A stretch of 64,000 nucleotides of DNA, taken from contig OY282458.1 of the NCBI GenBank assembly GCA_958296245.1, positions 620,001 through 684,000 on the forward strand, given 5' to 3'. The translations under genes and the position numbers were made by a program. Shown one piece after another: positions 1-64,000 of this stretch. The notes under the pieces were generated by a model. It was not told the DNA's origin. It worked only from the letters and a program-made list of their open reading frames with translations, and searched no databases. Source of the DNA: an uncultured Dehalococcoidia bacterium (lineage in GTDB: Bacteria; Chloroflexota; Dehalococcoidia; Lucifugimonadales; G958296245). Position 1 is the stretch's first letter. Every line of letters begins with the position of its first letter.

Positions 1-1180
1 GCTCTGTTGCGGGTTCTTCGACAGGAGCCTGGGGCTGCTCTGCCGCGATCCGCTCTATTGCGGGTTCTTCGACAGGAGCCGGGGGCTGTTCTGCCGCGAT
101 CTGTTCGGCTGCGGCCCGCTCTGCCGCGGCCTGCTCTGCCGCAGCCTCCATCTCGACGTTGCTCTTTATATCGACGTCCCACCCTGTGAGCCGCGCCGCC
201 AGCCTGGCGTTCTGCCCCTCCTTACCGATAGCCAACGAGAGTTGCCGGTCGGGCACAACGGCCACGGCGGCTTGCGTGTTGGGGTTCAACTCGACCCGCA
301 TGACGCTGGATGGGCTGAGGGAGTTGGAGATGTAGGTGGCTGGGTCCTTGCTCCACTGCACGACGTCTATCTTCTCGCCGTGCAGCTCGTTTACGATGTT
401 TTGGATGCGGATGCCCCGCAATCCGACGCAAGAGCCGACCGCGTCCACGCCGTCTTGCTTTGCGTGGACGGCAACTTTGCTCCGCGACCCCGGCTCCCTA
501 GCGATTCCGACTATCTCGACGGCGCCGTTGTATATCTCCGGCACCTCCATTTCGAACAGGCGCCTGACCAAGTCTTTATCGGCCCGCGAGACGATGATCT
601 CGGGGCCCTTGCCGGCCTCGCGGACCGTCTTGAGGAGCACCTTGATCTTGGAGCCGACCCTGCAACGCTCGTAAGGGGCCTGCTCCGATGACGGTAGGAT
701 CGCCTCCGCCCTGCCAAGCTCGACTACGATCTGCTTGGGCTCCATCCGCTGGACGGTAACGGTAAAGACCTCCCCTTCCTTGTCCGCGAACTCACGTAAC
801 ACAAGCTCGCGCTCGGCCTCGCGCAGGCGTTGGATGACGACCTGCTTGGCTGTCTGTGCGGCTATACGGCCCGCACTATGAGGCAAAGACCCGGTTGGCA
901 CCACGTCGCCCAGCTTGGCGTCTGCCCGTATCCTCCTAGCATCGGCTAGGCTGATCTGGATGTCCGGGTCCTCAATCTCCTCCGCTACTGTCCTGACGGT
1001 GAAGACGCTGACGCCGCCCGTGTTGGGGTCGAGCGTGACCGAGATGTCCTGGCCCGCCGCCACGCTGTCCCTCTTGTAGGCGGAGATTAGCGCAGCCTCG
1101 ATCGCCGACAGCACAATCTCTCTAGGAAGGTTGCGCTCGGCAGCCAACTGCGTTAAAGCGATTATGAAATCGCTTTTCAT
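1..1180 (-). CDS. nusA: Transcription termination/antitermination factor NusA (3' end off window)
   Basis: The open frame starts at the ATG at 1180 and runs leftward off the window, so about 393 codons are visible. NusA binds RNA polymerase and nascent RNA and controls pausing, termination and antitermination. The N-terminus ([20 protein letters not shown]) and the stretch [13 protein letters not shown] are typical of the NusA N-terminal domain. S1 and KH domains follow, ending in [13 protein letters not shown], the usual end of KH2. After that comes an Ala/Glu/Pro-rich tail in which a 17-residue unit (IAAEQPxAPVEEPA type, 51 bp) repeats at least twice within 1-110. A purine-rich ribosome-binding site lies about 10 nt upstream. 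rimP, usually the upstream neighbour, is absent here; upstream are a hairpin and an R1 repeat. The recognition is firm; the C-terminal extent is unknown. Confidence 0.93.
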
Positions 1181-1206
1181 CTGGACAACCACCCCCTCTT
1201 CAACAA

Positions 1207-1231
1207 AGAAAGTGGGGGATCCCCACTTTCT
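1207..1231 (-). promoter_or_regulatory. Perfect 11-bp stem-loop in the nusA leader
   Basis: AGAAAGTGGGG (1207-1217) and CCCCACTTTCT (1221-1231) are perfect inverted repeats separated by GAT. The structure lies 27 nt upstream of the nusA start codon, so it would sit in the nusA mRNA leader. There is no U-tract after it in the nusA direction. It may be an attenuator or an autoregulatory site, but this is inference. Confidence 0.45.
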
Positions 1232-1309
1232 CAAGAGCCGACCGATAGTCCCGAAGTCACCGCTAGTATAGCACCGCCAAGCGGCGGGTACAACTCTTGT
1301 ACCCTGAGA

Positions 1310-1546
1310 AACTGTTCAGGCCCTGTGAGACCCGAAGGGGAAAGTCCAGAGAGGTTCTCCCCTCCGGCAGGGGGTCTGGGGATTGATTTGGGTGAGGGGG
1401 TTGTGCAGTATCAGGTTCTCCCCTCCGGCAGGGGGTCTGGGGGCTGTGCCCCCAGTTACAAAGGGGCGGGCGGGTGGGGATCCAAAGATGTCTGCTTTAT
1501 CGGGGCTGCGCCAGGCGAAAAGGACCTCACGAAGTCTGAACAGTTA
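1310..1546. repeat. R1 dispersed repeat, full-length copy with internal duplication
   Basis: The ends are imperfect inverted repeats: AACTGTTCAG at 1310 and CTGAACAGTTA ending at 1546. Inside is a strong hairpin, CTGGGGGC-TGT-GCCCCCAG (1437-1455). A block containing TTCTCCCCTCCGGCAGGGGG occurs twice, at about 1350-1382 and 1413-1444, so this copy is longer than the one at 6396-6570. It fills most of the 445-bp gap between nusA and the next gene. It has no coding potential for a transposase and resembles a MITE. Confidence 0.75.
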
Positions 1547-1625
1547 CGTTACCGTCAACACGTTGCATTAGGGTTACAACCCGGATAATCTATAGTCAGC
1601 GGTTCGTGACGAGTTGGAGGGAACT

Positions 1626-1907
1626 ATGCCCAAGTTTGAGGTCGTACCGACATCTGAAGTGCCTAGGCCGAAACCCGCCGGTAGGCAGGTGACTGTGCAC
1701 ACCGAATACATAGACTATCTTGGCCAGATAGGGCGCTCTAAGGCGGGGAAGTTGACGCCTTCCGTAGGGGAGACTTCCCAAGCCTTGCGGAGGCGGCTAG
1801 GAGCGGCAGCCAAGCACGTCGGCAAGGAGATAGTCGTCAAGCGTAACGGCAAAGACGTATACTTCTGGGCCAAGTCGGGCCAGCGCCGGAAGGCGAATGG
1901 GAGCTAG
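1626..1907 (+). CDS. Small basic protein of unknown function
   Basis: The product is 93 residues starting at the ATG at 1626, which has GGAGG five bases upstream (1616-1620). An in-frame TTG at 1614 overlaps that ribosome-binding site and is rejected. The protein is rich in Lys/Arg, with a Lys/Pro-rich N-terminus and a C-terminal half (KHVGKEIVVKRNGKDVYFWA) that looks like a small beta-rich domain. No signal peptide or membrane segment is seen. It is a single gene between nusA (divergent) and xerC (convergent), immediately downstream of an R1 repeat. I do not recognise a family; a small nucleic-acid-binding role would fit the charge but is only a guess. Confidence 0.7.
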   Translation: MPKFEVVPTSEVPRPKPAGRQVTVHTEYIDYLGQIGRSKAGKLTPSVGETSQALRRRLGAAAKHVGKEIVVKRNGKDVYFWAKSGQRRKANGS

Positions 1908-2051
1908 CGGCCACTCCTTACCGTTCTCTCTGGGCCCAGCCCCGTCAGGTCGGCGCAGCGCATAGATTCGCAACCGTGACGCCGCCGCCTCGCAGCGGTC
2001 ACCGCTCAGGCGGTAATGCCTCCGGGATGGGCGCTGGTGTCAGCGGCGCTT

Positions 2052-2969
2052 TCATGGCTGAGCCTGTTCGGCCCTGGGGTGCGCAGCCATGTAGACGTCC
2101 CTAGCCTTACCCTGTGTCACGTGAGTGTATATCTGGGTCGTTGCGGGGCTCGAGTGACCCAGTAGATCTTGCACCACGCGCAGATCGGCCCCGCCCTCCA
2201 GCAGATGCGTTGCGAAGGAGTGGCGTAGGGTATGAGTGTGTACTCCCGATCTGAGTCCTGCCCTGGCGGCGTACCGCCGCACCTTCTCTTGGATGCTGCG
2301 CTGTGTCAACCTACCCCCGAAGCGGTTTAGGAACAGGGCGTTGCCGCTGGTTCGATTTGCCAGATGGGGCCGTGCTTCGCCGAGGTAGGCGTACAGGGCG
2401 GCGCTGGCTGCTTCGCCGAATAGTACCATGCGTTCCTTCGATCCCTTCCCGATGACCCTTAGCTCGCGGGCGCGGAGATTCACGCTGCTCACGCCCAGCC
2501 CATGCACTTCACTCACCCTGAGGCCGGCGCCGTAAGTGACCTCGAGGATCGCGCGGTCCCGTAATCCGACGGGCGTAGAGGCGTCAGGGGCCTCGACGAG
2601 ACGGGCGGACTCGTGCTGGGACAGGAAGTCCGGGAGCCTGTGTTCGCGCTTCATCACCCCCCGGCGGGGAAGTGGGTCGCCGTCGATCAGACCTTCCTTG
2701 GCGAGCCACCGCAGGAATGACCTTAGCGCGCTGAGCTTTCGCACCACGCTAGAGCGGGCGTAGCCTAGCTGTACAAGCCACGCGAGATATGCCCGCAGGG
2801 TAATGCGGTCGAGATTCTCGAGTTGGGGGATGCTCTTGGCCCGCATGTACTCGGCCAAGGAGGCGAGGTCCGTTAGGTAGTTGCGCACGGTGAGCGCGGC
2901 GAGGCTCTTCTCCGCGGTCAGGTGGGTCGAGAACTTCTGTAGAGCAGAGGCCCACTCGCGCTCGTCCAT
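2052..2969 (-). CDS. xerC: Tyrosine recombinase XerC/XerD
   Basis: This 305-residue site-specific recombinase would resolve chromosome dimers at dif. An N-terminal SAM-like core-binding domain (about residues 5-90) precedes the catalytic domain. The full catalytic set is visible: R151 (AGLRVSE), K175 (GKGSKER), H246 and R249 (HTLRHSFATHLLEGG), H272 (LLGHSS) and nucleophile Y281. The length is typical of XerC/D. It is the last gene of a minus-strand run dprA-topA-xer, an order seen in many bacteria, with about 90 bp to topA. XerC and XerD cannot be told apart from this sequence alone. No partner recombinase or dif site was seen in the window. Confidence 0.92.
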   Translation of the reverse strand: MDEREWASALQKFSTHLTAEKSLAALTVRNYLTDLASLAEYMRAKSIPQLENLDRITLRAYLAWLVQLGYARSSVVRKLSALRSFLRWLAKEGLIDGDPLPRRGVMKREHRLPDFLSQHESARLVEAPDASTPVGLRDRAILEVTYGAGLRVSEVHGLGVSSVNLRARELRVIGKGSKERMVLFGEAASAALYAYLGEARPHLANRTSGNALFLNRFGGRLTQRSIQEKVRRYAARAGLRSGVHTHTLRHSFATHLLEGGADLRVVQDLLGHSSPATTQIYTHVTQGKARDVYMAAHPRAEQAQP

Positions 2970-3059
2970 GCTTGGAACGGTACGGCCAAGGCACGGACAA
3001 GCGCAAGGTTATGTCGGGTCAGGATAACTGCACCCGCGGCGGGTGTCGCAGCCGCGGGG

Positions 3060-5216
3060 TCAGGCAGTGGCTTCCGCAAGCTCGGGCTCGCTCTCCGGAA
3101 CCGGGCCCGTATGGGCGCACGACAGGCACCGGACCTTATCGCGCCCCGCCGTAACCAATATCTTGCCGCACTGAGGGCAGGGCTCCGGCAACGGCTTCCG
3201 ACTCGATATGAAGTTGCATTCGGGATAGCCTGAGCATCCGTAGAACCGCCTGCCCTTTCCTTTCTTCTGGCGCCTCTCTACGATGTCGCTGCCGCACTCG
3301 GGGCAGTCGACTCCTATTCGCATTATGAGGGGCCGAGCGGTCCGGCAATCGGGGAAGCCGCTGCATGACAGGAACCTGCCGAATCGGCCCGACTTGATCA
3401 CCATTGGCCGGCCGCAGTCCTCGCAGACCTCGTCTGTCTCCTCGTCGATCTGGTCTCTGGGCACCCTGGGAGCGTTCTCGATGGCCTTCCGGACAGACTC
3501 GCTGAACGGTCCATACAGGTCCTTTATGACCGGTGTCCACGTCTTTTCTCCGTTGGCGACCTCGTCCAAGTCCTCCTCCACGCGGGCTGTGAAGCCCACG
3601 TCCATGATGTCAGGGAAGTTGGCCGTCAGCAGGTTGCTAACGGCCGTACCCAGCTTCGAGGGGACGAAGCGTCCCTTGTCCTTGTGGACGTAGTCCCTGT
3701 TGAGGACGGTCGCAATTATGGGCGCGTAGGTGCTGGGGCGCCCGATCCCCTGTTCCTCCAAGGCGCGTACGAGGCTCGCCTCAGTGAATCGCGGAGGCGG
3801 TTGCGTGAAGTGCTGCTCCTGTAGCAGATCCAGGCAATCGAGCAGGTCGCCCTTGCTGAGCTTCGGGAGTTCAGGGAGCTCGTTCTTGGGGTCAGCGGCC
3901 TCGTCGGTGTCCTCGAGGTAGAGCACCCGGAAGCCGGGGAACTTCAGAACGGACCCTGAGGCCCGGAACTCGTAGACGGCGCCCGACCGGACGCTCTCGG
4001 CGTCGATGTTGACGGCGGTGGCGTCGAAGACGGCGTCGGCCATCTGGCTTGCAAGCATCCGGCGCCAGATCAGGTCGTAGAGCCGCGCCTGATCGGACGT
4101 GAGGAATTGCCGCGCCTTGTCAGGTTCACGGAGGATCGAGGTCGGCCTGATAGCCTCGTGCGCCTCCTGTGCGCCCTTAACCTTCTTGGTGTACATGCGC
4201 GCGGATTTGGGGGCGTACTCGGGTCCGAACCTCTCCTTGACGTAGGCGGCGGCCTCGGCGCGGGCAGTGCTGGCGACGGTGGTCGAGTCCGTCCTCATGT
4301 AGGTGATCAGGCCCATGGGGCCTTCCTCTCCAACGGCGATGCCCTCGTAGAGCTGCTGGGCTACCGCCATTGTCCTGAGCGCGGTGAACCTCAGCTTTCG
4401 CCAAGCCTCTTGCTGCAGCGTGCTGGTGATGAAAGGGGCGGCGGGACGGCTGCGGCGCTCCCGCTGCGTCACTTTGCCGACTTGGTACATCGCCCCGTCG
4501 AGGTCCTGTGCTATTCCCTCGGACTCCTCCCGGTTAGCTATCTTGATTGCGCCCTTCTTGTCCTTCAGGTTCCTCAGAGCAGCCTTGAAGGCGCTCTTCC
4601 CATCGTTCCGGGGCCGCTTGGCAAGGCTGGCCCCGATCTGCCAGTACTCCCGGGGCACGAAAGCTTGTATATCGCGCTCCCGGTCCACGATCAGGCGTAG
4701 CGCCACGGACTGGACGCGGCCTGCGGAGAGGCCGCGCCGCACCTTCTTCCACAGCACGGGGCTCAGCTCGTACCCCACCAACCGGTCGATGACACGGCGG
4801 GCCTGCTGTGCGTCGACAAGGTTGCGGTCGATACCCCTGGGGTGATCGAAGGCCTCTCGGACGGCGCCGTCAGTGATTTCATGGAAGACGACCCGTTGGA
4901 CTTTCTGGGCATCTATCTTGGCGGCATGTATCAGGTGCCACGAGATAGCCTCGCCCTCTCGGTCGGGGTCGGTGGCGAGGTATACCAATTCTGCTTCCTT
5001 GGAGGCCTTGGCCAGTTCGGAGACGACCTTGCGCTTATCGGGCATGACACGGTAGGTCGGCTCGAAGGTTCCCTTCTCCACGTCGACGCCCATCTCCCGC
5101 TTGGGGATGTCTCTGACGTGCCCCATGGAGGCCTTTGCCTCGTATCCTTTGCCCAACACCCTGCCTATGGTGCGGGCCTTGGCTGGCGACTCGACTATTA
5201 CAAGCTTCTTTGCCAT
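3060..5216 (-). CDS. topA: DNA topoisomerase I (type IA)
   Basis: This 718-residue enzyme relaxes negative supercoils through a transient 5'-phosphotyrosine link. The TOPRIM domain at the N-terminus holds E9 (VIVESPAKA) and the D83-P-D85-R-E87 metal motif. The active-site tyrosine is Y306 in GLITYMRTDST. The C-terminus carries three topoisomerase zinc ribbons with CxxC pairs (CEDCGRP..CSGFPDC; CPECGSD..CSGYPEC; CPQCGKI..CLSC). The start ATG at 5216 lies 4 bp after the dprA stop, so the two genes are probably co-transcribed. Length and domain order are complete. Confidence 0.97.
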   Translation of the reverse strand: MAKKLVIVESPAKARTIGRVLGKGYEAKASMGHVRDIPKREMGVDVEKGTFEPTYRVMPDKRKVVSELAKASKEAELVYLATDPDREGEAISWHLIHAAKIDAQKVQRVVFHEITDGAVREAFDHPRGIDRNLVDAQQARRVIDRLVGYELSPVLWKKVRRGLSAGRVQSVALRLIVDRERDIQAFVPREYWQIGASLAKRPRNDGKSAFKAALRNLKDKKGAIKIANREESEGIAQDLDGAMYQVGKVTQRERRSRPAAPFITSTLQQEAWRKLRFTALRTMAVAQQLYEGIAVGEEGPMGLITYMRTDSTTVASTARAEAAAYVKERFGPEYAPKSARMYTKKVKGAQEAHEAIRPTSILREPDKARQFLTSDQARLYDLIWRRMLASQMADAVFDATAVNIDAESVRSGAVYEFRASGSVLKFPGFRVLYLEDTDEAADPKNELPELPKLSKGDLLDCLDLLQEQHFTQPPPRFTEASLVRALEEQGIGRPSTYAPIIATVLNRDYVHKDKGRFVPSKLGTAVSNLLTANFPDIMDVGFTARVEEDLDEVANGEKTWTPVIKDLYGPFSESVRKAIENAPRVPRDQIDEETDEVCEDCGRPMVIKSGRFGRFLSCSGFPDCRTARPLIMRIGVDCPECGSDIVERRQKKGKGRRFYGCSGYPECNFISSRKPLPEPCPQCGKILVTAGRDKVRCLSCAHTGPVPESEPELAEATA

Positions 5217-5220
5217 ACCT

Positions 5221-6342
5221 TTACACTTGCACCTCTTCTCTGGGACTTGGGCGAGTCTCCCTAATATAGCTCATTCCGCCGGTCTGCCTGACCATGCCGC
5301 GCAGTTCCATCATCGCCAGGAGGCTGCTCACCGTGGATATGTCCATGCCGGAGCTCCGTATTATCTCATCGATGTGCATGGGCTCGCCGGAGAGGTATCC
5401 GATGATCTTAGACTCGTCCGCGTTGGCTGGGAAGAGCGCTTCCATCTCAATCTGCTGTCCGATCCAAGAGAGGTTCAACTCCTCTAGCACGTCCTTGGAG
5501 TCGGACACCAGCTTGGCCCCGGAGCGCATGATCAGGTTGTTCGCGCCCTTGCTGCTCGGCGAGAATATGCTGCCCGGCACCGCGAACACCTCGCGGTTTT
5601 GCTCCAAGGCGTGCATTGCGGTTATCAGTGCTCCGCTGCGGGCGTTGGCTTCCACGACAACCGTTCCCAACGCAATGCCGCTCATGATGCGGTTCCTGCG
5701 CGGGAAGTTTTCGGCTCTGGGCCGGGTAGATACGGGGTGCTCCGATATGAGCGCTCCGTCCTCGGTTATCCGTTCGGCGAGGCTTTGGTGCTCGCGCGGA
5801 TAGATGATGTCGACCCCGCTGGCTAGGACCGCAATGGTGCGTCCCCCGGCTTCGAGGGCGGCTCTGTGGGCGACCGCGTCTATGCCGTATGCGAGCCCGC
5901 TCACGACGGTGACCTTGGACTGTGCGATGTCGTGCGAGAATTGCTGGGCCACCTGACGGCCGTAGGGCGTCGCCATGCGCGTACCCACAACCGCAACCGA
6001 CCTCTGGTCCTCCGGGATGAGGCTGCCGCGTACGTAGAGCACCGGCGGCGGGTCGTGGATTTCTTTCAGCGCCGCCGGATACTCGGGGTGGTGCCAGGTG
6101 ACGGCCCGCACCCGCTGGGCCGTCACCTTCTTCATTTCTGCGTCAGGGTCGATGGCTTGGCGGCGCGTGACTACGTTGTGCGCCGTGCGCCGGTCGAGGC
6201 CGGCGCGCCGGAGCTCATCCGAGTCTGCGGCCCAAGCCTTAGACAGAGCCCCGAAGTGCCGCTCCATCTCTCTGACGCGCACCGTGCCCACACGTGGGAC
6301 GTGCGTGAAGGCTACCCAATACTTGAGTTCGTTGTCGTCCAT
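5221..6342 (-). CDS. dprA: DNA-processing protein DprA/Smf
   Basis: This 373-residue protein loads RecA onto incoming single-stranded DNA during natural transformation. An N-terminal SAM/HhH-like region (about 1-80) precedes the Rossmann-like DprA core, with VVGTRMATPYG, SGLAYGIDAVAHRAAL and PRRNRIMSGIA. The C-terminal about 65 residues form a winged-helix domain (KIIGYLSGEPMHIDEIIRSSG). It is the first gene of the dprA-topA-xer run. No other competence gene is in the window, so DprA alone does not prove competence. The archaellum-type cluster near 12-22 kb is not a competence pilus. Confidence 0.95.
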   Translation of the reverse strand: MDDNELKYWVAFTHVPRVGTVRVREMERHFGALSKAWAADSDELRRAGLDRRTAHNVVTRRQAIDPDAEMKKVTAQRVRAVTWHHPEYPAALKEIHDPPPVLYVRGSLIPEDQRSVAVVGTRMATPYGRQVAQQFSHDIAQSKVTVVSGLAYGIDAVAHRAALEAGGRTIAVLASGVDIIYPREHQSLAERITEDGALISEHPVSTRPRAENFPRRNRIMSGIALGTVVVEANARSGALITAMHALEQNREVFAVPGSIFSPSSKGANNLIMRSGAKLVSDSKDVLEELNLSWIGQQIEMEALFPANADESKIIGYLSGEPMHIDEIIRSSGMDISTVSSLLAMMELRGMVRQTGGMSYIRETRPSPREEVQV

Positions 6343-6395
6343 TGCCGGAGGCTATTCTAGCATAGCAGTATGGCGGCGCCGCCCATCCGGTTCGA

Positions 6396-6570
6396 TAACT
6401 GCTCAGACTTCGTGAGGTCCTTTCAACTGGCGCAGCCCCGATAAAGCAGACGTCCTTGATCCCCACCAACCGCCCCTTGGTAGCTGTGGGCACAGCCCCC
6501 AGACCCCCCTGCCAGAGGGGAGAACCTCTCCGGACTTCCCCCTTCAGGTCTCACAGAGTCTGAACAGTTA
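6396..6570. repeat. R1 dispersed repeat, compact full-length copy (reverse orientation)
   Basis: The element begins TAACTGCTCAGACTTCGTGA at 6396 and ends with CTGAACAGTTA at 6570. The ends are near-perfect inverted repeats of about 20 bp. Internally it holds the GATCCCCACC..CGCCCCTTGG block, the C-rich hairpin arms and the CTTTATCGGGGCTGCGCCAG-like block in reverse. It is 175 bp long and occupies most of the 318-bp gap between dprA and the next gene. The rest of that gap shows no clear gene. Confidence 0.8.
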
Positions 6571-6660
6571 CCCGGTTCGGCCCAGAGTGGGGCGGCCACG
6601 GCGGTCCGCCGCTCGGCGACAGGGGACGGCTCATGAAGTGGTCAGGCAGACCTACGCTGC

Positions 6661-7524
6661 TCAGCGTATCGGGCAGTCGCAGGCATCGCCCTCCCCCAAC
6701 TTAACGGCGGCCGTGTCCGAGTCGATCAGCACGGCTTCCGCGCTGAAGTACTGTACCGTTAGTGTATCCGGCGGGTGGATGAAGACCTTGTGATCGCCCG
6801 TTCCGGCATGATCGGGGTCGTCGGATAGAGGCACCACGCCCCTGAACAAGCCTGAGGACGCGCTGGACGTCTGGTCATCCTCGGCTTTGACCTCGCTAAG
6901 TCCGACCCACTCACCGTCAGGATCCGATGAGCTAACTACCTTGACGCGCCGGGCGCCGACGGCGTACGTGTCCACCACGTGGTAACTGAAGACAGCCTCC
7001 ACTGTCGAGCTGGCATTAACGTCATTGGCTAAAGAGAACGTACCGGCGGCAGGATCGTAAGCGTCTGTCAGGTGAGGAAGCCAATCATCTTCACTGGGAA
7101 TGTACACTTCCACGGAAGGCTGCGCGTCGAGGCCGGTCAGTGGGGTGTTGGCAGGAGTATCCGTATCGTAGCCGCAACTGTCCATGCCCGACGAGTCGGT
7201 TATCTCATGCACCCCGGCCTCGGGCGCGCCGGATATTAGGTTCCAAACAGCGGCCTCCCCGACGTTAGCAGTGAGCTCGGTCCAGGAGGCTAAGCATCTC
7301 GGGGTCGATTGCAGGTCGGAGTCTCGAACGAAGAAGACCGCTGGTCCGCTGACGGGAAACGTATCCTTGCCGAACACGACCTTGTTCTCCGGCGTCGTCG
7401 CCTCCCCGCCGGATTGCGCCAGCGCAACAATGACGGCGGACACTGCAAGCGCGGCCGCGCAGACTGCCGCCAGGCGTAGCAAATTCCGGTTGCCGGATGC
7501 GTCGGCTGACGTACGTCGGGACAT
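6661..7524 (-). CDS. Exported or membrane-anchored protein of unknown function
   Basis: The product is 287 residues. A basic N-terminus is followed by a hydrophobic segment at about residues 15-37 (LLRLAAVCAAALAVSAVIVALA), which is a signal peptide or N-terminal anchor. The rest is acidic, Ser/Thr/Asp-rich and probably beta-rich. The C-terminal part, SSGLFRGVVPLSDDPDHAG followed by HPPDTLTVQYF, resembles the repeated extracellular beta-domain unit (gain..LSD..DTLTVxY) found in S-layer or surface proteins. A CDC motif lies near the C-terminus. It stands alone between an R1 repeat and tRNA-Ser. I do not recognise a named family. Confidence 0.75.
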   Translation of the reverse strand: MSRRTSADASGNRNLLRLAAVCAAALAVSAVIVALAQSGGEATTPENKVVFGKDTFPVSGPAVFFVRDSDLQSTPRCLASWTELTANVGEAAVWNLISGAPEAGVHEITDSSGMDSCGYDTDTPANTPLTGLDAQPSVEVYIPSEDDWLPHLTDAYDPAAGTFSLANDVNASSTVEAVFSYHVVDTYAVGARRVKVVSSSDPDGEWVGLSEVKAEDDQTSSASSGLFRGVVPLSDDPDHAGTGDHKVFIHPPDTLTVQYFSAEAVLIDSDTAAVKLGEGDACDCPIR

Positions 7525-7556
7525 GACTCAGGCTCACGTGGCGTCCATGTGCGGGA

Positions 7557-7646
7557 TGGCGGAGAGGATGGGATTCGAACCCATGGTCCCCGCTAAGGGA
7601 CACGCGATTTCCAGTCGCGCCTATTCGGCCGCTCTAGCACCTCTCC
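7557..7646 (-). tRNA. tRNA-Ser (anticodon GGA)
   Basis: Read on the minus strand, acceptor GGAGAGG pairs with CCTCTCC, followed by discriminator G and an encoded CCA (7557-7559). The D-arm reads GCTAGAGCGGCCGAATAGGC. The anticodon arm GCGACTGGAAATCGC gives anticodon GGA. A long variable arm (GTGTCCCTTAGCGGGGAC) is typical of class II serine tRNAs. The T-arm is GGGTTCGAATCCC. It reads UCC/UCU serine codons. Confidence 0.96.
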
Positions 7647-7737
7647 AAGCGCCGGCGGGCGCAAGTGTACCACGCGGCGACGCGGGTTATCTATCGCCCT
7701 GCCCGCCCATTGGTGCATGGCTCTTATCCCGCCGTCC

Positions 7738-7792
7738 CGGAGACCTCTCCCTCTATTTTCTCTCTACGCCGGTAGTTATGCAGAGGTCTCCG
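7738..7792. promoter_or_regulatory. Perfect 11-bp inverted repeat upstream of tRNA-Ser
   Basis: CGGAGACCTCT (7738-7748) is exactly mirrored by AGAGGTCTCCG (7782-7792) with a 33-base spacer. It lies in the 294-bp gap between the SDR stop and tRNA-Ser, both on the minus strand. It could end the SDR transcript or be an operator. Nothing else is clear in this gap beyond short R1-like end fragments near 7917-7940. Confidence 0.4.
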
Positions 7793-7940
7793 AAGGGGGA
7801 GCGAACGCCGCGCTCTCTCAGTTGATCTATAAATCCCCACGCGCGAGGCCCAAATCGATTATAGGCCACGGCCTGTGGGTGTCAATGCGGTTGGGCATAT
7901 AGGGGGGCGACATGTTCAGACCCGTTAGTGTGAACAGGCC

Positions 7941-8690
7941 CTAGTCGCGTAGAATGGCGCCTCCGTCTACGTGCAGGCACTGGCCGGTGATGTTTCGCGC
8001 ATCGTCCGAGGCCAGAAAAGCCACAGCCTTCCCCACGTCCTCGGTAGACTGGGGACGTCCCATCGGGATTACGCCGAGATACCGCTCCAAGAAAGCCTCG
8101 TAGGGGTCATCGGCGCTCTGGCCGATTGCGCTCTGCTGGAACGCAGTCCAGACGGCGCCGGGGCAGACCGCGTTGACGTTGATGTTCGAGGGCGCCAACT
8201 CATAAGCCGCGCCCTTGGTGTACCTCAGCACGGCAGCCTTGCTGACGGCGTAGGCTCCGCCTGCGCGCCGGGGCGCGTGGCCGGCCATCGACGCAATGTT
8301 GACTATCTTGCCGTAGCGCCTCTCCTTCATGTGGGGCAGTATTGCCTCGCAACTATGCACCACCCCAAGCACGTTGACGTCGAACGTGCTCCTCCAGTCT
8401 CCGCCGCCGATGCCGGCGTTGTTCACCAGGATGTCTACGCGGCCGAAGGCGTCGATCGCGCTCGCCATTGCGGCTTCTACTTGTTCCTGCTTGGATACGT
8501 CCATCCGGAGCGCTACGGAACCGCGCCCCAGAGCGCTGATCTCACGGGCAACCGACTTCGGCTCATCTCTGGTGACGTCGGCAACGGCCACGGCGGCGCC
8601 CTGCCGGGCCAGAATCAGGGCTATGCCGCGCCCGATGCCCTGGCCTCCACCCGTTACTACGGCCGCCTTCCCCGTGAGGTCTGCCAGCAC
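7941..8690 (-). CDS. SDR-family NAD(P)-dependent oxidoreductase
   Basis: This 249-residue classical short-chain dehydrogenase has the cofactor motif TGGGQGIG (residues 13-20), NNAG (90-93) and the catalytic Ser134-Tyr147-Lys151 set in YAVSK. A conserved ending (ITGQCLHVDGGAI) completes the family signature. Asp at the end of beta-2 (VADVT) suggests NAD(H) preference, which is inference. The substrate is not predictable. The gene is followed by the tRNA-Ser and preceded by the metallo-beta-lactamase-fold genes on the same strand. Confidence 0.92.
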   Translation of the reverse strand: MLADLTGKAAVVTGGGQGIGRGIALILARQGAAVAVADVTRDEPKSVAREISALGRGSVALRMDVSKQEQVEAAMASAIDAFGRVDILVNNAGIGGGDWRSTFDVNVLGVVHSCEAILPHMKERRYGKIVNIASMAGHAPRRAGGAYAVSKAAVLRYTKGAAYELAPSNINVNAVCPGAVWTAFQQSAIGQSADDPYEAFLERYLGVIPMGRPQSTEDVGKAVAFLASDDARNITGQCLHVDGGAILRD

Positions 8691-8729
8691 TGAGGGTGTG
8701 TTCGAGGTCAGCCCCGTCAGGGCGCGCCT

Positions 8730-9818
8730 TCAGTCCCCGTGATAGATCGCTAGGAGCATCCGCTCCACGTGCCGCGGTAACGACGAGTCGTACTCGGCCC
8801 AGCTCCGGTACTTCTCCAGCTCCAACGTCTGCGGCAGGGTGTCGAACAACCCGTAGGCGGCGAATACAGAGCCGCCGGCCTGCTCGATCGCCTCGTCCAC
8901 CGCCGCCTTGACCGCGTCGTACAGGTCGTTGTAGTACTCGACGTTCTCATGAAGGTCCACCGGGTCGGTCCCCGGCGAATGGGCGTTGATGGCGTGCTCG
9001 ATGTCCCAACCGCTGATGGTGTTGAGGATGCGCCGCGTGCCGGTGAAGTTCTTGTCGTCAACCCAGTTCTTGTGGGTGAGCGCGCGCGGCTCGTACATGT
9101 CCGCAGTGACGATGATCCGTTCTGCCGGCATGTAGATGACGGTCGTGGCTTCGCCGTCGCCGGGGCCGAGGTGGTGCAGTTCGACGACCTTATCGCCTAC
9201 GCGAACCTCCATGAAGTCGTCGAACGTCTCATCCACCGTCGGGACGTCCTCAAACGGGCTCAGGGCGAAAGCGAACTGGCAGTTCCATTGACATATGATA
9301 GTCGCGTCTTCGAATACGCCGGTGCCTCCCACGTGGTCGTAATGCTCGTGGGTCAGGGCGATAGTCGTGACCGGGGAGTCAGTCAGCTTGGCGATCTCTT
9401 CCTTCAGGGACTGCGCCCTGAGCGGGTTGGAGGTGTCGGTGATCAGCACCTCGCCGTCGGAGATCACTACCAGGCTGCTGGTGAAGAACCCGAAGTAGTG
9501 ATAGACGCCGTCTGCGAGCATGGTCATGGTGGGCGGCGGGATCTGGAACGCGGCTCCGCCGTCCGCCGGCTCTTCCGGCTCCGCCGTGGGCGCGGGTGCG
9601 GTCGTCGCCGTGGGTGCGGGCGCCGTTGTTGCCGTGGGTGCGGGCGCGGTCGTCGCCGTGGGCGCGGGCGCGGTTGTGGGCGCGGGCGCAGTTGTCGCCG
9701 TGGGTGCGGGCGCCGTTGTCGGCGTGGGCGCGGGGTCATCGGACCTGCAGGCCGCCGCCAGCAGCGCAAGTATCGCAGCGCAGCATATTGCCAGCGCAGG
9801 CTTCAGATTCTCGCTCAT
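8730..9818 (-). CDS. Metallo-beta-lactamase-fold lipoprotein (tandem copy 1)
   Basis: The product is 362 residues. A hydrophobic N-terminus ending in a lipobox (LAAAC, Cys24) indicates a lipoprotein signal. A low-complexity linker of repeated APTATT-type units follows (about residues 30-80), and then a metallo-beta-lactamase-fold hydrolase domain. The metal motif HEHYDH is present, with further candidate ligands in VTADMY and NAHSP. The usual third-motif His is not obvious in LGPGDGEAT. It is a near-duplicate of the next gene: the stop codons lie 1,129 bp apart and the hydrolase domains are almost identical in DNA. The substrate is unknown. Confidence 0.88.
   Translation of the reverse strand: MSENLKPALAICCAAILALLAAACRSDDPAPTPTTAPAPTATTAPAPTTAPAPTATTAPAPTATTAPAPTATTAPAPTAEPEEPADGGAAFQIPPPTMTMLADGVYHYFGFFTSSLVVISDGEVLITDTSNPLRAQSLKEEIAKLTDSPVTTIALTHEHYDHVGGTGVFEDATIICQWNCQFAFALSPFEDVPTVDETFDDFMEVRVGDKVVELHHLGPGDGEATTVIYMPAERIIVTADMYEPRALTHKNWVDDKNFTGTRRILNTISGWDIEHAINAHSPGTDPVDLHENVEYYNDLYDAVKAAVDEAIEQAGGSVFAAYGLFDTLPQTLELEKYRSWAEYDSSLPRHVERMLLAIYHGD
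9585..9735. repeat. Minisatellite coding the Pro/Thr/Ala linker of MBL copy 1
   Basis: Short G/C-rich units of the type GTGGGCGCGGGCGCGGTTGT follow one another with small variation. On the minus strand they code (AP)TATTAPAPT. The block is absent from the sister gene at 9859-10791, so it expanded or was lost after duplication. Confidence 0.75.
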
Positions 9819-9858
9819 TCCATTACCCTCCTCGGGCGCTCGATTCGCAAGTCCACCT

Positions 9859-10791
9859 TCAGTCCCCGTGATAGATCGCTAGGAGCATCCGCTCCACGTG
9901 CCGCGGTAACGACGAGTCGTACTCGCCCCAGCTCCGGTACTTCTCCAGCTCCAACGTCTGCGGCAGGGTGTCGAACAACCCGTAGGCGGCGAATATAGAG
10001 CCGCCGGCCTGCGACATCGCCTCGTCCACCGCCGCCTTGACCGCGTCGTACAGGTCGTTGTAGTACTCGACGTTCTCATGAAGGTCCATAGGGTCGGTCC
10101 CCGGCGAATGGGCGTTGATGGCGTGCTCGATATCCCAACCGCTGATGGTGTTGAGGATGCGCCGCGTGCCGGTGAAGTTCTTGTCGTCAACCCAGTTCTT
10201 ATGGGTGAGCGCGCGCGGCTCGTACATGTCCGCAGTGACGATGATCTGTTCTGCCGGCATGTAGATGACGGTCGTGGCGTCGCCGTCGCCTGGGCCGAGG
10301 TAGTGCAGTTCGACGACCTTATCGCCTACGCGAACCTCCATGAAGTCGTCGAACGTCTCATCCACCGTCGGGACGTCTCCCAGCGAGCTCAGGTCGAACA
10401 CAGGTTGGCAGTTCCGGTGGCAGACGACGGTCGCGTCTTCGAATACGCCGGTGCCGCCCACGTGGTCGTAATGCTCGTGGGTCAGGACTATAGTCGTGAC
10501 CGGGGAGTCAGTCAGCTTGGCGATCTCTTCCTTCAGGGACTGCGCCCTGAGCGGGTTGGAGGTGTCGGTGATCAGTACCTCGCCGCCGGAGATCACTACC
10601 AGGCTGCTGGTGAAGAACCCGAAGTAGTGATAGACGCCGTCTGCGAGCATGGTCACGGTGGGCGGCGGGATCTGTTGCGAGGCTGCAGGCGCAGGGGGCG
10701 ACGGGGGCTGTTTGGGACTATAGGCCCCTAGCGACGTCGAAAGCACCGCGACGAAGCACACTAGCAGCGCCACCTTCAATTTTCCGTTCAT
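9859..10791 (-). CDS. Metallo-beta-lactamase-fold exported protein (tandem copy 2)
   Basis: This 310-residue paralogue of the preceding gene has an N-terminal hydrophobic signal (LKVALLVCFVAVLSTSLGA) without a clear lipobox. A short Pro-rich linker leads to the same hydrolase domain, with HEHYDH and the shared C-terminus (SSLPRHVERMLLAIYHGD). It probably sits outside the membrane. Most differences from copy 1 lie in the signal and linker region and in about 20 residues after the metal motif. The 5' copy in transcription order is this one, and both may be co-transcribed (40-bp gap). Confidence 0.86.
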   Translation of the reverse strand: MNGKLKVALLVCFVAVLSTSLGAYSPKQPPSPPAPAASQQIPPPTVTMLADGVYHYFGFFTSSLVVISGGEVLITDTSNPLRAQSLKEEIAKLTDSPVTTIVLTHEHYDHVGGTGVFEDATVVCHRNCQPVFDLSSLGDVPTVDETFDDFMEVRVGDKVVELHYLGPGDGDATTVIYMPAEQIIVTADMYEPRALTHKNWVDDKNFTGTRRILNTISGWDIEHAINAHSPGTDPMDLHENVEYYNDLYDAVKAAVDEAMSQAGGSIFAAYGLFDTLPQTLELEKYRSWGEYDSSLPRHVERMLLAIYHGD

Positions 10792-10889
10792 TCCGTTGCC
10801 TCCATAACGTCAATCGGACATCGCCTCATCCACTGCCATTATTCCAGCTTTGATGCAGTATAGCAACGGCCCGACGCGAGAAATGATGA

Positions 10890-11005
10890 CTGTTCTTTTC
10901 GGCTGGCGTAGTCCCGATAAAGCAGATGTTTTGATCCCCGCCCTGAGCCTGTCGGAGGGGTGTACCTCTGATATAATTCAATCCCTTCCTGGGCAGGAAG
11001 GAATG
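10890..11005. repeat. Truncated R1 fused to R2 repeat
   Basis: 10890-10945 matches the CGGGGCTGCGCCAG..GATAAAGCAGA half of R1. It runs directly into R2, which has CTCTGATATAATTC followed by a hairpin CCTTCCTG-GG-CAGGAAGG (10984-11001). The R2 part lies just upstream of the aldo/keto reductase, so its TATAAT box at about 10971 could act as its promoter. That is inference. Confidence 0.65.
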
Positions 11006-11036
11006 ATCTTCAGTTGCGCCGCAGAACGGAGCCAAC

Positions 11037-12002
11037 ATGCAGTACGTGAACCTCGGTAGGGCAGGGGTCAAGGTTTCCCGGATCGCTCTCGGCATGGGCC
11101 TGCGCGAGATAGGGGACGTCGCCGAGGCCGCCAAGTTCGTCGAGTACGCCATCGACCGCGGCGTGAACTTCATAGACTGCGCGAACAGGTACGGCCTGCT
11201 GGACAACCGCGTGGACGCTCGCGGCACCTCGGAGCAGGCGCTGTCCAAGGTGCTCAAGACCCGGCGCGACGACGTGGTACTCACGACCAAGGTCAGGGGG
11301 CAAATGGGCGACGGCCCCAACGACGCGGGCGCCTCCAGGCAACACATCCTCCGCGAGGTGGACCGCTCCCTGGCCCGCCTGGGTACGGACCACGTGGACA
11401 TCTACTTGCTGCACGCCTGGGACGGCGAGACGCCGCTGGACGAGACGCTGCGGGCCCTGGACGACATAGTTACTCAGGGCAAGGCTAGATACGTAGGCTG
11501 CTGCAATTATCAGGCTTGGCAGGTATGCAAGGCGCTGTGGCGCGCCGACCGAATTGGGGCGGACCCGTTCGTGTGCGTCCAGAACGTCTACAACCTTCTG
11601 TACCGCTCTCTCGAGTCCGAGATGCTTCCGTTCTTACGCGACGCCGGGCTGGGGTTGATGGTCTATAGCCCGCTGGCGGTGGGCCGCCTCAGCGGTCACT
11701 ACAGGCCGGGGGAAAGCCCGCCCAGCGGCTCGCTCTGGAGCCACAAGCCCCGCGCAGAGTATGACGAGGGGTTCCCGTTGCAGGCCGCGTCCGTGCTCGA
11801 CGCGCTGGGCGAGGTCGCTGCAAACCGGGGCGTTTCAGCGGCTCAGGCCGCCTTGAATTGGGTGCTGTCTCACGGTGAAGTGACCACCGCGATCACCGGC
11901 AGCGACTCCATCGAGCGACTCGACGACACCCTGGCGGCGTTGGAGTGGGAGCTCGACGACGAGGAGCGGGCCAAGCTCGACGAAGTTTCCAAAGTGTTCT
12001 AG
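11037..12002 (+). CDS. Aldo/keto reductase
   Basis: This 321-residue NADPH-dependent aldo/keto reductase has a TIM-barrel fold. The N-terminal MQYVNLGRAGVKVSRIALG is typical. The catalytic residues are visible: D47 and Y52 (FIDCANRYG), K85 (LTTKV) and H126 (YLLHAWD). The C-terminal SAAQAALNWVLSHGEVTTAITGSDS matches the cofactor-binding end of the family. The ATG at 11037 follows an R2 repeat containing a TATAAT box. A small gene follows 54 bp downstream. The substrate is unknown. Confidence 0.92.
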   Translation: MQYVNLGRAGVKVSRIALGMGLREIGDVAEAAKFVEYAIDRGVNFIDCANRYGLLDNRVDARGTSEQALSKVLKTRRDDVVLTTKVRGQMGDGPNDAGASRQHILREVDRSLARLGTDHVDIYLLHAWDGETPLDETLRALDDIVTQGKARYVGCCNYQAWQVCKALWRADRIGADPFVCVQNVYNLLYRSLESEMLPFLRDAGLGLMVYSPLAVGRLSGHYRPGESPPSGSLWSHKPRAEYDEGFPLQAASVLDALGEVAANRGVSAAQAALNWVLSHGEVTTAITGSDSIERLDDTLAALEWELDDEERAKLDEVSKVF

Positions 12003-12056
12003 CAGTCCGTCTCCGTGCGTAGACGAGAGCCGGGCGAACCGAGGAGGTCTGAACGG

Positions 12057-12299
12057 ATGCCCCCGATGAAGTACACACCCGGGCCCTGGAGCTACAACGA
12101 GGCCAGCGCGAACAGGGTATTGGGACCCGATAATCAGGTCGTGGCAGCCACCTACTGCGGCTTCGACGGCTCCGAAGAGCAGGAGGCCAACACCCGCATA
12201 ATCGCGGCGGCTCCGGCGATGTACGGGTACGTCTCCACAAAGGCGTCCGAGGGCGACCGGGACGCCTTGGCCCTGCTGGCCTCCATAGACGGCGCCTGA
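12057..12299 (+). CDS. Small phage-type protein with TPGPW and IAAAP motifs
   Basis: The product is 80 residues from the ATG at 12057, with GAGGAGGT at 12041-12048 as a good ribosome-binding site. The N-terminal YTPGPWSY and the later ANTRIIAAAPAMY match a short protein common in phages and prophages (usual pattern HTPGPW...ANARLIAAAPELLEAL). The function of that family is not established. No other phage gene is nearby, so it is probably a leftover or a domesticated copy. It lies between an aldo/keto reductase and the 3' end of the archaellum cluster. Confidence 0.7.
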   Translation: MPPMKYTPGPWSYNEASANRVLGPDNQVVAATYCGFDGSEEQEANTRIIAAAPAMYGYVSTKASEGDRDALALLASIDGA

Positions 12300-12316
12300 C
12301 CTAGACGGCGCCTGAC
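12284..12316. repeat. Short tandem duplication over a stop codon
   Basis: The unit TAGACGGCGCCTGACC occurs twice in a row. The first copy holds the stop of the small phage-type gene and the second lies just after it. This is probably a slippage product. Confidence 0.6.
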
Positions 12317-12317
12317 C

Positions 12318-12755
12318 TCAGCCGGGCGTCCGTCCGCCTGATTCCGCGCCTTCCGCTCCTATGGCGCGGGCGAAGTCCCTTAGCTCGGCGGCGAGGTCGT
12401 CTGCCGCCACCTGTTCGACGCGCTTCATCAGCGCCGCCAACTGGGGATCCATGACGGACGCCCCGGTGAACATGTCGCGCAGCCCCGCGTCGAGCGGCCC
12501 GTCGCTGCTATACGAATCCGTCTGGGTGGGGAATGAGGCCAGAGCGGGTAACGGCGCGGGTTCGGGTGTGTGCGGCGCGTCGCCGTGGCGCGGCGTGCTT
12601 GCGGCCTCGCCCGACTCGGAGCCCTCAGCCGCGGCGAGCGCCGGCGCAGGCGCGCCCGACTCCCCGGCCCCCGACTCTTCCTCCCTGCCTGCGCCGTCCT
12701 GCGGCGTAGAGCCGCCCTCTCTCTTCCTGGGGAACACGTAGTCGAGTAGTCCCAT
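12318..12755 (-). CDS. Unknown protein at the 3' end of the archaellum operon
   Basis: The product is 145 residues and the start ATG lies 11 bp after the arlJ stop, so it is very likely in the same transcript. It begins MGLLDYVFPRKREGG, a short amphipathic or aromatic segment followed by positive charges. Next comes an Ala/Pro/Glu-rich disordered stretch (about 15-85), then a predicted helical end (DAGLRDMFTGASVMDPQLAALMKRVEQVAADDLAAELRDFA). There is no signal peptide or membrane span. The disordered middle resembles the linker of the arlC/D/E-like protein in composition. I do not recognise it; it could be an accessory or cytosolic-ring component specific to this system. Confidence 0.7.
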   Translation of the reverse strand: MGLLDYVFPRKREGGSTPQDGAGREEESGAGESGAPAPALAAAEGSESGEAASTPRHGDAPHTPEPAPLPALASFPTQTDSYSSDGPLDAGLRDMFTGASVMDPQLAALMKRVEQVAADDLAAELRDFARAIGAEGAESGGRTPG

Positions 12756-12765
12756 GTAAAGACTC

Positions 12766-14271
12766 CTACGCCCCCCCCAAGAGCCTGCTCGCCACAGGCG
12801 GTATCAGCAGCATGTTGCCGCCCGATATCAGGCAGGTGATGCTCAGAGTGGAGGCAATTTTGAGGTTGTTGCCGCCGGACGCGAACTTCGACGCCAGCGC
12901 GTTCGAGACGGTGAGCACTAGTATCACAATCGTAATCATAGAGGAGATGAGGGTCAAGTTCTGCGAGGCGAATATGTTCATCCCGGGCGGCACCCCTGAG
13001 ATCGCCGCCTCGCCCCCAGGGGTCCCTATGATATCGGCCGTGACCTCCGTTAGCTGGGCGTTGAAGATGATGATGATCTGGAGGATGAAGAGCATGAGCC
13101 CGGACATGGCCGCGTGCAACGGGATTATCAGGAAGCTGAAGCTGTTGGCCGTCAACGCGCGCATCTCCCTGAGCTCCGCCACGCGCGTGGCGTATCCCGA
13201 CGCGATCTCGCCGCACTCCTCCGCGTCGGCCCCGAGCTCCACCCCGTCCACCAGCATGTCGCTGGACCGCCGGAGCAACTCGTTGCCGGTCTCCTCCTTG
13301 AAACGCTGCCACGAGAGCGCGTTGGACATCTGGTGGGAAAGTCGGGTTCTCAGCCTCTCCACGTAGGGCCGCAGCGTGCCCAGAGAAGCCGGGTTTATAT
13401 TGTTAAGAGCGCTCGACAGGGTCGAGCCGGTAGCCCCGGCAACGGCGCCCAGGGAGCGGGTGAACGTGGCGACCTCCTCGTCGATCTTGCGTACCTTCCT
13501 GTCGTCACGCCGGGCAAGGTAGCCCACCGGGAACAGCGCAAGTCCGATCACGACAAGCGCCGGCGCCAGCCCCTGCGTCAGCACGATGAATGAGGCGGCC
13601 ACCGCCGCAATGGGGACGAGGGTGCGCAGCAGGAACTTAGCGCGGGCCCTGTCCGGGGGGCCCTCGCCTTCGCCGTCGTACGTGATCTGCTCGTACGGCG
13701 CGGTGCGCAGTATCAGATACACCCCGCCGCAGGCTATCAGCACCATCGTTACCCCGACGATCACGACGAATCTCTGGTCCAGGGACCCGAGCAGCGTCGA
13801 TACCAGGGCTACGATTACGATGAGGGTCACCGAGACCATCATGGCGGCGTAGGCGTCGGTCCACTTCTTCAGGTTCTCCACGCTCCGGCTGTACTCGTTG
13901 GCGTATCGCCCGCCCTCTATTCGGGCCTCCTCGCGGATGAAGGCGTGTTCGGACTCGCCGGACGCGATGGTGTTCGAGAAGCGGAGCAGGAGCCCCTTGA
14001 CGTTGGGGGCCCGCGCCTTTTCCGCGACCATCTGGAGCGCGCGGACGTACTCGATTCCCAGCCGCTGCGCCAGCAGGGACACCTGCTCGAAGAAGACGGC
14101 GGTCTTCAGGAAGCTCAGCTTGCCGGCCGCCCTGATGATAGCGTCGCGGGGAAGCTGCGCCGCAGCCAGAACGCCCATATATGTCAGGTTCGACAACAGG
14201 TCGAAGCTGATGACGATGTTGTCGGAGGAGACACGCTTGATCCGCTTTGTCGATGGGTCCTTGGCGGCCAT
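12766..14271 (-). CDS. arlJ: Archaellum assembly platform protein ArlJ (FlaJ-like)
   Basis: This 501-residue polytopic membrane protein is the expected partner of the ArlI ATPase. Two T2SSF-type cytoplasmic helical domains (about 35-120 and 265-385) alternate with membrane segments: about 130-165 (AMMVSVTLIVIVALVSTLLG), 170-192, 213-255, and a C-terminal group around 390-495 ending in ISGGNMLLIPPVASRLL. That layout is typical of archaeal FlaJ/TadC-type proteins rather than bacterial PilC. It lies directly after arlI (26-bp gap) and before the 145-residue unknown. It would anchor the archaellum filament in the cytoplasmic membrane. Confidence 0.88.
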   Translation of the reverse strand: MAAKDPSTKRIKRVSSDNIVISFDLLSNLTYMGVLAAAQLPRDAIIRAAGKLSFLKTAVFFEQVSLLAQRLGIEYVRALQMVAEKARAPNVKGLLLRFSNTIASGESEHAFIREEARIEGGRYANEYSRSVENLKKWTDAYAAMMVSVTLIVIVALVSTLLGSLDQRFVVIVGVTMVLIACGGVYLILRTAPYEQITYDGEGEGPPDRARAKFLLRTLVPIAAVAASFIVLTQGLAPALVVIGLALFPVGYLARRDDRKVRKIDEEVATFTRSLGAVAGATGSTLSSALNNINPASLGTLRPYVERLRTRLSHQMSNALSWQRFKEETGNELLRRSSDMLVDGVELGADAEECGEIASGYATRVAELREMRALTANSFSFLIIPLHAAMSGLMLFILQIIIIFNAQLTEVTADIIGTPGGEAAISGVPPGMNIFASQNLTLISSMITIVILVLTVSNALASKFASGGNNLKIASTLSITCLISGGNMLLIPPVASRLLGGA

Positions 14272-14297
14272 GGGCGTCTTAGCTCAGGGGGGCGGCT

Positions 14298-16022
14298 CTA
14301 CCGGAAGAAGCCCTCCCGGTAGGCTTTCGCCATCACGGAATAGAAGTCCCGGAAGCCGGTGTGCCCGGACTCGGTCAGCTTCTTCAGGACGTGGGACCGC
14401 TGCTCCAGCTCGCCGTATATGCGGCGGCGGTTGTTCGGCGAGATGCCCCGCTTCGGGGAGACGACGTGCTCCAGAAGGTAGCTGTTGTGGTAGCCCACGA
14501 ACTCGTGCTCGTCCGTGTAGGGGTTCCACCTGAATATCTCCACGAGCGAGAACGAGTCCGTGGACGGCTCGTAGCCGATGATCTCGTTGATGCTTATGAC
14601 CCTCCTGACCGGCCTACCGGTGGGGAGGGCTACCTGGCTCGTGACCACGACCACGTTCAGGATGTCGATGTAGGTCCTGGGCACGTTGATGGGGCTGCCC
14701 GTCAGCCGCTGGATCAGCTTCTCCACCGAGGAGGCGTGGAACGTCGCCATGCAGGCGTGGCCGGTCTGCATCGCCTGGAAGGCGACGGACCCCTCCTCGC
14801 CGCGGATCTCGCCGATGATGATCTCGTCCGGACGCTGCCTCAAGGAGGCCTTCAGCAGGTCCATCATAGTGACCGACGCCCCGGAGGCGTCCCGCGAACT
14901 CCCGCGCACCACGCCCCTGGTCCAGTTTGGGTGGGGCACCTGCACCTCCGGCGTGTCCTCGATGGTGACGATCTTGGCGTTGGGCCTGATGAACGTGGTC
15001 ATCGCGTTGAGAAGGGTGGTCTTCCCGGAGGCCGTCTCGCCGGAGACGAAGATGTTCATGCCCTCCCTGAGCATGAACGACAGGTAGGCCGCCATCTCGT
15101 AGCTCAGGCTCCTGAAGCTGATCAGGTCCAGCAGGCTGAGGGGCTCTTCGGAAAACTTCCTGATCGTGAAGTTGCTCCCACGCTTGGAAACGTCCCCGCC
15201 AAAGACTATGTTCACCCTGGAGCCGTCGGGGAGTACGGCGTCCACGATGGGCTCCCGGAACGTCACCGGGCGGCCTATCTTTTCCGACAACCTCAGAACG
15301 AACCGGTCGATCTCCTCGGCGGTGGTGAAGCTGATGCTGGCCTTCAGGCCGCCGAACAGCTTGTGCTCGATGAACAGCGGCCCGATGCCGCTGCAGCTTA
15401 TGTCCTCTATCTGGCCGTCCGCGATCATCGGCTCCAGCGGGCCCATGCCCGTCTTGTCCCGGACGATCATGTACTTGACGCCCTCCAGCTCGGCCTTCGT
15501 AACCTGTATCTTCCTGGGGCTGCTTCTTCGGAAGATGCGGCTGAAGACGCCTCCGACGGCCTCCCTCACCTCGCATATCCTATCGACGAGCTCCAAGAGT
15601 ACCTCGGCGCGCCGCTCCGGGTCCTCGGTCCCCTCCAAGGCGTCGACGTAATCGACCATCCGTCGGTCGACCTGCTGCATCAGTTCTTCGAGCCCTGGGA
15701 TGCTGTTCGGCTCGATGGCGACGTAGAAGTCTCGGGCGTCGTTGTCGTCCGGCTTGATGTGGACGAATATCCCCTTGCCCGTGGGGTATATGAGGTTGGG
15801 GCGTGCTATCTCCTTGTGATTGCGTCCCAACACGGGCGCGTACTCCGGCGTCCCGAATTCCTCCACGTCGGCGCTGTGCAGGTAGGCCCACAGGTGCGGC
15901 TGCGCCCGCGACTGTTCCTGCAGGCCCGTTGGGAGCATGCGGAATAGGGGGCAGTCGAAGGGGTCGCCCCCGGAGTGCGCGTGCCGCGCCTCCTCCGTGC
16001 TGATCTGCGTCCGCGTCGTCAC
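14298..16022 (-). CDS. arlI: Archaellum motor/assembly ATPase ArlI (FlaI-like)
   Basis: This 574-residue type II/IV secretion-superfamily ATPase would drive filament assembly and, in archaella, rotation. The start is a GTG at 16022. The N-terminal domain spans about 1-290. The RecA-like core has Walker A GETASGKTT (residues 328-336), then an Asp/Glu box around TIEDTPEVQ, Walker B (DEIIIGEIRGEE) and the His-box region QTGHACMATFHASS. The motif DISCSGIGPLFIEH before the core is shared with archaeal FlaI/GspE-2 proteins. A long antisense open frame over this gene is a codon-bias shadow. Confidence 0.92.
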   Translation of the reverse strand: MTTRTQISTEEARHAHSGGDPFDCPLFRMLPTGLQEQSRAQPHLWAYLHSADVEEFGTPEYAPVLGRNHKEIARPNLIYPTGKGIFVHIKPDDNDARDFYVAIEPNSIPGLEELMQQVDRRMVDYVDALEGTEDPERRAEVLLELVDRICEVREAVGGVFSRIFRRSSPRKIQVTKAELEGVKYMIVRDKTGMGPLEPMIADGQIEDISCSGIGPLFIEHKLFGGLKASISFTTAEEIDRFVLRLSEKIGRPVTFREPIVDAVLPDGSRVNIVFGGDVSKRGSNFTIRKFSEEPLSLLDLISFRSLSYEMAAYLSFMLREGMNIFVSGETASGKTTLLNAMTTFIRPNAKIVTIEDTPEVQVPHPNWTRGVVRGSSRDASGASVTMMDLLKASLRQRPDEIIIGEIRGEEGSVAFQAMQTGHACMATFHASSVEKLIQRLTGSPINVPRTYIDILNVVVVTSQVALPTGRPVRRVISINEIIGYEPSTDSFSLVEIFRWNPYTDEHEFVGYHNSYLLEHVVSPKRGISPNNRRRIYGELEQRSHVLKKLTESGHTGFRDFYSVMAKAYREGFFR

Positions 16023-16042
16023 TCTCCCGCCGCCCTCCTCGG

Positions 16043-16768
16043 TCAGGCCCTAGCCTTGGAGATGGGGATTATCCTCATCCCTATGCCGGGCTCGATTGCG
16101 AAGCTTACCACGCTGCCGGTGGGCATGTCGGCGCCCCTGACCTTGGCGATCTCCATCGTCTTGATCAGCTCCGACGCCCCATGCTCGACCAGCAGCTTGA
16201 GATGAGCGTCGCACACCGACCTGACCCTGGTCAATATCCTCTCCTCGAATGCGTGTGGATGCGCCGTGCAGATAACCGCCCTGCCGCCGTCGCAGATGGC
16301 CTTGCACCGCGAGAAGAACTCCAGGATATGCTCGTCCGACGACCTCGGCAGAAACGTGCTCAGGGAGTCGAGCACCACGACGTCGTGGTGCGGCAGGCTC
16401 TCGATGTGGTCGCCCAGCATCGAGTACGCCACCTCCGGCTCCTGGAACTTGCTCGCGTCCACCTGGTATATCCGCAGCATGTCGAGCAGGAAGTAATCCC
16501 GGACGTCCATGCCCAAGCTCTCCATCTGGCGCAGCAGGCTCTTGACCGTGTTCTCAGTGGTATAGACGATGGCGCGGCCGTTCATGCTGAGGGTGCCCCA
16601 CAGCAGGTGTTGGGTCAAGGTGCTCTTCCCGGAGTCGGACTCTCCCTCGATCAGCGTCAGCGAACCCAGCGGGATGCCGCCGCCCATCTTCCGGTCCAAC
16701 TCCCCGCTGCCGGTCGAAATGACCCGCAACTGCCTCTTCCGGTCAATCAAGGCCCGGCCCCCGTACAC
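16043..16768 (-). CDS. arlH: Archaellum ATP-binding protein ArlH (FlaH-like)
   Basis: This KaiC/RecA-like protein of about 240 residues is the regulator and ring partner of ArlI. ISTGSGELDRKMGGGIPLGSL leads into Walker A GESDSGKST, and Walker B is HDVVVLDSLSTF. Both match FlaH of archaea. The open frame reaches back to an ATG at 16813, which overlaps arlF by 71 bp. The GTG at 16768 or a TTG overlapping the arlF stop at about 16747 would be more usual for a coupled start, so the 5' end is uncertain. It sits between arlF and arlI. Confidence 0.87.
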   Translation of the reverse strand: MYGGRALIDRKRQLRVISTGSGELDRKMGGGIPLGSLTLIEGESDSGKSTLTQHLLWGTLSMNGRAIVYTTENTVKSLLRQMESLGMDVRDYFLLDMLRIYQVDASKFQEPEVAYSMLGDHIESLPHHDVVVLDSLSTFLPRSSDEHILEFFSRCKAICDGGRAVICTAHPHAFEERILTRVRSVCDAHLKLLVEHGASELIKTMEIAKVRGADMPTGSVVSFAIEPGIGMRIIPISKARA

Positions 16769-17312
16769 ATTCCACTGTGATTGGTTGGCCGTCGCCCGTG
16801 GTCGTTGCAACATGGTCTTCAGGGCAGGCGAGCCTGAATTCCATGTTGGGTGTGGGTGTTGGCGTGGGGGTAAGCGTAGGCGTAGGCATGGGAACGGGCA
16901 CGCCGCTGGGCGACGATACTATCCAAGGGGCGCTTGTTCTCACTCCCACGTAGATCTCTCTCGCATCATCTGGGATCCACGGCTTCGTGTCTGAAACGGC
17001 CCATTGGCTCGCACCGGGGGTAGGGGTAGAGGTGACGTAGTCTAGGCGCCTGTTCCCCACAAATATATCTATGTCGTCGTAGTCGTCGATCGACGTACTA
17101 CCGGTGTTCTTCATCATGATAGTCAGACCCGTGGAGGACGTCGCCATCCCCTGAATGGACAAAGATGTTCGTGAACGTTCGTCAGCTAGGTTGACGCTCT
17201 CCACTACTGCCGTGCCCAGCAGCGTGTTGGAGACGACGTAGGCCCTTGACATGAGCACCACGGCCACGATCAGGACACCAAGTATGAGCATCCCGGCGAT
17301 GCTGGATTCCAT
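16743..17312 (-). CDS. arlF: Archaellum stator-like protein ArlF with extended C-terminus
   Basis: The product is 189 residues. An N-terminal membrane segment (about 5-25) is followed by a beta-sandwich with the FlaF-type pattern LTIMMKNTGSTSIDDYDDIDIFV. ArlF binds the cell envelope outside the membrane in archaea. After about residue 135 the protein has a Thr/Pro repeat linker (TPTLTPTPTPTPN) and a 35-residue tail with two cysteines (LACPEDH..VECVRG), which is unusual for the family. It follows arlG by 13 bp and overlaps arlH. Confidence 0.8.
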   Translation of the reverse strand: MESSIAGMLILGVLIVAVVLMSRAYVVSNTLLGTAVVESVNLADERSRTSLSIQGMATSSTGLTIMMKNTGSTSIDDYDDIDIFVGNRRLDYVTSTPTPGASQWAVSDTKPWIPDDAREIYVGVRTSAPWIVSSPSGVPVPMPTPTLTPTPTPTPNMEFRLACPEDHVATTTGDGQPITVECVRGPGLD

Positions 17313-17325
17313 GGCGTATTACCGG

Positions 17326-17787
17326 TCAGAACGACTTCTTAGCCGTTACCCCGTTGGCGGTTATGAAACGGACTGTGTTTGGGTTGCTTTCGCTGCTGAG
17401 GCAGACGATTATCTCTAATGTGGTCGATGGCGTCCAGCCGGTATCCACGTGGCCGTGGAACCACTTGTCGTCGTCATCGTCATCAGAACAACTCGCTCCC
17501 CCCTCGTAGAATGTCATTAGGCTATCCTCTACAAATACGTCCGCATTATCGATGTCCTGGATCTCAATGGCCCCGACGTTCTTGACCCAGAAGTGGATTT
17601 CACCGGAGGAGGGCGGCGCCACGTGGATTATCTCGATGGCCGTCTTGATGCGGTCCGCCGCCGCGCGCGACGACGATACGACCGAACTACCGCCCGTGCC
17701 CAGCGCGGGCAGGATCGTATTGACCACCATGATGGCTGCCACGACTGCCGCAATCGTCAGCAGCGCCGTGGTGAGGACCTTATCCAC
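17326..17787 (-). CDS. arlG: Archaellum protein ArlG (FlaG-like)
   Basis: The product is 153 residues from a GTG at 17787, overlapping the end of the arlC/D/E-like gene by 8 bp. An N-terminal membrane helix (about 5-30) is followed by RIKTAIEIIHV and FWVKNVGAIEIQDIDNADVF, the beta-sandwich signature of FlaG (archaeal pattern: K-T-IEI, xVKNxG, DVFxDG). An acidic run of six Asp lies around residue 104. In archaea ArlG forms a filament capping ArlF. The G-before-F order is that of crenarchaeal clusters. Confidence 0.8.
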   Translation of the reverse strand: MDKVLTTALLTIAAVVAAIMVVNTILPALGTGGSSVVSSSRAAADRIKTAIEIIHVAPPSSGEIHFWVKNVGAIEIQDIDNADVFVEDSLMTFYEGGASCSDDDDDDKWFHGHVDTGWTPSTTLEIIVCLSSESNPNTVRFITANGVTAKKSF

Positions 17788-18730
17788 TCTCTCCTAGGTC
17801 CTCCGCCTCCACTGCCTCTGCCGTCCCGTGGGCCGCGGCGTCCTCCAAATTCAGCAGGGCGCCCCTGGAGGCGTATCCCGGCCCGTAGACGATGGCGTGA
17901 AGCTGCAACAGCGAGTCCATCAGGTCGTCCAGCGTGAATATCTGGTCGTAGGACTCGTCCGGCAGTGCGTCCAGTTCCGCCAGGTGCAGTATCAGCTTCT
18001 CCATGACGGGGGGCAGATGGCCGGTCAGCTTATACATCTCGAGGAAGCCGGGAAGCTGGGATGCGCCCAACCGGCGCTTGACGCTGCCCACCCAGCGCAT
18101 CAGGTTCGTCAGCAGGTTGGCGTCCAAGGGGCCGAAAGGGGCGGCGTTCTGTTCGGCGTAGGCCGGTTCTGCCGTTGCTGACGATGCCGTGACCCGCCCA
18201 GACTCCTGCCCGCCGGTCTCCGGTTGGCTCTCTTGGCCGTCCGGTTGACGGACGCTGCCCCCGGTGGGCGTTTCCGCCGCGGTCTGCTGGATTCGCACGA
18301 CGCGGGGCCGGTCTGCCCCCGGCCCATGCTCGGCGGCGGTCTGCCGTGCGGGCGCCGCAGTTTCCTCCAAGGCGGGTTGCGGGGCTGGGGCCGCCGGTCG
18401 GGCAGGAGGAAGTTGCGGCGCCGGAGGCTCGGCCGGCGCTGCCGCAACGGCCAAGTCCTCGGCGCGCAGGGCCTCGGCCTCCCGCCTGATCGTCTCCACC
18501 TCGCCCCGAATGCCGGCGGTCGCTTCCTCCCGGGCGCTCTCCCGCGCCTCGCGCAGGAGCCGTTGGAGGTCGCTGTGCGGCACTCCTCCCACCGGTCCGG
18601 CTTCACCTGAGGCGAACGGAGACCCCTGCCTCATGATGAACTCACGGAGGTCGACGAGGGTCTGCTTGATCTCACCCTTCATCACCCCCATCTCGCCCTC
18701 GATAGTCTCTATCTTTCGTTCAAGGCTCAT
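17780..18730 (-). CDS. Archaellum cytosolic-ring protein, ArlC/D/E-like
   Basis: The product is 316 residues in three parts. Residues 1-40 form a coiled coil (LERKIETIEGEMGVMKGEIK). A long Ala/Pro/Glu/Gln-rich linker spans about 50-195. The C-terminal domain (about 200-290: LTNLMRWVGSVKRRLGASQLPGFLEMYKLTGHLPPVMEKLI) matches the FlaD/FlaE domain of archaea. In Euryarchaeota ArlC/D/E link the motor to chemotaxis through CheF; no che gene is in the window. It is separated from arlB by three Uma2 genes and overlaps arlG. Confidence 0.75.
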   Translation of the reverse strand: MSLERKIETIEGEMGVMKGEIKQTLVDLREFIMRQGSPFASGEAGPVGGVPHSDLQRLLREARESAREEATAGIRGEVETIRREAEALRAEDLAVAAAPAEPPAPQLPPARPAAPAPQPALEETAAPARQTAAEHGPGADRPRVVRIQQTAAETPTGGSVRQPDGQESQPETGGQESGRVTASSATAEPAYAEQNAAPFGPLDANLLTNLMRWVGSVKRRLGASQLPGFLEMYKLTGHLPPVMEKLILHLAELDALPDESYDQIFTLDDLMDSLLQLHAIVYGPGYASRGALLNLEDAAAHGTAEAVEAEDLGESG

Positions 18731-18862
18731 GATGCCCTCGTTATCCGAATTGCCAGCAGGCGCGCACGCTGTGCTTCCCGCACAGCCGCTGAGTGATAGC
18801 TAATGATACCCACCTATGCTGAGGATTGTCCACACTTGGACTCGCTATCGACGCGTTAACTG

Positions 18863-18932
18863 GTGTGCAGAGGGCAAAGCCCCTCGCCGGGTTATCTGAG
18901 GGCCGCCCTCAGATATAAATCTCCCTCCCCGG
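18863..18932. repeat. R2 dispersed repeat (partial)
   Basis: The copy contains AGGGCAAAGCCCCTCGCCGGG, then CTGAGGGCCGCCCTCAGATATAAAT. That includes a GAGGGC/GCCCTC inverted repeat and the GATATAAAT box shared by the other R2 copies. It lies between Uma2 copy 1 and the arlC/D/E-like gene, the remainder of which gap shows no gene. Confidence 0.65.
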
Positions 18933-18936
18933 ACGG

Positions 18937-19494
18937 TCAGGCGGGTACGATCTGCCCGACTGGCAGCGAAATGTCCGCGAACGCTGCGGGCGACACCTCG
19001 CCGTCGATACCCACCGTCCGCGAGGCCGCGTAACCTGCTCCCGCAGGCTCTGCGTAGACCTCCACGCACCCCTCGGACAGGTTGACTATCCAGACCTCCT
19101 GTACGCCCGCGCGGGCGTACAGTGGGAGCTTGCACCCCCGGTCGACGTCGGCGGTAGTGTCGGACACCTCGATCAGCAGCAGCACGTCGCCGGGGCCGGG
19201 ATGGGCGGAGGAGTAGTCGCGCCGCCTCACCAGCATCACGTCGGGCTGCGGCTCCGAGCCGCCGTCCAGGCGCACGGGGTTTTGGACCCATACCAAGGCG
19301 CGCTGCCCGACAAGGGATGTCAGCGCATCTGTCAACTGACCGACACAGTTTGCGTGCCTGCTTCCAATGGGGGCCATGGCGATGATCTCTCCGTCCAGGA
19401 GCTCGACGCGGTCGTCGGGCGACAGGATGCCGGCCTCGGCCATAGCGTAATAGTCGTCCACGGTGAACAGCCATCGCCTTGTCTGAGTCGTCAT
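18937..19494 (-). CDS. Uma2-family (DUF820) PD-(D/E)XK protein, tandem copy 1
   Basis: The product is 185 residues. Uma2/DUF820 proteins have a restriction-endonuclease-like fold and are expanded in Cyanobacteria and Chloroflexota; their role is unknown. Visible nuclease-type residues are EPQPDVMLV (Asp), DVLLLIEVSDTT (Glu) and the following CKLPLYARAGVQEVWIV (Lys). The start ATG lies exactly 562 bp from that of copy 2. This copy has the most changed C-terminus (VGQIVPA). It breaks the archaellum gene order but lies on the same strand, so it may be co-transcribed. Confidence 0.88.
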   Translation of the reverse strand: MTTQTRRWLFTVDDYYAMAEAGILSPDDRVELLDGEIIAMAPIGSRHANCVGQLTDALTSLVGQRALVWVQNPVRLDGGSEPQPDVMLVRRRDYSSAHPGPGDVLLLIEVSDTTADVDRGCKLPLYARAGVQEVWIVNLSEGCVEVYAEPAGAGYAASRTVGIDGEVSPAAFADISLPVGQIVPA

Positions 19495-19498
19495 GGTC

Positions 19499-20056
19499 TT
19501 AGCTCGGCATCATCTGCTCGACTGGCAGCGAAATGTCCGCGAACGCGGCGGGCGACACCTCGCCGTCGATACCCACCGTCCGCGAGGCCGCGTAACCTGC
19601 TCCCGCAGGCTCTGCGTAGATCTCCACGCACCCCTCGGACAGGTTGACTATCCAGACCTCCGGTACGCCCGAGCGGGCGTACAGTGGAAGCTTGCACCCC
19701 CGATCGACGTCGGCGGTAGTGTCGGACACCTCGATGAGCAACAGCACGTCGCCGGGGCCGGGATGGGCGGAGGAGTAGTCGCGCCGCCTCACCAGCATCA
19801 CGTCGGGTTGCGGCTCCGAGCCGCCGTCCAGGCGCACGGGGTTTTGGACCCATACCAAGGCGCGCTGCCCGACAAGGGATGTCAGCGCATCTGTCAACTG
19901 ACCGACACAGTTTGCGTGCCTGCTTCCAATGGGGGCCATGGCGATGATCTCTCCGTCCAGGAGCTCGACGCGGTCGTCGGGCGACAGGATGCCGGCCTCG
20001 GCCATGGCGTAGTAGTCCTCCACTGTGAACAGCCATCGCCTTGTCTGAGTCGTCAT
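19499..20056 (-). CDS. Uma2-family (DUF820) PD-(D/E)XK protein, tandem copy 2
   Basis: This 185-residue protein is nearly identical to copy 1 over its whole length, including LTDALTSLVGQRALVWVQNP in the middle, which copy 3 lacks. The candidate nuclease residues (PDV, IEV, CKLPLY) are intact. The 4-bp gap to copy 1 (stop to next start) shows that the repeat unit is just one gene plus a minimal spacer. Differences between copies are scattered single bases, most of them silent, which points to a recent duplication or ongoing gene conversion. Confidence 0.88.
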   Translation of the reverse strand: MTTQTRRWLFTVEDYYAMAEAGILSPDDRVELLDGEIIAMAPIGSRHANCVGQLTDALTSLVGQRALVWVQNPVRLDGGSEPQPDVMLVRRRDYSSAHPGPGDVLLLIEVSDTTADVDRGCKLPLYARSGVPEVWIVNLSEGCVEIYAEPAGAGYAASRTVGIDGEVSPAAFADISLPVEQMMPS

Positions 20057-20060
20057 GGTC

Positions 20061-20618
20061 TTAGCTCGGCATCATCTGCCCGACTGGCAGCGAAATGTCC
20101 GCGAACGCTGCGGGCGACACCTCGCCGTCGATACCCACCGTCCGCGAGGCCGCGTAACCTGCTCCCGCAGGCTCTGCGTAGACCTCCACGCACCCCTCGG
20201 ACAGGTTGACTATCCAGACCTCCGGTACGCCTGCGCGGGCGTACAGTGGGAGCTTGCACCCTCGGTCGACCTCGGCGGTAGTGTCGGACACCTCGATCAG
20301 CAGAAGCACGTCGCCGGGGCCGGGATGGGCGGAGGAGTAGTCGCGCCGCCTCACCAGCATCACGTCGGGTTGCGGCTCCGAGCCGCCGTCCAGGCGCACG
20401 GGGTTTTGCACTCGGACAATGGCGCGCTGTTCAACCTGATCGAACAGCATTTCGGACAACGTGTCTACGCAGGACGCGTGCCTGCTTCCAATGGGGGCCA
20501 TGGCGATGATCTCCCCGTCCAGAAGCTCGACGCGTTCGTCGGGCGACAGGATGCCGGCCTCGGCCATGGCGTAGTAGTCCTCCACGGTGAACAGCCATCG
20601 CCTTGTCTGAGTCGTCAT
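20061..20618 (-). CDS. Uma2-family (DUF820) PD-(D/E)XK protein, tandem copy 3
   Basis: This is a 185-residue protein from the ATG at 20618, 562 bp from the copy 2 start. An in-frame upstream ATG at 20636 would add six residues. It matches copies 1 and 2 except for a block at about 20415-20470, where it codes CVDTLSEMLFDQVEQRAIVR instead of the copy 1/2 sequence. That sharp boundary suggests a gene-conversion patch or an older allele. The nuclease-like residues are kept. It lies between arlB and the rest of the archaellum operon. Confidence 0.88.
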   Translation of the reverse strand: MTTQTRRWLFTVEDYYAMAEAGILSPDERVELLDGEIIAMAPIGSRHASCVDTLSEMLFDQVEQRAIVRVQNPVRLDGGSEPQPDVMLVRRRDYSSAHPGPGDVLLLIEVSDTTAEVDRGCKLPLYARAGVPEVWIVNLSEGCVEVYAEPAGAGYAASRTVGIDGEVSPAAFADISLPVGQMMPS

Positions 20619-20682
20619 GGGCCGTCCCGTATACACCCTCGCCCAACGCCGGCCTGTTCGGAAGGCCGGGCGGCATCGGGCC

Positions 20683-21768
20683 TTACTCCAGCGAAGTCCT
20701 TGCCTCGAGTTCTGAAGGCAGCTTCTTCTTGATTACGAGCGCCGACCCAACCAGAGGCCTGATCTCGACCGTGAAATCTCCTCCGGGTCCGAGGAGATTC
20801 TCTAGGCCGAAGAGGTTCACCTGGACCTCTGCACGCTCGCCGGGGCCGAGCTCCGGCCCCGAATTCCCAAGTATGCCCCAGCCCAGGCCGTACTGGGTGT
20901 TTTCGATGTCCTCCAAGAACGGCAGGTCGCTATGGGGGTCATTTTCGGGATCGAAGTATGATACGACGGTGCTATCACCGGACAGGTCTATAGTTCCTGA
21001 AGGGGATGAGTTGTGTACCAAGAACGTCAGGCTTTCTACGTAGTGGCCCCTTTGGCTTGCGGGGACCTGTGTAAGGTCTTGACTATTATCAATATACATG
21101 GGTGCGAAGAACGTTTTTATCTTATCCGACGCGTTGAGTTTGACCTCACCGGATAGCAGGACTGACCGGTTGTCTCCTTCAGAATCCTCTGGTATGCATA
21201 CTGGAGATTGAGCGTCCCTGGGCATGATCGCGAAGAAGAACTCGCCGTCCAGTCTATTAAGTTTCTTCTTCAGCCCAAACAGGGTTAGGGTAATCTCGGC
21301 AGGTCTGTTCACCTCATTGAGGACCGGCCCTGAGCCGTTTGCCCAATCTACGTTCCAACTCAGGCTGGGTTGGGAGCCGCTTTCTCCGAATTGCAGCTGG
21401 ATACAATCGTCATCGCCCTGTTTGAAATTAACGACGATGGCATTATCCGACAACTCCACAGGACTCTGAGAGGGCGGTTGTACTTTGAAACTTACGGACT
21501 TAATGTACCCACTCGGGAGCGGCCCCTCTCTGTGGGCTATCACCGGGCCCCTGAGCGCCAGCACGGAGGTGATCTCTTCGAGACCTCCCATGACGGTTTC
21601 CCTCGTCCTCTCGGAGCTGAAGACGCCCATTCTCAGCACCGCGAAGGCGAATACGGATGCCACGACCACGAAGGCGATCAGCATGATCGACGTCTCGAGG
21701 CCCGTTATGCCCCGCTGGTCTTTCCACAGCCCCCTTATGCTGCTCAACAGCAACCTCATGTTTGCCAT
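20683..21768 (-). CDS. arlB: Archaellin (archaeal-type flagellin) with duplicated outer domain
   Basis: The product is 361 residues. A class III signal peptide with WKDQRG-ITGLETS suggests cleavage after Gly20, followed by a hydrophobic helix (IMLIAFVVVASVFAFAVL) typical of archaellins. Cleavage by a PibD/ArlK-type peptidase is expected; none is in the window. The outer part holds two homologous beta domains, about 85-190 (YIKSVSFKV..VELSDNAIVVNF..LTLFGLKKKL..FFFAIMP) and 240-345 (YVESLTFLV..IDLSGDSTVVSY..VNLFGLENLL..FTVEIRP). The end GSALVIKKKLP matches archaellin C-termini. A TATAAT box lies 12 bp upstream of the start. Confidence 0.85.
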   Translation of the reverse strand: MANMRLLLSSIRGLWKDQRGITGLETSIMLIAFVVVASVFAFAVLRMGVFSSERTRETVMGGLEEITSVLALRGPVIAHREGPLPSGYIKSVSFKVQPPSQSPVELSDNAIVVNFKQGDDDCIQLQFGESGSQPSLSWNVDWANGSGPVLNEVNRPAEITLTLFGLKKKLNRLDGEFFFAIMPRDAQSPVCIPEDSEGDNRSVLLSGEVKLNASDKIKTFFAPMYIDNSQDLTQVPASQRGHYVESLTFLVHNSSPSGTIDLSGDSTVVSYFDPENDPHSDLPFLEDIENTQYGLGWGILGNSGPELGPGERAEVQVNLFGLENLLGPGGDFTVEIRPLVGSALVIKKKLPSELEARTSLE

Positions 21769-21780
21769 GCCCTCATAGAG

Positions 21781-21786
21781 ATTATA
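21781..21786 (-). promoter_or_regulatory. Possible -10 box in front of arlB
   Basis: TATAAT on the minus strand lies 12 bp before the archaellin ATG, inside the 28-bp gap after the upstream gene. No matching -35 box is seen. If used, the archaellin mRNA leader would be only a few bases, giving arlB its own nearly leaderless transcript. Confidence 0.35.
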
Positions 21787-21796
21787 CCCGGCGCGC

Positions 21797-22846
21797 CTAT
21801 CCGGAGGCGGGCGCCGGGTCGGCGCCGCCCGTCATTCCCATGCCCCGCTCGATTGCCGTCAGGTCCACGTGACGGCGCACCAAGTCCGCCATCCGCTCCA
21901 GCTTTGCGGGATGGTCGAACCGGGCGCCGCTCTGGATGGTGGCCAGCGCGTCCATAGTGTCCAGGGTGCCGGAGTCGACCACTATCAGGGGTACGCCCTC
22001 CAAGTCCGCCTCGTTCAGAACGTACTCGATGGGCGGTATGCCCATGGTCAACACCATGCACGCCGTGGGGGTGGCCAGCGCGGCCATCTGTACGTCGGGA
22101 CGGTCGCCCCTCACGACCACTGCCTTATTCCGGTGCAGACCGAAGTAGAGCGTGCCGGGGTCCATCCCCATGCAGCCGATCATGATGTGCTCGACCAAGC
22201 CGCTGTCCTCGTCATCGTGCAGGATGAACCGCCCTCCAAGGTGGGATGCTAGGCCGCCGACCGTCACCGAGAGCAGGCTCCGGTCCTCGGGGATGACGCC
22301 CAGCGGGGCGAGGCCCTGCGAGCGCATCTGCGGCGTCAGCCTGTGCAGGGCGTCGTGCCCCCGGTACCGCGTAAGCCCATTGACGACCACGCCCAGAAGC
22401 CGGTCGTCCAGGGCGGACCGCCACGCCTCCAACGTCGACGAATCCGTCCCAAGGTGGCCGCTGGTCACCAGTACGACGGAGGCGTCCAGCGCCTCCGCTG
22501 CCTGCGCCGCGGCCGCCTCGGAGAGCGCCGAGGATCCCTCCATGACGACCAAGTCGCGTCCACCGAGCGCCCTGTCGCGGGCCTCGACCGCTGCCTCGAC
22601 CGCGCCGAAGGGTTTCGGCACTGATACGGAGCGGCCCCGCCGCCGCATCTCGGCGGCCAAGCCGGCGCAGAACGCCGTCTTGCCGGCTCCCCTCTGGTCG
22701 GATACTATGAGTAGAGTTGGAATGGTACCGAGCGCCCCCGACTGACTCGACCCTCGAATTATATCAGACAGGACCGCGCCCTGATGAACGCGGCCAACCG
22801 GCGGCAGCTGTTCAGTCTCCCTCCGTCGGATCGTGAGACCCCCCAC
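21797..22846 (-). CDS. P-loop (AAA_26) plus DRTGG-domain protein
   Basis: The product is 349 residues. A BioD/Pta-like P-loop domain (about 40-220; SDQRGAGKTAFCAGLAAEM as Walker A) is followed by a DRTGG domain (about 225-320; VVVRGDRPDVQMAALATPT, VPLIVVDSGTLDTMDAL). This is the layout of the regulatory N-terminus of bacterial phosphotransacetylases without the catalytic part. About 40 residues precede the conserved region, so the true start may be later, but no internal ATG/GTG/TTG fits. It ends 28 bp before arlB on the same strand. A sensing role is inference. Confidence 0.8.
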   Translation of the reverse strand: MGGLTIRRRETEQLPPVGRVHQGAVLSDIIRGSSQSGALGTIPTLLIVSDQRGAGKTAFCAGLAAEMRRRGRSVSVPKPFGAVEAAVEARDRALGGRDLVVMEGSSALSEAAAAQAAEALDASVVLVTSGHLGTDSSTLEAWRSALDDRLLGVVVNGLTRYRGHDALHRLTPQMRSQGLAPLGVIPEDRSLLSVTVGGLASHLGGRFILHDDEDSGLVEHIMIGCMGMDPGTLYFGLHRNKAVVVRGDRPDVQMAALATPTACMVLTMGIPPIEYVLNEADLEGVPLIVVDSGTLDTMDALATIQSGARFDHPAKLERMADLVRRHVDLTAIERGMGMTGGADPAPASG

Positions 22847-22873
22847 TCCTTACGGCGGCAGCTTACCCTGTAC

Positions 22874-23003
22874 TGTCATTCCGAACGCAGCACCGGCGGA
22901 GTGAGGAATCTAAGGCCTGCTATTGCGGCGGGCCGTTCCTAGAGGGGCCGGCGGCGTGTGCAAGGACTTTAGATTCTTCGTCGCTGCGCTCCTCAGAATG
23001 ACA
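22874..23003. repeat. TGTCATTC-ended inverted-repeat element (MITE-like)
   Basis: The left end, TGTCATTCCGAACGCAGC followed by GAGGAATCTAAGG, is mirrored at the right end by CTTTAGATTCTTC followed by GCGCTCCTCAGAATGACA. The 130-bp unit has no reading frame. It is a foldback element of a type common in environmental bacterial genomes. A lone R1 end (CTGAACAGTTAC, about 23051-23076) lies just after it. Together they fill most of the 295-bp gap before ccmH. Confidence 0.75.
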
Positions 23004-23141
23004 CACTAGGGGGAGGGAGAATGACAAACAGAGGAGGGAGGTTCCCTGCACGCCTCACCAAATCTGAACAGTTACGCCGCCGGCGAGTGGCGGCGGTATG
23101 CTAACCTACCCTGAGAGACCCCAGAGGAGGCACGGCGAATA

Positions 23142-23624
23142 GTGAACGCGATAGCGGTTGCGGGCGGGTTGGCGGCGGCCTTCTTGGTCATTGCGTCGGC
23201 GTGCTCGGCGCGGAGCGGGGCGCCGGACGTGGAACGGCGGGCACAAGATCTGAATAAGTCGATCATGTGCCCCGTGTGCCCAGGCGAGTCGGTCGACCAG
23301 TCGCAACACCCATTGGCGGCCCAGATGCGGGGGATCGTGGAACGCAGACTGCGGGAGGGTTGGACCGAGCAGCAGATCAAGGCGTCTTTCGTCGACAGCT
23401 ACGGCCCCAGGGTTCTTCTCGAACCGCCCAGATCGGGAATCAGCCTCATGGTGTGGCTAGTCCCCCCGGCTGCGGTTGCCCTCGCCGGCGTCCTGCTCTT
23501 CTTTGCTCTGAGAACGATGGCGAGGGCCGGACGGCATGGGCGTTTCCAGCGAGAAGCTCTCAGCCTGACCGACGCCGAGAGAGAAGGGTACTCCAAGCGC
23601 GTCGAGGCACTGATAGAGGATTAG
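23142..23624 (+). CDS. ccmH: Cytochrome c maturation thiol protein CcmH-like
   Basis: The product is 160 residues from a GTG at 23142, with AGGAGG upstream. It has an N-terminal signal or anchor (about 5-21), then the thiol-disulfide motif C43-P-V-C46 in NKSIMCPVCPGESVDQSQ, a variant of the CcmH/CycL LRCxxCQNQSIxDS motif. A helical bundle domain and a C-terminal membrane helix (about 100-125, LMVWLVPPAAVALAGVLLFFAL) follow. CcmH reduces apocytochrome haem-binding cysteines and works with CcmF. ccmF follows 186 bp downstream, past an R2 repeat. Confidence 0.9.
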   Translation: MNAIAVAGGLAAAFLVIASACSARSGAPDVERRAQDLNKSIMCPVCPGESVDQSQHPLAAQMRGIVERRLREGWTEQQIKASFVDSYGPRVLLEPPRSGISLMVWLVPPAAVALAGVLLFFALRTMARAGRHGRFQREALSLTDAEREGYSKRVEALIED

Positions 23625-23651
23625 CAGGCCGCGGAAATACGGAGTTATGTA

Positions 23652-23785
23652 CAGGGGCGCAGATCCTTGCCGGGTGGCTGAGATCCCGCCCTACCGGAGG
23701 GGCGGCCCTCAAGATATAATCTTCTTCCAAGTCTCGCCAAGAAGGGGATTCGAAGAAGGGCGCGGAAGGGTCCTTCCGCAGCCCG
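23652..23785. repeat. R2 dispersed repeat between ccmH and ccmF
   Basis: The copy has GGGGCGGCCCTCAAGATATAATC, then TTCTTCCAAGTCTCGCCAAGA followed by AGGGGATTCGAAGAAGG, and a tail GGAAGGGTCCTTCCGCAG. The TATAAT-like box is kept at about 23714. The element separates ccmH from ccmF and might supply a promoter for ccmF. Confidence 0.65.
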
Positions 23786-23810
23786 TTAGCACGTGCATTG
23801 AGGATGGCCG

Positions 23811-25799
23811 ATGTTCGTAGACGCCGGTTACGTGGCGTTGCCCATAGCGATGATCGTGTCGGGCTACGCAGTGTTGGCCTCGATCCTGGGCGCCTGGCAG
23901 AGGGTGCCCGCCCTGGCGCTGAGCGGCCGTTATGGTCTCTACACCGTCCCGGCCATCTTGGCCGTCTCCACCGCCGCCCTCGTATACGCCTTCGTTAGTC
24001 ATGACTTCTCGGTCAAGTACGTGGCCGAGAACAGCAATCTGGCGATGCGGCCAAGCTACACGTGGGTGGCGTTCTACGCCGGGAATGCCGGTTCGCTGCT
24101 GTTCATAGCTATCGTATTCTCGCTGCTGGCGGTGGGCGCCGTGGCGAGCATGGCGAAGCGTCTGCCTTACACTTCGCCGTACGCCGCCGGCCTGATGGCC
24201 GTGTTCTTGACATTCCTTCTCGGTGTCATTGTCTTTCTCGCCAATCCGCTGGAGAGACTCGACTTCGTCCCGATGGACGGGCGCGGCATCAATCCCCTGC
24301 TCGTGCACTTCGGGATGTTCATACATCCGCCGGTGCAGATGACCGGTCTGGTGTCCGTCGCCGTACCGTTCAGCATAGCCATGGGGGCGATGTTGGCGCG
24401 GCGCGGCGGGCGCGACGAGTGGGTGGACCTCGGCAGGGTGTGGGGCATGGTGTCGTGGCTGCTGTTGACCGTCGGGCTGCTGCTGGGATCCTGGTGGGCG
24501 TACACCATCCTGGGCTGGGGCGGGTACTGGGCCTGGGACCCGGTGGAGAACTCCGCGCTGATGCCGTGGCTGGCCATGACGGCCTTCGTCCACTCGATCA
24601 TGGTACAGAAGCGGCGAGGGATGTTCCGCATGTGGAACATCATCCTGATCTCGACGGCCTTCTTCCTTGCGCAGATGGGCATGTTCATAAACCGGGGCGG
24701 GCCGGTGCCGTCGGTCCACTCCTTCGCACAATCGACCATGGGCTGGCTCTTTCTGGCGTTCATGGTAGCGACGCTGTTGGGGTCGCTGGCGGCCTTCGCA
24801 TGGCGGGTACCCACCCTCAGGAGCCGGGAGCGTCTGGACTCGGCCCTATCGCGCGAGAGCGCGTTCCTGATCCAGAACGCGCTGTTCCTGACGGCGGCAT
24901 TCGTCACGCTGTGGGGCACGGTCTTCCCGGTGTTCTCGGAGGTGTCCCAGGGAGTGACGATAACGGTGGGCGAGCCGTTCTTCAACCGCGTCAACGGCCC
25001 CATCCTGCTGGCGATAGTGGTCATGATGGGGATCGGTCCACTGCTGCCTTGGCGCCGCGCGTCGTGGTCCAAGGCGTTTTCGCTTCTGAAATACCCGCTT
25101 GCGGCGGCCGGCGGCCTGACCCTGATTCTGGCAGTGGCAGGCGTCCGCGAGCCGTTGAGCCTGCTGGCATTAGCCGCGTGCGCGGTCGTAGTCGCCGGGA
25201 TAGTACACGAGTGGATTAGGGGGGTCCTGTCCAGGCATCGCAGGGGAGAGAGCTACCCATACGCGTTCATACGGCTGCTGTCCGGCAACCGCCCCCGTTA
25301 CGGTGGGTACGTCGTACATCTGGCCATCATAATGCTGGCGTTGGGTGTAATCGGGTCTTCGTTCTATTCGGTGCAGCGCGACTTCACCATGGGCATCGGG
25401 GATTCCGCTTCGATCGGAGGCTACACCTTCAAGTACGTCGACATCGAGCGGACCAGCTACGCCGACCGCGAGGAGATAATCGCCTACTTCGACCTGTACG
25501 AGGGCGACTCCCACTTGGGAGTCGTGGGAACGCAAAGGTCGATCTATCCCGACTTCCAGGTGGGCGCCACCCGGGCAGCGATCAGGTCGACGCCGCTGAA
25601 GGACTTCTACATAGTCCCGTCCGAGTTCGCGGACGACGGGCGGGCGGTATTTCGCGTGTACGTGAACCCGCTGGTGTGGTGGATGTGGGCTTCGGGGCCT
25701 GTGCTCTTGCTTGGGACCATGTTGGCCCTGTCGCCGAGGCGGGGCCCGGCTCCCGCCAGGGTGAGCATCCCCATCAGGACCCGGGCGGTCAGGATCTGA
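23811..25799 (+). CDS. ccmF: Cytochrome c haem lyase subunit CcmF
   Basis: The product is 662 residues with about 14-15 membrane helices. CcmF takes haem from CcmE and ligates it to apocytochrome c outside the membrane. The tryptophan-rich WWD motif is clear: GWGGYWAWDPVENSALMPWL (around residue 235). Other family blocks are HFGMFIHPPVQMTGLVSVAVPF and FLAQMGMFINRGGPVPSVHSFA. The C-terminal soluble domain (YTFKYVDIERTSYADREE onward) and last helix are complete. It is followed by a CcmI-like gene after 10 bp. Confidence 0.96.
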   Translation: MFVDAGYVALPIAMIVSGYAVLASILGAWQRVPALALSGRYGLYTVPAILAVSTAALVYAFVSHDFSVKYVAENSNLAMRPSYTWVAFYAGNAGSLLFIAIVFSLLAVGAVASMAKRLPYTSPYAAGLMAVFLTFLLGVIVFLANPLERLDFVPMDGRGINPLLVHFGMFIHPPVQMTGLVSVAVPFSIAMGAMLARRGGRDEWVDLGRVWGMVSWLLLTVGLLLGSWWAYTILGWGGYWAWDPVENSALMPWLAMTAFVHSIMVQKRRGMFRMWNIILISTAFFLAQMGMFINRGGPVPSVHSFAQSTMGWLFLAFMVATLLGSLAAFAWRVPTLRSRERLDSALSRESAFLIQNALFLTAAFVTLWGTVFPVFSEVSQGVTITVGEPFFNRVNGPILLAIVVMMGIGPLLPWRRASWSKAFSLLKYPLAAAGGLTLILAVAGVREPLSLLALAACAVVVAGIVHEWIRGVLSRHRRGESYPYAFIRLLSGNRPRYGGYVVHLAIIMLALGVIGSSFYSVQRDFTMGIGDSASIGGYTFKYVDIERTSYADREEIIAYFDLYEGDSHLGVVGTQRSIYPDFQVGATRAAIRSTPLKDFYIVPSEFADDGRAVFRVYVNPLVWWMWASGPVLLLGTMLALSPRRGPAPARVSIPIRTRAVRI

Positions 25800-25809
25800 G
25801 CAGGCCGGA

Positions 25810-26193
25810 ATGCTCGTACTGATAGTCGTCTTGTTGGCTCTCCTTCCCGCCGCAGCGATCCTATACCCGTTTCTGAAGAAGGGGGCGGGAGCCTACTATG
25901 AAGATGAGGATGAGACGTCGACGGCTGCCGAGCTGTCTCGGCGGTGGGACTCGGCGATAGCCGGCCTGAGGAACACCGAGTTGGAACACGCCATCGGCAG
26001 CCTCGACGAACAGAGTTACGCGCTGCTCCGGGAGCAGTATATGACCGAGGCGGCCCTGATCATGAAGACGATGGACTTGGAGGAGGAGCAGGAGCAGGCC
26101 CTGCGGGACCAGATGGACACCCAGGCTAGGGACGTGCGCAGCCGGATACTCGGCCACGAGTCCCCTCCGGGCGAGGCCGACAGATGCGGATGA
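25810..26193 (+). CDS. Short membrane-anchored CcmI-like protein
   Basis: The product is 127 residues. An N-terminal membrane helix (LVLIVVLLALLPAAAILYPFL) precedes an acidic, helical region. LRNTELEHAIGSLDEQSYALLREQY resembles the conserved L..DL..G.L....Y..L.... segment of CcmI and of short c-type cytochrome biogenesis proteins. The TPR part of long CcmI proteins is absent. It overlaps the next gene by 10 bp and lies 10 bp after ccmF, so it belongs to this haem-lyase operon. Confidence 0.78.
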   Translation: MLVLIVVLLALLPAAAILYPFLKKGAGAYYEDEDETSTAAELSRRWDSAIAGLRNTELEHAIGSLDEQSYALLREQYMTEAALIMKTMDLEEEQEQALRDQMDTQARDVRSRILGHESPPGEADRCG

Positions 26194-27206
26194 CAGGCCC
26201 GCTCGCTGCTCTCGCGGCAGCCGCGCTGTTGGCGATGGCGGCTTTCGGGTTGTCTGAGGCCGCTGCCGGCGGCATATCGGTCCAAGGGCGCGTGGCGAAC
26301 GCCACGCTGGGCGGCCAGCCGACGCCGGGGATCGAGGTCGTGCTCCACCGTGAAGGGCTCACGTTGCACGAGCACGAGGAGACGACCACGGACGCTGAGG
26401 GCCGCTTCAGGTTCGACGGCGTAACCTACGAGCCTGACCTCAACTACGGGGTGACGGTGGTATACCAAGGGGCGTTGTACGGGGCGGACCTCGACCTATC
26501 CGACGGGCCGCCTCCCTCGTTCACGCTGGCGGTCTACGAGTCTACGAGTAGCCAGGACGCCCTTTCCGTATCCAATGCGTCCGTGCTTCTTGCCGGGGCC
26601 GACGCGGAATCCCAGACCCTCTGGGCGCTGGAGATAGTGGAGGTAGTCAACAACACCGATACGGCCTACGTGCCGGGGCCGGAACCCATGAACTTGCTCA
26701 GATTCGGCCTGCCCCCCGGCGCGACGGAATTGGAAGTCAATACGCGTCTGATGGGCGCCGACCTGATCCAGGTTGACAGGGGATTCGCGATCACCGCCAG
26801 CGTGCCCCCGGGGGCGCACGAGGTCATGTACGCATACCGGTTCCCCTATTCGGGCGGCCAGATGGAGTTGAGGCGGAGCTTCCCCTACGGCGCGGCGGGA
26901 CTCCGGTTCCTTGCGGCGCCCGAGGTCGCCACGCTCGCCAGCGACGACCTAGAAGGGCCGGAGACGGTGGAGGTCGGCGGCCGCAGCCTACAACTCATGA
27001 CCGGCGACGACCTGCCGCGGGGAGCCAGAATCACCGTAGCCCTCGTCGAATTGCCGCAGGCGTCCTTGGGCCAGAAGCTCGGCGCCAGACTCGCGGCGGC
27101 GCCCTTGGAGCTGGCCGCTCCGGTTGGGCTCGCGGCGCTCATGCTGGGGGTCATCGCACTGGCGCTCTGGAAGGGGAGACGGACCGTCGGGCGGCGCCTC
27201 CCCTGA
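26184..27206 (+). CDS. Exported protein with carboxypeptidase-regulatory-like domain
   Basis: The product is 340 residues. A signal peptide (about 5-29) leads into an Ig-like carboxypeptidase-D regulatory domain (about 30-115: VQGRVANATLGGQPTPGIEVVLHR..TTDAEGRFRFDGV). A second beta-rich region (about 130-300) precedes a C-terminal membrane helix (about 310-330) with a basic tail. It overlaps the CcmI-like gene by 10 bp. Its place in the ccm operon suggests an envelope role in haem delivery or apocytochrome handling, but no known Ccm family matches. Confidence 0.78.
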   Translation: MRMTGPLAALAAAALLAMAAFGLSEAAAGGISVQGRVANATLGGQPTPGIEVVLHREGLTLHEHEETTTDAEGRFRFDGVTYEPDLNYGVTVVYQGALYGADLDLSDGPPPSFTLAVYESTSSQDALSVSNASVLLAGADAESQTLWALEIVEVVNNTDTAYVPGPEPMNLLRFGLPPGATELEVNTRLMGADLIQVDRGFAITASVPPGAHEVMYAYRFPYSGGQMELRRSFPYGAAGLRFLAAPEVATLASDDLEGPETVEVGGRSLQLMTGDDLPRGARITVALVELPQASLGQKLGARLAAAPLELAAPVGLAALMLGVIALALWKGRRTVGRRLP

Positions 27207-27210
27207 AGGT

Positions 27211-27792
27211 TCAGACGTGATGATGTAGGTCGTCGTGCTCGCGGGCGGCGTACTCCTCCGCCAACATCCCCATTACCACCGAGTCGAACCTGGACCCTTC
27301 GTGGGGGCGGCTCTTCCGCAGCGTGCCCTCATGGACGAAGCCCAAGTGCTCGAACATGGCGCGCGCCGCCGTGTTGTACTCCGGGACGTCCGCCCATACT
27401 CGGTAGAGGCCCCATTCGTTGAACGCGAGGCCGAGCACCGCGCGCATGCCCGCCGAGCCAAGCCCCTGGTGCCATAGGTCTTTGCGTCCGATCAGGATGG
27501 ATACGTGCCCGTCGCCCAGACTCTCCTCTATGGCCACGTGGACCTCGCCCACGTGCTCCCCTCCAACGGTATAGATCGAGAGGATGCGATGCTCAGGGTC
27601 GCTGAAAACGCTATCCCAGCGCTCCGGCGGGGCATCCTCCATCTCCTCCGGATGGTATCCGAGATGCGCAGGATCGCCATATGAGTACCGGCCGAACCAG
27701 CTCTCCGACACCTCGTCGTCCTGGAGCCAACGTCGTATCCTGCCAACGTCCTCGCGGTTCACGTCCTTCAGAGCGATGCCTCTATGCGGCAC
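27211..27792 (-). CDS. GNAT-family N-acetyltransferase
   Basis: This 193-residue RimJ/RimL-like acetyltransferase begins IALKDVNREDVGRIRRWLQDDEVSESWF. The acetyl-CoA-binding region is VSILIGRKDLWHQGLGSAGMRAVLGLAF (Q/RxxGxG/A type). It ends with YNTAARAMFEHLGFVHEGTLRKS, typical of the family. The acceptor is not predictable. It is convergent with the ccm operon, with 4 bp between the stops. Confidence 0.88.
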   Translation of the reverse strand: MPHRGIALKDVNREDVGRIRRWLQDDEVSESWFGRYSYGDPAHLGYHPEEMEDAPPERWDSVFSDPEHRILSIYTVGGEHVGEVHVAIEESLGDGHVSILIGRKDLWHQGLGSAGMRAVLGLAFNEWGLYRVWADVPEYNTAARAMFEHLGFVHEGTLRKSRPHEGSRFDSVVMGMLAEEYAAREHDDLHHHV

Positions 27793-27862
27793 TTGTCCCC
27801 TCCCGCACCGGCAGCCCTTCCGCCGACGCTCACCGCATTATATCCGAGACTGCGGGGATACG

Positions 27863-27980
27863 GGTGTGCAGAGGGACAGAGCCCCCTTTGCCGGGAGTCT
27901 GAGGGTGTCTCTCAGATACAAACCTTCCCCTGACAGGAAGGGGATTTGAGAAAGGTTACGGGATGGTTCTTCCGCAGCTA
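27863..27980. repeat. R2 dispersed repeat
   Basis: The copy contains CAGAGCCCCCTTTGCCGGGA, GGGTGTCTCTCAGATACAAA, a CCTTCCcctgacaGGAAGG hairpin and the GGTTCTTCCGCAGC tail also found at 23652-23785. It occupies most of the 282-bp gap between the GNAT and sialidase-like genes. The remainder has an imperfect hairpin at about 28023-28050. Confidence 0.65.
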
Positions 27981-28074
27981 TTGGAGACTGAACAGCTGCC
28001 GCAGCAGATTTGACCCTCCCGTTTCCCGGTGGTAGCCTTACGCTACCGGGCACCCGGCCTGTCGAGGCTTCTAT

Positions 28075-29142
28075 ATGCCGTCCATCGAAATACTGGGCAC
28101 GGGCAGGGTCGACGATCGTGAATCGGCGTTTCCCCAAGCCGTACAACTTCCCAACGGCGACCTGCTCTGCTCGTTCTGCGTTGGCGGAGGCCCCATGGCC
28201 ACCGGCGGCAGCGACTGGGCCCGCTCCACGGACGGCGGTCAGACCTGGAGCCTCGAGGGCGTCATCCTAGCGCCTACAGACGACCCGCCGACGTCGAACG
28301 CTCTGAAACTGACCATCTCGCCGGACGGCGGGACCGTTTACGCCTACGGCGCGCGCTACTATCGGCGCCCGGGGCTCGAGACGTTCGCCGCGGCGCCCAA
28401 CGAGTGCGTCATATGCAGTTCCACCGACGGCGGCCGTACTTGGTCTGAGCCGACGTTGGTGCCCATGCCGGCGGACTGTCCCTTGGAGGTGGCGTTCGGG
28501 GCGCATGTCACGTCCTCGGGCAGGCTTCTAGGACCATGCGCTACGCTGCCGTCGAGGAAACGTATCGGTGAGCAGACCATAGCGGCAATATCGGACGACG
28601 GGGGCCGCACGTGGCCCAGGCATTCGGTGGTGTTCCAGGACCCCGGCGGGAAGCTTGGGTACATCGAGCACAAGTTCACCGAGATAGCGCCCGATCGCGT
28701 CATGTGCGCGGCTTGGACCACCACCATGGCCGAGCTTGAGGACGTCGAGAACAGCTTCACGATCTCGGACGATGGCGGGGTCACCTGGAGCCCTCCGGCC
28801 TCCACCGGCATCCGAGGTCAGACGATGGCGCCCCTGTCCTTGGGGGGCGACCGCCTCTTGGTGCTCTACAACAGGCGTTACGGGAACCAGGGGATCGTCA
28901 TGAATTTGGTCACCTTTACGGAGACCGCCTGGACGGTCCATTACGAGGGCCTGCTCTTCGACCCCGGCGGCGTCAGGGAGAGGCCGTCGTCCGTGGAGGA
29001 TCGCACCGGCGAGTTCGCCAAGTTCGAATTCGGGTTCCCCACCGCCATCGCTCTCCAAGACGGTACTTATCTGGCTACCCACTGGAGCCGCGAGGACGGC
29101 AAGTTCTGCGTCCGCTGGACCAAGCTGCGCGTCAGTTGGTAA
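28075..29142 (+). CDS. Sialidase-like BNR/Asp-box repeat hydrolase
   Basis: The product is 355 residues with at least four Asp-boxes (SxDxGxTW): STDGGQTW, STDGGRTW, SDDGGRTW and SDDGGVTW, the pattern of a six-bladed neuraminidase propeller. No signal peptide is seen, so the site of action is unclear. Catalytic residues cannot be assigned with confidence. Exo-alpha-sialidase is a usual annotation, but many members act on other sugars. It stands before a sulfite-oxidase-like gene with an 88-bp gap. Confidence 0.85.
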   Translation: MPSIEILGTGRVDDRESAFPQAVQLPNGDLLCSFCVGGGPMATGGSDWARSTDGGQTWSLEGVILAPTDDPPTSNALKLTISPDGGTVYAYGARYYRRPGLETFAAAPNECVICSSTDGGRTWSEPTLVPMPADCPLEVAFGAHVTSSGRLLGPCATLPSRKRIGEQTIAAISDDGGRTWPRHSVVFQDPGGKLGYIEHKFTEIAPDRVMCAAWTTTMAELEDVENSFTISDDGGVTWSPPASTGIRGQTMAPLSLGGDRLLVLYNRRYGNQGIVMNLVTFTETAWTVHYEGLLFDPGGVRERPSSVEDRTGEFAKFEFGFPTAIALQDGTYLATHWSREDGKFCVRWTKLRVSW

Positions 29143-29230
29143 ACCTCCCTTGCAGTTCGCCGCGCTCAACTCAAGCAGCGCTGCCGCTTCACGCGGGCGG
29201 GCTGAGAAGACCATACGCTAGGAGCATACG

Positions 29231-30310
29231 ATGACTGAGAGCGACGGGGGCGCGGAACTGGTCTCGCTGTCTGATGATCCCGACTGTAGGGAGACACCCC
29301 TGCCTGCTCTTGACTCTTGGATCACCCCTACCGACCGCTTCTATGTTCGCAGCCACTTCCCCGTCCCGGAGGTGGACAGATCCGCCTGGCGGCTCACGTT
29401 GGAGGGCGAAGTCGGCCGGCGGATGGCGCTTTCCTACGCGGACCTGATCTCCAGGCCATCGACGGATTCGGTGGTCATGCTCGAATGCGCCGGCAACAGC
29501 AGAAGACACGTAACGCCGCCGGCGGAAGGTATCAGCTTCAGCCACGGCGCCGTAGGCAACGCGAGATGGACCGGCGTCCGCTTGGCGGACCTGCTGGAAG
29601 AAGCCGAGGTCCGCGCCGGAGCGGTGGAGGTGCTGGCCGTCGGCGCCGACTACGGCGAAGAGGAGGAAGAGGGCGCCGCCTTGGAACTGGGCTACGAGCG
29701 GAGCCTCCCCCTTGCTGACGCCCTAGACCCGGGCGTCTTACTGGCCTACATGATGAACTGCGAGCCGCTGACGCCCGCCCACGGCGCGCCCGTGCGCCTG
29801 ATCGTTCCCGGCTGGTTCGGTATGGCTTCCGTCAAGTGGCTGGAACGGATAGTGGTGCTCTCGAAGCCTTACGACGGTTTTTTTCAGGACCGCCGTTACG
29901 TCTTCATCCCGAGCGGCGCCTCCAAGGCGTCGTGGGAGTCGGTAACCAAGCTGGCCGTTAAGTCGATCATCACACAGCCCCGGCATGGAGAGGTAGTCCC
30001 GCCCGGAGAGTACGTCATCTCTGGGAAGGCTTGGACCGGCGGCGGAGAGGTGGCCCGCGTGGAAGTGAGTTGTGACGGAGGGGACACGTGGGCCGACGCC
30101 GTCCTGGTCGGGAAGAGCACACCCGGCGCGTGGCGCATTTGGGAGCACCGTTGGAACGCCTCCGTGGCCGGGCACTTCGTCATCAAGGTCAGGGCAACCG
30201 ACTCGGCCGGCCGCACTCAGCCGGACCCCGTGCCCTGGAACTTCCGGGGCTATGCCAACAACGGCGTACACGCGGTCGCCGTGGAGGTCCCACGACGGAG
30301 TGAGCGTTAA
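29231..30310 (+). CDS. Sulfite oxidase-like molybdenum-cofactor oxidoreductase
   Basis: The product is 359 residues. The molybdopterin domain (about 20-240) has VVMLECAGNSRRH, where C86 is the expected Mo-ligating cysteine, then GAVGNARWTGVRLADLL and APVRLIVPGWFGMASVKWL. A C-terminal Mo-co dimerisation Ig-like domain (about 250-355) contains VEVSCDGGDTWADA. There is no Tat signal and no haem domain, so it is probably cytoplasmic, unlike SorA or YedY types. The electron acceptor is unknown. Confidence 0.9.
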   Translation: MTESDGGAELVSLSDDPDCRETPLPALDSWITPTDRFYVRSHFPVPEVDRSAWRLTLEGEVGRRMALSYADLISRPSTDSVVMLECAGNSRRHVTPPAEGISFSHGAVGNARWTGVRLADLLEEAEVRAGAVEVLAVGADYGEEEEEGAALELGYERSLPLADALDPGVLLAYMMNCEPLTPAHGAPVRLIVPGWFGMASVKWLERIVVLSKPYDGFFQDRRYVFIPSGASKASWESVTKLAVKSIITQPRHGEVVPPGEYVISGKAWTGGGEVARVEVSCDGGDTWADAVLVGKSTPGAWRIWEHRWNASVAGHFVIKVRATDSAGRTQPDPVPWNFRGYANNGVHAVAVEVPRRSER

Positions 30311-30522
30311 GGCGGCGCTCCTCCGAGCAGCCCCCGGACGATCCCAGACCTCCTACTTAATTCGGACGGGCGCCGTAACGAACTGATTCCCTGCTTGTGA
30401 CAATGCGCCTGGCTGGTGAAGCTCATTCTCATTGCCAATCTCGCCTCAGCGCCTTAATTGACGGGGCCGACGGGCGAAGCCCCACATTCTTGGGTGGGAG
30501 ACCCTGGTACGAGTACGTCGTC

Positions 30523-30552
30523 TTGACGCTTCGCCGCGCCTGACATTAGAAT
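30523..30552 (+). promoter_or_regulatory. Sigma70-type promoter of the Nudix gene (leaderless)
   Basis: TTGACG (30523-30528) and TAGAAT (30547-30552) are 18 bp apart. The GTG start of the Nudix gene is at 30558, where transcription would begin, so the mRNA is probably leaderless. The rest of the 247-bp gap upstream shows no gene. Confidence 0.5.
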
Positions 30553-30557
30553 CGGGC

Positions 30558-31034
30558 GTGGACGGGGTAATCAAGGGGCTGATGCCAAAGGGCAATCACG
30601 TCGTCAACTTGGTCTCGGCTGGCGGCGTGGTCTACCGGCAGGGTGGACGCGGAATTGAAGTTGTGCTCTGCGGCCGACGTTCCCCGCCCCTCTGGGCGCT
30701 CCCCAAAGGCACACCCGATCCCGGGGAAACCCGTGAAGAGACCGCGCTCCGGGAGGTGACCGAGGAGACGGGGCTGGAGGTCGAGGTAGAGACATTCCTC
30801 GGCGCCGTAAAATACTGGTTCGTCAGGTCTTCGGACAAGGCTCGTTGCCATAAGGCCGTCTACTACTACTTGATGGCCCCGGTTGGCGGCGACGTAAGTC
30901 GGCACGACGACGAATTCGACGAAGTCGGATGGTTCGCGGCGGATGATGCCCTGAAGGCGATGACCTATGAGAATGAGGCGCAGATAGTTGAAAAGAGCCT
31001 TTCCTTGGCTGCGCAGGAACCCGCCGCCGGTTAA
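30558..31034 (+). CDS. Nudix hydrolase
   Basis: The product is 158 residues from GTG 30558 (ATG at 30582 is an alternative). The Nudix box is perfect: G51-x5-E57-x7-R65-E66-x2-E69-E70-x-G72-L73 (GTPDPGETREETALREVTEETGL). It hydrolyses a nucleoside diphosphate linked to another group; specificity (diadenosine polyphosphate, mutagenic nucleotide, other) cannot be read. The lack of a ribosome-binding site and the promoter position favour a leaderless GTG start. The 3' end overlaps the following GNAT frame. Confidence 0.9.
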   Translation: MDGVIKGLMPKGNHVVNLVSAGGVVYRQGGRGIEVVLCGRRSPPLWALPKGTPDPGETREETALREVTEETGLEVEVETFLGAVKYWFVRSSDKARCHKAVYYYLMAPVGGDVSRHDDEFDEVGWFAADDALKAMTYENEAQIVEKSLSLAAQEPAAG

Positions 31035-31605
31035 GAACGTACCTGTCGAGCTCAGAGGCGAGAAGGTAATTCTCAGGGAGAAGAGCCTGGAGGACGCGCC
31101 CGACGACTACCGCTGGCGCACCGACGACGAGCTATCGCGCTTGGACGCCACCGGGCCTATCCGAATGTCCTATAAGGACTTCCTCACGCACTCCAGAGAG
31201 GAGATCATCTTCCCCAGCGCTACCTCGAGGCGCTTGGCCATAGACACGCTCGAAGGGAAGCACATCGGGAACTGCATGTGCTACGACATCGACCTGAAGA
31301 AGGGTCAGGCCGAGCTGGGCATAATGATCGGGGACCGTGAGCACTGGGGCAGAGGCTACGGCGCTGACTCGGTCAACACCCTGCTGACGCACGTCTTCTT
31401 GGAGACGCCCCTCACTAGGATGTACCTGCACACTCTGACTTGGAACGACAGGGCTCGCCGCTCATTTGCCAAGTCGGGCTTCCGCGAGGTCAAGACCGTC
31501 CGCCGCAGCGGCATGGACTTCGTTCTCATGGAGATCCGCCGTGAGGAGTGGCAGCGCCGGCGGGAGAACTCGGCCGGCGCCGGCCGCAATGGCGCGCACC
31601 CCTGA
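30988..31605 (+). CDS. GNAT-family N-acetyltransferase
   Basis: This acetyltransferase has up to 205 residues: LRGEKVILREKSLEDAPDDYRWRTDDELSRLD, then ELGIMIGDREHWGRGYGADSVNTLL as the acetyl-CoA site and YLHTLTWNDRARRSFAKSGF. The frame opens at a TTG at 30988, overlapping the Nudix gene by 47 bp; homology starts only after the overlap, so the exact start is unsure. It is probably co-transcribed with the Nudix gene. Confidence 0.85.
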   Translation: MKRAFPWLRRNPPPVKNVPVELRGEKVILREKSLEDAPDDYRWRTDDELSRLDATGPIRMSYKDFLTHSREEIIFPSATSRRLAIDTLEGKHIGNCMCYDIDLKKGQAELGIMIGDREHWGRGYGADSVNTLLTHVFLETPLTRMYLHTLTWNDRARRSFAKSGFREVKTVRRSGMDFVLMEIRREEWQRRRENSAGAGRNGAHP

Positions 31606-31671
31606 CCTACGGGATAGGAGCCGCCCTTTCCCCGGTGGGGTGACGGGCCAGCAGCCGAAAGGAAGCCAGTC

Positions 31672-32619
31672 ATGAGGGTTCTGGTCACCGGCGCATCCGG
31701 CTTCATTGGCCGCCGGGTCGTGGAGCAGCTCATATGCAGCGGTCACGCCGTCAGGGCGCTTATCCGGGCCCCCGAGCGCCGATCAGTCCTGCCTGATACC
31801 GTCGAGGCAGCCCAAGGGGACGTGCTCGATCCCGGCTCTTTGATCAGGGCATGTGAGGGCGTCGACGCCGTGGCCCACCTTGCGGCGGTAATCCGGGAGG
31901 CGGGGAGGCTCACGTTCCAGCGCGTCAATTACGAGGGCACACGCAACGTGCTCGAGGCGGCAGAGGCTGCAGGCGTCGGGCGCTTTGTGTACGCCAGCAC
32001 CATCGGGGCCACCTCGAACGCCGCGCTGCCGTACCTGAGCTCGCGCTGGATGGCCGAGCAGGAAGTAGCGCGAAGCGCGGCGCAGTATGTGATACTCAGA
32101 TTTTCCGCCGGGTTCGGGGAGGGGGACGAGCTGTTCAACGTGCTGGCCGCCCAAGTGAGGTTATCCCCTCTCGTACCTGTCGCCGGCGCCGGCCGGACGA
32201 GGTTTCAGCCCATATACGCCGGCGACGCGGCCAGGTGCCTGGCCGCGGCCTGCGAAAGGGACGACCTTGGCGGGAAGCTCATGGAGCTGGGGGGGCCGGA
32301 GTATTACACCTACGACCAGATGGTCGATCTGGTCGCCGAAGCCCTCGGGGCGAAGGTCGCCAAGGTACATCTGCCCATGTCGGCGGTTGGCTTGGCCGCG
32401 TCCATAATGGAGATATTCATGCCGCGGCCCCCGGTTACCCGCGAGCAACTCAAGATGCTCCGGCTCGACAACACGACCGCGTTGGACTCGGTGAAGAGGG
32501 GCTTCGGGTTCGCGCCTCGGTCGCCGGAGGGCAACGTCGACTACGTCCGGAACGTTGGGTTCGGCGATGCACTGAAGATCAACCTAGGGGTCATGCCCAG
32601 GCGGATACGAGACCATTGA
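31672..32619 (+). CDS. NAD(P)-dependent epimerase/NDUFA9-like protein
   Basis: This 315-residue extended SDR has the Rossmann motif TGASGFIGRRV (about 7-17) and DAVAHLAAVIRE. The catalytic Tyr is not clearly in a YxxxK context (YLSSRWMAEQEVA), which fits atypical SDRs such as NDUFA9/NAD(P)H-binding types rather than sugar epimerases. FQPIYAGDAARCLAAAC is the block usual in NDUFA9-like proteins. It lies just before folC (18-bp gap). The role is unknown. Confidence 0.85.
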   Translation: MRVLVTGASGFIGRRVVEQLICSGHAVRALIRAPERRSVLPDTVEAAQGDVLDPGSLIRACEGVDAVAHLAAVIREAGRLTFQRVNYEGTRNVLEAAEAAGVGRFVYASTIGATSNAALPYLSSRWMAEQEVARSAAQYVILRFSAGFGEGDELFNVLAAQVRLSPLVPVAGAGRTRFQPIYAGDAARCLAAACERDDLGGKLMELGGPEYYTYDQMVDLVAEALGAKVAKVHLPMSAVGLAASIMEIFMPRPPVTREQLKMLRLDNTTALDSVKRGFGFAPRSPEGNVDYVRNVGFGDALKINLGVMPRRIRDH

Positions 32620-32637
32620 CGCGCGGGCGCATGATTC

Positions 32638-34071
32638 ATGATCATGTCCTCCCATAGCAGATACGACGCCGCGGTTTCGGAGGAGAGGCGCGGCTACGAT
32701 GACGCACTGCGGCTCCTGATGAGCCTCCCCGATTTCGAGCGCTCCGTTCACCACCCCGGCCACTCCGGCTTCCATCTGGAGAGGATGCGTCTCATCCTGG
32801 ACAGGCTGGGTTCCCCTCACCTGGCCGCTCCGGCCATCCACGTCGCCGGAACCGACGGCAAGGGCAGCACGGCGGCGATGGTAACTTCCATCTTGGGCGC
32901 CGAAGGGTATAGGACTGGGCTGTACACCTCGCCGCACCTGCACAGCGTGACCGAGCGCATCCGCATCGGGCCTGACCCCATCGGGCGCGGCGACTTCGCA
33001 GCGCTCTTGCGCGAGGTATGGCCTCACGCCGCCTGGGTAGAACGGGATGGCCGGTATGGACCGCTGACCTTCTTCGAGCTCATGACCGCCATGGCCTTCG
33101 TGCACTTCCGGCAGCGGCGCGTCGATTTCCAGGTCGTCGAGGTTGGATTGGGGGGCAGGCTCGACTCCACCAACGTAGTTGAGCCGGAGGTCAGCGTGAT
33201 CACGCCGGTGAGCCTCGACCACGTGGCCACCCTCGGCGAGACGGTGCCGCTGATCGCGGCAGAGAAAGCCGGGATCATCAAGCGCCGGACCCCTGTCGTC
33301 ATGGCTCCACAGCAGGAGGAGGCGGCTGCGGTCGTGCGCCGGGTGGCGTCGGAGCGGTCCGCACCGCTCAAGGAGGTGAGCGCCGCGCTGAGTTGGCGGG
33401 TCATCGAAGCCCATCCGAAGGGCACGCGGTTCTTGGTCGCCGGCGCCCAGACGTCGTACACGCTCCGGACTCGACTCTTAGGCGCTCACCAGGTCGAGAA
33501 CGCCGCAACAGCCGTGGCCGCGGCCGAGACCCTCATCGAGCGCGGGGTCGCCCTGTCGCCGTCTAGCATATCCTTGGGCATCGAGAGGACGCTGTGGCCG
33601 GGGCGGCTCCAGGTACTCTCGGATGCGGGGCCTCTCCTGGTAGTTGACGGCGCTCATAATCCCGCTGCCGCCCAAAGGCTGGTCCAGGCGGTGCGCGCAC
33701 ATTTCGAGTACGACCGCGTTATACTTGTAATCGGTGCGCTGGGTGGACACGACGTGAGGGACGTACTGGCCCATTTGGCTAGTCTATCGCCGCTGGCCGT
33801 TGCGGTGCGGTCCAGACACCCGCGCTCTGCGTCAGCGGCTGCCGTCGGCGCGTCGGCCCGAGAAATAGGGCTCCGAGTGGCCGGGGAGTACGAGGCGGTG
33901 GCCGATGGCGTCCGGTGCGCCATGCGAATGGCGCGCAAGGGGGATATCGTTCTGGGGACAGGTTCGCTCTCGGTTGCGGCGGAGATGATGGAGAGGGTCG
34001 CCGGGATCGAACCGGAGCTATACCCGTCCCTCAAGCTTCCCGGTGCTTCGACCCAAGGTGGTGTGAATTGA
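32638..34071 (+). CDS. folC: Folylpolyglutamate synthase/dihydrofolate synthase
   Basis: This 477-residue Mur-ligase-family enzyme adds glutamate to folates. The P-loop is GTDGKGST (residues 71-78). Other family blocks are YTSPHLHSVTERIRI, FFELMTAMAFVHF, VEVGLGGRLDSTNVV, ISLDHVATLGET (here VSLDH) and VVDGAHNPAAAQRL. The stop TGA overlaps the fabF-like ATG (TGATG), so the two genes are translationally coupled. Confidence 0.95.
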   Translation: MIMSSHSRYDAAVSEERRGYDDALRLLMSLPDFERSVHHPGHSGFHLERMRLILDRLGSPHLAAPAIHVAGTDGKGSTAAMVTSILGAEGYRTGLYTSPHLHSVTERIRIGPDPIGRGDFAALLREVWPHAAWVERDGRYGPLTFFELMTAMAFVHFRQRRVDFQVVEVGLGGRLDSTNVVEPEVSVITPVSLDHVATLGETVPLIAAEKAGIIKRRTPVVMAPQQEEAAAVVRRVASERSAPLKEVSAALSWRVIEAHPKGTRFLVAGAQTSYTLRTRLLGAHQVENAATAVAAAETLIERGVALSPSSISLGIERTLWPGRLQVLSDAGPLLVVDGAHNPAAAQRLVQAVRAHFEYDRVILVIGALGGHDVRDVLAHLASLSPLAVAVRSRHPRSASAAAVGASAREIGLRVAGEYEAVADGVRCAMRMARKGDIVLGTGSLSVAAEMMERVAGIEPELYPSLKLPGASTQGGVN

Positions 34072-35321
34072 TGAGAAACCGAACGAGGCGCGTGGTGGTC
34101 ACCGGAATGGGCGCCATGACCCCGCTGGGCAACAGCGTGGAGGAGTTTTGGGGCGCCCTCGTGAACGGGAGATCGGGCATAGGCCCAATTACCCAATGCG
34201 ACGCATCGGATTTCCCGTGCCGTATCGCGGGCGAGGTCAAGGACTTCGACGCCGGGCAGTACATGTCCACGAGAGAGGCGCGGCGAATGGCCCGCTTCTC
34301 CCAATTGGCCGTTGCGTCTGCCGCGACGGCCATCGAGGACGCCCGCCTCGATCTGTCGGCAGTCGATGCCGAACGGTTCGGTGTCGTGATGGGGAACGGC
34401 AACGGCGGCTTCCCTACCACTGAGGATAATGCGCGAATAATGGTGGAGCGGGGCGCTATGAGAGTGAGCCCTTTCTTCATCCCGATGATCCTGCCCAACA
34501 TGGCTGCCGCAAACGTCAGCCGCATATTCGGCATCAAGGGGTACACGTCGACGATCATCACCGCCTGCGCGGCGGGCACCCAGGCCATCGGCGAAGGCGC
34601 GGACGTCATCCGGAGGGGAGCGGCGGACGTGGTCCTGGCCGGGGGGTGCGAGGCGGGCATAAGCCGGCTTGGCCTTGGCGGGTTCAACGTGATCAAGGCC
34701 TTGACGCAGCAGAACGAGCAGCCGGAGAAGGCCAGCAGGCCATTCGACGCCAAGCGCGATGGATTCGTCCCTGCGGAGGGGGCGGCGCTCTTGGTGCTGG
34801 AGAGCCTCGAACACGCCCGACGGCGAGGGGCTAATATCCTCACCGAGGCGCTAGGACAGGGCGTCTCTTCCGATGCCTTTCACGCCGTGCAACCCGACGA
34901 GGACGGCAGCGGCGCGGCGCGGGCCGTCCGTTGGGCGCTCCAGGACTCCGGGACGGACGTATTCGAGATCGACTATATCAACGCCCACGGCACCTCCACC
35001 CCTAAGAACGACCGGGCCGAGACGCTGGCCCTGAAGAAGGTGTTCGGAGAGCGCGCCTACAAGATACCCATAAGCTCCACCAAGTCGATGATCGGCCATG
35101 CCCTGGGCGGCGCAGGCAGCCTGGAGGCTGTGGCGTCCGTCGCGACCATAACCAACAACGAGATCCACCCGACCATCAACTACGAGAACCCCGACCCCGA
35201 ATGCGACTTGGACTATGTCCCCGGCCCACCGAGGCGCCAACGGGTCGACACGGTGTTATCCAACAGCTTCGGCTTTGGCGGCCAAAACGCCTGCATCGTC
35301 TTTCGCCGCTTCGAGGAGTAG
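34071..35321 (+). CDS. fabF: Beta-ketoacyl-ACP synthase II (FabF-like)
   Basis: The product is 416 residues from the ATG at 34071, which shares a base with the folC stop. The open frame extends upstream into folC, but this start gives the normal N-terminus RRVVVTGMGAMTPLG. The Cys-His-His triad is visible: C166 (TACAAGTQ), NAHGTSTPKND and GHALGGAGS. It would elongate acyl-ACP with malonyl-ACP. No acpP, fabD or fabG is beside it, so a role outside the main fatty-acid cycle is possible. Confidence 0.93.
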   Translation: MRNRTRRVVVTGMGAMTPLGNSVEEFWGALVNGRSGIGPITQCDASDFPCRIAGEVKDFDAGQYMSTREARRMARFSQLAVASAATAIEDARLDLSAVDAERFGVVMGNGNGGFPTTEDNARIMVERGAMRVSPFFIPMILPNMAAANVSRIFGIKGYTSTIITACAAGTQAIGEGADVIRRGAADVVLAGGCEAGISRLGLGGFNVIKALTQQNEQPEKASRPFDAKRDGFVPAEGAALLVLESLEHARRRGANILTEALGQGVSSDAFHAVQPDEDGSGAARAVRWALQDSGTDVFEIDYINAHGTSTPKNDRAETLALKKVFGERAYKIPISSTKSMIGHALGGAGSLEAVASVATITNNEIHPTINYENPDPECDLDYVPGPPRRQRVDTVLSNSFGFGGQNACIVFRRFEE

Positions 35322-35377
35322 ACCGGCAGCCCCGCCCGAAAAACAGCTTCCCAAGGCAGCCGCTTGGAGGAACAGAT

Positions 35378-36235
35378 ATGGCGTTGCTAAACAACGAAAC
35401 CGACGTTTCCGTACTTGTGCAGGGTCTGGACCACGCCGAGGGGATCGCCTGGGGGGCGGATGGCTACTGCTACGCGGGCGGAGAGGCCGGGCAGTTGTAC
35501 CGGATCGACGTCGAGCGCGGGGAGCTTTCCGAATTCGCCTGCACGGGCGGCTTTGTGCTCGGCTTGGCATTGGACTCGAGGCACAACCTCTATGCGTGCG
35601 ACATCGGTCACAAGGCGGTCATGAAGGTCACCCCCGGCGGTGTCGTGTCCACCTACACGTCCGGCGCCCTTGACGAGCCGTTCACCACGCCGAACTACCC
35701 GGCCTTCGACGCCGAGGGCAATCTCTACGTGTGCGATTCCGGGGAGTGGAAGGCCGACAACGGCAAGATATACAAGGTGAGGCCCGGCGGCGATGCTGAG
35801 GTTTGGGACAGGTCGCTGAAGGAGTTCCCGAACGGCCTCTGCCTGAGCCCGGACAACGGCAGCCTGTTCGTGGCGATGAGCCTGAATCCTCCCAGGGTTT
35901 CGGAGATCGAGATAGGGCCCGACGGGTCGGCGGGGCAGGCCCGGACGGTCGTGGAACTTCCCGGGTCCGTTCCCGACGGCGTGGCTTTCGACACGGACGG
36001 CAACCTATACGTCGCCTGTTACCGCCCCGACCGAATATACCGCTACAGTCCATCCGGTCAACTCGACGTGCTGGCTGAGGACCCGGAAGGGACCGACATA
36101 GCCTGCCCGACCAACATCGCTTTCTGCGGGCGCGGGCGCGATATCCTTCTGAGCGCCAACCTTGGGCGCTGGCACGTCAGCCGCTACGAGGCAGGCGCGG
36201 TCGGCATACCGCTCCACTACCCTGACCTGGGATAA
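35378..36235 (+). CDS. SMP-30/gluconolactonase-like protein
   Basis: The product is 285 residues from the ATG at 35378, with GGAGG seven bases upstream. It is a six-bladed propeller with repeated blades such as AEGIAWGADGYCYAGG, NLYVCDSGEWKADNGKIYKV, PNGLCLSPDNGSLFVAMS and PDGVAFDTDGNLYVACY. Those Glu/Asn/Asp positions are the metal ligands of the SMP-30 family. It may hydrolyse a sugar lactone. The next gene, a mutarotase-like protein, supports a sugar-related role. Confidence 0.88.
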   Translation: MALLNNETDVSVLVQGLDHAEGIAWGADGYCYAGGEAGQLYRIDVERGELSEFACTGGFVLGLALDSRHNLYACDIGHKAVMKVTPGGVVSTYTSGALDEPFTTPNYPAFDAEGNLYVCDSGEWKADNGKIYKVRPGGDAEVWDRSLKEFPNGLCLSPDNGSLFVAMSLNPPRVSEIEIGPDGSAGQARTVVELPGSVPDGVAFDTDGNLYVACYRPDRIYRYSPSGQLDVLAEDPEGTDIACPTNIAFCGRGRDILLSANLGRWHVSRYEAGAVGIPLHYPDLG

Positions 36236-36268
36236 GAGAACCCCGATGGGAGCGGACAGGAGGACCCA

Positions 36269-37357
36269 GTGACGCACTATCAGATCGAGCGAACTCACGG
36301 ATGCCGTGTCTCCGACGCTTGGACGTACCGGGGCCTGAAAACGGCTGTCATCGAGAACGAAACGCTGAGGGTAGTCGTGCTCATAGACAAGGGCGCGGAC
36401 ATATACCAGTTCGTCCACAAGCCGACTGACACCGATTTCCTGTGGCGCTCTCCGTGGGGGGTGCGCTCCCCGTCGGTGCGCCTGCCGACCACGGGATCCG
36501 GAGAGGGCGTCTGGCTGGACGTATACGAGGGCGGCTGGCAGACCGTCGTACCGGGCGGAGGGTTCCCCACGCAGTACAAAGGCGCGGACATGGGCCTGCA
36601 CGCCGAGGTCAATACCGTTCCCTGGGACGCCGCGATTACGGAGGACACCGAGGAGGAGGTCTCGATGCGGTTCTGGGTTCGCGCGGCCCGTACCCCGTTC
36701 CACTTCGAGAAGCGCCTCACGCTGCGGGCGGGCTCGCCCGTGCTGGAAATCGAGGCGGCCGTGACGAACGAGGGCGAGGAGCCGGTTCACTGTGTGTGGG
36801 GAGAGCATATCGCGCTGGGGGCGCCTTTCCTCAGCGAGGACTGCGTCATAGACCTACCGGGCGGCAGGGTGATCAACGAAGAGGAGGAGGGCTGGCACCC
36901 CAACAACAAGCTGAAGGCGGGCTTTGAGGGCCTTTGGCCGATGTCCCAGCTCAAGGACGGCACGCCAAGGGACCTGAGCAAGATACCTCCCAAGAGCTTC
37001 AGGTCATACGACATGTCCTACGTCACGGACATGCCCGAAGGGTGGTACGCCGTGACGAACAAGAAAACAGGCGTGGGGTTCGGCTTCCGGTACCCCAAGG
37101 ACGTTTTCAAGTTCCTGTGGTACTGGCACTCCTTCGGCGGGGGCTTCGGGTATCCGTGGTACGGCCGTACGTACAACGTGGGGCTGGAGCCGTTTAGCAG
37201 CTACGGCAACGGCGGCCTCGACGGCGCCGTCAAGAACGGGACCGCCATGCTGTTGCAGCCCGGGGAGACGGTGGAGGCCTCCCAGCGCGCCGTGGCCTTC
37301 ACCGGCGCAGCCGGCGTCAGCGGCATAGCCCCCGACGGGACGGTAACAAGGCGCTAG
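36269..37357 (+). CDS. Aldose 1-epimerase-like (DUF4432-type) protein
   Basis: The product is 362 residues with a galactose-mutarotase-like beta-sandwich. WTYRGLKTAVIENETLRVVVLIDKGADI is the usual N-terminal block, and HCVWGEHIALGAPFL holds a conserved His. No signal peptide is seen. It follows the SMP-30-like gene after 33 bp. Together they could interconvert a sugar and its lactone, but the substrate is unknown. Confidence 0.82.
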   Translation: MTHYQIERTHGCRVSDAWTYRGLKTAVIENETLRVVVLIDKGADIYQFVHKPTDTDFLWRSPWGVRSPSVRLPTTGSGEGVWLDVYEGGWQTVVPGGGFPTQYKGADMGLHAEVNTVPWDAAITEDTEEEVSMRFWVRAARTPFHFEKRLTLRAGSPVLEIEAAVTNEGEEPVHCVWGEHIALGAPFLSEDCVIDLPGGRVINEEEEGWHPNNKLKAGFEGLWPMSQLKDGTPRDLSKIPPKSFRSYDMSYVTDMPEGWYAVTNKKTGVGFGFRYPKDVFKFLWYWHSFGGGFGYPWYGRTYNVGLEPFSSYGNGGLDGAVKNGTAMLLQPGETVEASQRAVAFTGAAGVSGIAPDGTVTRR

Positions 37358-37652
37358 CGGGACCCGGAGTTCCTCACCCTAAACCCATTCCATCAGAGGG
37401 AAGAGGACCGGGGTTAACACAGGCAGCGCCCGGCAATGATGGTATATAATCTGACCTGCCGCCGCTGGGAAGCGGGGCGCGCCGGTGTAACAAAGAATTA
37501 ACATCCAAGTGGTAATGCGGGAGGGCCGACCTCATAGAATGACTTGTGAGCTACGGCATCCCTGGGTATGGGCTGGCGGCCGCTTCGAGCAGGCCGTTCT
37601 TTGCCTGAGAACCCGGACCGAGCCCAACAGCAGCAGTAAAAGGAGGGGGTAA
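37358..37652 (+). promoter_or_regulatory. Long leader/promoter region of glnA
   Basis: The 295-bp gap holds a TATAAT box (37445-37450) about 200 bp before glnA, with no good -35 element at the normal distance. The leader is GC-rich with several possible short stems. No known glutamine or glnA RNA motif was recognised. A strong AGGAGGGGG ribosome-binding site precedes the ATG. Confidence 0.4.
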
Positions 37653-39092
37653 ATGGTAGCGAAAGTAATGACGTCTACAGAGGTTATCGAGTACGCGAAA
37701 GCGAACGACATTCAGATGGTGGACCTCAGGTTCACCGACATGCCGGGCACCCTTCAGCACGTGACGCTTCCGATCGCCTTTCTCGACGAGGATCTGTTTG
37801 CTGAAGGCACCGGCTTCGACGGGTCCAGCATTAGGGGATTCCAGTCGATTGAAGAGAGCGACATGCTGCTGGTGCCGGACCCCAATACGGCAGTGATAGA
37901 CCCCATTCTCGAGATTCCGACGCTGAGCCTGCTCTGCAACGTTAGGGACCCCATGACGGGAGAGAGCTACAGCCGCGACCCTCGGTTTATCGCCCAGAAG
38001 GCAGAGGAGCACCTCAAGTCCTCCGGCCTCGCCGACCTGAGCTACTGGGGCCCCGAGCTGGAGTTCTTCATCTTCGACACGGCTAGATTCGATCAGAACG
38101 CGCATAGCGGGTACTACTTCATGGATTCGGACGAAGGGATATGGAACTCCGGCAAGAAGCATTCCCTGACGGGCGAGTTGAACCTGGCCAATCAGCCGAA
38201 GTATAAGCAGGGATACTTCCCGGTGCCTCCCACGGATACGATGACCGACCTCAGGTCCGATGCCGTCCTGAAGATGGCCCAGTACGGCATCGACGTTGAG
38301 AAGCACCACCACGAGGTGGCGACGGGCGGACAGGGGGAGATCGACTTCGTCTATGACACGCTTACCAGGACGGCGGACAACGTGGCGGCGTACAAGTACG
38401 TGTTGAAGAACGTGGCCAAGGAGTACGGCAAGGTCGCTACGTTCATGGCCAAGCCCCTCTTCGGCGACAACGGCACGGGCATGCACACTCACCAGAGCCT
38501 TTGGAAGGATGGGGAGAACCTGTTTGCCGGGGACGGCTACAGCGGGATGAGCGACATGATGCGTTACTACACCGGCGGGCTGCTGGCTCACTCCCCGTCG
38601 ATCCTGGCATTCGCGGCGCCCACCACGAACTCGTACAGGAGGCTAGTCCCGGGCTACGAGGCGCCGGTGAATCTGGTCTACTCGGCCAGGAACCGCAGCG
38701 CCTGCTGCCGGATTCCGATGTACTTCGACAAGCCTCATGCGAAGAGGATCGAGTACAGATGCCCTGACCCGTCTTGCAACCCGTACCTCGCGTTCGCCGC
38801 CATGCTGATGGCAGGTCTGGACGGCATCGCCAATAAGATCGACCCCGGAGACCCGACAGACGTTGACCTCTACGATCTGTCCCCGGAGGAGGCGGCGAAG
38901 GTAAAGCAGGTGCCGGGCTCGCTGAGCGAGTCCCTCGACGCTCTGGAGGCCGATCATGAGTATCTCCTGCGCGGCGGCGTCTTCACAAAGGACGTCATCG
39001 AGACGTGGCTCGACTACAAGAGGACCAACGAAGTGGATGAAGTGAATCTGAGGCCCCACCCGTACGAGTTCATGCTCTACTTCGACGCCTAG
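37653..39092 (+). CDS. glnA: Glutamine synthetase type I (GSI-beta-like)
   Basis: The product is 479 residues. It condenses ammonia and glutamate at the cost of ATP. Family motifs are FDGSSIRGFQSIEESDMLL, GTGMHTHQSLW, and the ATP- and glutamate-site block NRSACCRIPMYF. DLYDLSPEEAAKVKQVPGSL contains the tyrosine position that is adenylylated in GSI-beta enzymes, so regulation by GlnE is possible. A second, different GS gene follows. The strong ribosome-binding site decides the start. Confidence 0.96.
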   Translation: MVAKVMTSTEVIEYAKANDIQMVDLRFTDMPGTLQHVTLPIAFLDEDLFAEGTGFDGSSIRGFQSIEESDMLLVPDPNTAVIDPILEIPTLSLLCNVRDPMTGESYSRDPRFIAQKAEEHLKSSGLADLSYWGPELEFFIFDTARFDQNAHSGYYFMDSDEGIWNSGKKHSLTGELNLANQPKYKQGYFPVPPTDTMTDLRSDAVLKMAQYGIDVEKHHHEVATGGQGEIDFVYDTLTRTADNVAAYKYVLKNVAKEYGKVATFMAKPLFGDNGTGMHTHQSLWKDGENLFAGDGYSGMSDMMRYYTGGLLAHSPSILAFAAPTTNSYRRLVPGYEAPVNLVYSARNRSACCRIPMYFDKPHAKRIEYRCPDPSCNPYLAFAAMLMAGLDGIANKIDPGDPTDVDLYDLSPEEAAKVKQVPGSLSESLDALEADHEYLLRGGVFTKDVIETWLDYKRTNEVDEVNLRPHPYEFMLYFDA

Positions 39093-39114
39093 CCGGTATC
39101 GAGTCTCCAAAGGA

Positions 39115-39155
39115 GGGGCGCCGCCTCGCGCAGGGGCGGCGCCTCTTTCCTTTCG
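39115..39155 (+). terminator. Intrinsic terminator after glnA
   Basis: GGCGCCGCC (39117-39125) pairs with GGCGGCGCC (39135-39143), followed by the T-rich tail TCTTTCCTTTC. It ends the first glnA transcript. Confidence 0.75.
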
Positions 39156-39194
39156 CCGGGGCGTGTCGTAAACGCAGGGGGCGCATCTATACGA

Positions 39195-39224
39195 TTGACA
39201 CTTTTTTCACAAGGTGGTTATATT
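39195..39224 (+). promoter_or_regulatory. Strong sigma70-type promoter before second glnA
   Basis: TTGACA (39195-39200) and TATATT (39219-39224) are separated by 18 bp in a locally AT-rich stretch. The expected transcript start near 39231 gives a leader of about 70 nt to the ATG at 39303. With the terminator upstream, this separates regulation of the two glnA genes. Confidence 0.65.
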
Positions 39225-39302
39225 TAGCCACTCTTCTCACGCTACAGGCGCCCGACGGCGCCTTAGCTCCAAGTGCAGGCAGACTTGTTGGTAGCTTTGA
39301 GC

Positions 39303-40661
39303 ATGATTGAAAGAAACCCCGAGGTACGGAGCTACGTTCTCCATGAGGCTAGGGAGAACGACGTCAAGTTCGTGAGGCTCTGGTTCACCGACATCCTGGG
39401 CATCCTGAAAGGGGTGGCGGTGACGGTCGAGGAGCTGGAGACCGCCCTAACGCGCGGTATGGTCTTCGACGGCTCATCGATCGAGGGGTTCGTCAGGTCG
39501 GACGAGAGCGACATGTACGCTCTTCCCGACCCGACGACGTTCTCGGTGCTGCCGTGGCGCCCAAAGACCAACGCCGTGGCGCGCATGTTCTGCGACATCG
39601 CAACCCCGGACGGGGAGCCGTTCGAGGGCGATTCCAGGGCGGTGCTCAAGCGGAACGTCAAGAGGGCGGCAGACCTGGGGTTCACCTACTACGTCGCTCC
39701 GGAGATCGAGTATTTCTACTTCCAAAGCTCCGACAGCCCGGCCCCGCTGGACGATGGCGGCTACTTCGATCAGCACTCCAATGATCCGGCCACCGATCTC
39801 AGGCGCGAGACCGTCCTGACCCTGGAAGAGTTGGGGATTCCGGTCGAATCCAGCCATCACGAGGCCGCTCCAAGCCAACACGAGATAGACCTGCGGCACA
39901 CGGACGCGCTCACGATGGCGGACACGGTGATGACGTATCGGGTGGCAGCCAAAGAGATCGCCATGAGGCACGGATACTACGCCACCTTCATGCCCAAGCC
40001 GCTTTTCGGAGTCAATGGCAGCGGCATGCACACGCAGCTATCCCTCTTCGAAGGGGGCTGCAACGCCTTCCACGCCCCGGGGGACGCGGACAAGCTCTCC
40101 CACGTCGCGCGGAGCTTCATAGCCGGACTGCTGAGGCACGCTAGGGAGATCACGCTGGTAACGAACCAGTGGGTCAACTCGTACAAGAGGCTTGTGCCGA
40201 GCTCCAACGGCCAACCCCTTGGATTCGAAGCCCCCGCGTACGTCTCCTGGGCAACGGTGAGCAGGGCGGATCTGGTTAGGGTGCCTGCGTACAAGCCCGG
40301 CCGCGAGGAGTCCCGCCGCATCGAGTACCGCGCTCCGGATCCTGCCTGCAACCCTTATCTCGCCTTCAGCGTGATCCTAGCGGCCGGGCTGGCCGGCATC
40401 GAGAACGAATACCCGTTGGCCGCCAAGACGGAGGCCAACCTCGCCCACATGACCGACGAAGAGAGGAGCGCCCTCGGGGTCGAGACCCTGCCGGGCAGTC
40501 TGTTGGAGGCGGTCCAGGCTACCGAGGACAGCGAACTCGTGCGGGACGCTCTGGGAGAACACGTATTCAACAGCTTCATCCAAAACAAGAGGATCGAATG
40601 GGAGACCTACCGCGCCCAGGTGACCGACTACGAGTTGGGGCGCTACCTGCCCCTGCTGTAG
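39303..40661 (+). CDS. glnA: Glutamine synthetase type I, second paralogue (GSI-alpha-like)
   Basis: The product is 452 residues from the ATG at 39303; a GTG at 39273 is also in frame. Motifs include FDGSSIEGFVRSDESDMYA, GSGMHTQLSLF and ATVSRADLVRVPAY. The region where GSI-beta has the adenylylated tyrosine reads ANLAHMTDEERSALGVETLPGSL, without that tyrosine, so GlnE control is not expected. It precedes gltB by 25 bp and is probably the first gene of a GS-GOGAT operon under the promoter at 39195. Confidence 0.94.
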   Translation: MIERNPEVRSYVLHEARENDVKFVRLWFTDILGILKGVAVTVEELETALTRGMVFDGSSIEGFVRSDESDMYALPDPTTFSVLPWRPKTNAVARMFCDIATPDGEPFEGDSRAVLKRNVKRAADLGFTYYVAPEIEYFYFQSSDSPAPLDDGGYFDQHSNDPATDLRRETVLTLEELGIPVESSHHEAAPSQHEIDLRHTDALTMADTVMTYRVAAKEIAMRHGYYATFMPKPLFGVNGSGMHTQLSLFEGGCNAFHAPGDADKLSHVARSFIAGLLRHAREITLVTNQWVNSYKRLVPSSNGQPLGFEAPAYVSWATVSRADLVRVPAYKPGREESRRIEYRAPDPACNPYLAFSVILAAGLAGIENEYPLAAKTEANLAHMTDEERSALGVETLPGSLLEAVQATEDSELVRDALGEHVFNSFIQNKRIEWETYRAQVTDYELGRYLPLL

Positions 40662-40686
40662 CGGGCGCGTGGACGACGAGGCGACG

Positions 40687-43600
40687 ATGAGACAGGCATA
40701 CGCTACCCCCGGCCTACCCCGGCCCTCCAAGCAGGGCCTATACGACCCGCAGTTCGAGCACGACGCTTGCGGGGTGGGTCTCGTCGCCAACGTCAAGGGG
40801 GTCAAGTCCCACAAGGTTATTGCCCAGGGCTTGGAGGTGCTGTCGAACTTGAGCCATCGGGGCGCCGAGGGCGCTGACCCTGAGACCGGGGACGGCGCCG
40901 GGATACTGGTGCAGATGCCGCACGAGTTCTTCGAGCGCCATTGCCGCCGCCTGGGCATAGATCTGCCTGAGCGCGGCGCATACGGCGTGGGGGTGGTCTT
41001 CCTCCCCCGGGAGCCGGCTCAAGCGGACCGATGTCAACGAATCATTGAGCGGGTGGTGGCTGAAGAGGGTCAGGAGTTCCTGGGGTGGAGAGGCGTACCG
41101 GTCGATCCCGGCGCCATCGGTACGCTGTCGGCCAGGGTGCGGCCAGAGATATGTCAATTCTTCGTTGGGGGCGGCGGTCCTGAGGACGGCCTCCCGCTGG
41201 AGCTAAGGCTGTACGTAATCCGCCGGCAGATCGAGAAGGCCGTCGCCGCATCGGGGATTCCGGGCGTTGAGGACTTCTACGTTTGCAGTCTCTCATCCAC
41301 TAGGGTCGTCTACAAGGGCCTGCTCATGGCCCACCAGTTGGAGCGCTTCTACCCCGACCTGAATGACGCGTCGATGGCGACGTCGTTTGCGCTAATCCAC
41401 TCCAGGTTCAGCACGAACACGTTGGGGAGTTGGAAGCTGGCGCATCCGTACCGCTTCATCATCCACAACGGGGAGATCAACACCCTCCGGGGCAACGTCA
41501 ATTGGATGGCTGCGAGGGAAGCCGCGCTCTCGTCGCCGCTGCTCGGTGACCGGGTGCGCAAGCTTATCCCCATCGTCCCTGCGGGCCAGAGCGATACGGC
41601 GACCTTCGACAACGTGCTCGACCTCCTCCTCGCCACGGGCAGGTCCTTGCCTCACGCCCTGTTGATGATGGTCCCGGAGGCTTGGGCCGAGCACATCCCG
41701 ATGGAGCAGTCTAAGAAGGACTTCTACGAGTATCACTCCTGCTTCATGGAGCCGTGGGATGGGCCGGCGTTGGTCATCGGCACGGACGGCTCGAAGGTCT
41801 GCGCGATTCTGGACCGGAACGGACTGCGCCCGTGCCGGTATCTCGTGACCACTGACGACATCTTGGTGATGGCTTCTGAAACGGGCGTGCTCCAGGTACC
41901 GCCCGAAAAGGTACTGTACAAGTGGCGAATCCAGCCGGGGCGTATGTTCATGTTGGACACGGAGCAGGGCCGGATCGTCGACGACGAGGAGATCAAGGCC
42001 GACCTGGCGTCCCGGCGTCCCTACGGCAGGTGGCTTCGGGAGAACAGGGTCATCTTGGAGGACTTGCCGGAGCCGCGCAACGTCGGGCAGCCCGACCTCT
42101 CCACGATCACCGCCCGGCAGAAGGCGTTCGGATACTCGTTGGAAGACATCGAGATGATCATCGAGTCGATGGCCGAGACGGGCGAGGAGCCTGTCGGCTC
42201 CATGGGCAACGACGCACCCTTGGCGGTGCTTTCAGATGAGTCCCCGTTGCTCTACGGCTACTTCAAGCAGTTGTTCGCCCAGGTCAGCAACCCGCCTCTC
42301 GACGCCATCCGGGAGGAGCTCGTCACCTCGGTTGAGACGTTCGTAGGGTCGGAGGGCGGCAATCTCTTCGATGAGACGCCGGAGCGGTGCCGACAACTCA
42401 AGGTGTCCGAGCCGGTCTTGACCAACGCGGAGTTGGCCAAGATCAAAGAGGTCGACAGGAACGGCATCCGTTCCGCGACCCTTTCCATGCTCTTCAAGCC
42501 GAGCGATGGGCCTGGAACGCTCCGGCGCGCTATGGACCTGCTCTGCGAGCAGGCGTCGGAGGCCGTCAGAGAGGGATACGAGATCCTGGTCCTCTCGGAC
42601 AGGGGCGTAGACGCGGACCACGCGCCGATCCCCAGCCTGCTGGCGGTCGCGGGCGTCCACCACCACCTGATCAGAGAGGGGATACGCATGAAGGCGGGGC
42701 TGGTGGTGGAGACTGGAGAGGCAAGGGAGATTGCCCATTTTGCCCTGCTGTTCGGGTACGGCGCGGCCGCGGTCAATCCGTACCTGGCTTATGAGACGCT
42801 CGCGAGCCTTACCCAGCCCGGCGCCGTCAGCTACGAGGAGGCTGAAGCGAACTTCGTGCACGCCGTGCACAAAGGCGTGATCAAGGTAATGTCGAAGATG
42901 GGCATCTCGACGCTGCAGGGCTACCGGGGGGCGCAAGTGTTCGAGGCCGTGGGCCTCCGGCAGGAGTTCGTGGACCGGTACTTCACTTGGACGCCGTCTA
43001 GGATTGGCGGTATTGGCGTCGGTGAGGTTGAGGAAGAGTCGAGACGGCGCCACGCGCTCGCGTACCGGGAGCCGGCCGCGGACGTGGACGACGGGCTCAG
43101 GGTTGGGGGGCAGTTCCAGTGGCGCCGTGACGGCGAATACCACATGTGGAACCCCGACACGATAGCCAACCTACAGCACGCCGCCCACTCGAACAGCACC
43201 GCATCGTATAAGCAGTTTGCCGAATACGCCGACGGAGAGACCCGCCGTCTCTGCACCATACGGGGCCTCCTGAATCTCAAACCGGCGGATGAGCCTATAC
43301 CGCTGGCTGAAGTGGAGCCCGCGAGCGAGATAGTCAAGCGGTTCGCCACCGGGGCCGTGTCCCTTGGGTCTATCAGCCGGGAAGCGCACGAGACGATAGC
43401 GGTGGCGACGAACCGCATCGGGGCCAGGAGCAATACCGGGGAAGGCGGCGAAGACCCCCGCCGGTACTCGCCGGAGTCGAACGGCGACTCGAAGAACAGC
43501 GCCATGAAGCAGGTGGCTTCGGGCCGTTTCGGTGTCACGTCGGCCTACCTTGCCAGCGCGCGCGACCTCCAGATCAAGATGGCCCAGGGATCCAAGCCCG

Positions 43601-45231
43601 GCGAGGGGGGGCAACTGCCCGGGTACAAGGTGGACGAGTACATCGGGTGGGTGCGCAGCTCGACCCCCGGCGTGGAGTTGATCTCGCCGCCGCCGCACCA
43701 CGACATCTACTCGATTGAGGACCTAGCCCAGCTCATTCACGACCTGAAGAACTCCAACCCCGCGGCGCGGGTCCACGTGAAGCTGGTTGCGGAGGCTGGG
43801 GTGGGCACCATTGCGGCCGGGGTCTCCAAGGGCCGCGGGGACGTGGTGTTGATAAGCGGTGACAGCGGAGGCACCGGGGCATCCCCCGAGTCGTCTATCA
43901 AGCACGCCGGCCTTCCGTGGGAGATGGGCGTGGCGGAGACGCAGCAGGCGCTGGTAATGAACGACCTGCGGGGCCGCATCGTCGTCCAGGCCGACGGCCA
44001 GATCAAGACCGGCAGGGACGTGGCGGTTGCATGTCTGCTCGGTGCGGAGGAGTTCGGCATGGCCACGGCGCCCCTGATCACCCTTGGGTGCATCATGTTG
44101 CGCAAATGCCATCTGAACACCTGCTCGGTGGGCATAGCGACGCAGGACCCAGAGCTGCGAAAGGCGTTCGCGGGAAAGCCTGAGTACGTCATTAACTACT
44201 TCTTCTTCGTAGCCGAGCACCTGCGCGAGATCATGGCGGAGATGGGGTTCCGGACCATCAGCGAGATGGTTGGCCGGATGGACCGCCTCGACCCCGCCGA
44301 CGCGATACGGCACTGGAAGGCAAGGAGCCTCGACCTGTCCGCTCTTCTGCACGTGCCGGAGGTCCCGGACACCGTGGCGACCCACCACGTCCAGGCGCAA
44401 GATCATGGGCTGGACGGGGCCCTTGACTACCGCTTCATCGAAGCGTCGCGGGCCGCGGTCGAGAGCGGGGAGCCGATCAGTCTCGACCTGGACATTGCGA
44501 ACTCGAACCGGAGCGTGGGGACGATGCTGAGCTACGAGGTGTCGAAGCGCCACGGCTTGGATGGACTTCCCGAAGACACCATCAAGATCAACTTGAAGGG
44601 GTCTGCGGGCCAGAGCTTTGCGGCCTTCCTCTCCAAGGGCATTACCATGACCTTGGAGGGAGACGCGAACGACTACTTCTGCAAGGGCCTCTCCGGGGGT
44701 AAGGTGGCGGTCAGCCCTCCGGCAGACGCCACCTTCGCCCCGGAGGAGAACATCATCGTCGGCAACGTGTCCCTCTACGGAGCCACTTCGGGCAAAGCTT
44801 TCATCCGCGGGATAGCGGGGGAGCGGTTCGCGGTGCGCAACAGCGGGGCCGAGGCCGTCGTTGAAGGGGTCGGAGACCACGGCTGCGAGTACATGACGCG
44901 CGGGACGGTGGTTGTCCTCGGCCCCACCGGGCGCAACTTCGCGGCGGGGATGAGCGGCGGGGCAGCCTTCGTCCTAGACGAGTCCGACCGGTTCCAGGAC
45001 ATGTGCAACACTGCCATGGTGGACCTCGAAGGCGTTGAGGATGAGCAGGACAGGGCGGCGCTCCGGCGAATGTTGGAGGAGCACTACCGGTACACCGGCA
45101 GCACAAATGCCGAGCGGGTACTCACGAGGTGGCGGGAGATGCTGCCCCGGTTCATAAAGGTAATGCCGCGAGATCTCAAGCGGGTGCTGTTGGAACAGTC
45201 GTCCGGAGACGGGGCCGTTGCAGATGGGTAA
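40687..45231 (+). CDS. gltB: Glutamate synthase (NADPH) large subunit
   Basis: The product is 1514 residues from the ATG at 40687 (a GTG at 40669 is in frame but has no ribosome-binding site). It makes two glutamates from glutamine and 2-oxoglutarate. Cys28 in EHDACGVGLVAN is the glutaminase nucleophile, exposed after removal of a 27-residue propeptide. The FMN/synthase domain and the 3Fe-4S motif CIMLRKCHLNTCSVGIA are intact, and the C-terminal GXGXG beta-helix (GDHGCEYMTRGTVVVLGPTGRNFAAGMSGG) is complete. gltD overlaps its 3' end by 8 bp. Confidence 0.97.
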   Translation: MRQAYATPGLPRPSKQGLYDPQFEHDACGVGLVANVKGVKSHKVIAQGLEVLSNLSHRGAEGADPETGDGAGILVQMPHEFFERHCRRLGIDLPERGAYGVGVVFLPREPAQADRCQRIIERVVAEEGQEFLGWRGVPVDPGAIGTLSARVRPEICQFFVGGGGPEDGLPLELRLYVIRRQIEKAVAASGIPGVEDFYVCSLSSTRVVYKGLLMAHQLERFYPDLNDASMATSFALIHSRFSTNTLGSWKLAHPYRFIIHNGEINTLRGNVNWMAAREAALSSPLLGDRVRKLIPIVPAGQSDTATFDNVLDLLLATGRSLPHALLMMVPEAWAEHIPMEQSKKDFYEYHSCFMEPWDGPALVIGTDGSKVCAILDRNGLRPCRYLVTTDDILVMASETGVLQVPPEKVLYKWRIQPGRMFMLDTEQGRIVDDEEIKADLASRRPYGRWLRENRVILEDLPEPRNVGQPDLSTITARQKAFGYSLEDIEMIIESMAETGEEPVGSMGNDAPLAVLSDESPLLYGYFKQLFAQVSNPPLDAIREELVTSVETFVGSEGGNLFDETPERCRQLKVSEPVLTNAELAKIKEVDRNGIRSATLSMLFKPSDGPGTLRRAMDLLCEQASEAVREGYEILVLSDRGVDADHAPIPSLLAVAGVHHHLIREGIRMKAGLVVETGEAREIAHFALLFGYGAAAVNPYLAYETLASLTQPGAVSYEEAEANFVHAVHKGVIKVMSKMGISTLQGYRGAQVFEAVGLRQEFVDRYFTWTPSRIGGIGVGEVEEESRRRHALAYREPAADVDDGLRVGGQFQWRRDGEYHMWNPDTIANLQHAAHSNSTASYKQFAEYADGETRRLCTIRGLLNLKPADEPIPLAEVEPASEIVKRFATGAVSLGSISREAHETIAVATNRIGARSNTGEGGEDPRRYSPESNGDSKNSAMKQVASGRFGVTSAYLASARDLQIKMAQGSKPGEGGQLPGYKVDEYIGWVRSSTPGVELISPPPHHDIYSIEDLAQLIHDLKNSNPAARVHVKLVAEAGVGTIAAGVSKGRGDVVLISGDSGGTGASPESSIKHAGLPWEMGVAETQQALVMNDLRGRIVVQADGQIKTGRDVAVACLLGAEEFGMATAPLITLGCIMLRKCHLNTCSVGIATQDPELRKAFAGKPEYVINYFFFVAEHLREIMAEMGFRTISEMVGRMDRLDPADAIRHWKARSLDLSALLHVPEVPDTVATHHVQAQDHGLDGALDYRFIEASRAAVESGEPISLDLDIANSNRSVGTMLSYEVSKRHGLDGLPEDTIKINLKGSAGQSFAAFLSKGITMTLEGDANDYFCKGLSGGKVAVSPPADATFAPEENIIVGNVSLYGATSGKAFIRGIAGERFAVRNSGAEAVVEGVGDHGCEYMTRGTVVVLGPTGRNFAAGMSGGAAFVLDESDRFQDMCNTAMVDLEGVEDEQDRAALRRMLEEHYRYTGSTNAERVLTRWREMLPRFIKVMPRDLKRVLLEQSSGDGAVADG

Positions 45232-46678
45232 GCCGACCGGGTTCAAGGAATACGGGCGCAAGCCGCCGCCCAAGCGGCCTGTCGCGCTCCGCGTCCAGGA
45301 CTACGACGAGTTCATGGCGTCGTGGCCCGAGGAAGAAGCCCGGGCTCAGGGCGCCCGGTGCATGGGATGCTCGGTGCCCTTCTGCCATAGCGGATGCCCA
45401 CTTGGCAACCTGATACCGGACTGGAATCATCTCGTCTACAGGGGCGAATGGGAAGCGGCGTTGGCTGCCCTCCACCGGACCAACAACTTCCCGGAGTTCA
45501 CCGGCAGGATATGCCCGGCGCCCTGCGAGGCGTCCTGCGTCCTGTCGATCAACCAAGACCCCGTGACTATCGAGTACATCGAGAAGGCGATTTCTGACAG
45601 GGGTTGGGAGGAGGGGTGGATCAGGCCCCAGCCGCCCCGGCGGCGGACAGGCAAGCGGGTCGCCATCGTGGGTTCCGGGCCGGCGGGGCTCGCCGCGGCG
45701 CAGCAGATCAACCGCTGCGGTCACGCGGTAACCGTGTTCGAGCGCGAGGACTGCGTCGGGGGGCTCCTGCGCCTGGGAATCCCAGACTTCAAGCTCGATA
45801 AGAAGATCGTTCAGCGCCGCGTCGACCAGATGGAGGCGGAGGGAGTACGGTTCAAGACAGGCGTCCACGTCGGGAAAGGCTATCCGGCCTCCGAGCTGGT
45901 GGACGGGTATGACGCCGTGCTCCTTTCCGGGGGGGCCACCCAGCCGAGGGATCTTCCGGTTCCGGGACGCGAATTGAGGGGAGTCCACTTCGCCATGGAG
46001 TACTTGTCGCAGCAAAACAGGCTCCTCAGCGGGGAGAGCGTGGACCCCGGCGAGCGGATCACGGCGGAGGGCAAGCGAGTGGTGATCCTCGGGGGCGGGG
46101 ACACGGGGGCGGACTGCCTGGGCACGGCGCACCGGCAGGGGGCGGAGGTGGTCTATCAGTACGAGTTGCTCTCAGAGCCTCCCGAAGTGCGTCTCCCGGA
46201 CAATCCTTGGCCGCAGTGGCCCATGATCCTGCGTTCCTCTGCGGCTCACGAGGAGGGCGGGATACGGGACTACGACATACTGACCAAGCGGCTTTCGGGC
46301 AGCAACGGCCGCGTTGGTAAGCTGGAGGCGGTGCGGGTCAAGTGGGATACGAGCGGGGGAGGACGCCCGGCGATGCGCGAGGTGCCCGGGAGCGAGCTCG
46401 AGATAGACGCCGATCTGGTCCTGCTCGCTATGGGGTTCTTGCACCCGGAGCAAGACGGTATGCTGGCGGAACTGGGCGTCGAGTTGGATGGGCGCGGCAA
46501 CGTCCGCACCGATGAGAACAGGATGACCAGCGTGCCCAACGTCTTCGCGGCCGGCGACATGTCGCGCGGCCAATCCCTGGTGGTGTGGGCGCTCGCCGAT
46601 GGCCGCGACGCCGCGGCCTGCATCGACGCGCACCTAACCGGCGAGACGAGCCTGCGGCGCGTGAACCCGGCCGGGTGA
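45224..46678 (+). CDS. gltD: Glutamate synthase small subunit
   Basis: The product is 484 residues from the ATG at 45224, overlapping the gltB stop. It passes electrons from NADPH via FAD and 4Fe-4S clusters to GltB. Cysteine motifs are CMGCSVPFCHSGCPLGN and CPAPCEASC. The FAD-binding site is AIVGSGPAGLAAAQQINRCG, and the second nucleotide site is VVILGGGDTGADCLG. The end (NVFAAGDMSRGQSLVVWA) matches the family. This completes a GS-GOGAT operon. Confidence 0.96.
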   Translation: MGKPTGFKEYGRKPPPKRPVALRVQDYDEFMASWPEEEARAQGARCMGCSVPFCHSGCPLGNLIPDWNHLVYRGEWEAALAALHRTNNFPEFTGRICPAPCEASCVLSINQDPVTIEYIEKAISDRGWEEGWIRPQPPRRRTGKRVAIVGSGPAGLAAAQQINRCGHAVTVFEREDCVGGLLRLGIPDFKLDKKIVQRRVDQMEAEGVRFKTGVHVGKGYPASELVDGYDAVLLSGGATQPRDLPVPGRELRGVHFAMEYLSQQNRLLSGESVDPGERITAEGKRVVILGGGDTGADCLGTAHRQGAEVVYQYELLSEPPEVRLPDNPWPQWPMILRSSAAHEEGGIRDYDILTKRLSGSNGRVGKLEAVRVKWDTSGGGRPAMREVPGSELEIDADLVLLAMGFLHPEQDGMLAELGVELDGRGNVRTDENRMTSVPNVFAAGDMSRGQSLVVWALADGRDAAACIDAHLTGETSLRRVNPAG

Positions 46679-46821
46679 TTCCGCCGGCGGGCAGAGCCGC
46701 CCGGCACATGCGGAGTCCGCAATTCCATGACCTACTCGCCGGGCGAGTTAAATCGCTCTACGACCGGCGGCAGCAGGGCGTAAAATCCAGCCCCCGCCTG
46801 TTCAGTGGAGCCGCGTTGACG

Positions 46822-49776
46822 CTAGCCGGCGGCGGCTTCCGGGACGGCGGCGCCGGCTAGGTGGGCTTTCAGGAATGCGCCTGTGTGGGAGGCTTCCATG
46901 GCAGCGACCTGCTCCGGGGTGCCTTCGGCCACGACGTAGCCGCCCTTGTCTCCGGCGCCCGGCCCCAGATCGACGAGCCAGTCGGCGTTCTTGACGAGGT
47001 CGAGGTGGTGCTCGATCAGGATGACGGTGTTGCCGGCGTCCACAAGCCGGTGGAGCACGCGTATCAGATACGCGCAGTCCTCGAAGGATAGGCCGGTGGT
47101 GGGTTCGTCGAGGATGTACAGGGTCTTGCCGGTGACCCGCCGGGACAACTCTGTGGACAGCTTCACGCGCTGCGCCTCTCCGCCGCTGAGGTGGGTCGCC
47201 GGCTGACCCAGCCGGATATAGCCCAGCCCCACGTCGACCATGGTCTGGAGCTTGCCCCTGATACGCGGTTGGTTCGAGAAGTGGTCCAGGGCCTCTGTCA
47301 CCGTCATGTCAAGGACTTCGGCGATGTTCTTGCCCTTGAAGGTTATCTCGAGGGCTTCGCGGTTGTAGCGTTTGCCCTTGCAGACCTCACACGGCACGGT
47401 GACGTCCGGCAGGAATTGCATCTCGATGCTGATGTAGCCGTCGCCGCTGCACGCCTCGCAGCGCCCTCCTTTGACGTTGAAGGAGAACCGCCCCGGCTTG
47501 TAGCCGCGGGTGCGCGCCTCGGGCATCGTCGCGAATAGCTCACGTATCGGCGTGAAAGCGCCGGTGTAGGTAGCCGGATTGCTGCGCGGCGTTCTCCCTA
47601 TCGGCGATTGGTCGATGTTCACGACCTTGTCGACGTTCTGAACGCCTTCGACCAAGTCGCATTCGCCGGGCCTATCCTTGGCCCGGAAGAGCTGCTGCGC
47701 CAGGGTCTTATAGAGCACCTCGCTTATCAGGGTGCTCTTGCCGGAGCCCGAAACGCCCGTTACGCAGACCAGCATTCCCATCGGCAGCTCGACGTCTACG
47801 TCCTTCAGGTTGTTCTCACGGGCGCCCCTCACGGTCAGGGACGCGCCGCTGCCGGGCCGCCGGGACCCCGGCGTCTCTATCCGGCGGCGCCCTCCAAGAT
47901 ACTGTCCGGTTATCGAGGCGGGCGAACTGATGATGCGGTCGACGGGGCCTGCGGCGACCACGTCGCCGCCGTGCTCGCCTGCGCCGGGCCCCAGGTCGAC
48001 GATGTGGTCGGCGGCACGCATGATCGCCTCGTCGTGCTCCACTATGATGACTGTGTTGCCCAGATCGCGGAGCCGTTGCAGGGTCTTGATGAGACGCTCG
48101 TCGTCCCGGGGGTGCAGCCCGACGGACGGTTCGTCGCAGACGTAGAGAACGCCCATGAGACCGGAGCCTATCTGCGTTGCCAACCTTATTCTCTGGGCTT
48201 CCCCGCCGCTCAGAGTGGACGCGGTGCGCTCCATCGTCAGGTAGTCGAGGCCGATGTCCACCAGGAATCGCAGCCGCGAGTCGATCTCCTTCAGTATCTG
48301 AGAGGCGATCGTCAGTTCCCTGTCGTTCAGCGGCTCGACCGGACCGCGCCCGTTGATCGGGGCTTGGCCGGACAGCGCGCGAGTCCACTCGAGGGCGCCG
48401 GCGATGGACTTCCTGGTAACCTCCATGATATTTGCCCCTGCCACCGTCACGGCGAGGGCTTCGGGCTTGAGGCGCAGCCCTTCGCAGATGGTGCATGGGC
48501 GGGACGCCATGTAGCGCTCGATGTCGGAGCGGACGTGATCGGAGTCGGTCTCGCGGTACCGCCTTTCGAGGTTGTTTACCGCTCCCTCGAAGGTCGTATC
48601 CCACTCATATGAACGACCGCGTCGGTTCCGGTGGCGCACTCTGAGGGACTTGCCCCTGTTCCCGTATAGGATCAAGTCCAAGTGCTCCTCGCTAAGCTCC
48701 CTCACCGGGACCCGCATGGAGAAGCCGTAGGCGTCCGCAAGTGAATCGAGGAGGCTTGTGAACCAGGTAGAATACGAGTCTGCCCGCATCCACGGCTGCA
48801 CGGCGCCTTGGGCCAACGTAAGGCCTCTGTTCGGAATAACCAGATCCGGGTCCACTTCGAGGCGGTAGCCCAGTCCGGTGCAGGTGGGGCAAGCCCCGTG
48901 TGGGCTATTGAAGCTGAAGGTTCGCGGCTCCAGCTCCCCAAAGCTGATATTGCAGTGGACGCAGGCGAAGTGCTCGGAGAAGAGCATCTGGTCGCCTCCG
49001 GCGATGTCCACGAGTACGGCGCCCCCGGCCATCTTGAGGGCGCTCTCCACCGAGTCGGCAACTCGGCTGGCCTCGGCGCTGTCGGCGATGACCAGCCGGT
49101 CCACCACTATCTCGATATTGTGCCACTTTCGCTTGTCGAGAGCGATGTCCTCGGAAAGGTCATGGACTTCGCCGTTGACCCGGACCCGCACGTACCCGGC
49201 CTTCCTGGCGTCCTCGAAGACGTCCTTGTGCTCTCCCTTGCGGCGTCTAACCATGGGGGCCAGCACCTGGATACGGCACCCCTCCGGCAGTCCAAGCACC
49301 GCGTCGACGATCTGCTGCACCGTCTGGCGCCTGACCGGACGCCCGCAGTTGTAGCAGTGCGGCCTCCCGGCGCGCGCATAGAGCAGCCTGAGGTAGTCGT
49401 AGATCTCCGTTACTGTGCCCACCGTAGAGCGCGGGTTGCGAGAGACGCCCCTCTGGTCGATGGAGATAGCCGGCGACAGGCCGCCGATGTAATCGACGTC
49501 CGGCTTGTCCATGCGGCCCAAGAACTGTCTGGCGTAGGCGGACAGGGATTCGACGTACCGGCGCTGTCCCTCCGCGTAGATAGTGTCGAGGGCAAGGGAG
49601 CTTTTCCCCGATCCCGACACGCCGGTCACAACGACAAGCTTGTTGCGGGGGATGGTGACGTCGATGTTCTTGAGATTGTGCTCTCGGGCGCCCTGAACTA
49701 CTATGTCTTCAAGCGCCAAGGTTGGGGCCTCTGGGGGTGGATTGCGGCCTCGGGAAGGCCGGCTCCATTCTAACAC
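46822..49776 (-). CDS. uvrA: Excinuclease ABC subunit A
   Basis: This 984-residue DNA damage sensor of nucleotide-excision repair has two ABC ATPase modules with Walker [11 protein letters not shown] and [10 protein letters not shown]. The signatures are [16 protein letters not shown] and [15 protein letters not shown]. Zinc modules are [14 protein letters not shown] and [14 protein letters not shown]. The frame opens at a GTG at 49776, but homology begins at about [16 protein letters not shown], so a TTG near 49720 is an alternative start. It is convergent with gltD. No uvrB or uvrC is nearby. Confidence 0.97.
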
Positions 49777-49811
49777 CGGATCGGAAAGGGTGGGAGAGCG
49801 CCCATATTTCG

Positions 49812-50006
49812 TAACTGCTCAGACTTCGCGAGGTCCTTTCCGACTGTCGCAGCCCGTCTTTAGATCCCCCCACCCGCCCCTTGGTAACTGAGGGCTGTGC
49901 CCCCAGCCCCCCCTTGCCAGAGGGGGAATCCGCTCTGGGCTCCCCTTCCTGGCCGAGAAGGGGGTATGTCTGAGGAACGCCCTTAGGCTCCCGGCGAGGG
50001 GCATCC
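49812..50006. repeat. Composite of truncated R1 and R2 repeats
   Basis: TAACTGCTCAGACTTCGCGA (49812) is an R1 end, followed by the R1 body to about 49930. From about 49937 the sequence is R2 in reverse: CCCCTTCCTGGCCGAGAAGG, then TCTGAGGAACGCCC and CCCGGCGAGGGGC. The right R1 end is missing. The element fills much of the gap between uvrA and the next gene. Confidence 0.65.
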
Positions 50007-50227
50007 ACTCCGCACGCCCCGTACTTCCCCCGCAGCCTGATAAGTTTCACCATCGAGGCATTGTGGGTGCGCCTTCAGTTGCTGCTATTCGCGCCGTCCT
50101 CATGCTATGATGTCCGCCCGGCAACGGACGAGGGACGCAGGGAGGCCGTGAGAGGAACTGTCGTTACCGTGACCAGAGGAGGCCGTACCTACAAGGAGTT
50201 CGCGCAGCTAGCCGGAGGTGAGGAACA

Positions 50228-50764
50228 ATGGCCAACGCGCTCTTGGTGACGGACATGGTCGTCGGGTTCTTGGAAGACGGTCACAATCTGTACTGCGGCG
50301 GCGAGGCGCGCAGGATAATACCCAGAGTCCAGGCTCTGATAGCAAGGGAACGCGCCGCCGGCTCGTCGGTGTTCTTCATCTGCGACAACCACGACCCCGA
50401 CGACCTCGAGTTTCAGATGTTCCCTGTACACTGTGTCAGGGGAACCGAGGAGCCGGAGGTGATCGCGGAGCTGGACGTGAGGGAGGGAGAATACATACCC
50501 AAGAAGAGGTACAGCGGCTTCTTCGGGACAGATCTCGGCGCGAGACTGGCGGAGCTGAGGCCGGAGAAGCTGATCGTTTGCGGCGTATGCACCGACATCT
50601 GCGTACTGCACACTACGGCCGACGCGCGGAACCGCGACTATCAGGTCGAGATCCCCGTAGACTGCGTAGCCACCTTCAACCCGGAGGCCCACCGGCACGC
50701 CCTAGAGCATATGAACAAGATACTGGGCGCCCAATTGGTGGAGACGGCCGAGGCCGCTCTTTAG
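50228..50764 (+). CDS. Isochorismatase-family hydrolase (nicotinamidase-like)
   Basis: The product is 178 residues. The catalytic triad is visible as D9 (LLVTDMVVGF), K93 (PKKRYSGFFG) and C125 (CGVCTDICVLHTT), with metal-site residues around D53-x-H55 (CDNHDP). The GGAGGTGAGG ribosome-binding site fixes the start. The nicotinate phosphoribosyltransferase-like gene follows 64 bp downstream, so it probably makes nicotinate from nicotinamide for NAD salvage. Another amide substrate cannot be excluded. Confidence 0.88.
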   Translation: MANALLVTDMVVGFLEDGHNLYCGGEARRIIPRVQALIARERAAGSSVFFICDNHDPDDLEFQMFPVHCVRGTEEPEVIAELDVREGEYIPKKRYSGFFGTDLGARLAELRPEKLIVCGVCTDICVLHTTADARNRDYQVEIPVDCVATFNPEAHRHALEHMNKILGAQLVETAEAAL

Positions 50765-50828
50765 CCCTGAAACAGACGATACGGCCCTGAAGAGGTGCGT
50801 CCCGGTACTGTGGGAGTGAATTAGCGAT

Positions 50829-51827
50829 ATGGTATACCCCGATTTTGAAGTAAGGCGCTCGATCATGGTGGGGGATACCGCCGAAGCCTACCTGCAGCGC
50901 GCGATGACCATACTCCGGAGCGAGAACGTCAACCCCGTCGTGACCATGGAGTTCTCGCCGGAGAGCGCCGGCATCTTCAGCGGATTGGCCGAGGCGCGGG
51001 CCATGCTTGGCCGGATCCTCCCTGAGACGGGCAGCGAGGTGTGGGCCCTCAACGACGGAGACGCTGTTGACGCTCGGGAGCTTGTGTTGAGAGTCAAGGC
51101 CCCGTTCGGGTCCATAGGGCTGTACGAGACGGCCCTATGCGGCGTGCTTGCCTCCTCCACGGGGTGGGCAACCGCAGCGAGGGAGTGCGTAGATGCCGCG
51201 GGGGAGATTCCCGTCGTCTCGCTGGGCGCCCGGCACGTACACCCTAACGTGGCGGCCAACATGGACTACTCGTCCATAGTCGGAGGCTGTGTCTCATGCG
51301 CCACAGTACAGGGGGCAAAGCTGGCCGGGGTCACGCCGGCGGGCACCATGCCGTACGCTCTACCTCTGCTGATGACCGACACGGTGAGGGCGATGGAGTC
51401 CTTCGATAGGCACATCCCACAGGAGGTGCCCCGCATCGTCTTAGTGGGCGCCTTCAAGGACGATGCTGAAGAAGCGCTCGACGTCTCACGGTCACTGCGG
51501 GAGAAGCTGCGGGGGGTTCATCTGGACACGCCGGAGGAGAGAGGCGGGGTCACGTCCGACTTGATCAAGGAAGTGCGGTCGCGGCTGGACCATCTGGGAT
51601 TCAGGCACGTTGAGATTATGGTTAGCGGAGAGCTGACCCCGGATCGGATTCGGCGGTACGTGGCCGAGGGCGCTCCCGTGAACACGTTCGGCGTGGGCGC
51701 CTATATAAGCTCGGCGGCGGCGAGGCCGTTCAGGGCCGACGTCCATGAGATCGACGGCCGGCCGGTGGCGAGGCGGGGCCGCATCCCGGGACTGACGGAG
51801 AACCCCCGCTTGGCCCGCATAATGTAG
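50829..51827 (+). CDS. Nicotinate phosphoribosyltransferase-like protein
   Basis: The product is 332 residues. Phosphoribosyltransferase blocks are visible: FGSIGLYETALCGVLASSTGWATAAREC, VSLGARHVHPNVAANMDYSS and GTMPYALPLLM. The C-terminal barrel includes VEIMVSGELTPDRIRRYV and VNTFGVGAYISS. It would convert nicotinate and PRPP to nicotinate mononucleotide. It is shorter than classical PncB and closer to the compact bacterial/archaeal type. The nicotinamidase-like gene upstream supports the assignment. Confidence 0.88.
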   Translation: MVYPDFEVRRSIMVGDTAEAYLQRAMTILRSENVNPVVTMEFSPESAGIFSGLAEARAMLGRILPETGSEVWALNDGDAVDARELVLRVKAPFGSIGLYETALCGVLASSTGWATAARECVDAAGEIPVVSLGARHVHPNVAANMDYSSIVGGCVSCATVQGAKLAGVTPAGTMPYALPLLMTDTVRAMESFDRHIPQEVPRIVLVGAFKDDAEEALDVSRSLREKLRGVHLDTPEERGGVTSDLIKEVRSRLDHLGFRHVEIMVSGELTPDRIRRYVAEGAPVNTFGVGAYISSAAARPFRADVHEIDGRPVARRGRIPGLTENPRLARIM

Positions 51828-51851
51828 CTAGGCGGGATCTTCGAGCCGAAT

Positions 51852-52577
51852 CTAGCCCGCCGCTGGCAACCGGCCTTCCAGCAGGGCCCTGCTGGCGTCG
51901 ACTACCATCTGAGTGGCGTACTCCAGATCGACGTCGCTGGTGTTTATGACGAGGTGGTACAGCTTCGGATCATCCGGGTCGTCAATGTCGAAAAAGCGCT
52001 TGAAGTTGATCTGGCGCGCCTTGTCCCGCGCCTCGATGATCGCTTCGGCCTGTTCGTGGCTCACTCGTTCGCGCTCCATGATCCTCGCCACTCGGACCTC
52101 GTAGCCCGCCACGGCGCCGACGCGCAACACCCTCGGGTCGCCGCGCAAGATGATAGCGGCGCCCCGACCGACCAGAACGACGTTGCCAGTAGAAGCCACC
52201 TCGACCATAACGGAGCGCATCGCCTCGATGTACTGGTCGTCCCCCAGTTCGTGGCCGCGCGTTATGGTTGGCTGCGGTATATCCTCGAACTCCTGAGTGA
52301 GGTAGGCCATCGTCCCGGGGCCGAAGTAAGGGTCGCCCCCGGCGCCTGTGGCCGCGGACCGCTCCAGGACACGTTGCAGGAAGCCGGTGAAACGCTGGGC
52401 CGTGCTCGGCGGGCGTTCTTCCACCTGGTGGAGCGCCTCTACAGTGGCCCCTACCTGGCGGGCTGCGTTGGTGAGGATCAGCCGGTCAACATAGTCGGCG
52501 CCCAGCTCCCTGGCGACCTCAGGCCCCAGCAACCTGCCGCCGCCGCCGGTCTGTCCACCCACTGCGATCACGGACAT
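51852..52577 (-). CDS. Cytidylate kinase-like family protein
   Basis: The product is 241 residues. The start MSVIAVGGQTGGGGRLLGPEVARELGADYVDRLIL matches the cytidylate kinase-like family, in which the P-loop Lys is replaced (GGGG). NVVLVGRGAAIILRGDPRVLRVGAVAGYEVR and YHLVINTSDVDLEYA are further family blocks. The substrate is unknown. It is convergent with the nicotinate phosphoribosyltransferase-like gene and divergent from the kinase-like gene at 52990. Confidence 0.85.
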   Translation of the reverse strand: MSVIAVGGQTGGGGRLLGPEVARELGADYVDRLILTNAARQVGATVEALHQVEERPPSTAQRFTGFLQRVLERSAATGAGGDPYFGPGTMAYLTQEFEDIPQPTITRGHELGDDQYIEAMRSVMVEVASTGNVVLVGRGAAIILRGDPRVLRVGAVAGYEVRVARIMERERVSHEQAEAIIEARDKARQINFKRFFDIDDPDDPKLYHLVINTSDVDLEYATQMVVDASRALLEGRLPAAG

Positions 52578-52683
52578 AGGCCGCCTCCCATCGCCTCCGG
52601 CCGCCCACTTCGCTACGAAGGGGGCGGTACGGCCTAATTCTTAGCACCAGTCCCGCGCCATGTCAATCTTGATAGACGCGCCG

Positions 52684-52803
52684 TAACTGTTCAGACTCTG
52701 TGAGGCCCTAAGGGGGAAGTCCAGAGAGGTTCTTTCCCTCCGGCAGGGGGTCTGGGGGCTGTGCCCCCAGTTACCAAGGGGCGGGCGGGTGGGGATCCAA
52801 AGA
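52684..52803. repeat. R1 dispersed repeat, right end missing
   Basis: It begins TAACTGTTCAGACTCTGTGA at 52684, has the CTGGGGGCTGTGCCCCCAG hairpin and the GGGGCGGGCGGGTGGGGATC block, and then stops before the second end. It accounts for about a third of the gap between the two kinase-like genes. Confidence 0.75.
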
Positions 52804-52871
52804 CGCGCCGCATGAGCATTCGCCTGTTGACAGAGTGTGCAATAATGAGGCCGTTCCGGCTAAGTGATTAG

Positions 52872-52938
52872 CTCAAGAGCCTAAGCCGACGCCAACGGCT
52901 GCGTCAGCAGGAGCCTGGCAGCCTGATAGGCTCTTGAG
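52872..52938 (+). promoter_or_regulatory. Nested inverted repeat in the leader of the kinase-like gene
   Basis: CTCAAGAGCCTA (52872-52883) is perfectly mirrored by TAGGCTCTTGAG (52927-52938). An inner stem GACGC/GCGTC lies between them. The right arm directly abuts an ATG at 52939 and would hide it in RNA, which argues for the downstream TTG start or for structure-based control. Confidence 0.5.
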
Positions 52939-52989
52939 ATGGTTTCTAAGCTAAGGAGCGCAGCATCAAACGCCGCAGGGGGGAGTGCC

Positions 52990-53655
52990 TTGAGACTAAT
53001 TCTGATCGGATGCGAGTACGTTGGGACGACGGCCCTCGGAGATGCAATCAAGGAGTGGGCCAGGGAGGCGCTGGGGGCCGAAGTGGGATTCCATGAACAC
53101 TGGAAGATACCGCACGTTGCCCACTCCGAGCTGACCGACGAGGAGCAGCAGCAATACCTTGCGCTCAGCCCCAGGTTGAAGGAGTTGATGCAGCGCAACA
53201 ACCTCGAATACCACATCCAGCCGTCGTTCTACAATGACCGCGACCACTGCATGGTCGGCCACTACATCGAGGAGAAGATATACGGCCCGATGTACTTCGG
53301 ATACGGCGGCCCCGACGACCCGCAGGACCGCGCCATCGTCGCCAGGCACGTTGAACGGAGCATCTTGGAGTTGGGCCCCGACACGGTCATAGTCCACCTG
53401 AAGGCGTCGCCCGACGTGATCAGGAAGCGGATGAAAGACGCTCCCCACCAGGGCCAGGTCATAGACGAGAAAGACGTGGAGACAGTGCTGCAGCGATTCC
53501 AAGAGGAATACGATAACGCCGTCTTCTTCAACCGGATGGAGATCGACACGTCGACGGCGACGGTCCAAGAGTCCCTGGCCGAGTGGGTCGAGAAGATGGA
53601 GCCTTTTTGGATGGACGCGGACCGGCTGCGGATGCTCACACGCCGCGCCCGGTAG
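52990..53655 (+). CDS. P-loop nucleotide kinase-like protein with altered Walker A
   Basis: The product is 221 residues from a TTG at 52990 with AGGGGGGAG four bases upstream. The in-frame ATG at 52939 lies inside the arm of an inverted repeat. The start LRLILIGCEYVGTTALGDAI looks like a thymidylate/deoxynucleoside kinase P-loop, but the usual Lys is Thr (GxxxxGTT). A later block, VIVHLKASPDVIRKRMKDAPHQGQVIDEKDVETVLQRFQEEYD, resembles the LID region of such kinases. The substrate is unknown. Confidence 0.75.
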   Translation: MRLILIGCEYVGTTALGDAIKEWAREALGAEVGFHEHWKIPHVAHSELTDEEQQQYLALSPRLKELMQRNNLEYHIQPSFYNDRDHCMVGHYIEEKIYGPMYFGYGGPDDPQDRAIVARHVERSILELGPDTVIVHLKASPDVIRKRMKDAPHQGQVIDEKDVETVLQRFQEEYDNAVFFNRMEIDTSTATVQESLAEWVEKMEPFWMDADRLRMLTRRAR

Positions 53656-53695
53656 CAAACCGCCGCCTGTGGCTGCCGCCGCCGTCATCTGCCAT

Positions 53696-54580
53696 TCAAG
53701 GCTCGGCCTGCTTGGCGATGACAGCGGCCAGGTAGCCCGCTCCGAAGCCGTTGTCTATGTTCACCACGGCGACGCCGGGGGCGCAGCTGTTTAGCATCGC
53801 GAGAAGCGCCGCGGCCCCTCCGAAGCTGGCGCCGTATCCGACGCTCGTCGGCACGGCGATCACCGGCGCCGGCGTCACTCCCCCCACGACCGACGGCAGC
53901 GCGCCCTCCATCCCGGCCACCGCGACGACTACCCGGGCCGCCCGCAGCGCCGGAAGGTGCTCCAGCAGCCGGTGTATTCCCGCCACGCCGACGTCGTTGA
54001 ACTCCGTTACCTCGCAACCCATCAGCTCGGCGGTAACAACGGCCTCGCGCGCCACCGGCAGGTCGGACGTGCCTGCGCTGGCGACGACGACCCCCCCGAC
54101 CCTGGCGCGTGGGGCGCTCCTGTCCACGACAATAGCGCGGGCCTGCTCTTCGAAGCGGGCATCCCGGACACGTTCCCTGACAGCCTCGTACGCCAGCGGG
54201 CCCGCCTTCGTGACCAGCAGGCGGTCCGACCGGGCCAGCAGCGCGGCGGCCAGCCTGGCGATCTGATCCGGCGTCTTGCCCTGTCCGAATACGACCTCGG
54301 GGAAGCCCTTCCGCAACGCCCGGTGGTGGTCCACCCTTGCGAATCCCAGGTCCTCGTAAGGGGCCTCGGCCAGCCTGGCTACCACGTCGTCCTCGGTCAG
54401 CCGACCCCGTAGAAGCTCTTCCAGCAACGCCCGGACGCCGCTCTCGTCGATGGCTGATGCCTCCGCGAACCCCGGCAGCGCGTACGCAGCATCCGCACGC
54501 GCCCCGTCATGGTGATATGCTTTAGAATAGACGAACTCATCCCCTTTGCGAAAGTCTCCAATGGCGTCCCCGAAGGCCAA
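53696..54580 (-). CDS. larB: Nickel-pincer cofactor biosynthesis protein LarB
   Basis: The product is up to 294 residues. LarB carboxylates and hydrolyses nicotinate adenine dinucleotide, the first step toward the Ni-pincer cofactor of lactate racemase-type enzymes. PurE-like blocks are clear: GVVVASAGTSDLPVAREAVVTAE, VAVAGMEGALPSVVGG, VIAVPTSVGYGASFGG and VVNIDNGFGAGYLAAVI. The first about 45 residues overlap larE and are not clearly conserved, so the start may be further in. larE is divergent; larA and larC are not in the window. Confidence 0.92.
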   Translation of the reverse strand: MAFGDAIGDFRKGDEFVYSKAYHHDGARADAAYALPGFAEASAIDESGVRALLEELLRGRLTEDDVVARLAEAPYEDLGFARVDHHRALRKGFPEVVFGQGKTPDQIARLAAALLARSDRLLVTKAGPLAYEAVRERVRDARFEEQARAIVVDRSAPRARVGGVVVASAGTSDLPVAREAVVTAELMGCEVTEFNDVGVAGIHRLLEHLPALRAARVVVAVAGMEGALPSVVGGVTPAPVIAVPTSVGYGASFGGAAALLAMLNSCAPGVAVVNIDNGFGAGYLAAVIAKQAEP

Positions 54581-55448
54581 GCCCCGCGATGCTCACGAAC
54601 AGACCATCCGCTACGCGCCCCATGAGGCAGCGGAGGCCAAGTTCGCCTCGCTCAAGGACGTCCTGGCCGGCATGTCCTCGGTGGTGGTCGCGTACTCGGG
54701 GGGCGTGGATAGCGCGCTCCTAGCGGTCGCAGCGCATCAGACACTGGGCGGCCGCGCTCTCGCCGTTACTGCGAAGTCGCCGAGCCTGGCGCCCAGCGAG
54801 CTCGAGGCTGCAACCTCGTTCGCCTCGCGTCTTGGGTTTAAGCATCGCGTCATCGAGACGAACGAGCTCGACAGGCCCGAGTACCGCGCCAACGGCCCCA
54901 GCCGGTGCTTCTTCTGCAAGGATGAACTGTACACCCGGCTGACGGCCATCGCTTCCCGGGAGGGCTACGACACGGTGGCGAACGGTACGAACGTCGACGA
55001 CCTGAACGACTTCAGGCCCGGCATGGAGGCTGCGCGCAAGTACGGAGTCCGGAGCCCGCTCCTGGAGGCCCGCCTCTCCAAGGCGGACATAAGGGAGGTC
55101 TCGCGGCGGATGAGCCTGCCCACGTGGGACAAGCCGGCGCAGCCGTGCCTGTCATCGCGCATCCCTTACGGCGCGCCGGTATCCCTGGAGGCTCTGGGGA
55201 AGATCGCCGCCGCCGAGAAATACCTGCGGGGTCTTGGCATAAAGGAGCTCCGAGTGCGGCACCACGGCGCGGTAGCTCGAATAGAGGTGCCGCCTCAGGA
55301 CATCCCTCGTCTCGCAGCCGAGGACGTCAGAAGCGAGCTTGCCGCACACTTCCGGTCCATCGGCTACGCCTACGTCGCGTTGGACCTCGACGGCTTCCGC
55401 AGCGGCAGCCTCAACGAGGCGGTGAAGAGGGTGAGGGCCGGGGGATGA
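54561..55448 (+). CDS. larE: ATP-dependent sulfur transferase LarE (three-cysteine type)
   Basis: The product is 295 residues from the ATG at 54561 (a TTG at 54546 is in frame). The PP-loop motif SGGVDS (46-51) activates the carboxylate of the cofactor precursor. C196 in KPAQPCLSSRIPYG corresponds to the sulfur-donating cysteine of the family. The motif C116-FF-C119 adds two more cysteines, the pattern reported for LarE proteins that use a 4Fe-4S cluster rather than sacrificing their own cysteine. The stop overlaps the next SDR start (ATGA). Confidence 0.92.
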   Translation: MASPKAKPRDAHEQTIRYAPHEAAEAKFASLKDVLAGMSSVVVAYSGGVDSALLAVAAHQTLGGRALAVTAKSPSLAPSELEAATSFASRLGFKHRVIETNELDRPEYRANGPSRCFFCKDELYTRLTAIASREGYDTVANGTNVDDLNDFRPGMEAARKYGVRSPLLEARLSKADIREVSRRMSLPTWDKPAQPCLSSRIPYGAPVSLEALGKIAAAEKYLRGLGIKELRVRHHGAVARIEVPPQDIPRLAAEDVRSELAAHFRSIGYAYVALDLDGFRSGSLNEAVKRVRAGG

Positions 55449-56194
55449 GATTGAGAGGGAAGGTCGCCCTCGTCAGCGGCGGAGCCAGGGGGCTGGGCGC
55501 GGCCCAAGCCAAGCTTATGGCTGCCGAGGGGGCGCGGGTGATCGTCGGGGACGTGCTCGAAGATGAGGGCCGCGCCGTTGCGGCGGGTATAGAGGCCAGC
55601 GGCGGCCAGGCGCTCTTCCGGCCACTGGACGTAACCAGCGAGTACGACTGGGCGCAGGCGGTCGACGCCTCGGTCGGCGGGTTCGGCAAGCTGAACGTCC
55701 TCGTGAACAACGCCGGCATCTTCCGCAGGGCGACCTTCGAAGAGACGACGGTTGAGGGCTGGGACCAGGTCATGGAGGTCAACGCCAAGGGGGTATTCCT
55801 CGGCACCAAGGCGGTGCTGGCGGCCATGCGCGCGAGCGGCGGCGGCTCCATCGTAAACATCTCGTCCATCGCGGGACTCGTGGGATCCTCGATCTCCGCC
55901 GCGTACAACGCGTCGAAGGGCGCCGTCCGCATCATGACCAAGTCGGCCGCGCTCCAGTACGCGGGGGACTGCATTCGCGTCAACTCGGTGCATCCGGGCC
56001 TGTCCGACACGGACATGCTGCCGCAGGTGTTCCCCGACGAGCAGGAGCAGGTTAGGCGGAGGGCCGCCACCCCGATGGACCGCTTTGGGACCCCCGAGGA
56101 CGTGGCGTACGCCGTCCTATTCCTGGCATCCGACGAGGCCTCATTCGTGACCGGCGCCGAGCTCGTCGTGGACGGCGGCTTCACCGCCTGGTAG
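55445..56194 (+). CDS. SDR-family NAD(P)-dependent oxidoreductase
   Basis: The product is 249 residues from the ATG at 55445, in a 4-bp ATGA overlap with larE. The longer upstream open frame is only read-through of the larE region. Motifs are SGGARGLG (11-18), NNAG (88-91), S140/S141 and Y154-x-x-x-K158 (YNASK). [15 protein letters not shown] ends the protein. GGARGLG-type SDRs often act on steroids or 3-oxoacyl substrates, but specificity is unknown. glnS follows after 11 bp. Confidence 0.92.
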
Positions 56195-56205
56195 GCCCTT
56201 GCCCG

Positions 56206-57894
56206 ATGGCTCCTGACGCACCCGCCCCCTCCAAAGACTTCGTTCGCGACGTCGTCGCCGGCGACGTGCGCGCCAACAAGTGGGGGGGCCGCGTCGTGAC
56301 CCGGTTCCCGCCGGAGCCCAACGGCTATCTCCACGTTGGACACGCCAAGTCAGTCTGCCTGAACTTCGGCATCGCCCGTGAATTCGGCGGCGTCTGCAAC
56401 CTCAGATTCGACGACACGAACCCCGCCAAGGAGGACGTGGAGTACGTCCAATCGATCATTGACGACGTCCGCTGGCTGGGGTTCGATTGGGACGGGCGCA
56501 TCCGCTACGCCTCGGACTACTTCGAGCAGTTGTACGCCTTCGCGGTCAAGCTGATCGAGGATGGCCTCGCATACGTGGACGACCTGAGCAGAGAGGAGAT
56601 CAGGCAGTACAGGGGAACCCTTACCGAGCCGGGCATAGAGAGCCCTTACCGGGACCGCGCGGTTGAGGAGAACCTTCAGCTCTTCGAAGGCATGCGCGCC
56701 GGCGAGTTCGAAGACGGGTCCCGCGTCCTGCGAGCCAAGATCGACATGTCCTCCGGCAACCTGAACATGCGGGACCCCGTCATGTACAGGATCCTGAAGA
56801 CCGTGCGCCATCACCGGACCGGCGAACGGTGGTGCATCTACCCGACCTACGACTGGGCCCACGGCCAGAGCGACTCCATCGAGGGGGTCACCCATTCGAT
56901 CTGCACGATGGAGTACGAGGACCATCGCCCGCTCTACGACTGGTTCTTGGAGAAGCTGGGCATCTTCCGTTCCGAGCAGACGGAGTTCGCCCGCCTTAAC
57001 CTGAGCCATACGGTCCTGAGCAAGCGCAAGCTGGCAACGCTGGTCGAGGGCGGCTACGTCAGCGGCTGGGACGACCCAAGGATGCCGACCTTGTCCGGGA
57101 TGCGCCGGCGCGGGTACACGCCGGAGTCCATCCGGGCCTTCTGTGACAGGATAGGCGTCGCCAAGCGCGCCAACGTCATGGACGCCGCGTTGCTGGAACA
57201 CCTGCTGCGTGAGGATCTGAATAGGCGGGCGCCCCGCGTCATGGGCGTGCTGCGGCCTCTGAAGGTAGTCATAGAGAATTACCCCCAAGGAAAGGTGGAG
57301 TATCTCGACGCGGTGAATAACCCCGAGGACCCCCAAGCCGGCTCCCGGGAGGTGCCCTTTTCGCGGGAGATATACGTCGAGCGCGACGACTTCCGCGAGG
57401 AAGCGCCCAGGAAGTTCCACAGGCTGGCCCCGGGCCGGGAGGTGCGTCTCCGGTACGGTTATCTCATCACCTGCCGGGACGTCGTCAAGGACGATTCGGG
57501 GGAGGTCGTCGAGCTCCGCTGCACCTACGACCCCCAAACGCGGGGCGGCCGAGCACCGGACGGACGGAGGGTCAGGGGCACCGTACATTGGGTATCCGCC
57601 CCGCACGCTCTACAGGTACAGGTGAGGCTGTTCGACCGCCTGTTCACCACGGAAAGGCCCGACGAGGAAGACAACTTCATAGACAACCTGAACCCGGGTT
57701 CGCTCGAGGTGTTGACGGACTGCCGGGTCGAACCGTCCCTGGCCGGGGCGGCGCCCGGAAGCCGCTACCAGTTCGAACGGCTGGGGTACTTCTGCGCCGA
57801 TTCCAAGCTCTCGGTCCCCGGCAACCCCGTGTTCAACAGGACGGCGCCGTTGCGGGACACGTGGGCCAAGATCGAAGGCTCCGCAAGGAGGTGA
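56206..57894 (+). CDS. glnS: Glutaminyl-tRNA synthetase
   Basis: This 562-residue class I synthetase charges tRNA-Gln directly. The HIGH motif is HVGH (43-46) in [21 protein letters not shown], and the KMSKS motif is VLSKRKL. WGHTDSIE-type recognition appears as [30 protein letters not shown], typical of GlnRS rather than GluRS. The C-terminal anticodon-binding beta-barrels are complete ([21 protein letters not shown]). Presence of GlnRS implies the GatCAB route is not the only source of Gln-tRNA. Confidence 0.96.
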
Positions 57895-57902
57895 ACACAG
57901 CC

Positions 57903-59240
57903 TTGACTACCGCCAGCCAACTCATGCGGATCGAGAACGACGCCTATACGGAAGCGCGGCCCAGATCGAAACGGCTCCAGGCCGAGGCCGAACGGTATCT
58001 GCCGGGCGGCAGCTCCCGGGCCACCCAGTACTTCGGCCCCTTCCCCTTCTTCATGGACCGGGCCGAGGGGCACTACGTCTACGACGTCGACGGACACCGA
58101 TACCTTGACTTCATGCTCAACGCCACGACGTTCATCGCGGGCCACGCCAACCCGGACGTCGTAAGGGCCGTCCAAGAGCAGAGCGAAAGGGGCCTCAGCT
58201 TCGGCGCCCCCGCTTCCGCCCAGATACGGCTTGCAAAGGAGCTCTGCGAGAGGGTCCCCTCGCTGGACCGGGTGCGCTTCACCAACTCCGGCACCGAAGG
58301 GACGCTGAACGCGATCAGGCTCGCGCGGGCCTATACCGGACGCCATAAGTTCGCCAAGTTCGAGGGCGGATACCACGGCAACCACGAGTACGTCTCCGTC
58401 AGCGTCAGCCCGCCCATGGACCTGCTCGGCCCCGGCGACCCTCCCGCCGTTCCGGAGTGGCCGGGGCAACCCCCCAGCGTCGCCGAAGACGTGGTGGTGC
58501 TGCCGTACAACGACCTGGAGGGCGCCGAGCGGATACTCCGCAGGCGCGGGGACGAGTTGGCATGCGTGATCATGGAACCCGTGTGCTCCAGCTTCGGTTA
58601 CGTCCCGGGTACGAGGGCCTTCCTAACGGGCGTCCGCGAATTGACGCGCGAGCTCGGCATCGTCTTGGTGTTCGACGAGGTCCAGAGCTTCCGCATATCC
58701 CGGGGCGGCGCGCAGGAGTACCTGGGGGTCGTCCCCGACATAACTACCTTTGGCAAGATAGTGGGCGGCGGCCTTCCCGTCGGCGCGTGGGGCGGCCGCG
58801 CCGACCTCATGGCGCTGTACGACCCGGCGACGGGGCCGGTCGTCAGCCACGCGGGCACGTTCAACGCCAACCCCATGACGATGGTAGCCGGCGAGGCCAC
58901 GCTCCGGCAGCTTACGCCCGAGGCATACGACCGGATGAACACCTTGGGCGGGCAGCTGCGCGAGAAGCTGAGAGCCGTCTTCGGAGAGATCGACGTGGAC
59001 GCGCAGGTCACCGGCATAGGCTCGCTCTTCGCCATCCACTTCGCGCACGAAGAGATACGCGACTACCGCTCCATGATGCGCGGAGACCAGGAGATGAAGG
59101 ATCTGCTGTTCGTCGGCCTGCTCAATGAGGGCGTAATGCTGACCAGCAAGTGCGCCGGCGCCCTTTGCACCCTGACCTCCGAGGCCGACGTAGACGCCCT
59201 GGTCGACGCGGTTCGCCGGGTGGGCCAGCGCATCCGGTAG
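57903..59240 (+). CDS. Class III aminotransferase, glutamate-1-semialdehyde aminomutase-like
   Basis: The product is 445 residues from a TTG at 57903, 12 bases after AGGAGG; a GTG at 57891 that overlaps the glnS stop and an ATG at 57924 are alternatives. PLP-enzyme blocks are FTNSGTEGTLNAIRLARAYTG, FEGGYHGNHE, LVFDEVQSFR and the lysine in TFGKIVGGGLPVGAWGG. The order matches HemL-type enzymes, but no haem-synthesis genes are beside it, and many paralogues have other substrates. Confidence 0.88.
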   Translation: MTTASQLMRIENDAYTEARPRSKRLQAEAERYLPGGSSRATQYFGPFPFFMDRAEGHYVYDVDGHRYLDFMLNATTFIAGHANPDVVRAVQEQSERGLSFGAPASAQIRLAKELCERVPSLDRVRFTNSGTEGTLNAIRLARAYTGRHKFAKFEGGYHGNHEYVSVSVSPPMDLLGPGDPPAVPEWPGQPPSVAEDVVVLPYNDLEGAERILRRRGDELACVIMEPVCSSFGYVPGTRAFLTGVRELTRELGIVLVFDEVQSFRISRGGAQEYLGVVPDITTFGKIVGGGLPVGAWGGRADLMALYDPATGPVVSHAGTFNANPMTMVAGEATLRQLTPEAYDRMNTLGGQLREKLRAVFGEIDVDAQVTGIGSLFAIHFAHEEIRDYRSMMRGDQEMKDLLFVGLLNEGVMLTSKCAGALCTLTSEADVDALVDAVRRVGQRIR

Positions 59241-59277
59241 CCCCCAGCGCATCAGCTTGCCGTTGCCGACCAACGAG

Positions 59278-59357
59278 GGCCTCGCCCACAGAGCCCTGTA
59301 GCCTATCGGCGTTCTCCGATAGGAGCCCACCCACTGAGCTAACCCCCTGTGGGGCCT
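59278..59357 (-). pseudogene. tRNA-like remnant
   Basis: On the minus strand the sequence GTTAGCTCAGTGGGTGGGC is a typical tRNA D-arm. It is enclosed by CCCACAG and CTGTGGG (7-bp acceptor-like stem) and followed by a hairpin CCTATCGG-agaacg-CCGATAGG (59302-59323). There is no T-arm (GGTTCGA) and the anticodon loop lacks the usual T33, so it is not a working tRNA. It lies just before the AAA/DUF4276 pair. It may be a decayed tRNA, or an unrelated hairpin. Confidence 0.3.
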
Positions 59358-59380
59358 ATGCTAAACTGCTCTGAAGAGAG

Positions 59381-60724
59381 ATGCAGCCATCCGAGGTGAG
59401 ACCGATGGTAGAAGAGCCTGCCCCCCGGCTGCTGATAACCAAGGTATGGGCCAAGAATTTCCGCAGCATTGAGTTTGCGGAGTTAGAGTTGGGATCGCTG
59501 ACGGTGCTGGTGGGACCCAACGCTTCGGGTAAGAGCAATCTGATGGACGTCTTGGGGTTCCTCGGCGATGCTGTGCGCCTCGGCCTCGAAACGGCCATAA
59601 CCCGGCGAGGCGGGATCGACTCCATTGGCCGCAAATCGCCAACCGGAGAGGTGTTGGGCCCGGAAGTTGGCTGCCAGTATGAGTTCCCAGAGGGAACGTT
59701 TAATTACGCTGTTGCGTTGATGAGGAAGGACGAAGGCGAGTATCGGGTCAAGCAAGAGTCCGCTAGGCTGGAATTCACGGATCCGGACGTTCGCCCACTG
59801 GAGGTTGCTCTTACCAACGGACGCCTTACCAAGCCCAACCTCAAGAGGATATTAGAACAAGCCGATTCCTCACTGACCAAGAATGACGGAGGTGCGCTTG
59901 CCGGCGTAGTCGAATGGCTCATCGCGGAGTCGGATCGCCAAAACATTCAACTGATGTCTGCGGAGCCTCAGACAATCACTTCGTTATTGGCGTTATTGAC
60001 GTTATTGCTGATGAGATCGAGTGCGGGAGAGGAAGACAGCTATCTCCTCTTACTCCACTCACTTGACCGCGCAGGGAATGACCTGGGCAGAATCGGACTG
60101 TACCATATCTTCCCCAACTCCTTACGTGACCCTCAGAAAGTGGCGGATAGCCATCCTTTGGCGACGGGCGGAGAAAACTTAGCGTCTACTCTGAGAGACA
60201 TGATCCAGAAGAAGAGCCGCTTCCTCCCAGATTTGAAAAGCGCCCTGACCTTTGCGGTCCCAGGGGTCCGGGACATTCGAGTCAGCCACGCCGGCAGCTA
60301 CTACGTAGTGGAGCTCAACCATGAGAGGAACGGTGGGAATGAGAGGGGCTCTTGGTTTGACCTGTCCTACGAATCCGATGGCTCCATCCGCCTGCTGGCT
60401 CTGTTGACAGCGCTGCTCCAAGACCCTGCTCCGTCGCTGATCGGCCTGGAAGAACCCGAGTTGGCTATACATCCTGGCGCTATGGCCGTGTTGTCGGACA
60501 CCATGATGGAAGCGGCGCTGCGTGGACAAGTGTTGGTTTCTACCCACAGCCCCGACTTAATTGATCGGTTGCCCATTGAGAGCATACGGGCGGTAACCGC
60601 CGAAGGCGGCTCAACTAAGGTAGGCAAAATCACCGAACATCAACTGACGTCGGTGAGAGAAGGACTGTTTTCAGCCGGGGAGCTGCACAGTATGGAAGGC
60701 CTCCAACCGGCGGGCGCCGAGTAG
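59381..60724 (+). CDS. AAA-family (AAA_21/OLD-like) ATPase
   Basis: The product is 447 residues (an ATG at 59405 is an alternative start). KNFRSIEFAELELGSLTVLVGPNASGKSNLMDVLGF holds Walker A (45-52). The C-terminal half has SLIGLEEPELAIHPGAMAVLS as the signature/Walker B region and VLVSTHSPDLIDRLP as the H-loop. The SMC/RecF-like layout matches ATPases of the OLD, PARIS and retron-associated types. It is 7 bp from the DUF4276-like gene. Base composition is visibly lower in GC than its neighbours, which suggests transfer. Confidence 0.85.
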   Translation: MQPSEVRPMVEEPAPRLLITKVWAKNFRSIEFAELELGSLTVLVGPNASGKSNLMDVLGFLGDAVRLGLETAITRRGGIDSIGRKSPTGEVLGPEVGCQYEFPEGTFNYAVALMRKDEGEYRVKQESARLEFTDPDVRPLEVALTNGRLTKPNLKRILEQADSSLTKNDGGALAGVVEWLIAESDRQNIQLMSAEPQTITSLLALLTLLLMRSSAGEEDSYLLLLHSLDRAGNDLGRIGLYHIFPNSLRDPQKVADSHPLATGGENLASTLRDMIQKKSRFLPDLKSALTFAVPGVRDIRVSHAGSYYVVELNHERNGGNERGSWFDLSYESDGSIRLLALLTALLQDPAPSLIGLEEPELAIHPGAMAVLSDTMMEAALRGQVLVSTHSPDLIDRLPIESIRAVTAEGGSTKVGKITEHQLTSVREGLFSAGELHSMEGLQPAGAE

Positions 60725-60731
60725 GCGCGAT

Positions 60732-61349
60732 ATGCGCACCATCGTGCCGGTGGTCGAAGGCGACGGGGATGCCGCCGCCTTGCCAGAGTTGTTGGTCAGG
60801 ATTCTACGTGAGATGTACGGTCGGCACGATGTCTTCGTGGCTCAAGGAAGAACCAAAGTAGTCAAAGCCAACGGCAGGGCGAATCTGGAAAAAAAGCTGG
60901 ACAGATTCCTGAGACACGCACAGAACAAACCAGGGTGCGAGGCAATCCTGATCCTTGTGGATGCTGATGGCGACTGCCCAGTAGAATTTGCTAAGCAACT
61001 TTCCCAACGCTGTGATCGAGTCGGCACAAAATCCCCGGTACGGATAGTATGCGCCCGTCGGTCATACGAGTCCTGGTTCCTCGCCAGCTTGAGCGCCATC
61101 AGAGGCAGGCATGGGATACCTGATACTGCTGCCTTATCCGGTGATCCTGAGGCCGTCCCCAACCCAAAACGATGGCTCAGCGACCAAATGCCAAGCGGCC
61201 AGGCTTATAAAGAGACAACCCACCAGGCGCCTCTTAGCAGAGCTATCGATCTGGACTTAGCCTACCGTAACTCTCGTTCCTTCCGCCGGTTATGCCACGC
61301 ACTGGAACAGCTATTGGCCACCATAGACGCCCCTAGCCCCCCATCCTGA
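60732..61349 (+). CDS. DUF4276-family TOPRIM-like protein
   Basis: The product is 205 residues. VPVVEGDGDAAALPELLVRIL has the TOPRIM-like glutamate E9, and AILILVDADGDCP gives the D77-x-D79-x-D81 acidic motif. Later family blocks are ARRSYESWFLASL and PNPKRWL, and SRSFRRLCHAL. DUF4276 genes are commonly found next to AAA_21 ATPases, as here (7-bp gap). By analogy with OLD/Gabija/PARIS it may be a nuclease switched by the ATPase during phage infection; this is inference. Confidence 0.82.
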   Translation: MRTIVPVVEGDGDAAALPELLVRILREMYGRHDVFVAQGRTKVVKANGRANLEKKLDRFLRHAQNKPGCEAILILVDADGDCPVEFAKQLSQRCDRVGTKSPVRIVCARRSYESWFLASLSAIRGRHGIPDTAALSGDPEAVPNPKRWLSDQMPSGQAYKETTHQAPLSRAIDLDLAYRNSRSFRRLCHALEQLLATIDAPSPPS

Positions 61350-61352
61350 AAA

Positions 61353-61367
61353 CTGCCCTTCGGGCAG
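61353..61367 (-). terminator. Short hairpin between convergent genes
   Basis: CTGCCC-TTC-GGGCAG. On the minus strand it is followed by TTTTC, so it could end the GLUG-repeat gene transcript. The stem is only 6 bp. Confidence 0.4.
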
Positions 61368-61399
61368 CCACTCGCCCCGAAAGCCCTCGGCGATGGGGG

Positions 61400-64000
61400 C
61401 TATGGCGCTGCCGCAGGCCTTCGCGCTCTGAGCGCAACCAACCCCGCCAGAATCAGCAGTCCTCCGGCAAGGCTCAACGCCAGCAACAGCCCGCCCGGAA
61501 CAGAGGGGCCGCCTACCGCGGGTAGCGCCGCCGATGGTCTCTGACGACGCTGGTCGCCGAATTCCTGCCAGCTTGCCCTGCCGTCGCCCTTGAAGTCGAC
61601 CTTCAGCGCCGGGTACTCGTGCGCTGTGCCGAAGTCCCAGGGGTCGTCTGGGCCCGTCATCTCATCGTGGTCCCCGTCGGCGTTATCTATGTCGATGTTC
61701 CAAGCGAAGTAGATGCCGGTATAGCCGGCGGGCGACTGAAGCTCGGCCGTAGTCTTGCCTTCGACGCCGGGAATACCCTCGCCCTCGGTGCTTGCCGCAT
61801 GGCCGGAAGCCTCGACGTCCCAGTAGCTGGCGCCGATCCTGGCTATGACGCGGCCATCATCAGTGGTTAGCTTTCCCAGTTGGAAACACGTCCCCGTGGG
61901 TGTTACCAACGTACCGGGTGTTAGCAACGTACCGCCCGCGTAGACGGCAGCGCCAATCCGGCTCCCGACCAGCCCACCGGCGCACTCATCCCCCTTCACG
62001 CTGCCTGTGGCATAGCTCGCCCTGATCGTGCCGAAGTCATGGTTGTTGCCGACCAGTCCGCCCACCCCTTCTTCCCCGGACACGCTGCCCGTGGCGTAGC
62101 TCGCTCTAATCGCGCCATTGTTCTCCCCGACCAGCCCGCCGGCTATTCTACCCTGCGACACGCTGGCTGCGGCATAGCTGGTGACCACGACGCCGGCGCC
62201 GGCATTCAGCCCAACCAGTCCTCCGACTTTATCACCCCCCGACACGTTGCCCGTCGCATAGCTGCCGATGATCGTGCCCCCGTTGCGCCCGACCAGCGCG
62301 CCCACTTCCAGCCCGCCCGACACGTTGGCGCGCGCCAGCCCTACGCGGCGGATGACGCCCGAGAAGCCTACCAAGCTGAACAGCCCGACGTGAAAACTGC
62401 TATGTCTGACAAACAAGCCGGCGATAGTGTGACCATTGCCCTCGAACGTACCCTGGAATGTCCCGGGGGATGACCTGGCGTACCACCCAATCGACAGCCA
62501 GCCTTCACCGCCCTCCCCTCTGCTCCAGCCCCGGTCGACCGAGCCTGATGCGTAGCTGCCGGGGTCGTCGAAGTCCAGGTCTCTTGCCAGCTCGTAGCCC
62601 ACGCAGCCCTCACCGGGGCAGCCCGTACCCACCGCCTCCGAGAACGCCTTGGCATAATCGGCTGCGTGTCTGGGGTGGTCCGCTTCGCCGTCGCCGTCTA
62701 GGTCGTAGCGAATGGCGTCCAGATGCTCCAAGCTGGAGACCTCGATGAGGCCGTCATCATCCGCATCGTAATCGCGCGAGACCGAGGGAGTGGGGGTTGG
62801 CGTCGCCGGAGCGGGCTCACCGTCACCCCCTCCGGCCTCTCCCCTGGGCTGATCGCCGAACTCCTCCCAGCTTGCGATGCCGTCGCCGTCGAAGTCCACC
62901 TGCAGGGCCGGATACTGATCGGCCGAGCCGAAGCTCCAGGGGTCGTCCGCGCCGGTTGTCTCATCATCGTCGCCGTCGGCGTTGTCTATGTCCATATTCC
63001 ATGCGCTGTAGATGTCGGTATAGGTGGTCGGCGCCTGCAACTCGACGGTGGTCTTGCCCTTGGCGCCGGAGTTGAACCCGAATGCCACGCCATACGATTG
63101 CCCGGAGGTTCCGATATCCCAGTAGCTGGCGGCGATCCCGTTCGGGTCATCGTTCACTCCAACCAGCCCGCCTGAGGCCTCCGACACCCTGCCCGTCGCG
63201 TAGCTGGCCCTGATCGTACTTCCGTGAGCGTTGTAGCCGGCCAGTCCGCCGGTCTCCAGTCCGCCGGCCTGGGGATCCCCCGACACGTTGCCCGTGGCGT
63301 AGCTGGATATGATTGTGCCTCCGATGAAGTTGGCCCCGGTTAGGCCTCCGACTTTTCCAATCCCAGACACGCCGCCTGTGGCGTAGCTCGCCGCGATCAT
63401 GTCATAGTTTTCGCCGACCAAGCCGCCAACCCTGCTACTCCCCGACACGTTACCCGTGGCGTAGCTGGCGCTGATATTGCCTTGGGTCTTGTTGTTCCCG
63501 ACCAGCCCGCCGACGCCGCTGCCGATATTCCCCGATACGTTACCCGTGGCGTAGCTGGCGCTGATCGGGCCGCTGTTAGACCCTACCAACCCTCCCGCCA
63601 AGTCATCCCCCGACACGTTGCCCGTGGCATGGCTGCCAATAATCGCGCCCCCGTTGTCCCCAGCCAGGCCGCCGACACCCACGTCCCCCTGCACGCTTCC
63701 CGTAGCATAGCTATCGCTGATCGTGCCCCCCGTGCCCCCCGACCCTTCGTTGCTCCCGACCAAGCCGCCGACCCACCAGTTCCCCCGCACGCTTCCCGTA
63801 GCATAGCTGCCGCTGATCGCGCCATCGTTTGCGCCCGCCAACGCGCCGACCACCCCCCACCCGCTGACTCGGGCCTCGACCAGCCCGACCCGACGGATAG
63901 CGCCTGCACTGCCCACACGCCCGAACAGGCCCACGTCGTCGTCGCGGGCGATGAACAGGTTGGCGATGGTGTGGCCGTTGCCGTCGAAGGTGGAGTTGAA
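61400..64000 (-). CDS. Large GLUG-repeat surface protein with C-terminal sorting-like signal (5' end off window)
   Basis: At least 866 codons are visible; the frame stays open to the right edge (...NSTFDGNGHTIANLFIARDDDVGLFG), so the start is missing. About 15-20 GLUG-type repeats (VGGLVGxN..I..SYATGxVSG) form two blocks, separated by a Pro/Thr linker and an Asp-rich segment (YDADDDGLIEVSSLEHLDAI). Two copies of a DADNADGD-type end domain (WNMDIDNADGDDDE; WNIDIDNADGDHDE) follow each block. The C-terminus has LPAVGG, a hydrophobic span and RARR, like a sortase signal. It is probably an adhesin or surface protein. Confidence 0.87.
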   Translation of the reverse strand, partial: FNSTFDGNGHTIANLFIARDDDVGLFGRVGSAGAIRRVGLVEARVSGWGVVGALAGANDGAISGSYATGSVRGNWWVGGLVGSNEGSGGTGGTISDSYATGSVQGDVGVGGLAGDNGGAIIGSHATGNVSGDDLAGGLVGSNSGPISASYATGNVSGNIGSGVGGLVGNNKTQGNISASYATGNVSGSSRVGGLVGENYDMIAASYATGGVSGIGKVGGLTGANFIGGTIISSYATGNVSGDPQAGGLETGGLAGYNAHGSTIRASYATGRVSEASGGLVGVNDDPNGIAASYWDIGTSGQSYGVAFGFNSGAKGKTTVELQAPTTYTDIYSAWNMDIDNADGDDDETTGADDPWSFGSADQYPALQVDFDGDGIASWEEFGDQPRGEAGGGDGEPAPATPTPTPSVSRDYDADDDGLIEVSSLEHLDAIRYDLDGDGEADHPRHAADYAKAFSEAVGTGCPGEGCVGYELARDLDFDDPGSYASGSVDRGWSRGEGGEGWLSIGWYARSSPGTFQGTFEGNGHTIAGLFVRHSSFHVGLFSLVGFSGVIRRVGLARANVSGGLEVGALVGRNGGTIIGSYATGNVSGGDKVGGLVGLNAGAGVVVTSYAAASVSQGRIAGGLVGENNGAIRASYATGSVSGEEGVGGLVGNNHDFGTIRASYATGSVKGDECAGGLVGSRIGAAVYAGGTLLTPGTLVTPTGTCFQLGKLTTDDGRVIARIGASYWDVEASGHAASTEGEGIPGVEGKTTAELQSPAGYTGIYFAWNIDIDNADGDHDEMTGPDDPWDFGTAHEYPALKVDFKGDGRASWQEFGDQRRQRPSAALPAVGGPSVPGGLLLALSLAGGLLILAGLVALRARRPAAAP

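Follow-up and report, generated by a model that had tools for sequence, protein, structure and literature searches.

An HEC-01-type pair of an ABC ATPase and a predicted DUF4276 Toprim nuclease in an uncultured Dehalococcoidia bacterium, a probable defence module

In the 64,000-nucleotide stretch of an uncultured Dehalococcoidia genome analyzed here (the window), two adjoining genes on the plus strand encode an SMC/Rad50-like ABC ATPase and a small DUF4276 protein that is predicted to be a Toprim nuclease. The pair is a fresh member of the catalogued candidate defence system HEC-01, not a new kind of system, and we put the probability that it is a defence module at about 0.8. The best PADLOC-DB match of the ATPase is HEC-01A (PDLC04178, E-value 5.5e-81) and that of the DUF4276 protein is HEC-01B (PDLC04196, 9e-53), the latter over the full length of the profile (residues 1-196 against positions 1-193 of 197); both matches were judged by E-value and not by PADLOC's own thresholds. 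With the HEC-01B-type gene 7 bp from the HEC-01A-type gene and on the same strand, the gene set of HEC-01 is complete. A sequence-only reading of this DNA had suggested that the pair might be a less studied type, outside the recognized ones, a view that the existing PADLOC-DB entry overturns. HEC-01 stands for Hma-embedded candidate 01 (Payne et al., bioRxiv 2024, 10.1101/2024.01.29.577857, as cited in PMC12255303) and has been reported in other genomes by other authors (PMC12724379). The candidates HEC-04 and HEC-06 are reported to be antiviral (PMC12111858, PMC12988326); a literature search for an experiment on HEC-01 found none. The window copy differs from its namesake in that it lies inside no other defence system and stands alone among housekeeping genes. 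PADLOC itself labels the HEC-01 models inconsistently as A and B, as PDLC04143 and PDLC04144 comprise one DUF4276-type model named HEC-01A and one ATPase model named HEC-01B.

The ATPase gene was called at positions 59381-60724 and the DUF4276 gene at 60732-61349, both intact, with 7 bp between the TAG stop codon of the former (60722-60724) and the ATG of the latter (60732), just as the sequence-only reading had described them. The host genome is a single 2.69-Mb contig. Both neighbors lie outside the module: upstream, a co-directional aminotransferase-like housekeeping gene (57984-59240, plus strand), preceded by a glutaminyl-tRNA synthetase-like gene (56206-57894), is separated from the ATPase gene by a gap of 140 bp, and downstream a convergent gene on the minus strand (61400-63934) encodes a GLUG-motif repeat protein (Pfam Glug, 3.2e-30). 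The latter gene runs beyond the end of the window (positions 1-1935, minus strand, of the adjoining locus L054), and its large product ends in a hydrophobic C-terminal helix of the kind seen in surface-anchored proteins. A few kilobases further on lie groES/groEL-like genes; for these genes as for the tRNA synthetase and the aminotransferase, the names were read off the translations and do not derive from a family scan. GC content is 0.53-0.59 over the pair versus 0.63-0.69 on either flank, which bears out the earlier remark on low GC. Third-position GC (GC3) is low as well, with 0.66 for the ATPase gene and 0.60 for the DUF4276 gene against a window mean of 0.79 (standard deviation 0.07), and the DUF4276 gene has the lowest value of all 49 genes predicted in the window. 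The suggestion that the two genes form a transcript unit of their own is plausible in view of the upstream gap and the convergent downstream gene, but a search at the pair found no sigma-70-like promoter and no terminator signal above chance.

The ATPase has 447 residues as listed. Its true start is, however, probably the ATG at 59405, which would give a protein of 439 residues, because a probable Shine-Dalgarno sequence, GAGGTGAG (59393-59400, plus strand), is well spaced four bases upstream of this codon and because relatives start there. The protein matches Pfam AAA_21 (4.9e-32, 112.6 bits, cutoff 27) and AAA_15 (66 bits) and carries a Walker A motif (GPNASGKSN, residues 45-53), a signature-like motif (SDGSIR, 332-337), a Walker B motif (LIGLEEPE, 353-360) and an H-loop (STHS, 387-390), all nearly invariant across 17 relatives. 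The structure model (pLDDT 83.7) finds SMC/Rad50 heads and PtuA as its structural matches, with Z-scores of about 19-22, and a profile search of the PDB returned OLD (6p74, 2e-19), PtuA (9e-16), AriA (9e-8) and also GajA. We conclude that the protein is an SMC/Rad50-like ABC ATPase.

The second protein, of 205 residues, matches Pfam DUF4276 (5.7e-18, 66.3 bits, cutoff 30.2), a family name that a full-text literature search found in no paper. Its AlphaFold2 model, built from a 23-sequence alignment, has a mean pLDDT of 95.6 and a pTM of 0.90 and runs through strand 2-8, helix 11-28, strand 69-77, helix 83-97 and strand 103-108 to a set of closing helices. In this model E9 follows the first strand and D77-x-D79 ends a later one, which is the Toprim pattern; a Toprim topology is thus predicted with confidence. 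Structural alignment with VIA-align placed four OLD Toprim domains at ranks 1-4 (6nk8, Z 9.9; 6njw, 9.3; 6njv, 9.1; 6njx, 9.0; 168-172 residues aligned), although these matches exceed unrelated entries by only about 1 Z unit. AriB and RNase M5 do not appear in the VIA-align list, an absence that proves nothing. Foldseek against the PDB gave nothing significant for the model (best E-value 0.02), a PDB search with the sequence gave only chance-like S100P matches and the profile search none, and no sequence match to any Toprim protein in the PDB was found.

The metal ligands of BpOLD include E400, E404, D455, D457 and E508, and K562 also belongs to the site (PMC6755086). VIA-align sets residue 1 of the DUF4276 model against residue 392 of the OLD chain, so E9 falls on E400 and D13 falls on E404. 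D77 and D79 match D455 and D457, and E113 matches E508, as judged by spacing and conservation; K146 may be the equivalent of K562. D77 and E113 do not vary among the 23 sequences. Position 79 is an aspartate in 22 of them, an acidic residue occupies position 13 in 22, K146 is a lysine in 21 and E9 is a glutamate in 19; three sequences, all of a divergent subgroup, have a serine at position 9. Taken with the model, these residues (E9, D13, D77, D79, E113 and K146) likely form a candidate two-metal site as in OLD. The first reading had singled out E9, D77 and D79, and the model, the OLD alignment and the conservation all point to the same positions.

An ABC ATPase joined with a Toprim nuclease is an arrangement shared by several characterized systems, and membership in each of these was considered. 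The pair resembles PARIS in that the two proteins are encoded by separate adjoining genes, as AriA and AriB are, and the ATPase matches both AAA_21 and the PADLOC AriA profile (2.2e-29). The PARIS detection rule calls for an AAA_15 or AAA_21 ATPase above a Pfam score of 32 or 27, respectively, and for a DUF4435 protein, AriB (Rousset et al., 2022, PMC9122126). The ATPase scores, 66 bits for AAA_15 and 112.6 for AAA_21, lie well above these values, but the Pfam scan of the nuclease gave DUF4276 and a weak DUF3226 match (E-value up to 1) and no DUF4435; PARIS was rejected for this reason, and AriA itself is only a remote PDB relative of the window ATPase. Like the OLD proteins of classes 1-3 (P2 Old, GajA and the retron-Eco8 effector), the pair combines an ABC ATPase with a Toprim nuclease, and the predicted two-metal set of E, E/D at +4, DxD and a later E corresponds to that of BpOLD in the model, the VIA alignment and the conservation. 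In contrast to these fused proteins, ATPase and Toprim protein are two separate ORFs here, every matched domain of the 447-residue protein is an ATPase domain, and neither a helicase nor a reverse transcriptase gene is adjacent, which argues against a fused OLD protein of classes 1-3. Gabija was set aside since no UvrD-like helicase GajB adjoins the pair, whose flanks are the aminotransferase-like gene and the GLUG protein gene. The sequence-only reading was hence right to keep the pair apart from OLD, Gabija and PARIS. Mad3-Mad4 of the MADS system gives matches as well (PADLOC mad3, 1.1e-23, for the ATPase; a weak mad4 match of 16 bits for the DUF4276 protein), but the NCBIfam MAD3 score of 100.1 bits is far from the cutoff of 420 and other MADS genes were not seen nearby, so MADS was rejected. 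Among the solved structures of defence ATPases, the PtuA proteins of Septu and retrons come closest in fold (Z about 19-20; profile 9e-16), but the partner of the window ATPase is a Toprim protein and not the nuclease PtuB, which is of the HNH type.

The two genes travel together. In samples of the order and the phylum, an ATPase gene lies directly upstream of, and on the same strand as, 29 of 33 DUF4276 relatives, and the remaining four are gene fragments or sit at contig ends. Trees of the ATPase and the DUF4276 protein from 16 pairs agree in their supported clades (G000 with G203; G010 with G022; G188 with G199, G198 and G314). The distribution is patchy, with a match in 19 of 250 genomes of the order and in 18 of 400 of the phylum sample. 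The nearest relative is 67% and 69% identical for the two proteins. A scan of genome contigs with the DUF4276 protein added a single relative, the one with 67% identity; it comes from an uncultured Dehalococcoidia metagenome-assembled genome (MAG) and is the closest to the pair among named records. The comparison with the nearest relative yields a dN/dS of about 0.18 for each gene, a rough value as synonymous sites are near saturation, and both genes are under purifying selection. The low GC3 recurs throughout: in 16 of 16 loci, which are partly non-independent, the pair lies below the median of its neighbors (mean difference 0.18). A profile scan found no relatives in IMG/VR viral contigs; one unannotated record of a phage collection and three Streptomyces plasmids carry relatives, and thus there is little direct sign of traffic by phages or plasmids near this clade. 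In one locus (L045, G182:C12, 10385-10996) mobility is hinted at by a resolvase-type serine recombinase gene, the end of which lies some 60 bp downstream of a related pair. Broken copies were also seen: about 3.2 kb interrupt an ATPase gene in L080 (G573:C242, 2060-7178), an in-frame stop breaks the DUF4276 gene of L048 (G097, 9412-10005), and in L030/L038 (G024:C11) two pieces of a DUF4276 gene are separated by about 1.8 kb. Such copies are consistent with frequent gain and loss of the pair.

The window copy and most of its close relatives sit among housekeeping or metabolic genes and outside defence islands. A consistent housekeeping context had been named beforehand as a finding that would speak against defence; the window copy does have such neighbors, but they are not common to the relatives. 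Flanking genes vary from locus to locus and the aminotransferase gene is not adjacent to the pair in relatives. The exception is a single genus (g78), in which three genomes (L050-L052) hold a related pair at the same locus; there its GC3 is 0.54-0.55 versus 0.80-0.84 for the neighbors, as would befit an old insertion that is either un-ameliorated or kept low in GC by selection. In all 11 relatives with the closest aminotransferase, both the tRNA synthetase gene and the pair are absent within 1.5 kb on either side, so that no syntenic empty site can be read.

Clear defence genes surround the pair in four loci, L076 and L083-L085, the last three of which belong to one clade. In L076 the genes upstream of the pair encode the type I proteins HsdR and HsdM; in L083-L085, read gene by gene in L084, the order is DUF499, DUF3780, DUF1156 methylase, the pair and PLD helicase. 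This tally is an uncontrolled count over 21 relatives with 116 neighbor proteins, and we claim no enrichment from it. The genome of the window itself harbors a second, divergent HEC-01-type pair (L053, G000:C1:2116500-2136000; 9627-11672, minus strand), with PADLOC matches to HEC-01A (5e-131) and HEC-01B (1e-75). The two ATPases of this genome are 30% identical over 183 residues and the two DUF4276 proteins give no BLAST match to each other. The second pair is located inside a type I restriction-modification operon with HsdM, HsdS, HsdR and a Schlafen/AlbA_2 protein whose C-terminal domain (PF13749) is RecG-like. Genes for an N6_N4 methylase and for a restriction enzyme of the EcoO109I type lie nearby. 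That this pair and some relatives are built into restriction operons speaks for a defensive function of the family. Together with the family matches, the structure, the gene pairing and the patchy spread, it supports the original proposal of an ATPase and Toprim logic in the service of defence.

As to how such a module may act, we lean towards a guarded nuclease, an abortive module similar to PARIS. In PARIS, an assembly of the ATPase AriA holds AriB until a phage protein triggers its release, whereupon AriB cuts tRNA (PMC12409363), and it is by this analogy that we favor an ATPase sensor holding a Toprim nuclease. The pair would then be a horizontally mobile antiviral module of HEC-01 type. 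Its ATPase would bind ATP, form head-engaged dimers or higher rings, serve as sensor and clamp and keep the small nuclease inactive, until a phage-encoded trigger or a DNA state alters the ATPase and the nuclease is released or activated. The latter would cleave nucleic acid through the candidate site E9, D13, D77, D79, E113 and K146, either a tRNA, which is what PARIS cuts, or DNA, which OLD and Gabija attack. The infected cell would be arrested or die, and phage growth would stop with it. For the pair itself we infer this whole chain, from complex formation and sensing through nuclease activity and its target to the abortive outcome.

Direct cutting of DNA in the manner of OLD, Gabija or retron-Eco8, in which the ATPase would load the DUF4276 nuclease on DNA once it has recognized ends or structures of phage DNA, is possible, though we would not expect it. 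The combination of an OLD-like Toprim domain and a Rad50-like ATPase leaves room for it: the Toprim model comes nearest to DNA-cutting OLD domains, the ATPase head resembles DNA-binding Rad50/SMC heads and some relatives reside in operons that restrict DNA. The fold, however, does not give the substrate, as RNase M5 and the tRNA-cutting AriB have the same Toprim site (PMC12409363, PMC6755086), and a separate small nuclease gene is closer to the PARIS layout than to OLD. A more speculative and rather doubtful idea is that HEC-01 is a separate two-gene "split OLD" branch, whose ATPase-guarded DUF4276 nuclease would have a target of its own (a tRNA, rRNA or DNA feature that AriB and GajA do not cut) and whose stand-alone chromosomal copies would be the original form, the embedded ones having been recruited into restriction operons.

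That the two genes serve as a toxin-antitoxin or plasmid-maintenance system, in which the ATPase would be the antitoxin to a toxic Toprim nuclease, seems improbable to us. Such a system would account for a nuclease and an ATPase that are adjacent and co-inherited and for the relatives on three Streptomyces plasmids; moreover, AriA is labelled as antitoxin in PDB entries and the Pfam name of AAA_21 mentions AbiEii/type IV TA. The embedding of relatives in restriction operons nevertheless points to phage defence, and the idea overlaps with that of a guarded nuclease since PARIS also acts as a guarded toxin. Least probable, at long odds, is a housekeeping role in chromosome biology or DNA repair. 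For this role there is a precedent in archaeal Cran1, an OLD-type ATPase-nuclease with a non-defence function in the cell cycle (PMC12796447), and both the neighbors of the window copy and the one genus that keeps the pair at a single locus in three species (L050-L052) would agree with it. We disfavor it because the spread is patchy, with the pair present in under a tenth of the genomes of the order and phylum samples, and because the context changes from relative to relative; the GC3 unlike that of the neighbors in all 16 loci and the relatives embedded in restriction operons likewise speak for the defence module.

For the Pfam family DUF4276, whose function is unknown, the analysis provides a concrete candidate map of the active site. 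It also sets the candidate system HEC-01 beside OLD and PARIS, and the target of the enzyme thereby becomes directly testable. In addition, it brings to light one genome with two divergent copies of the pair, one free-standing and the other inside a restriction operon.
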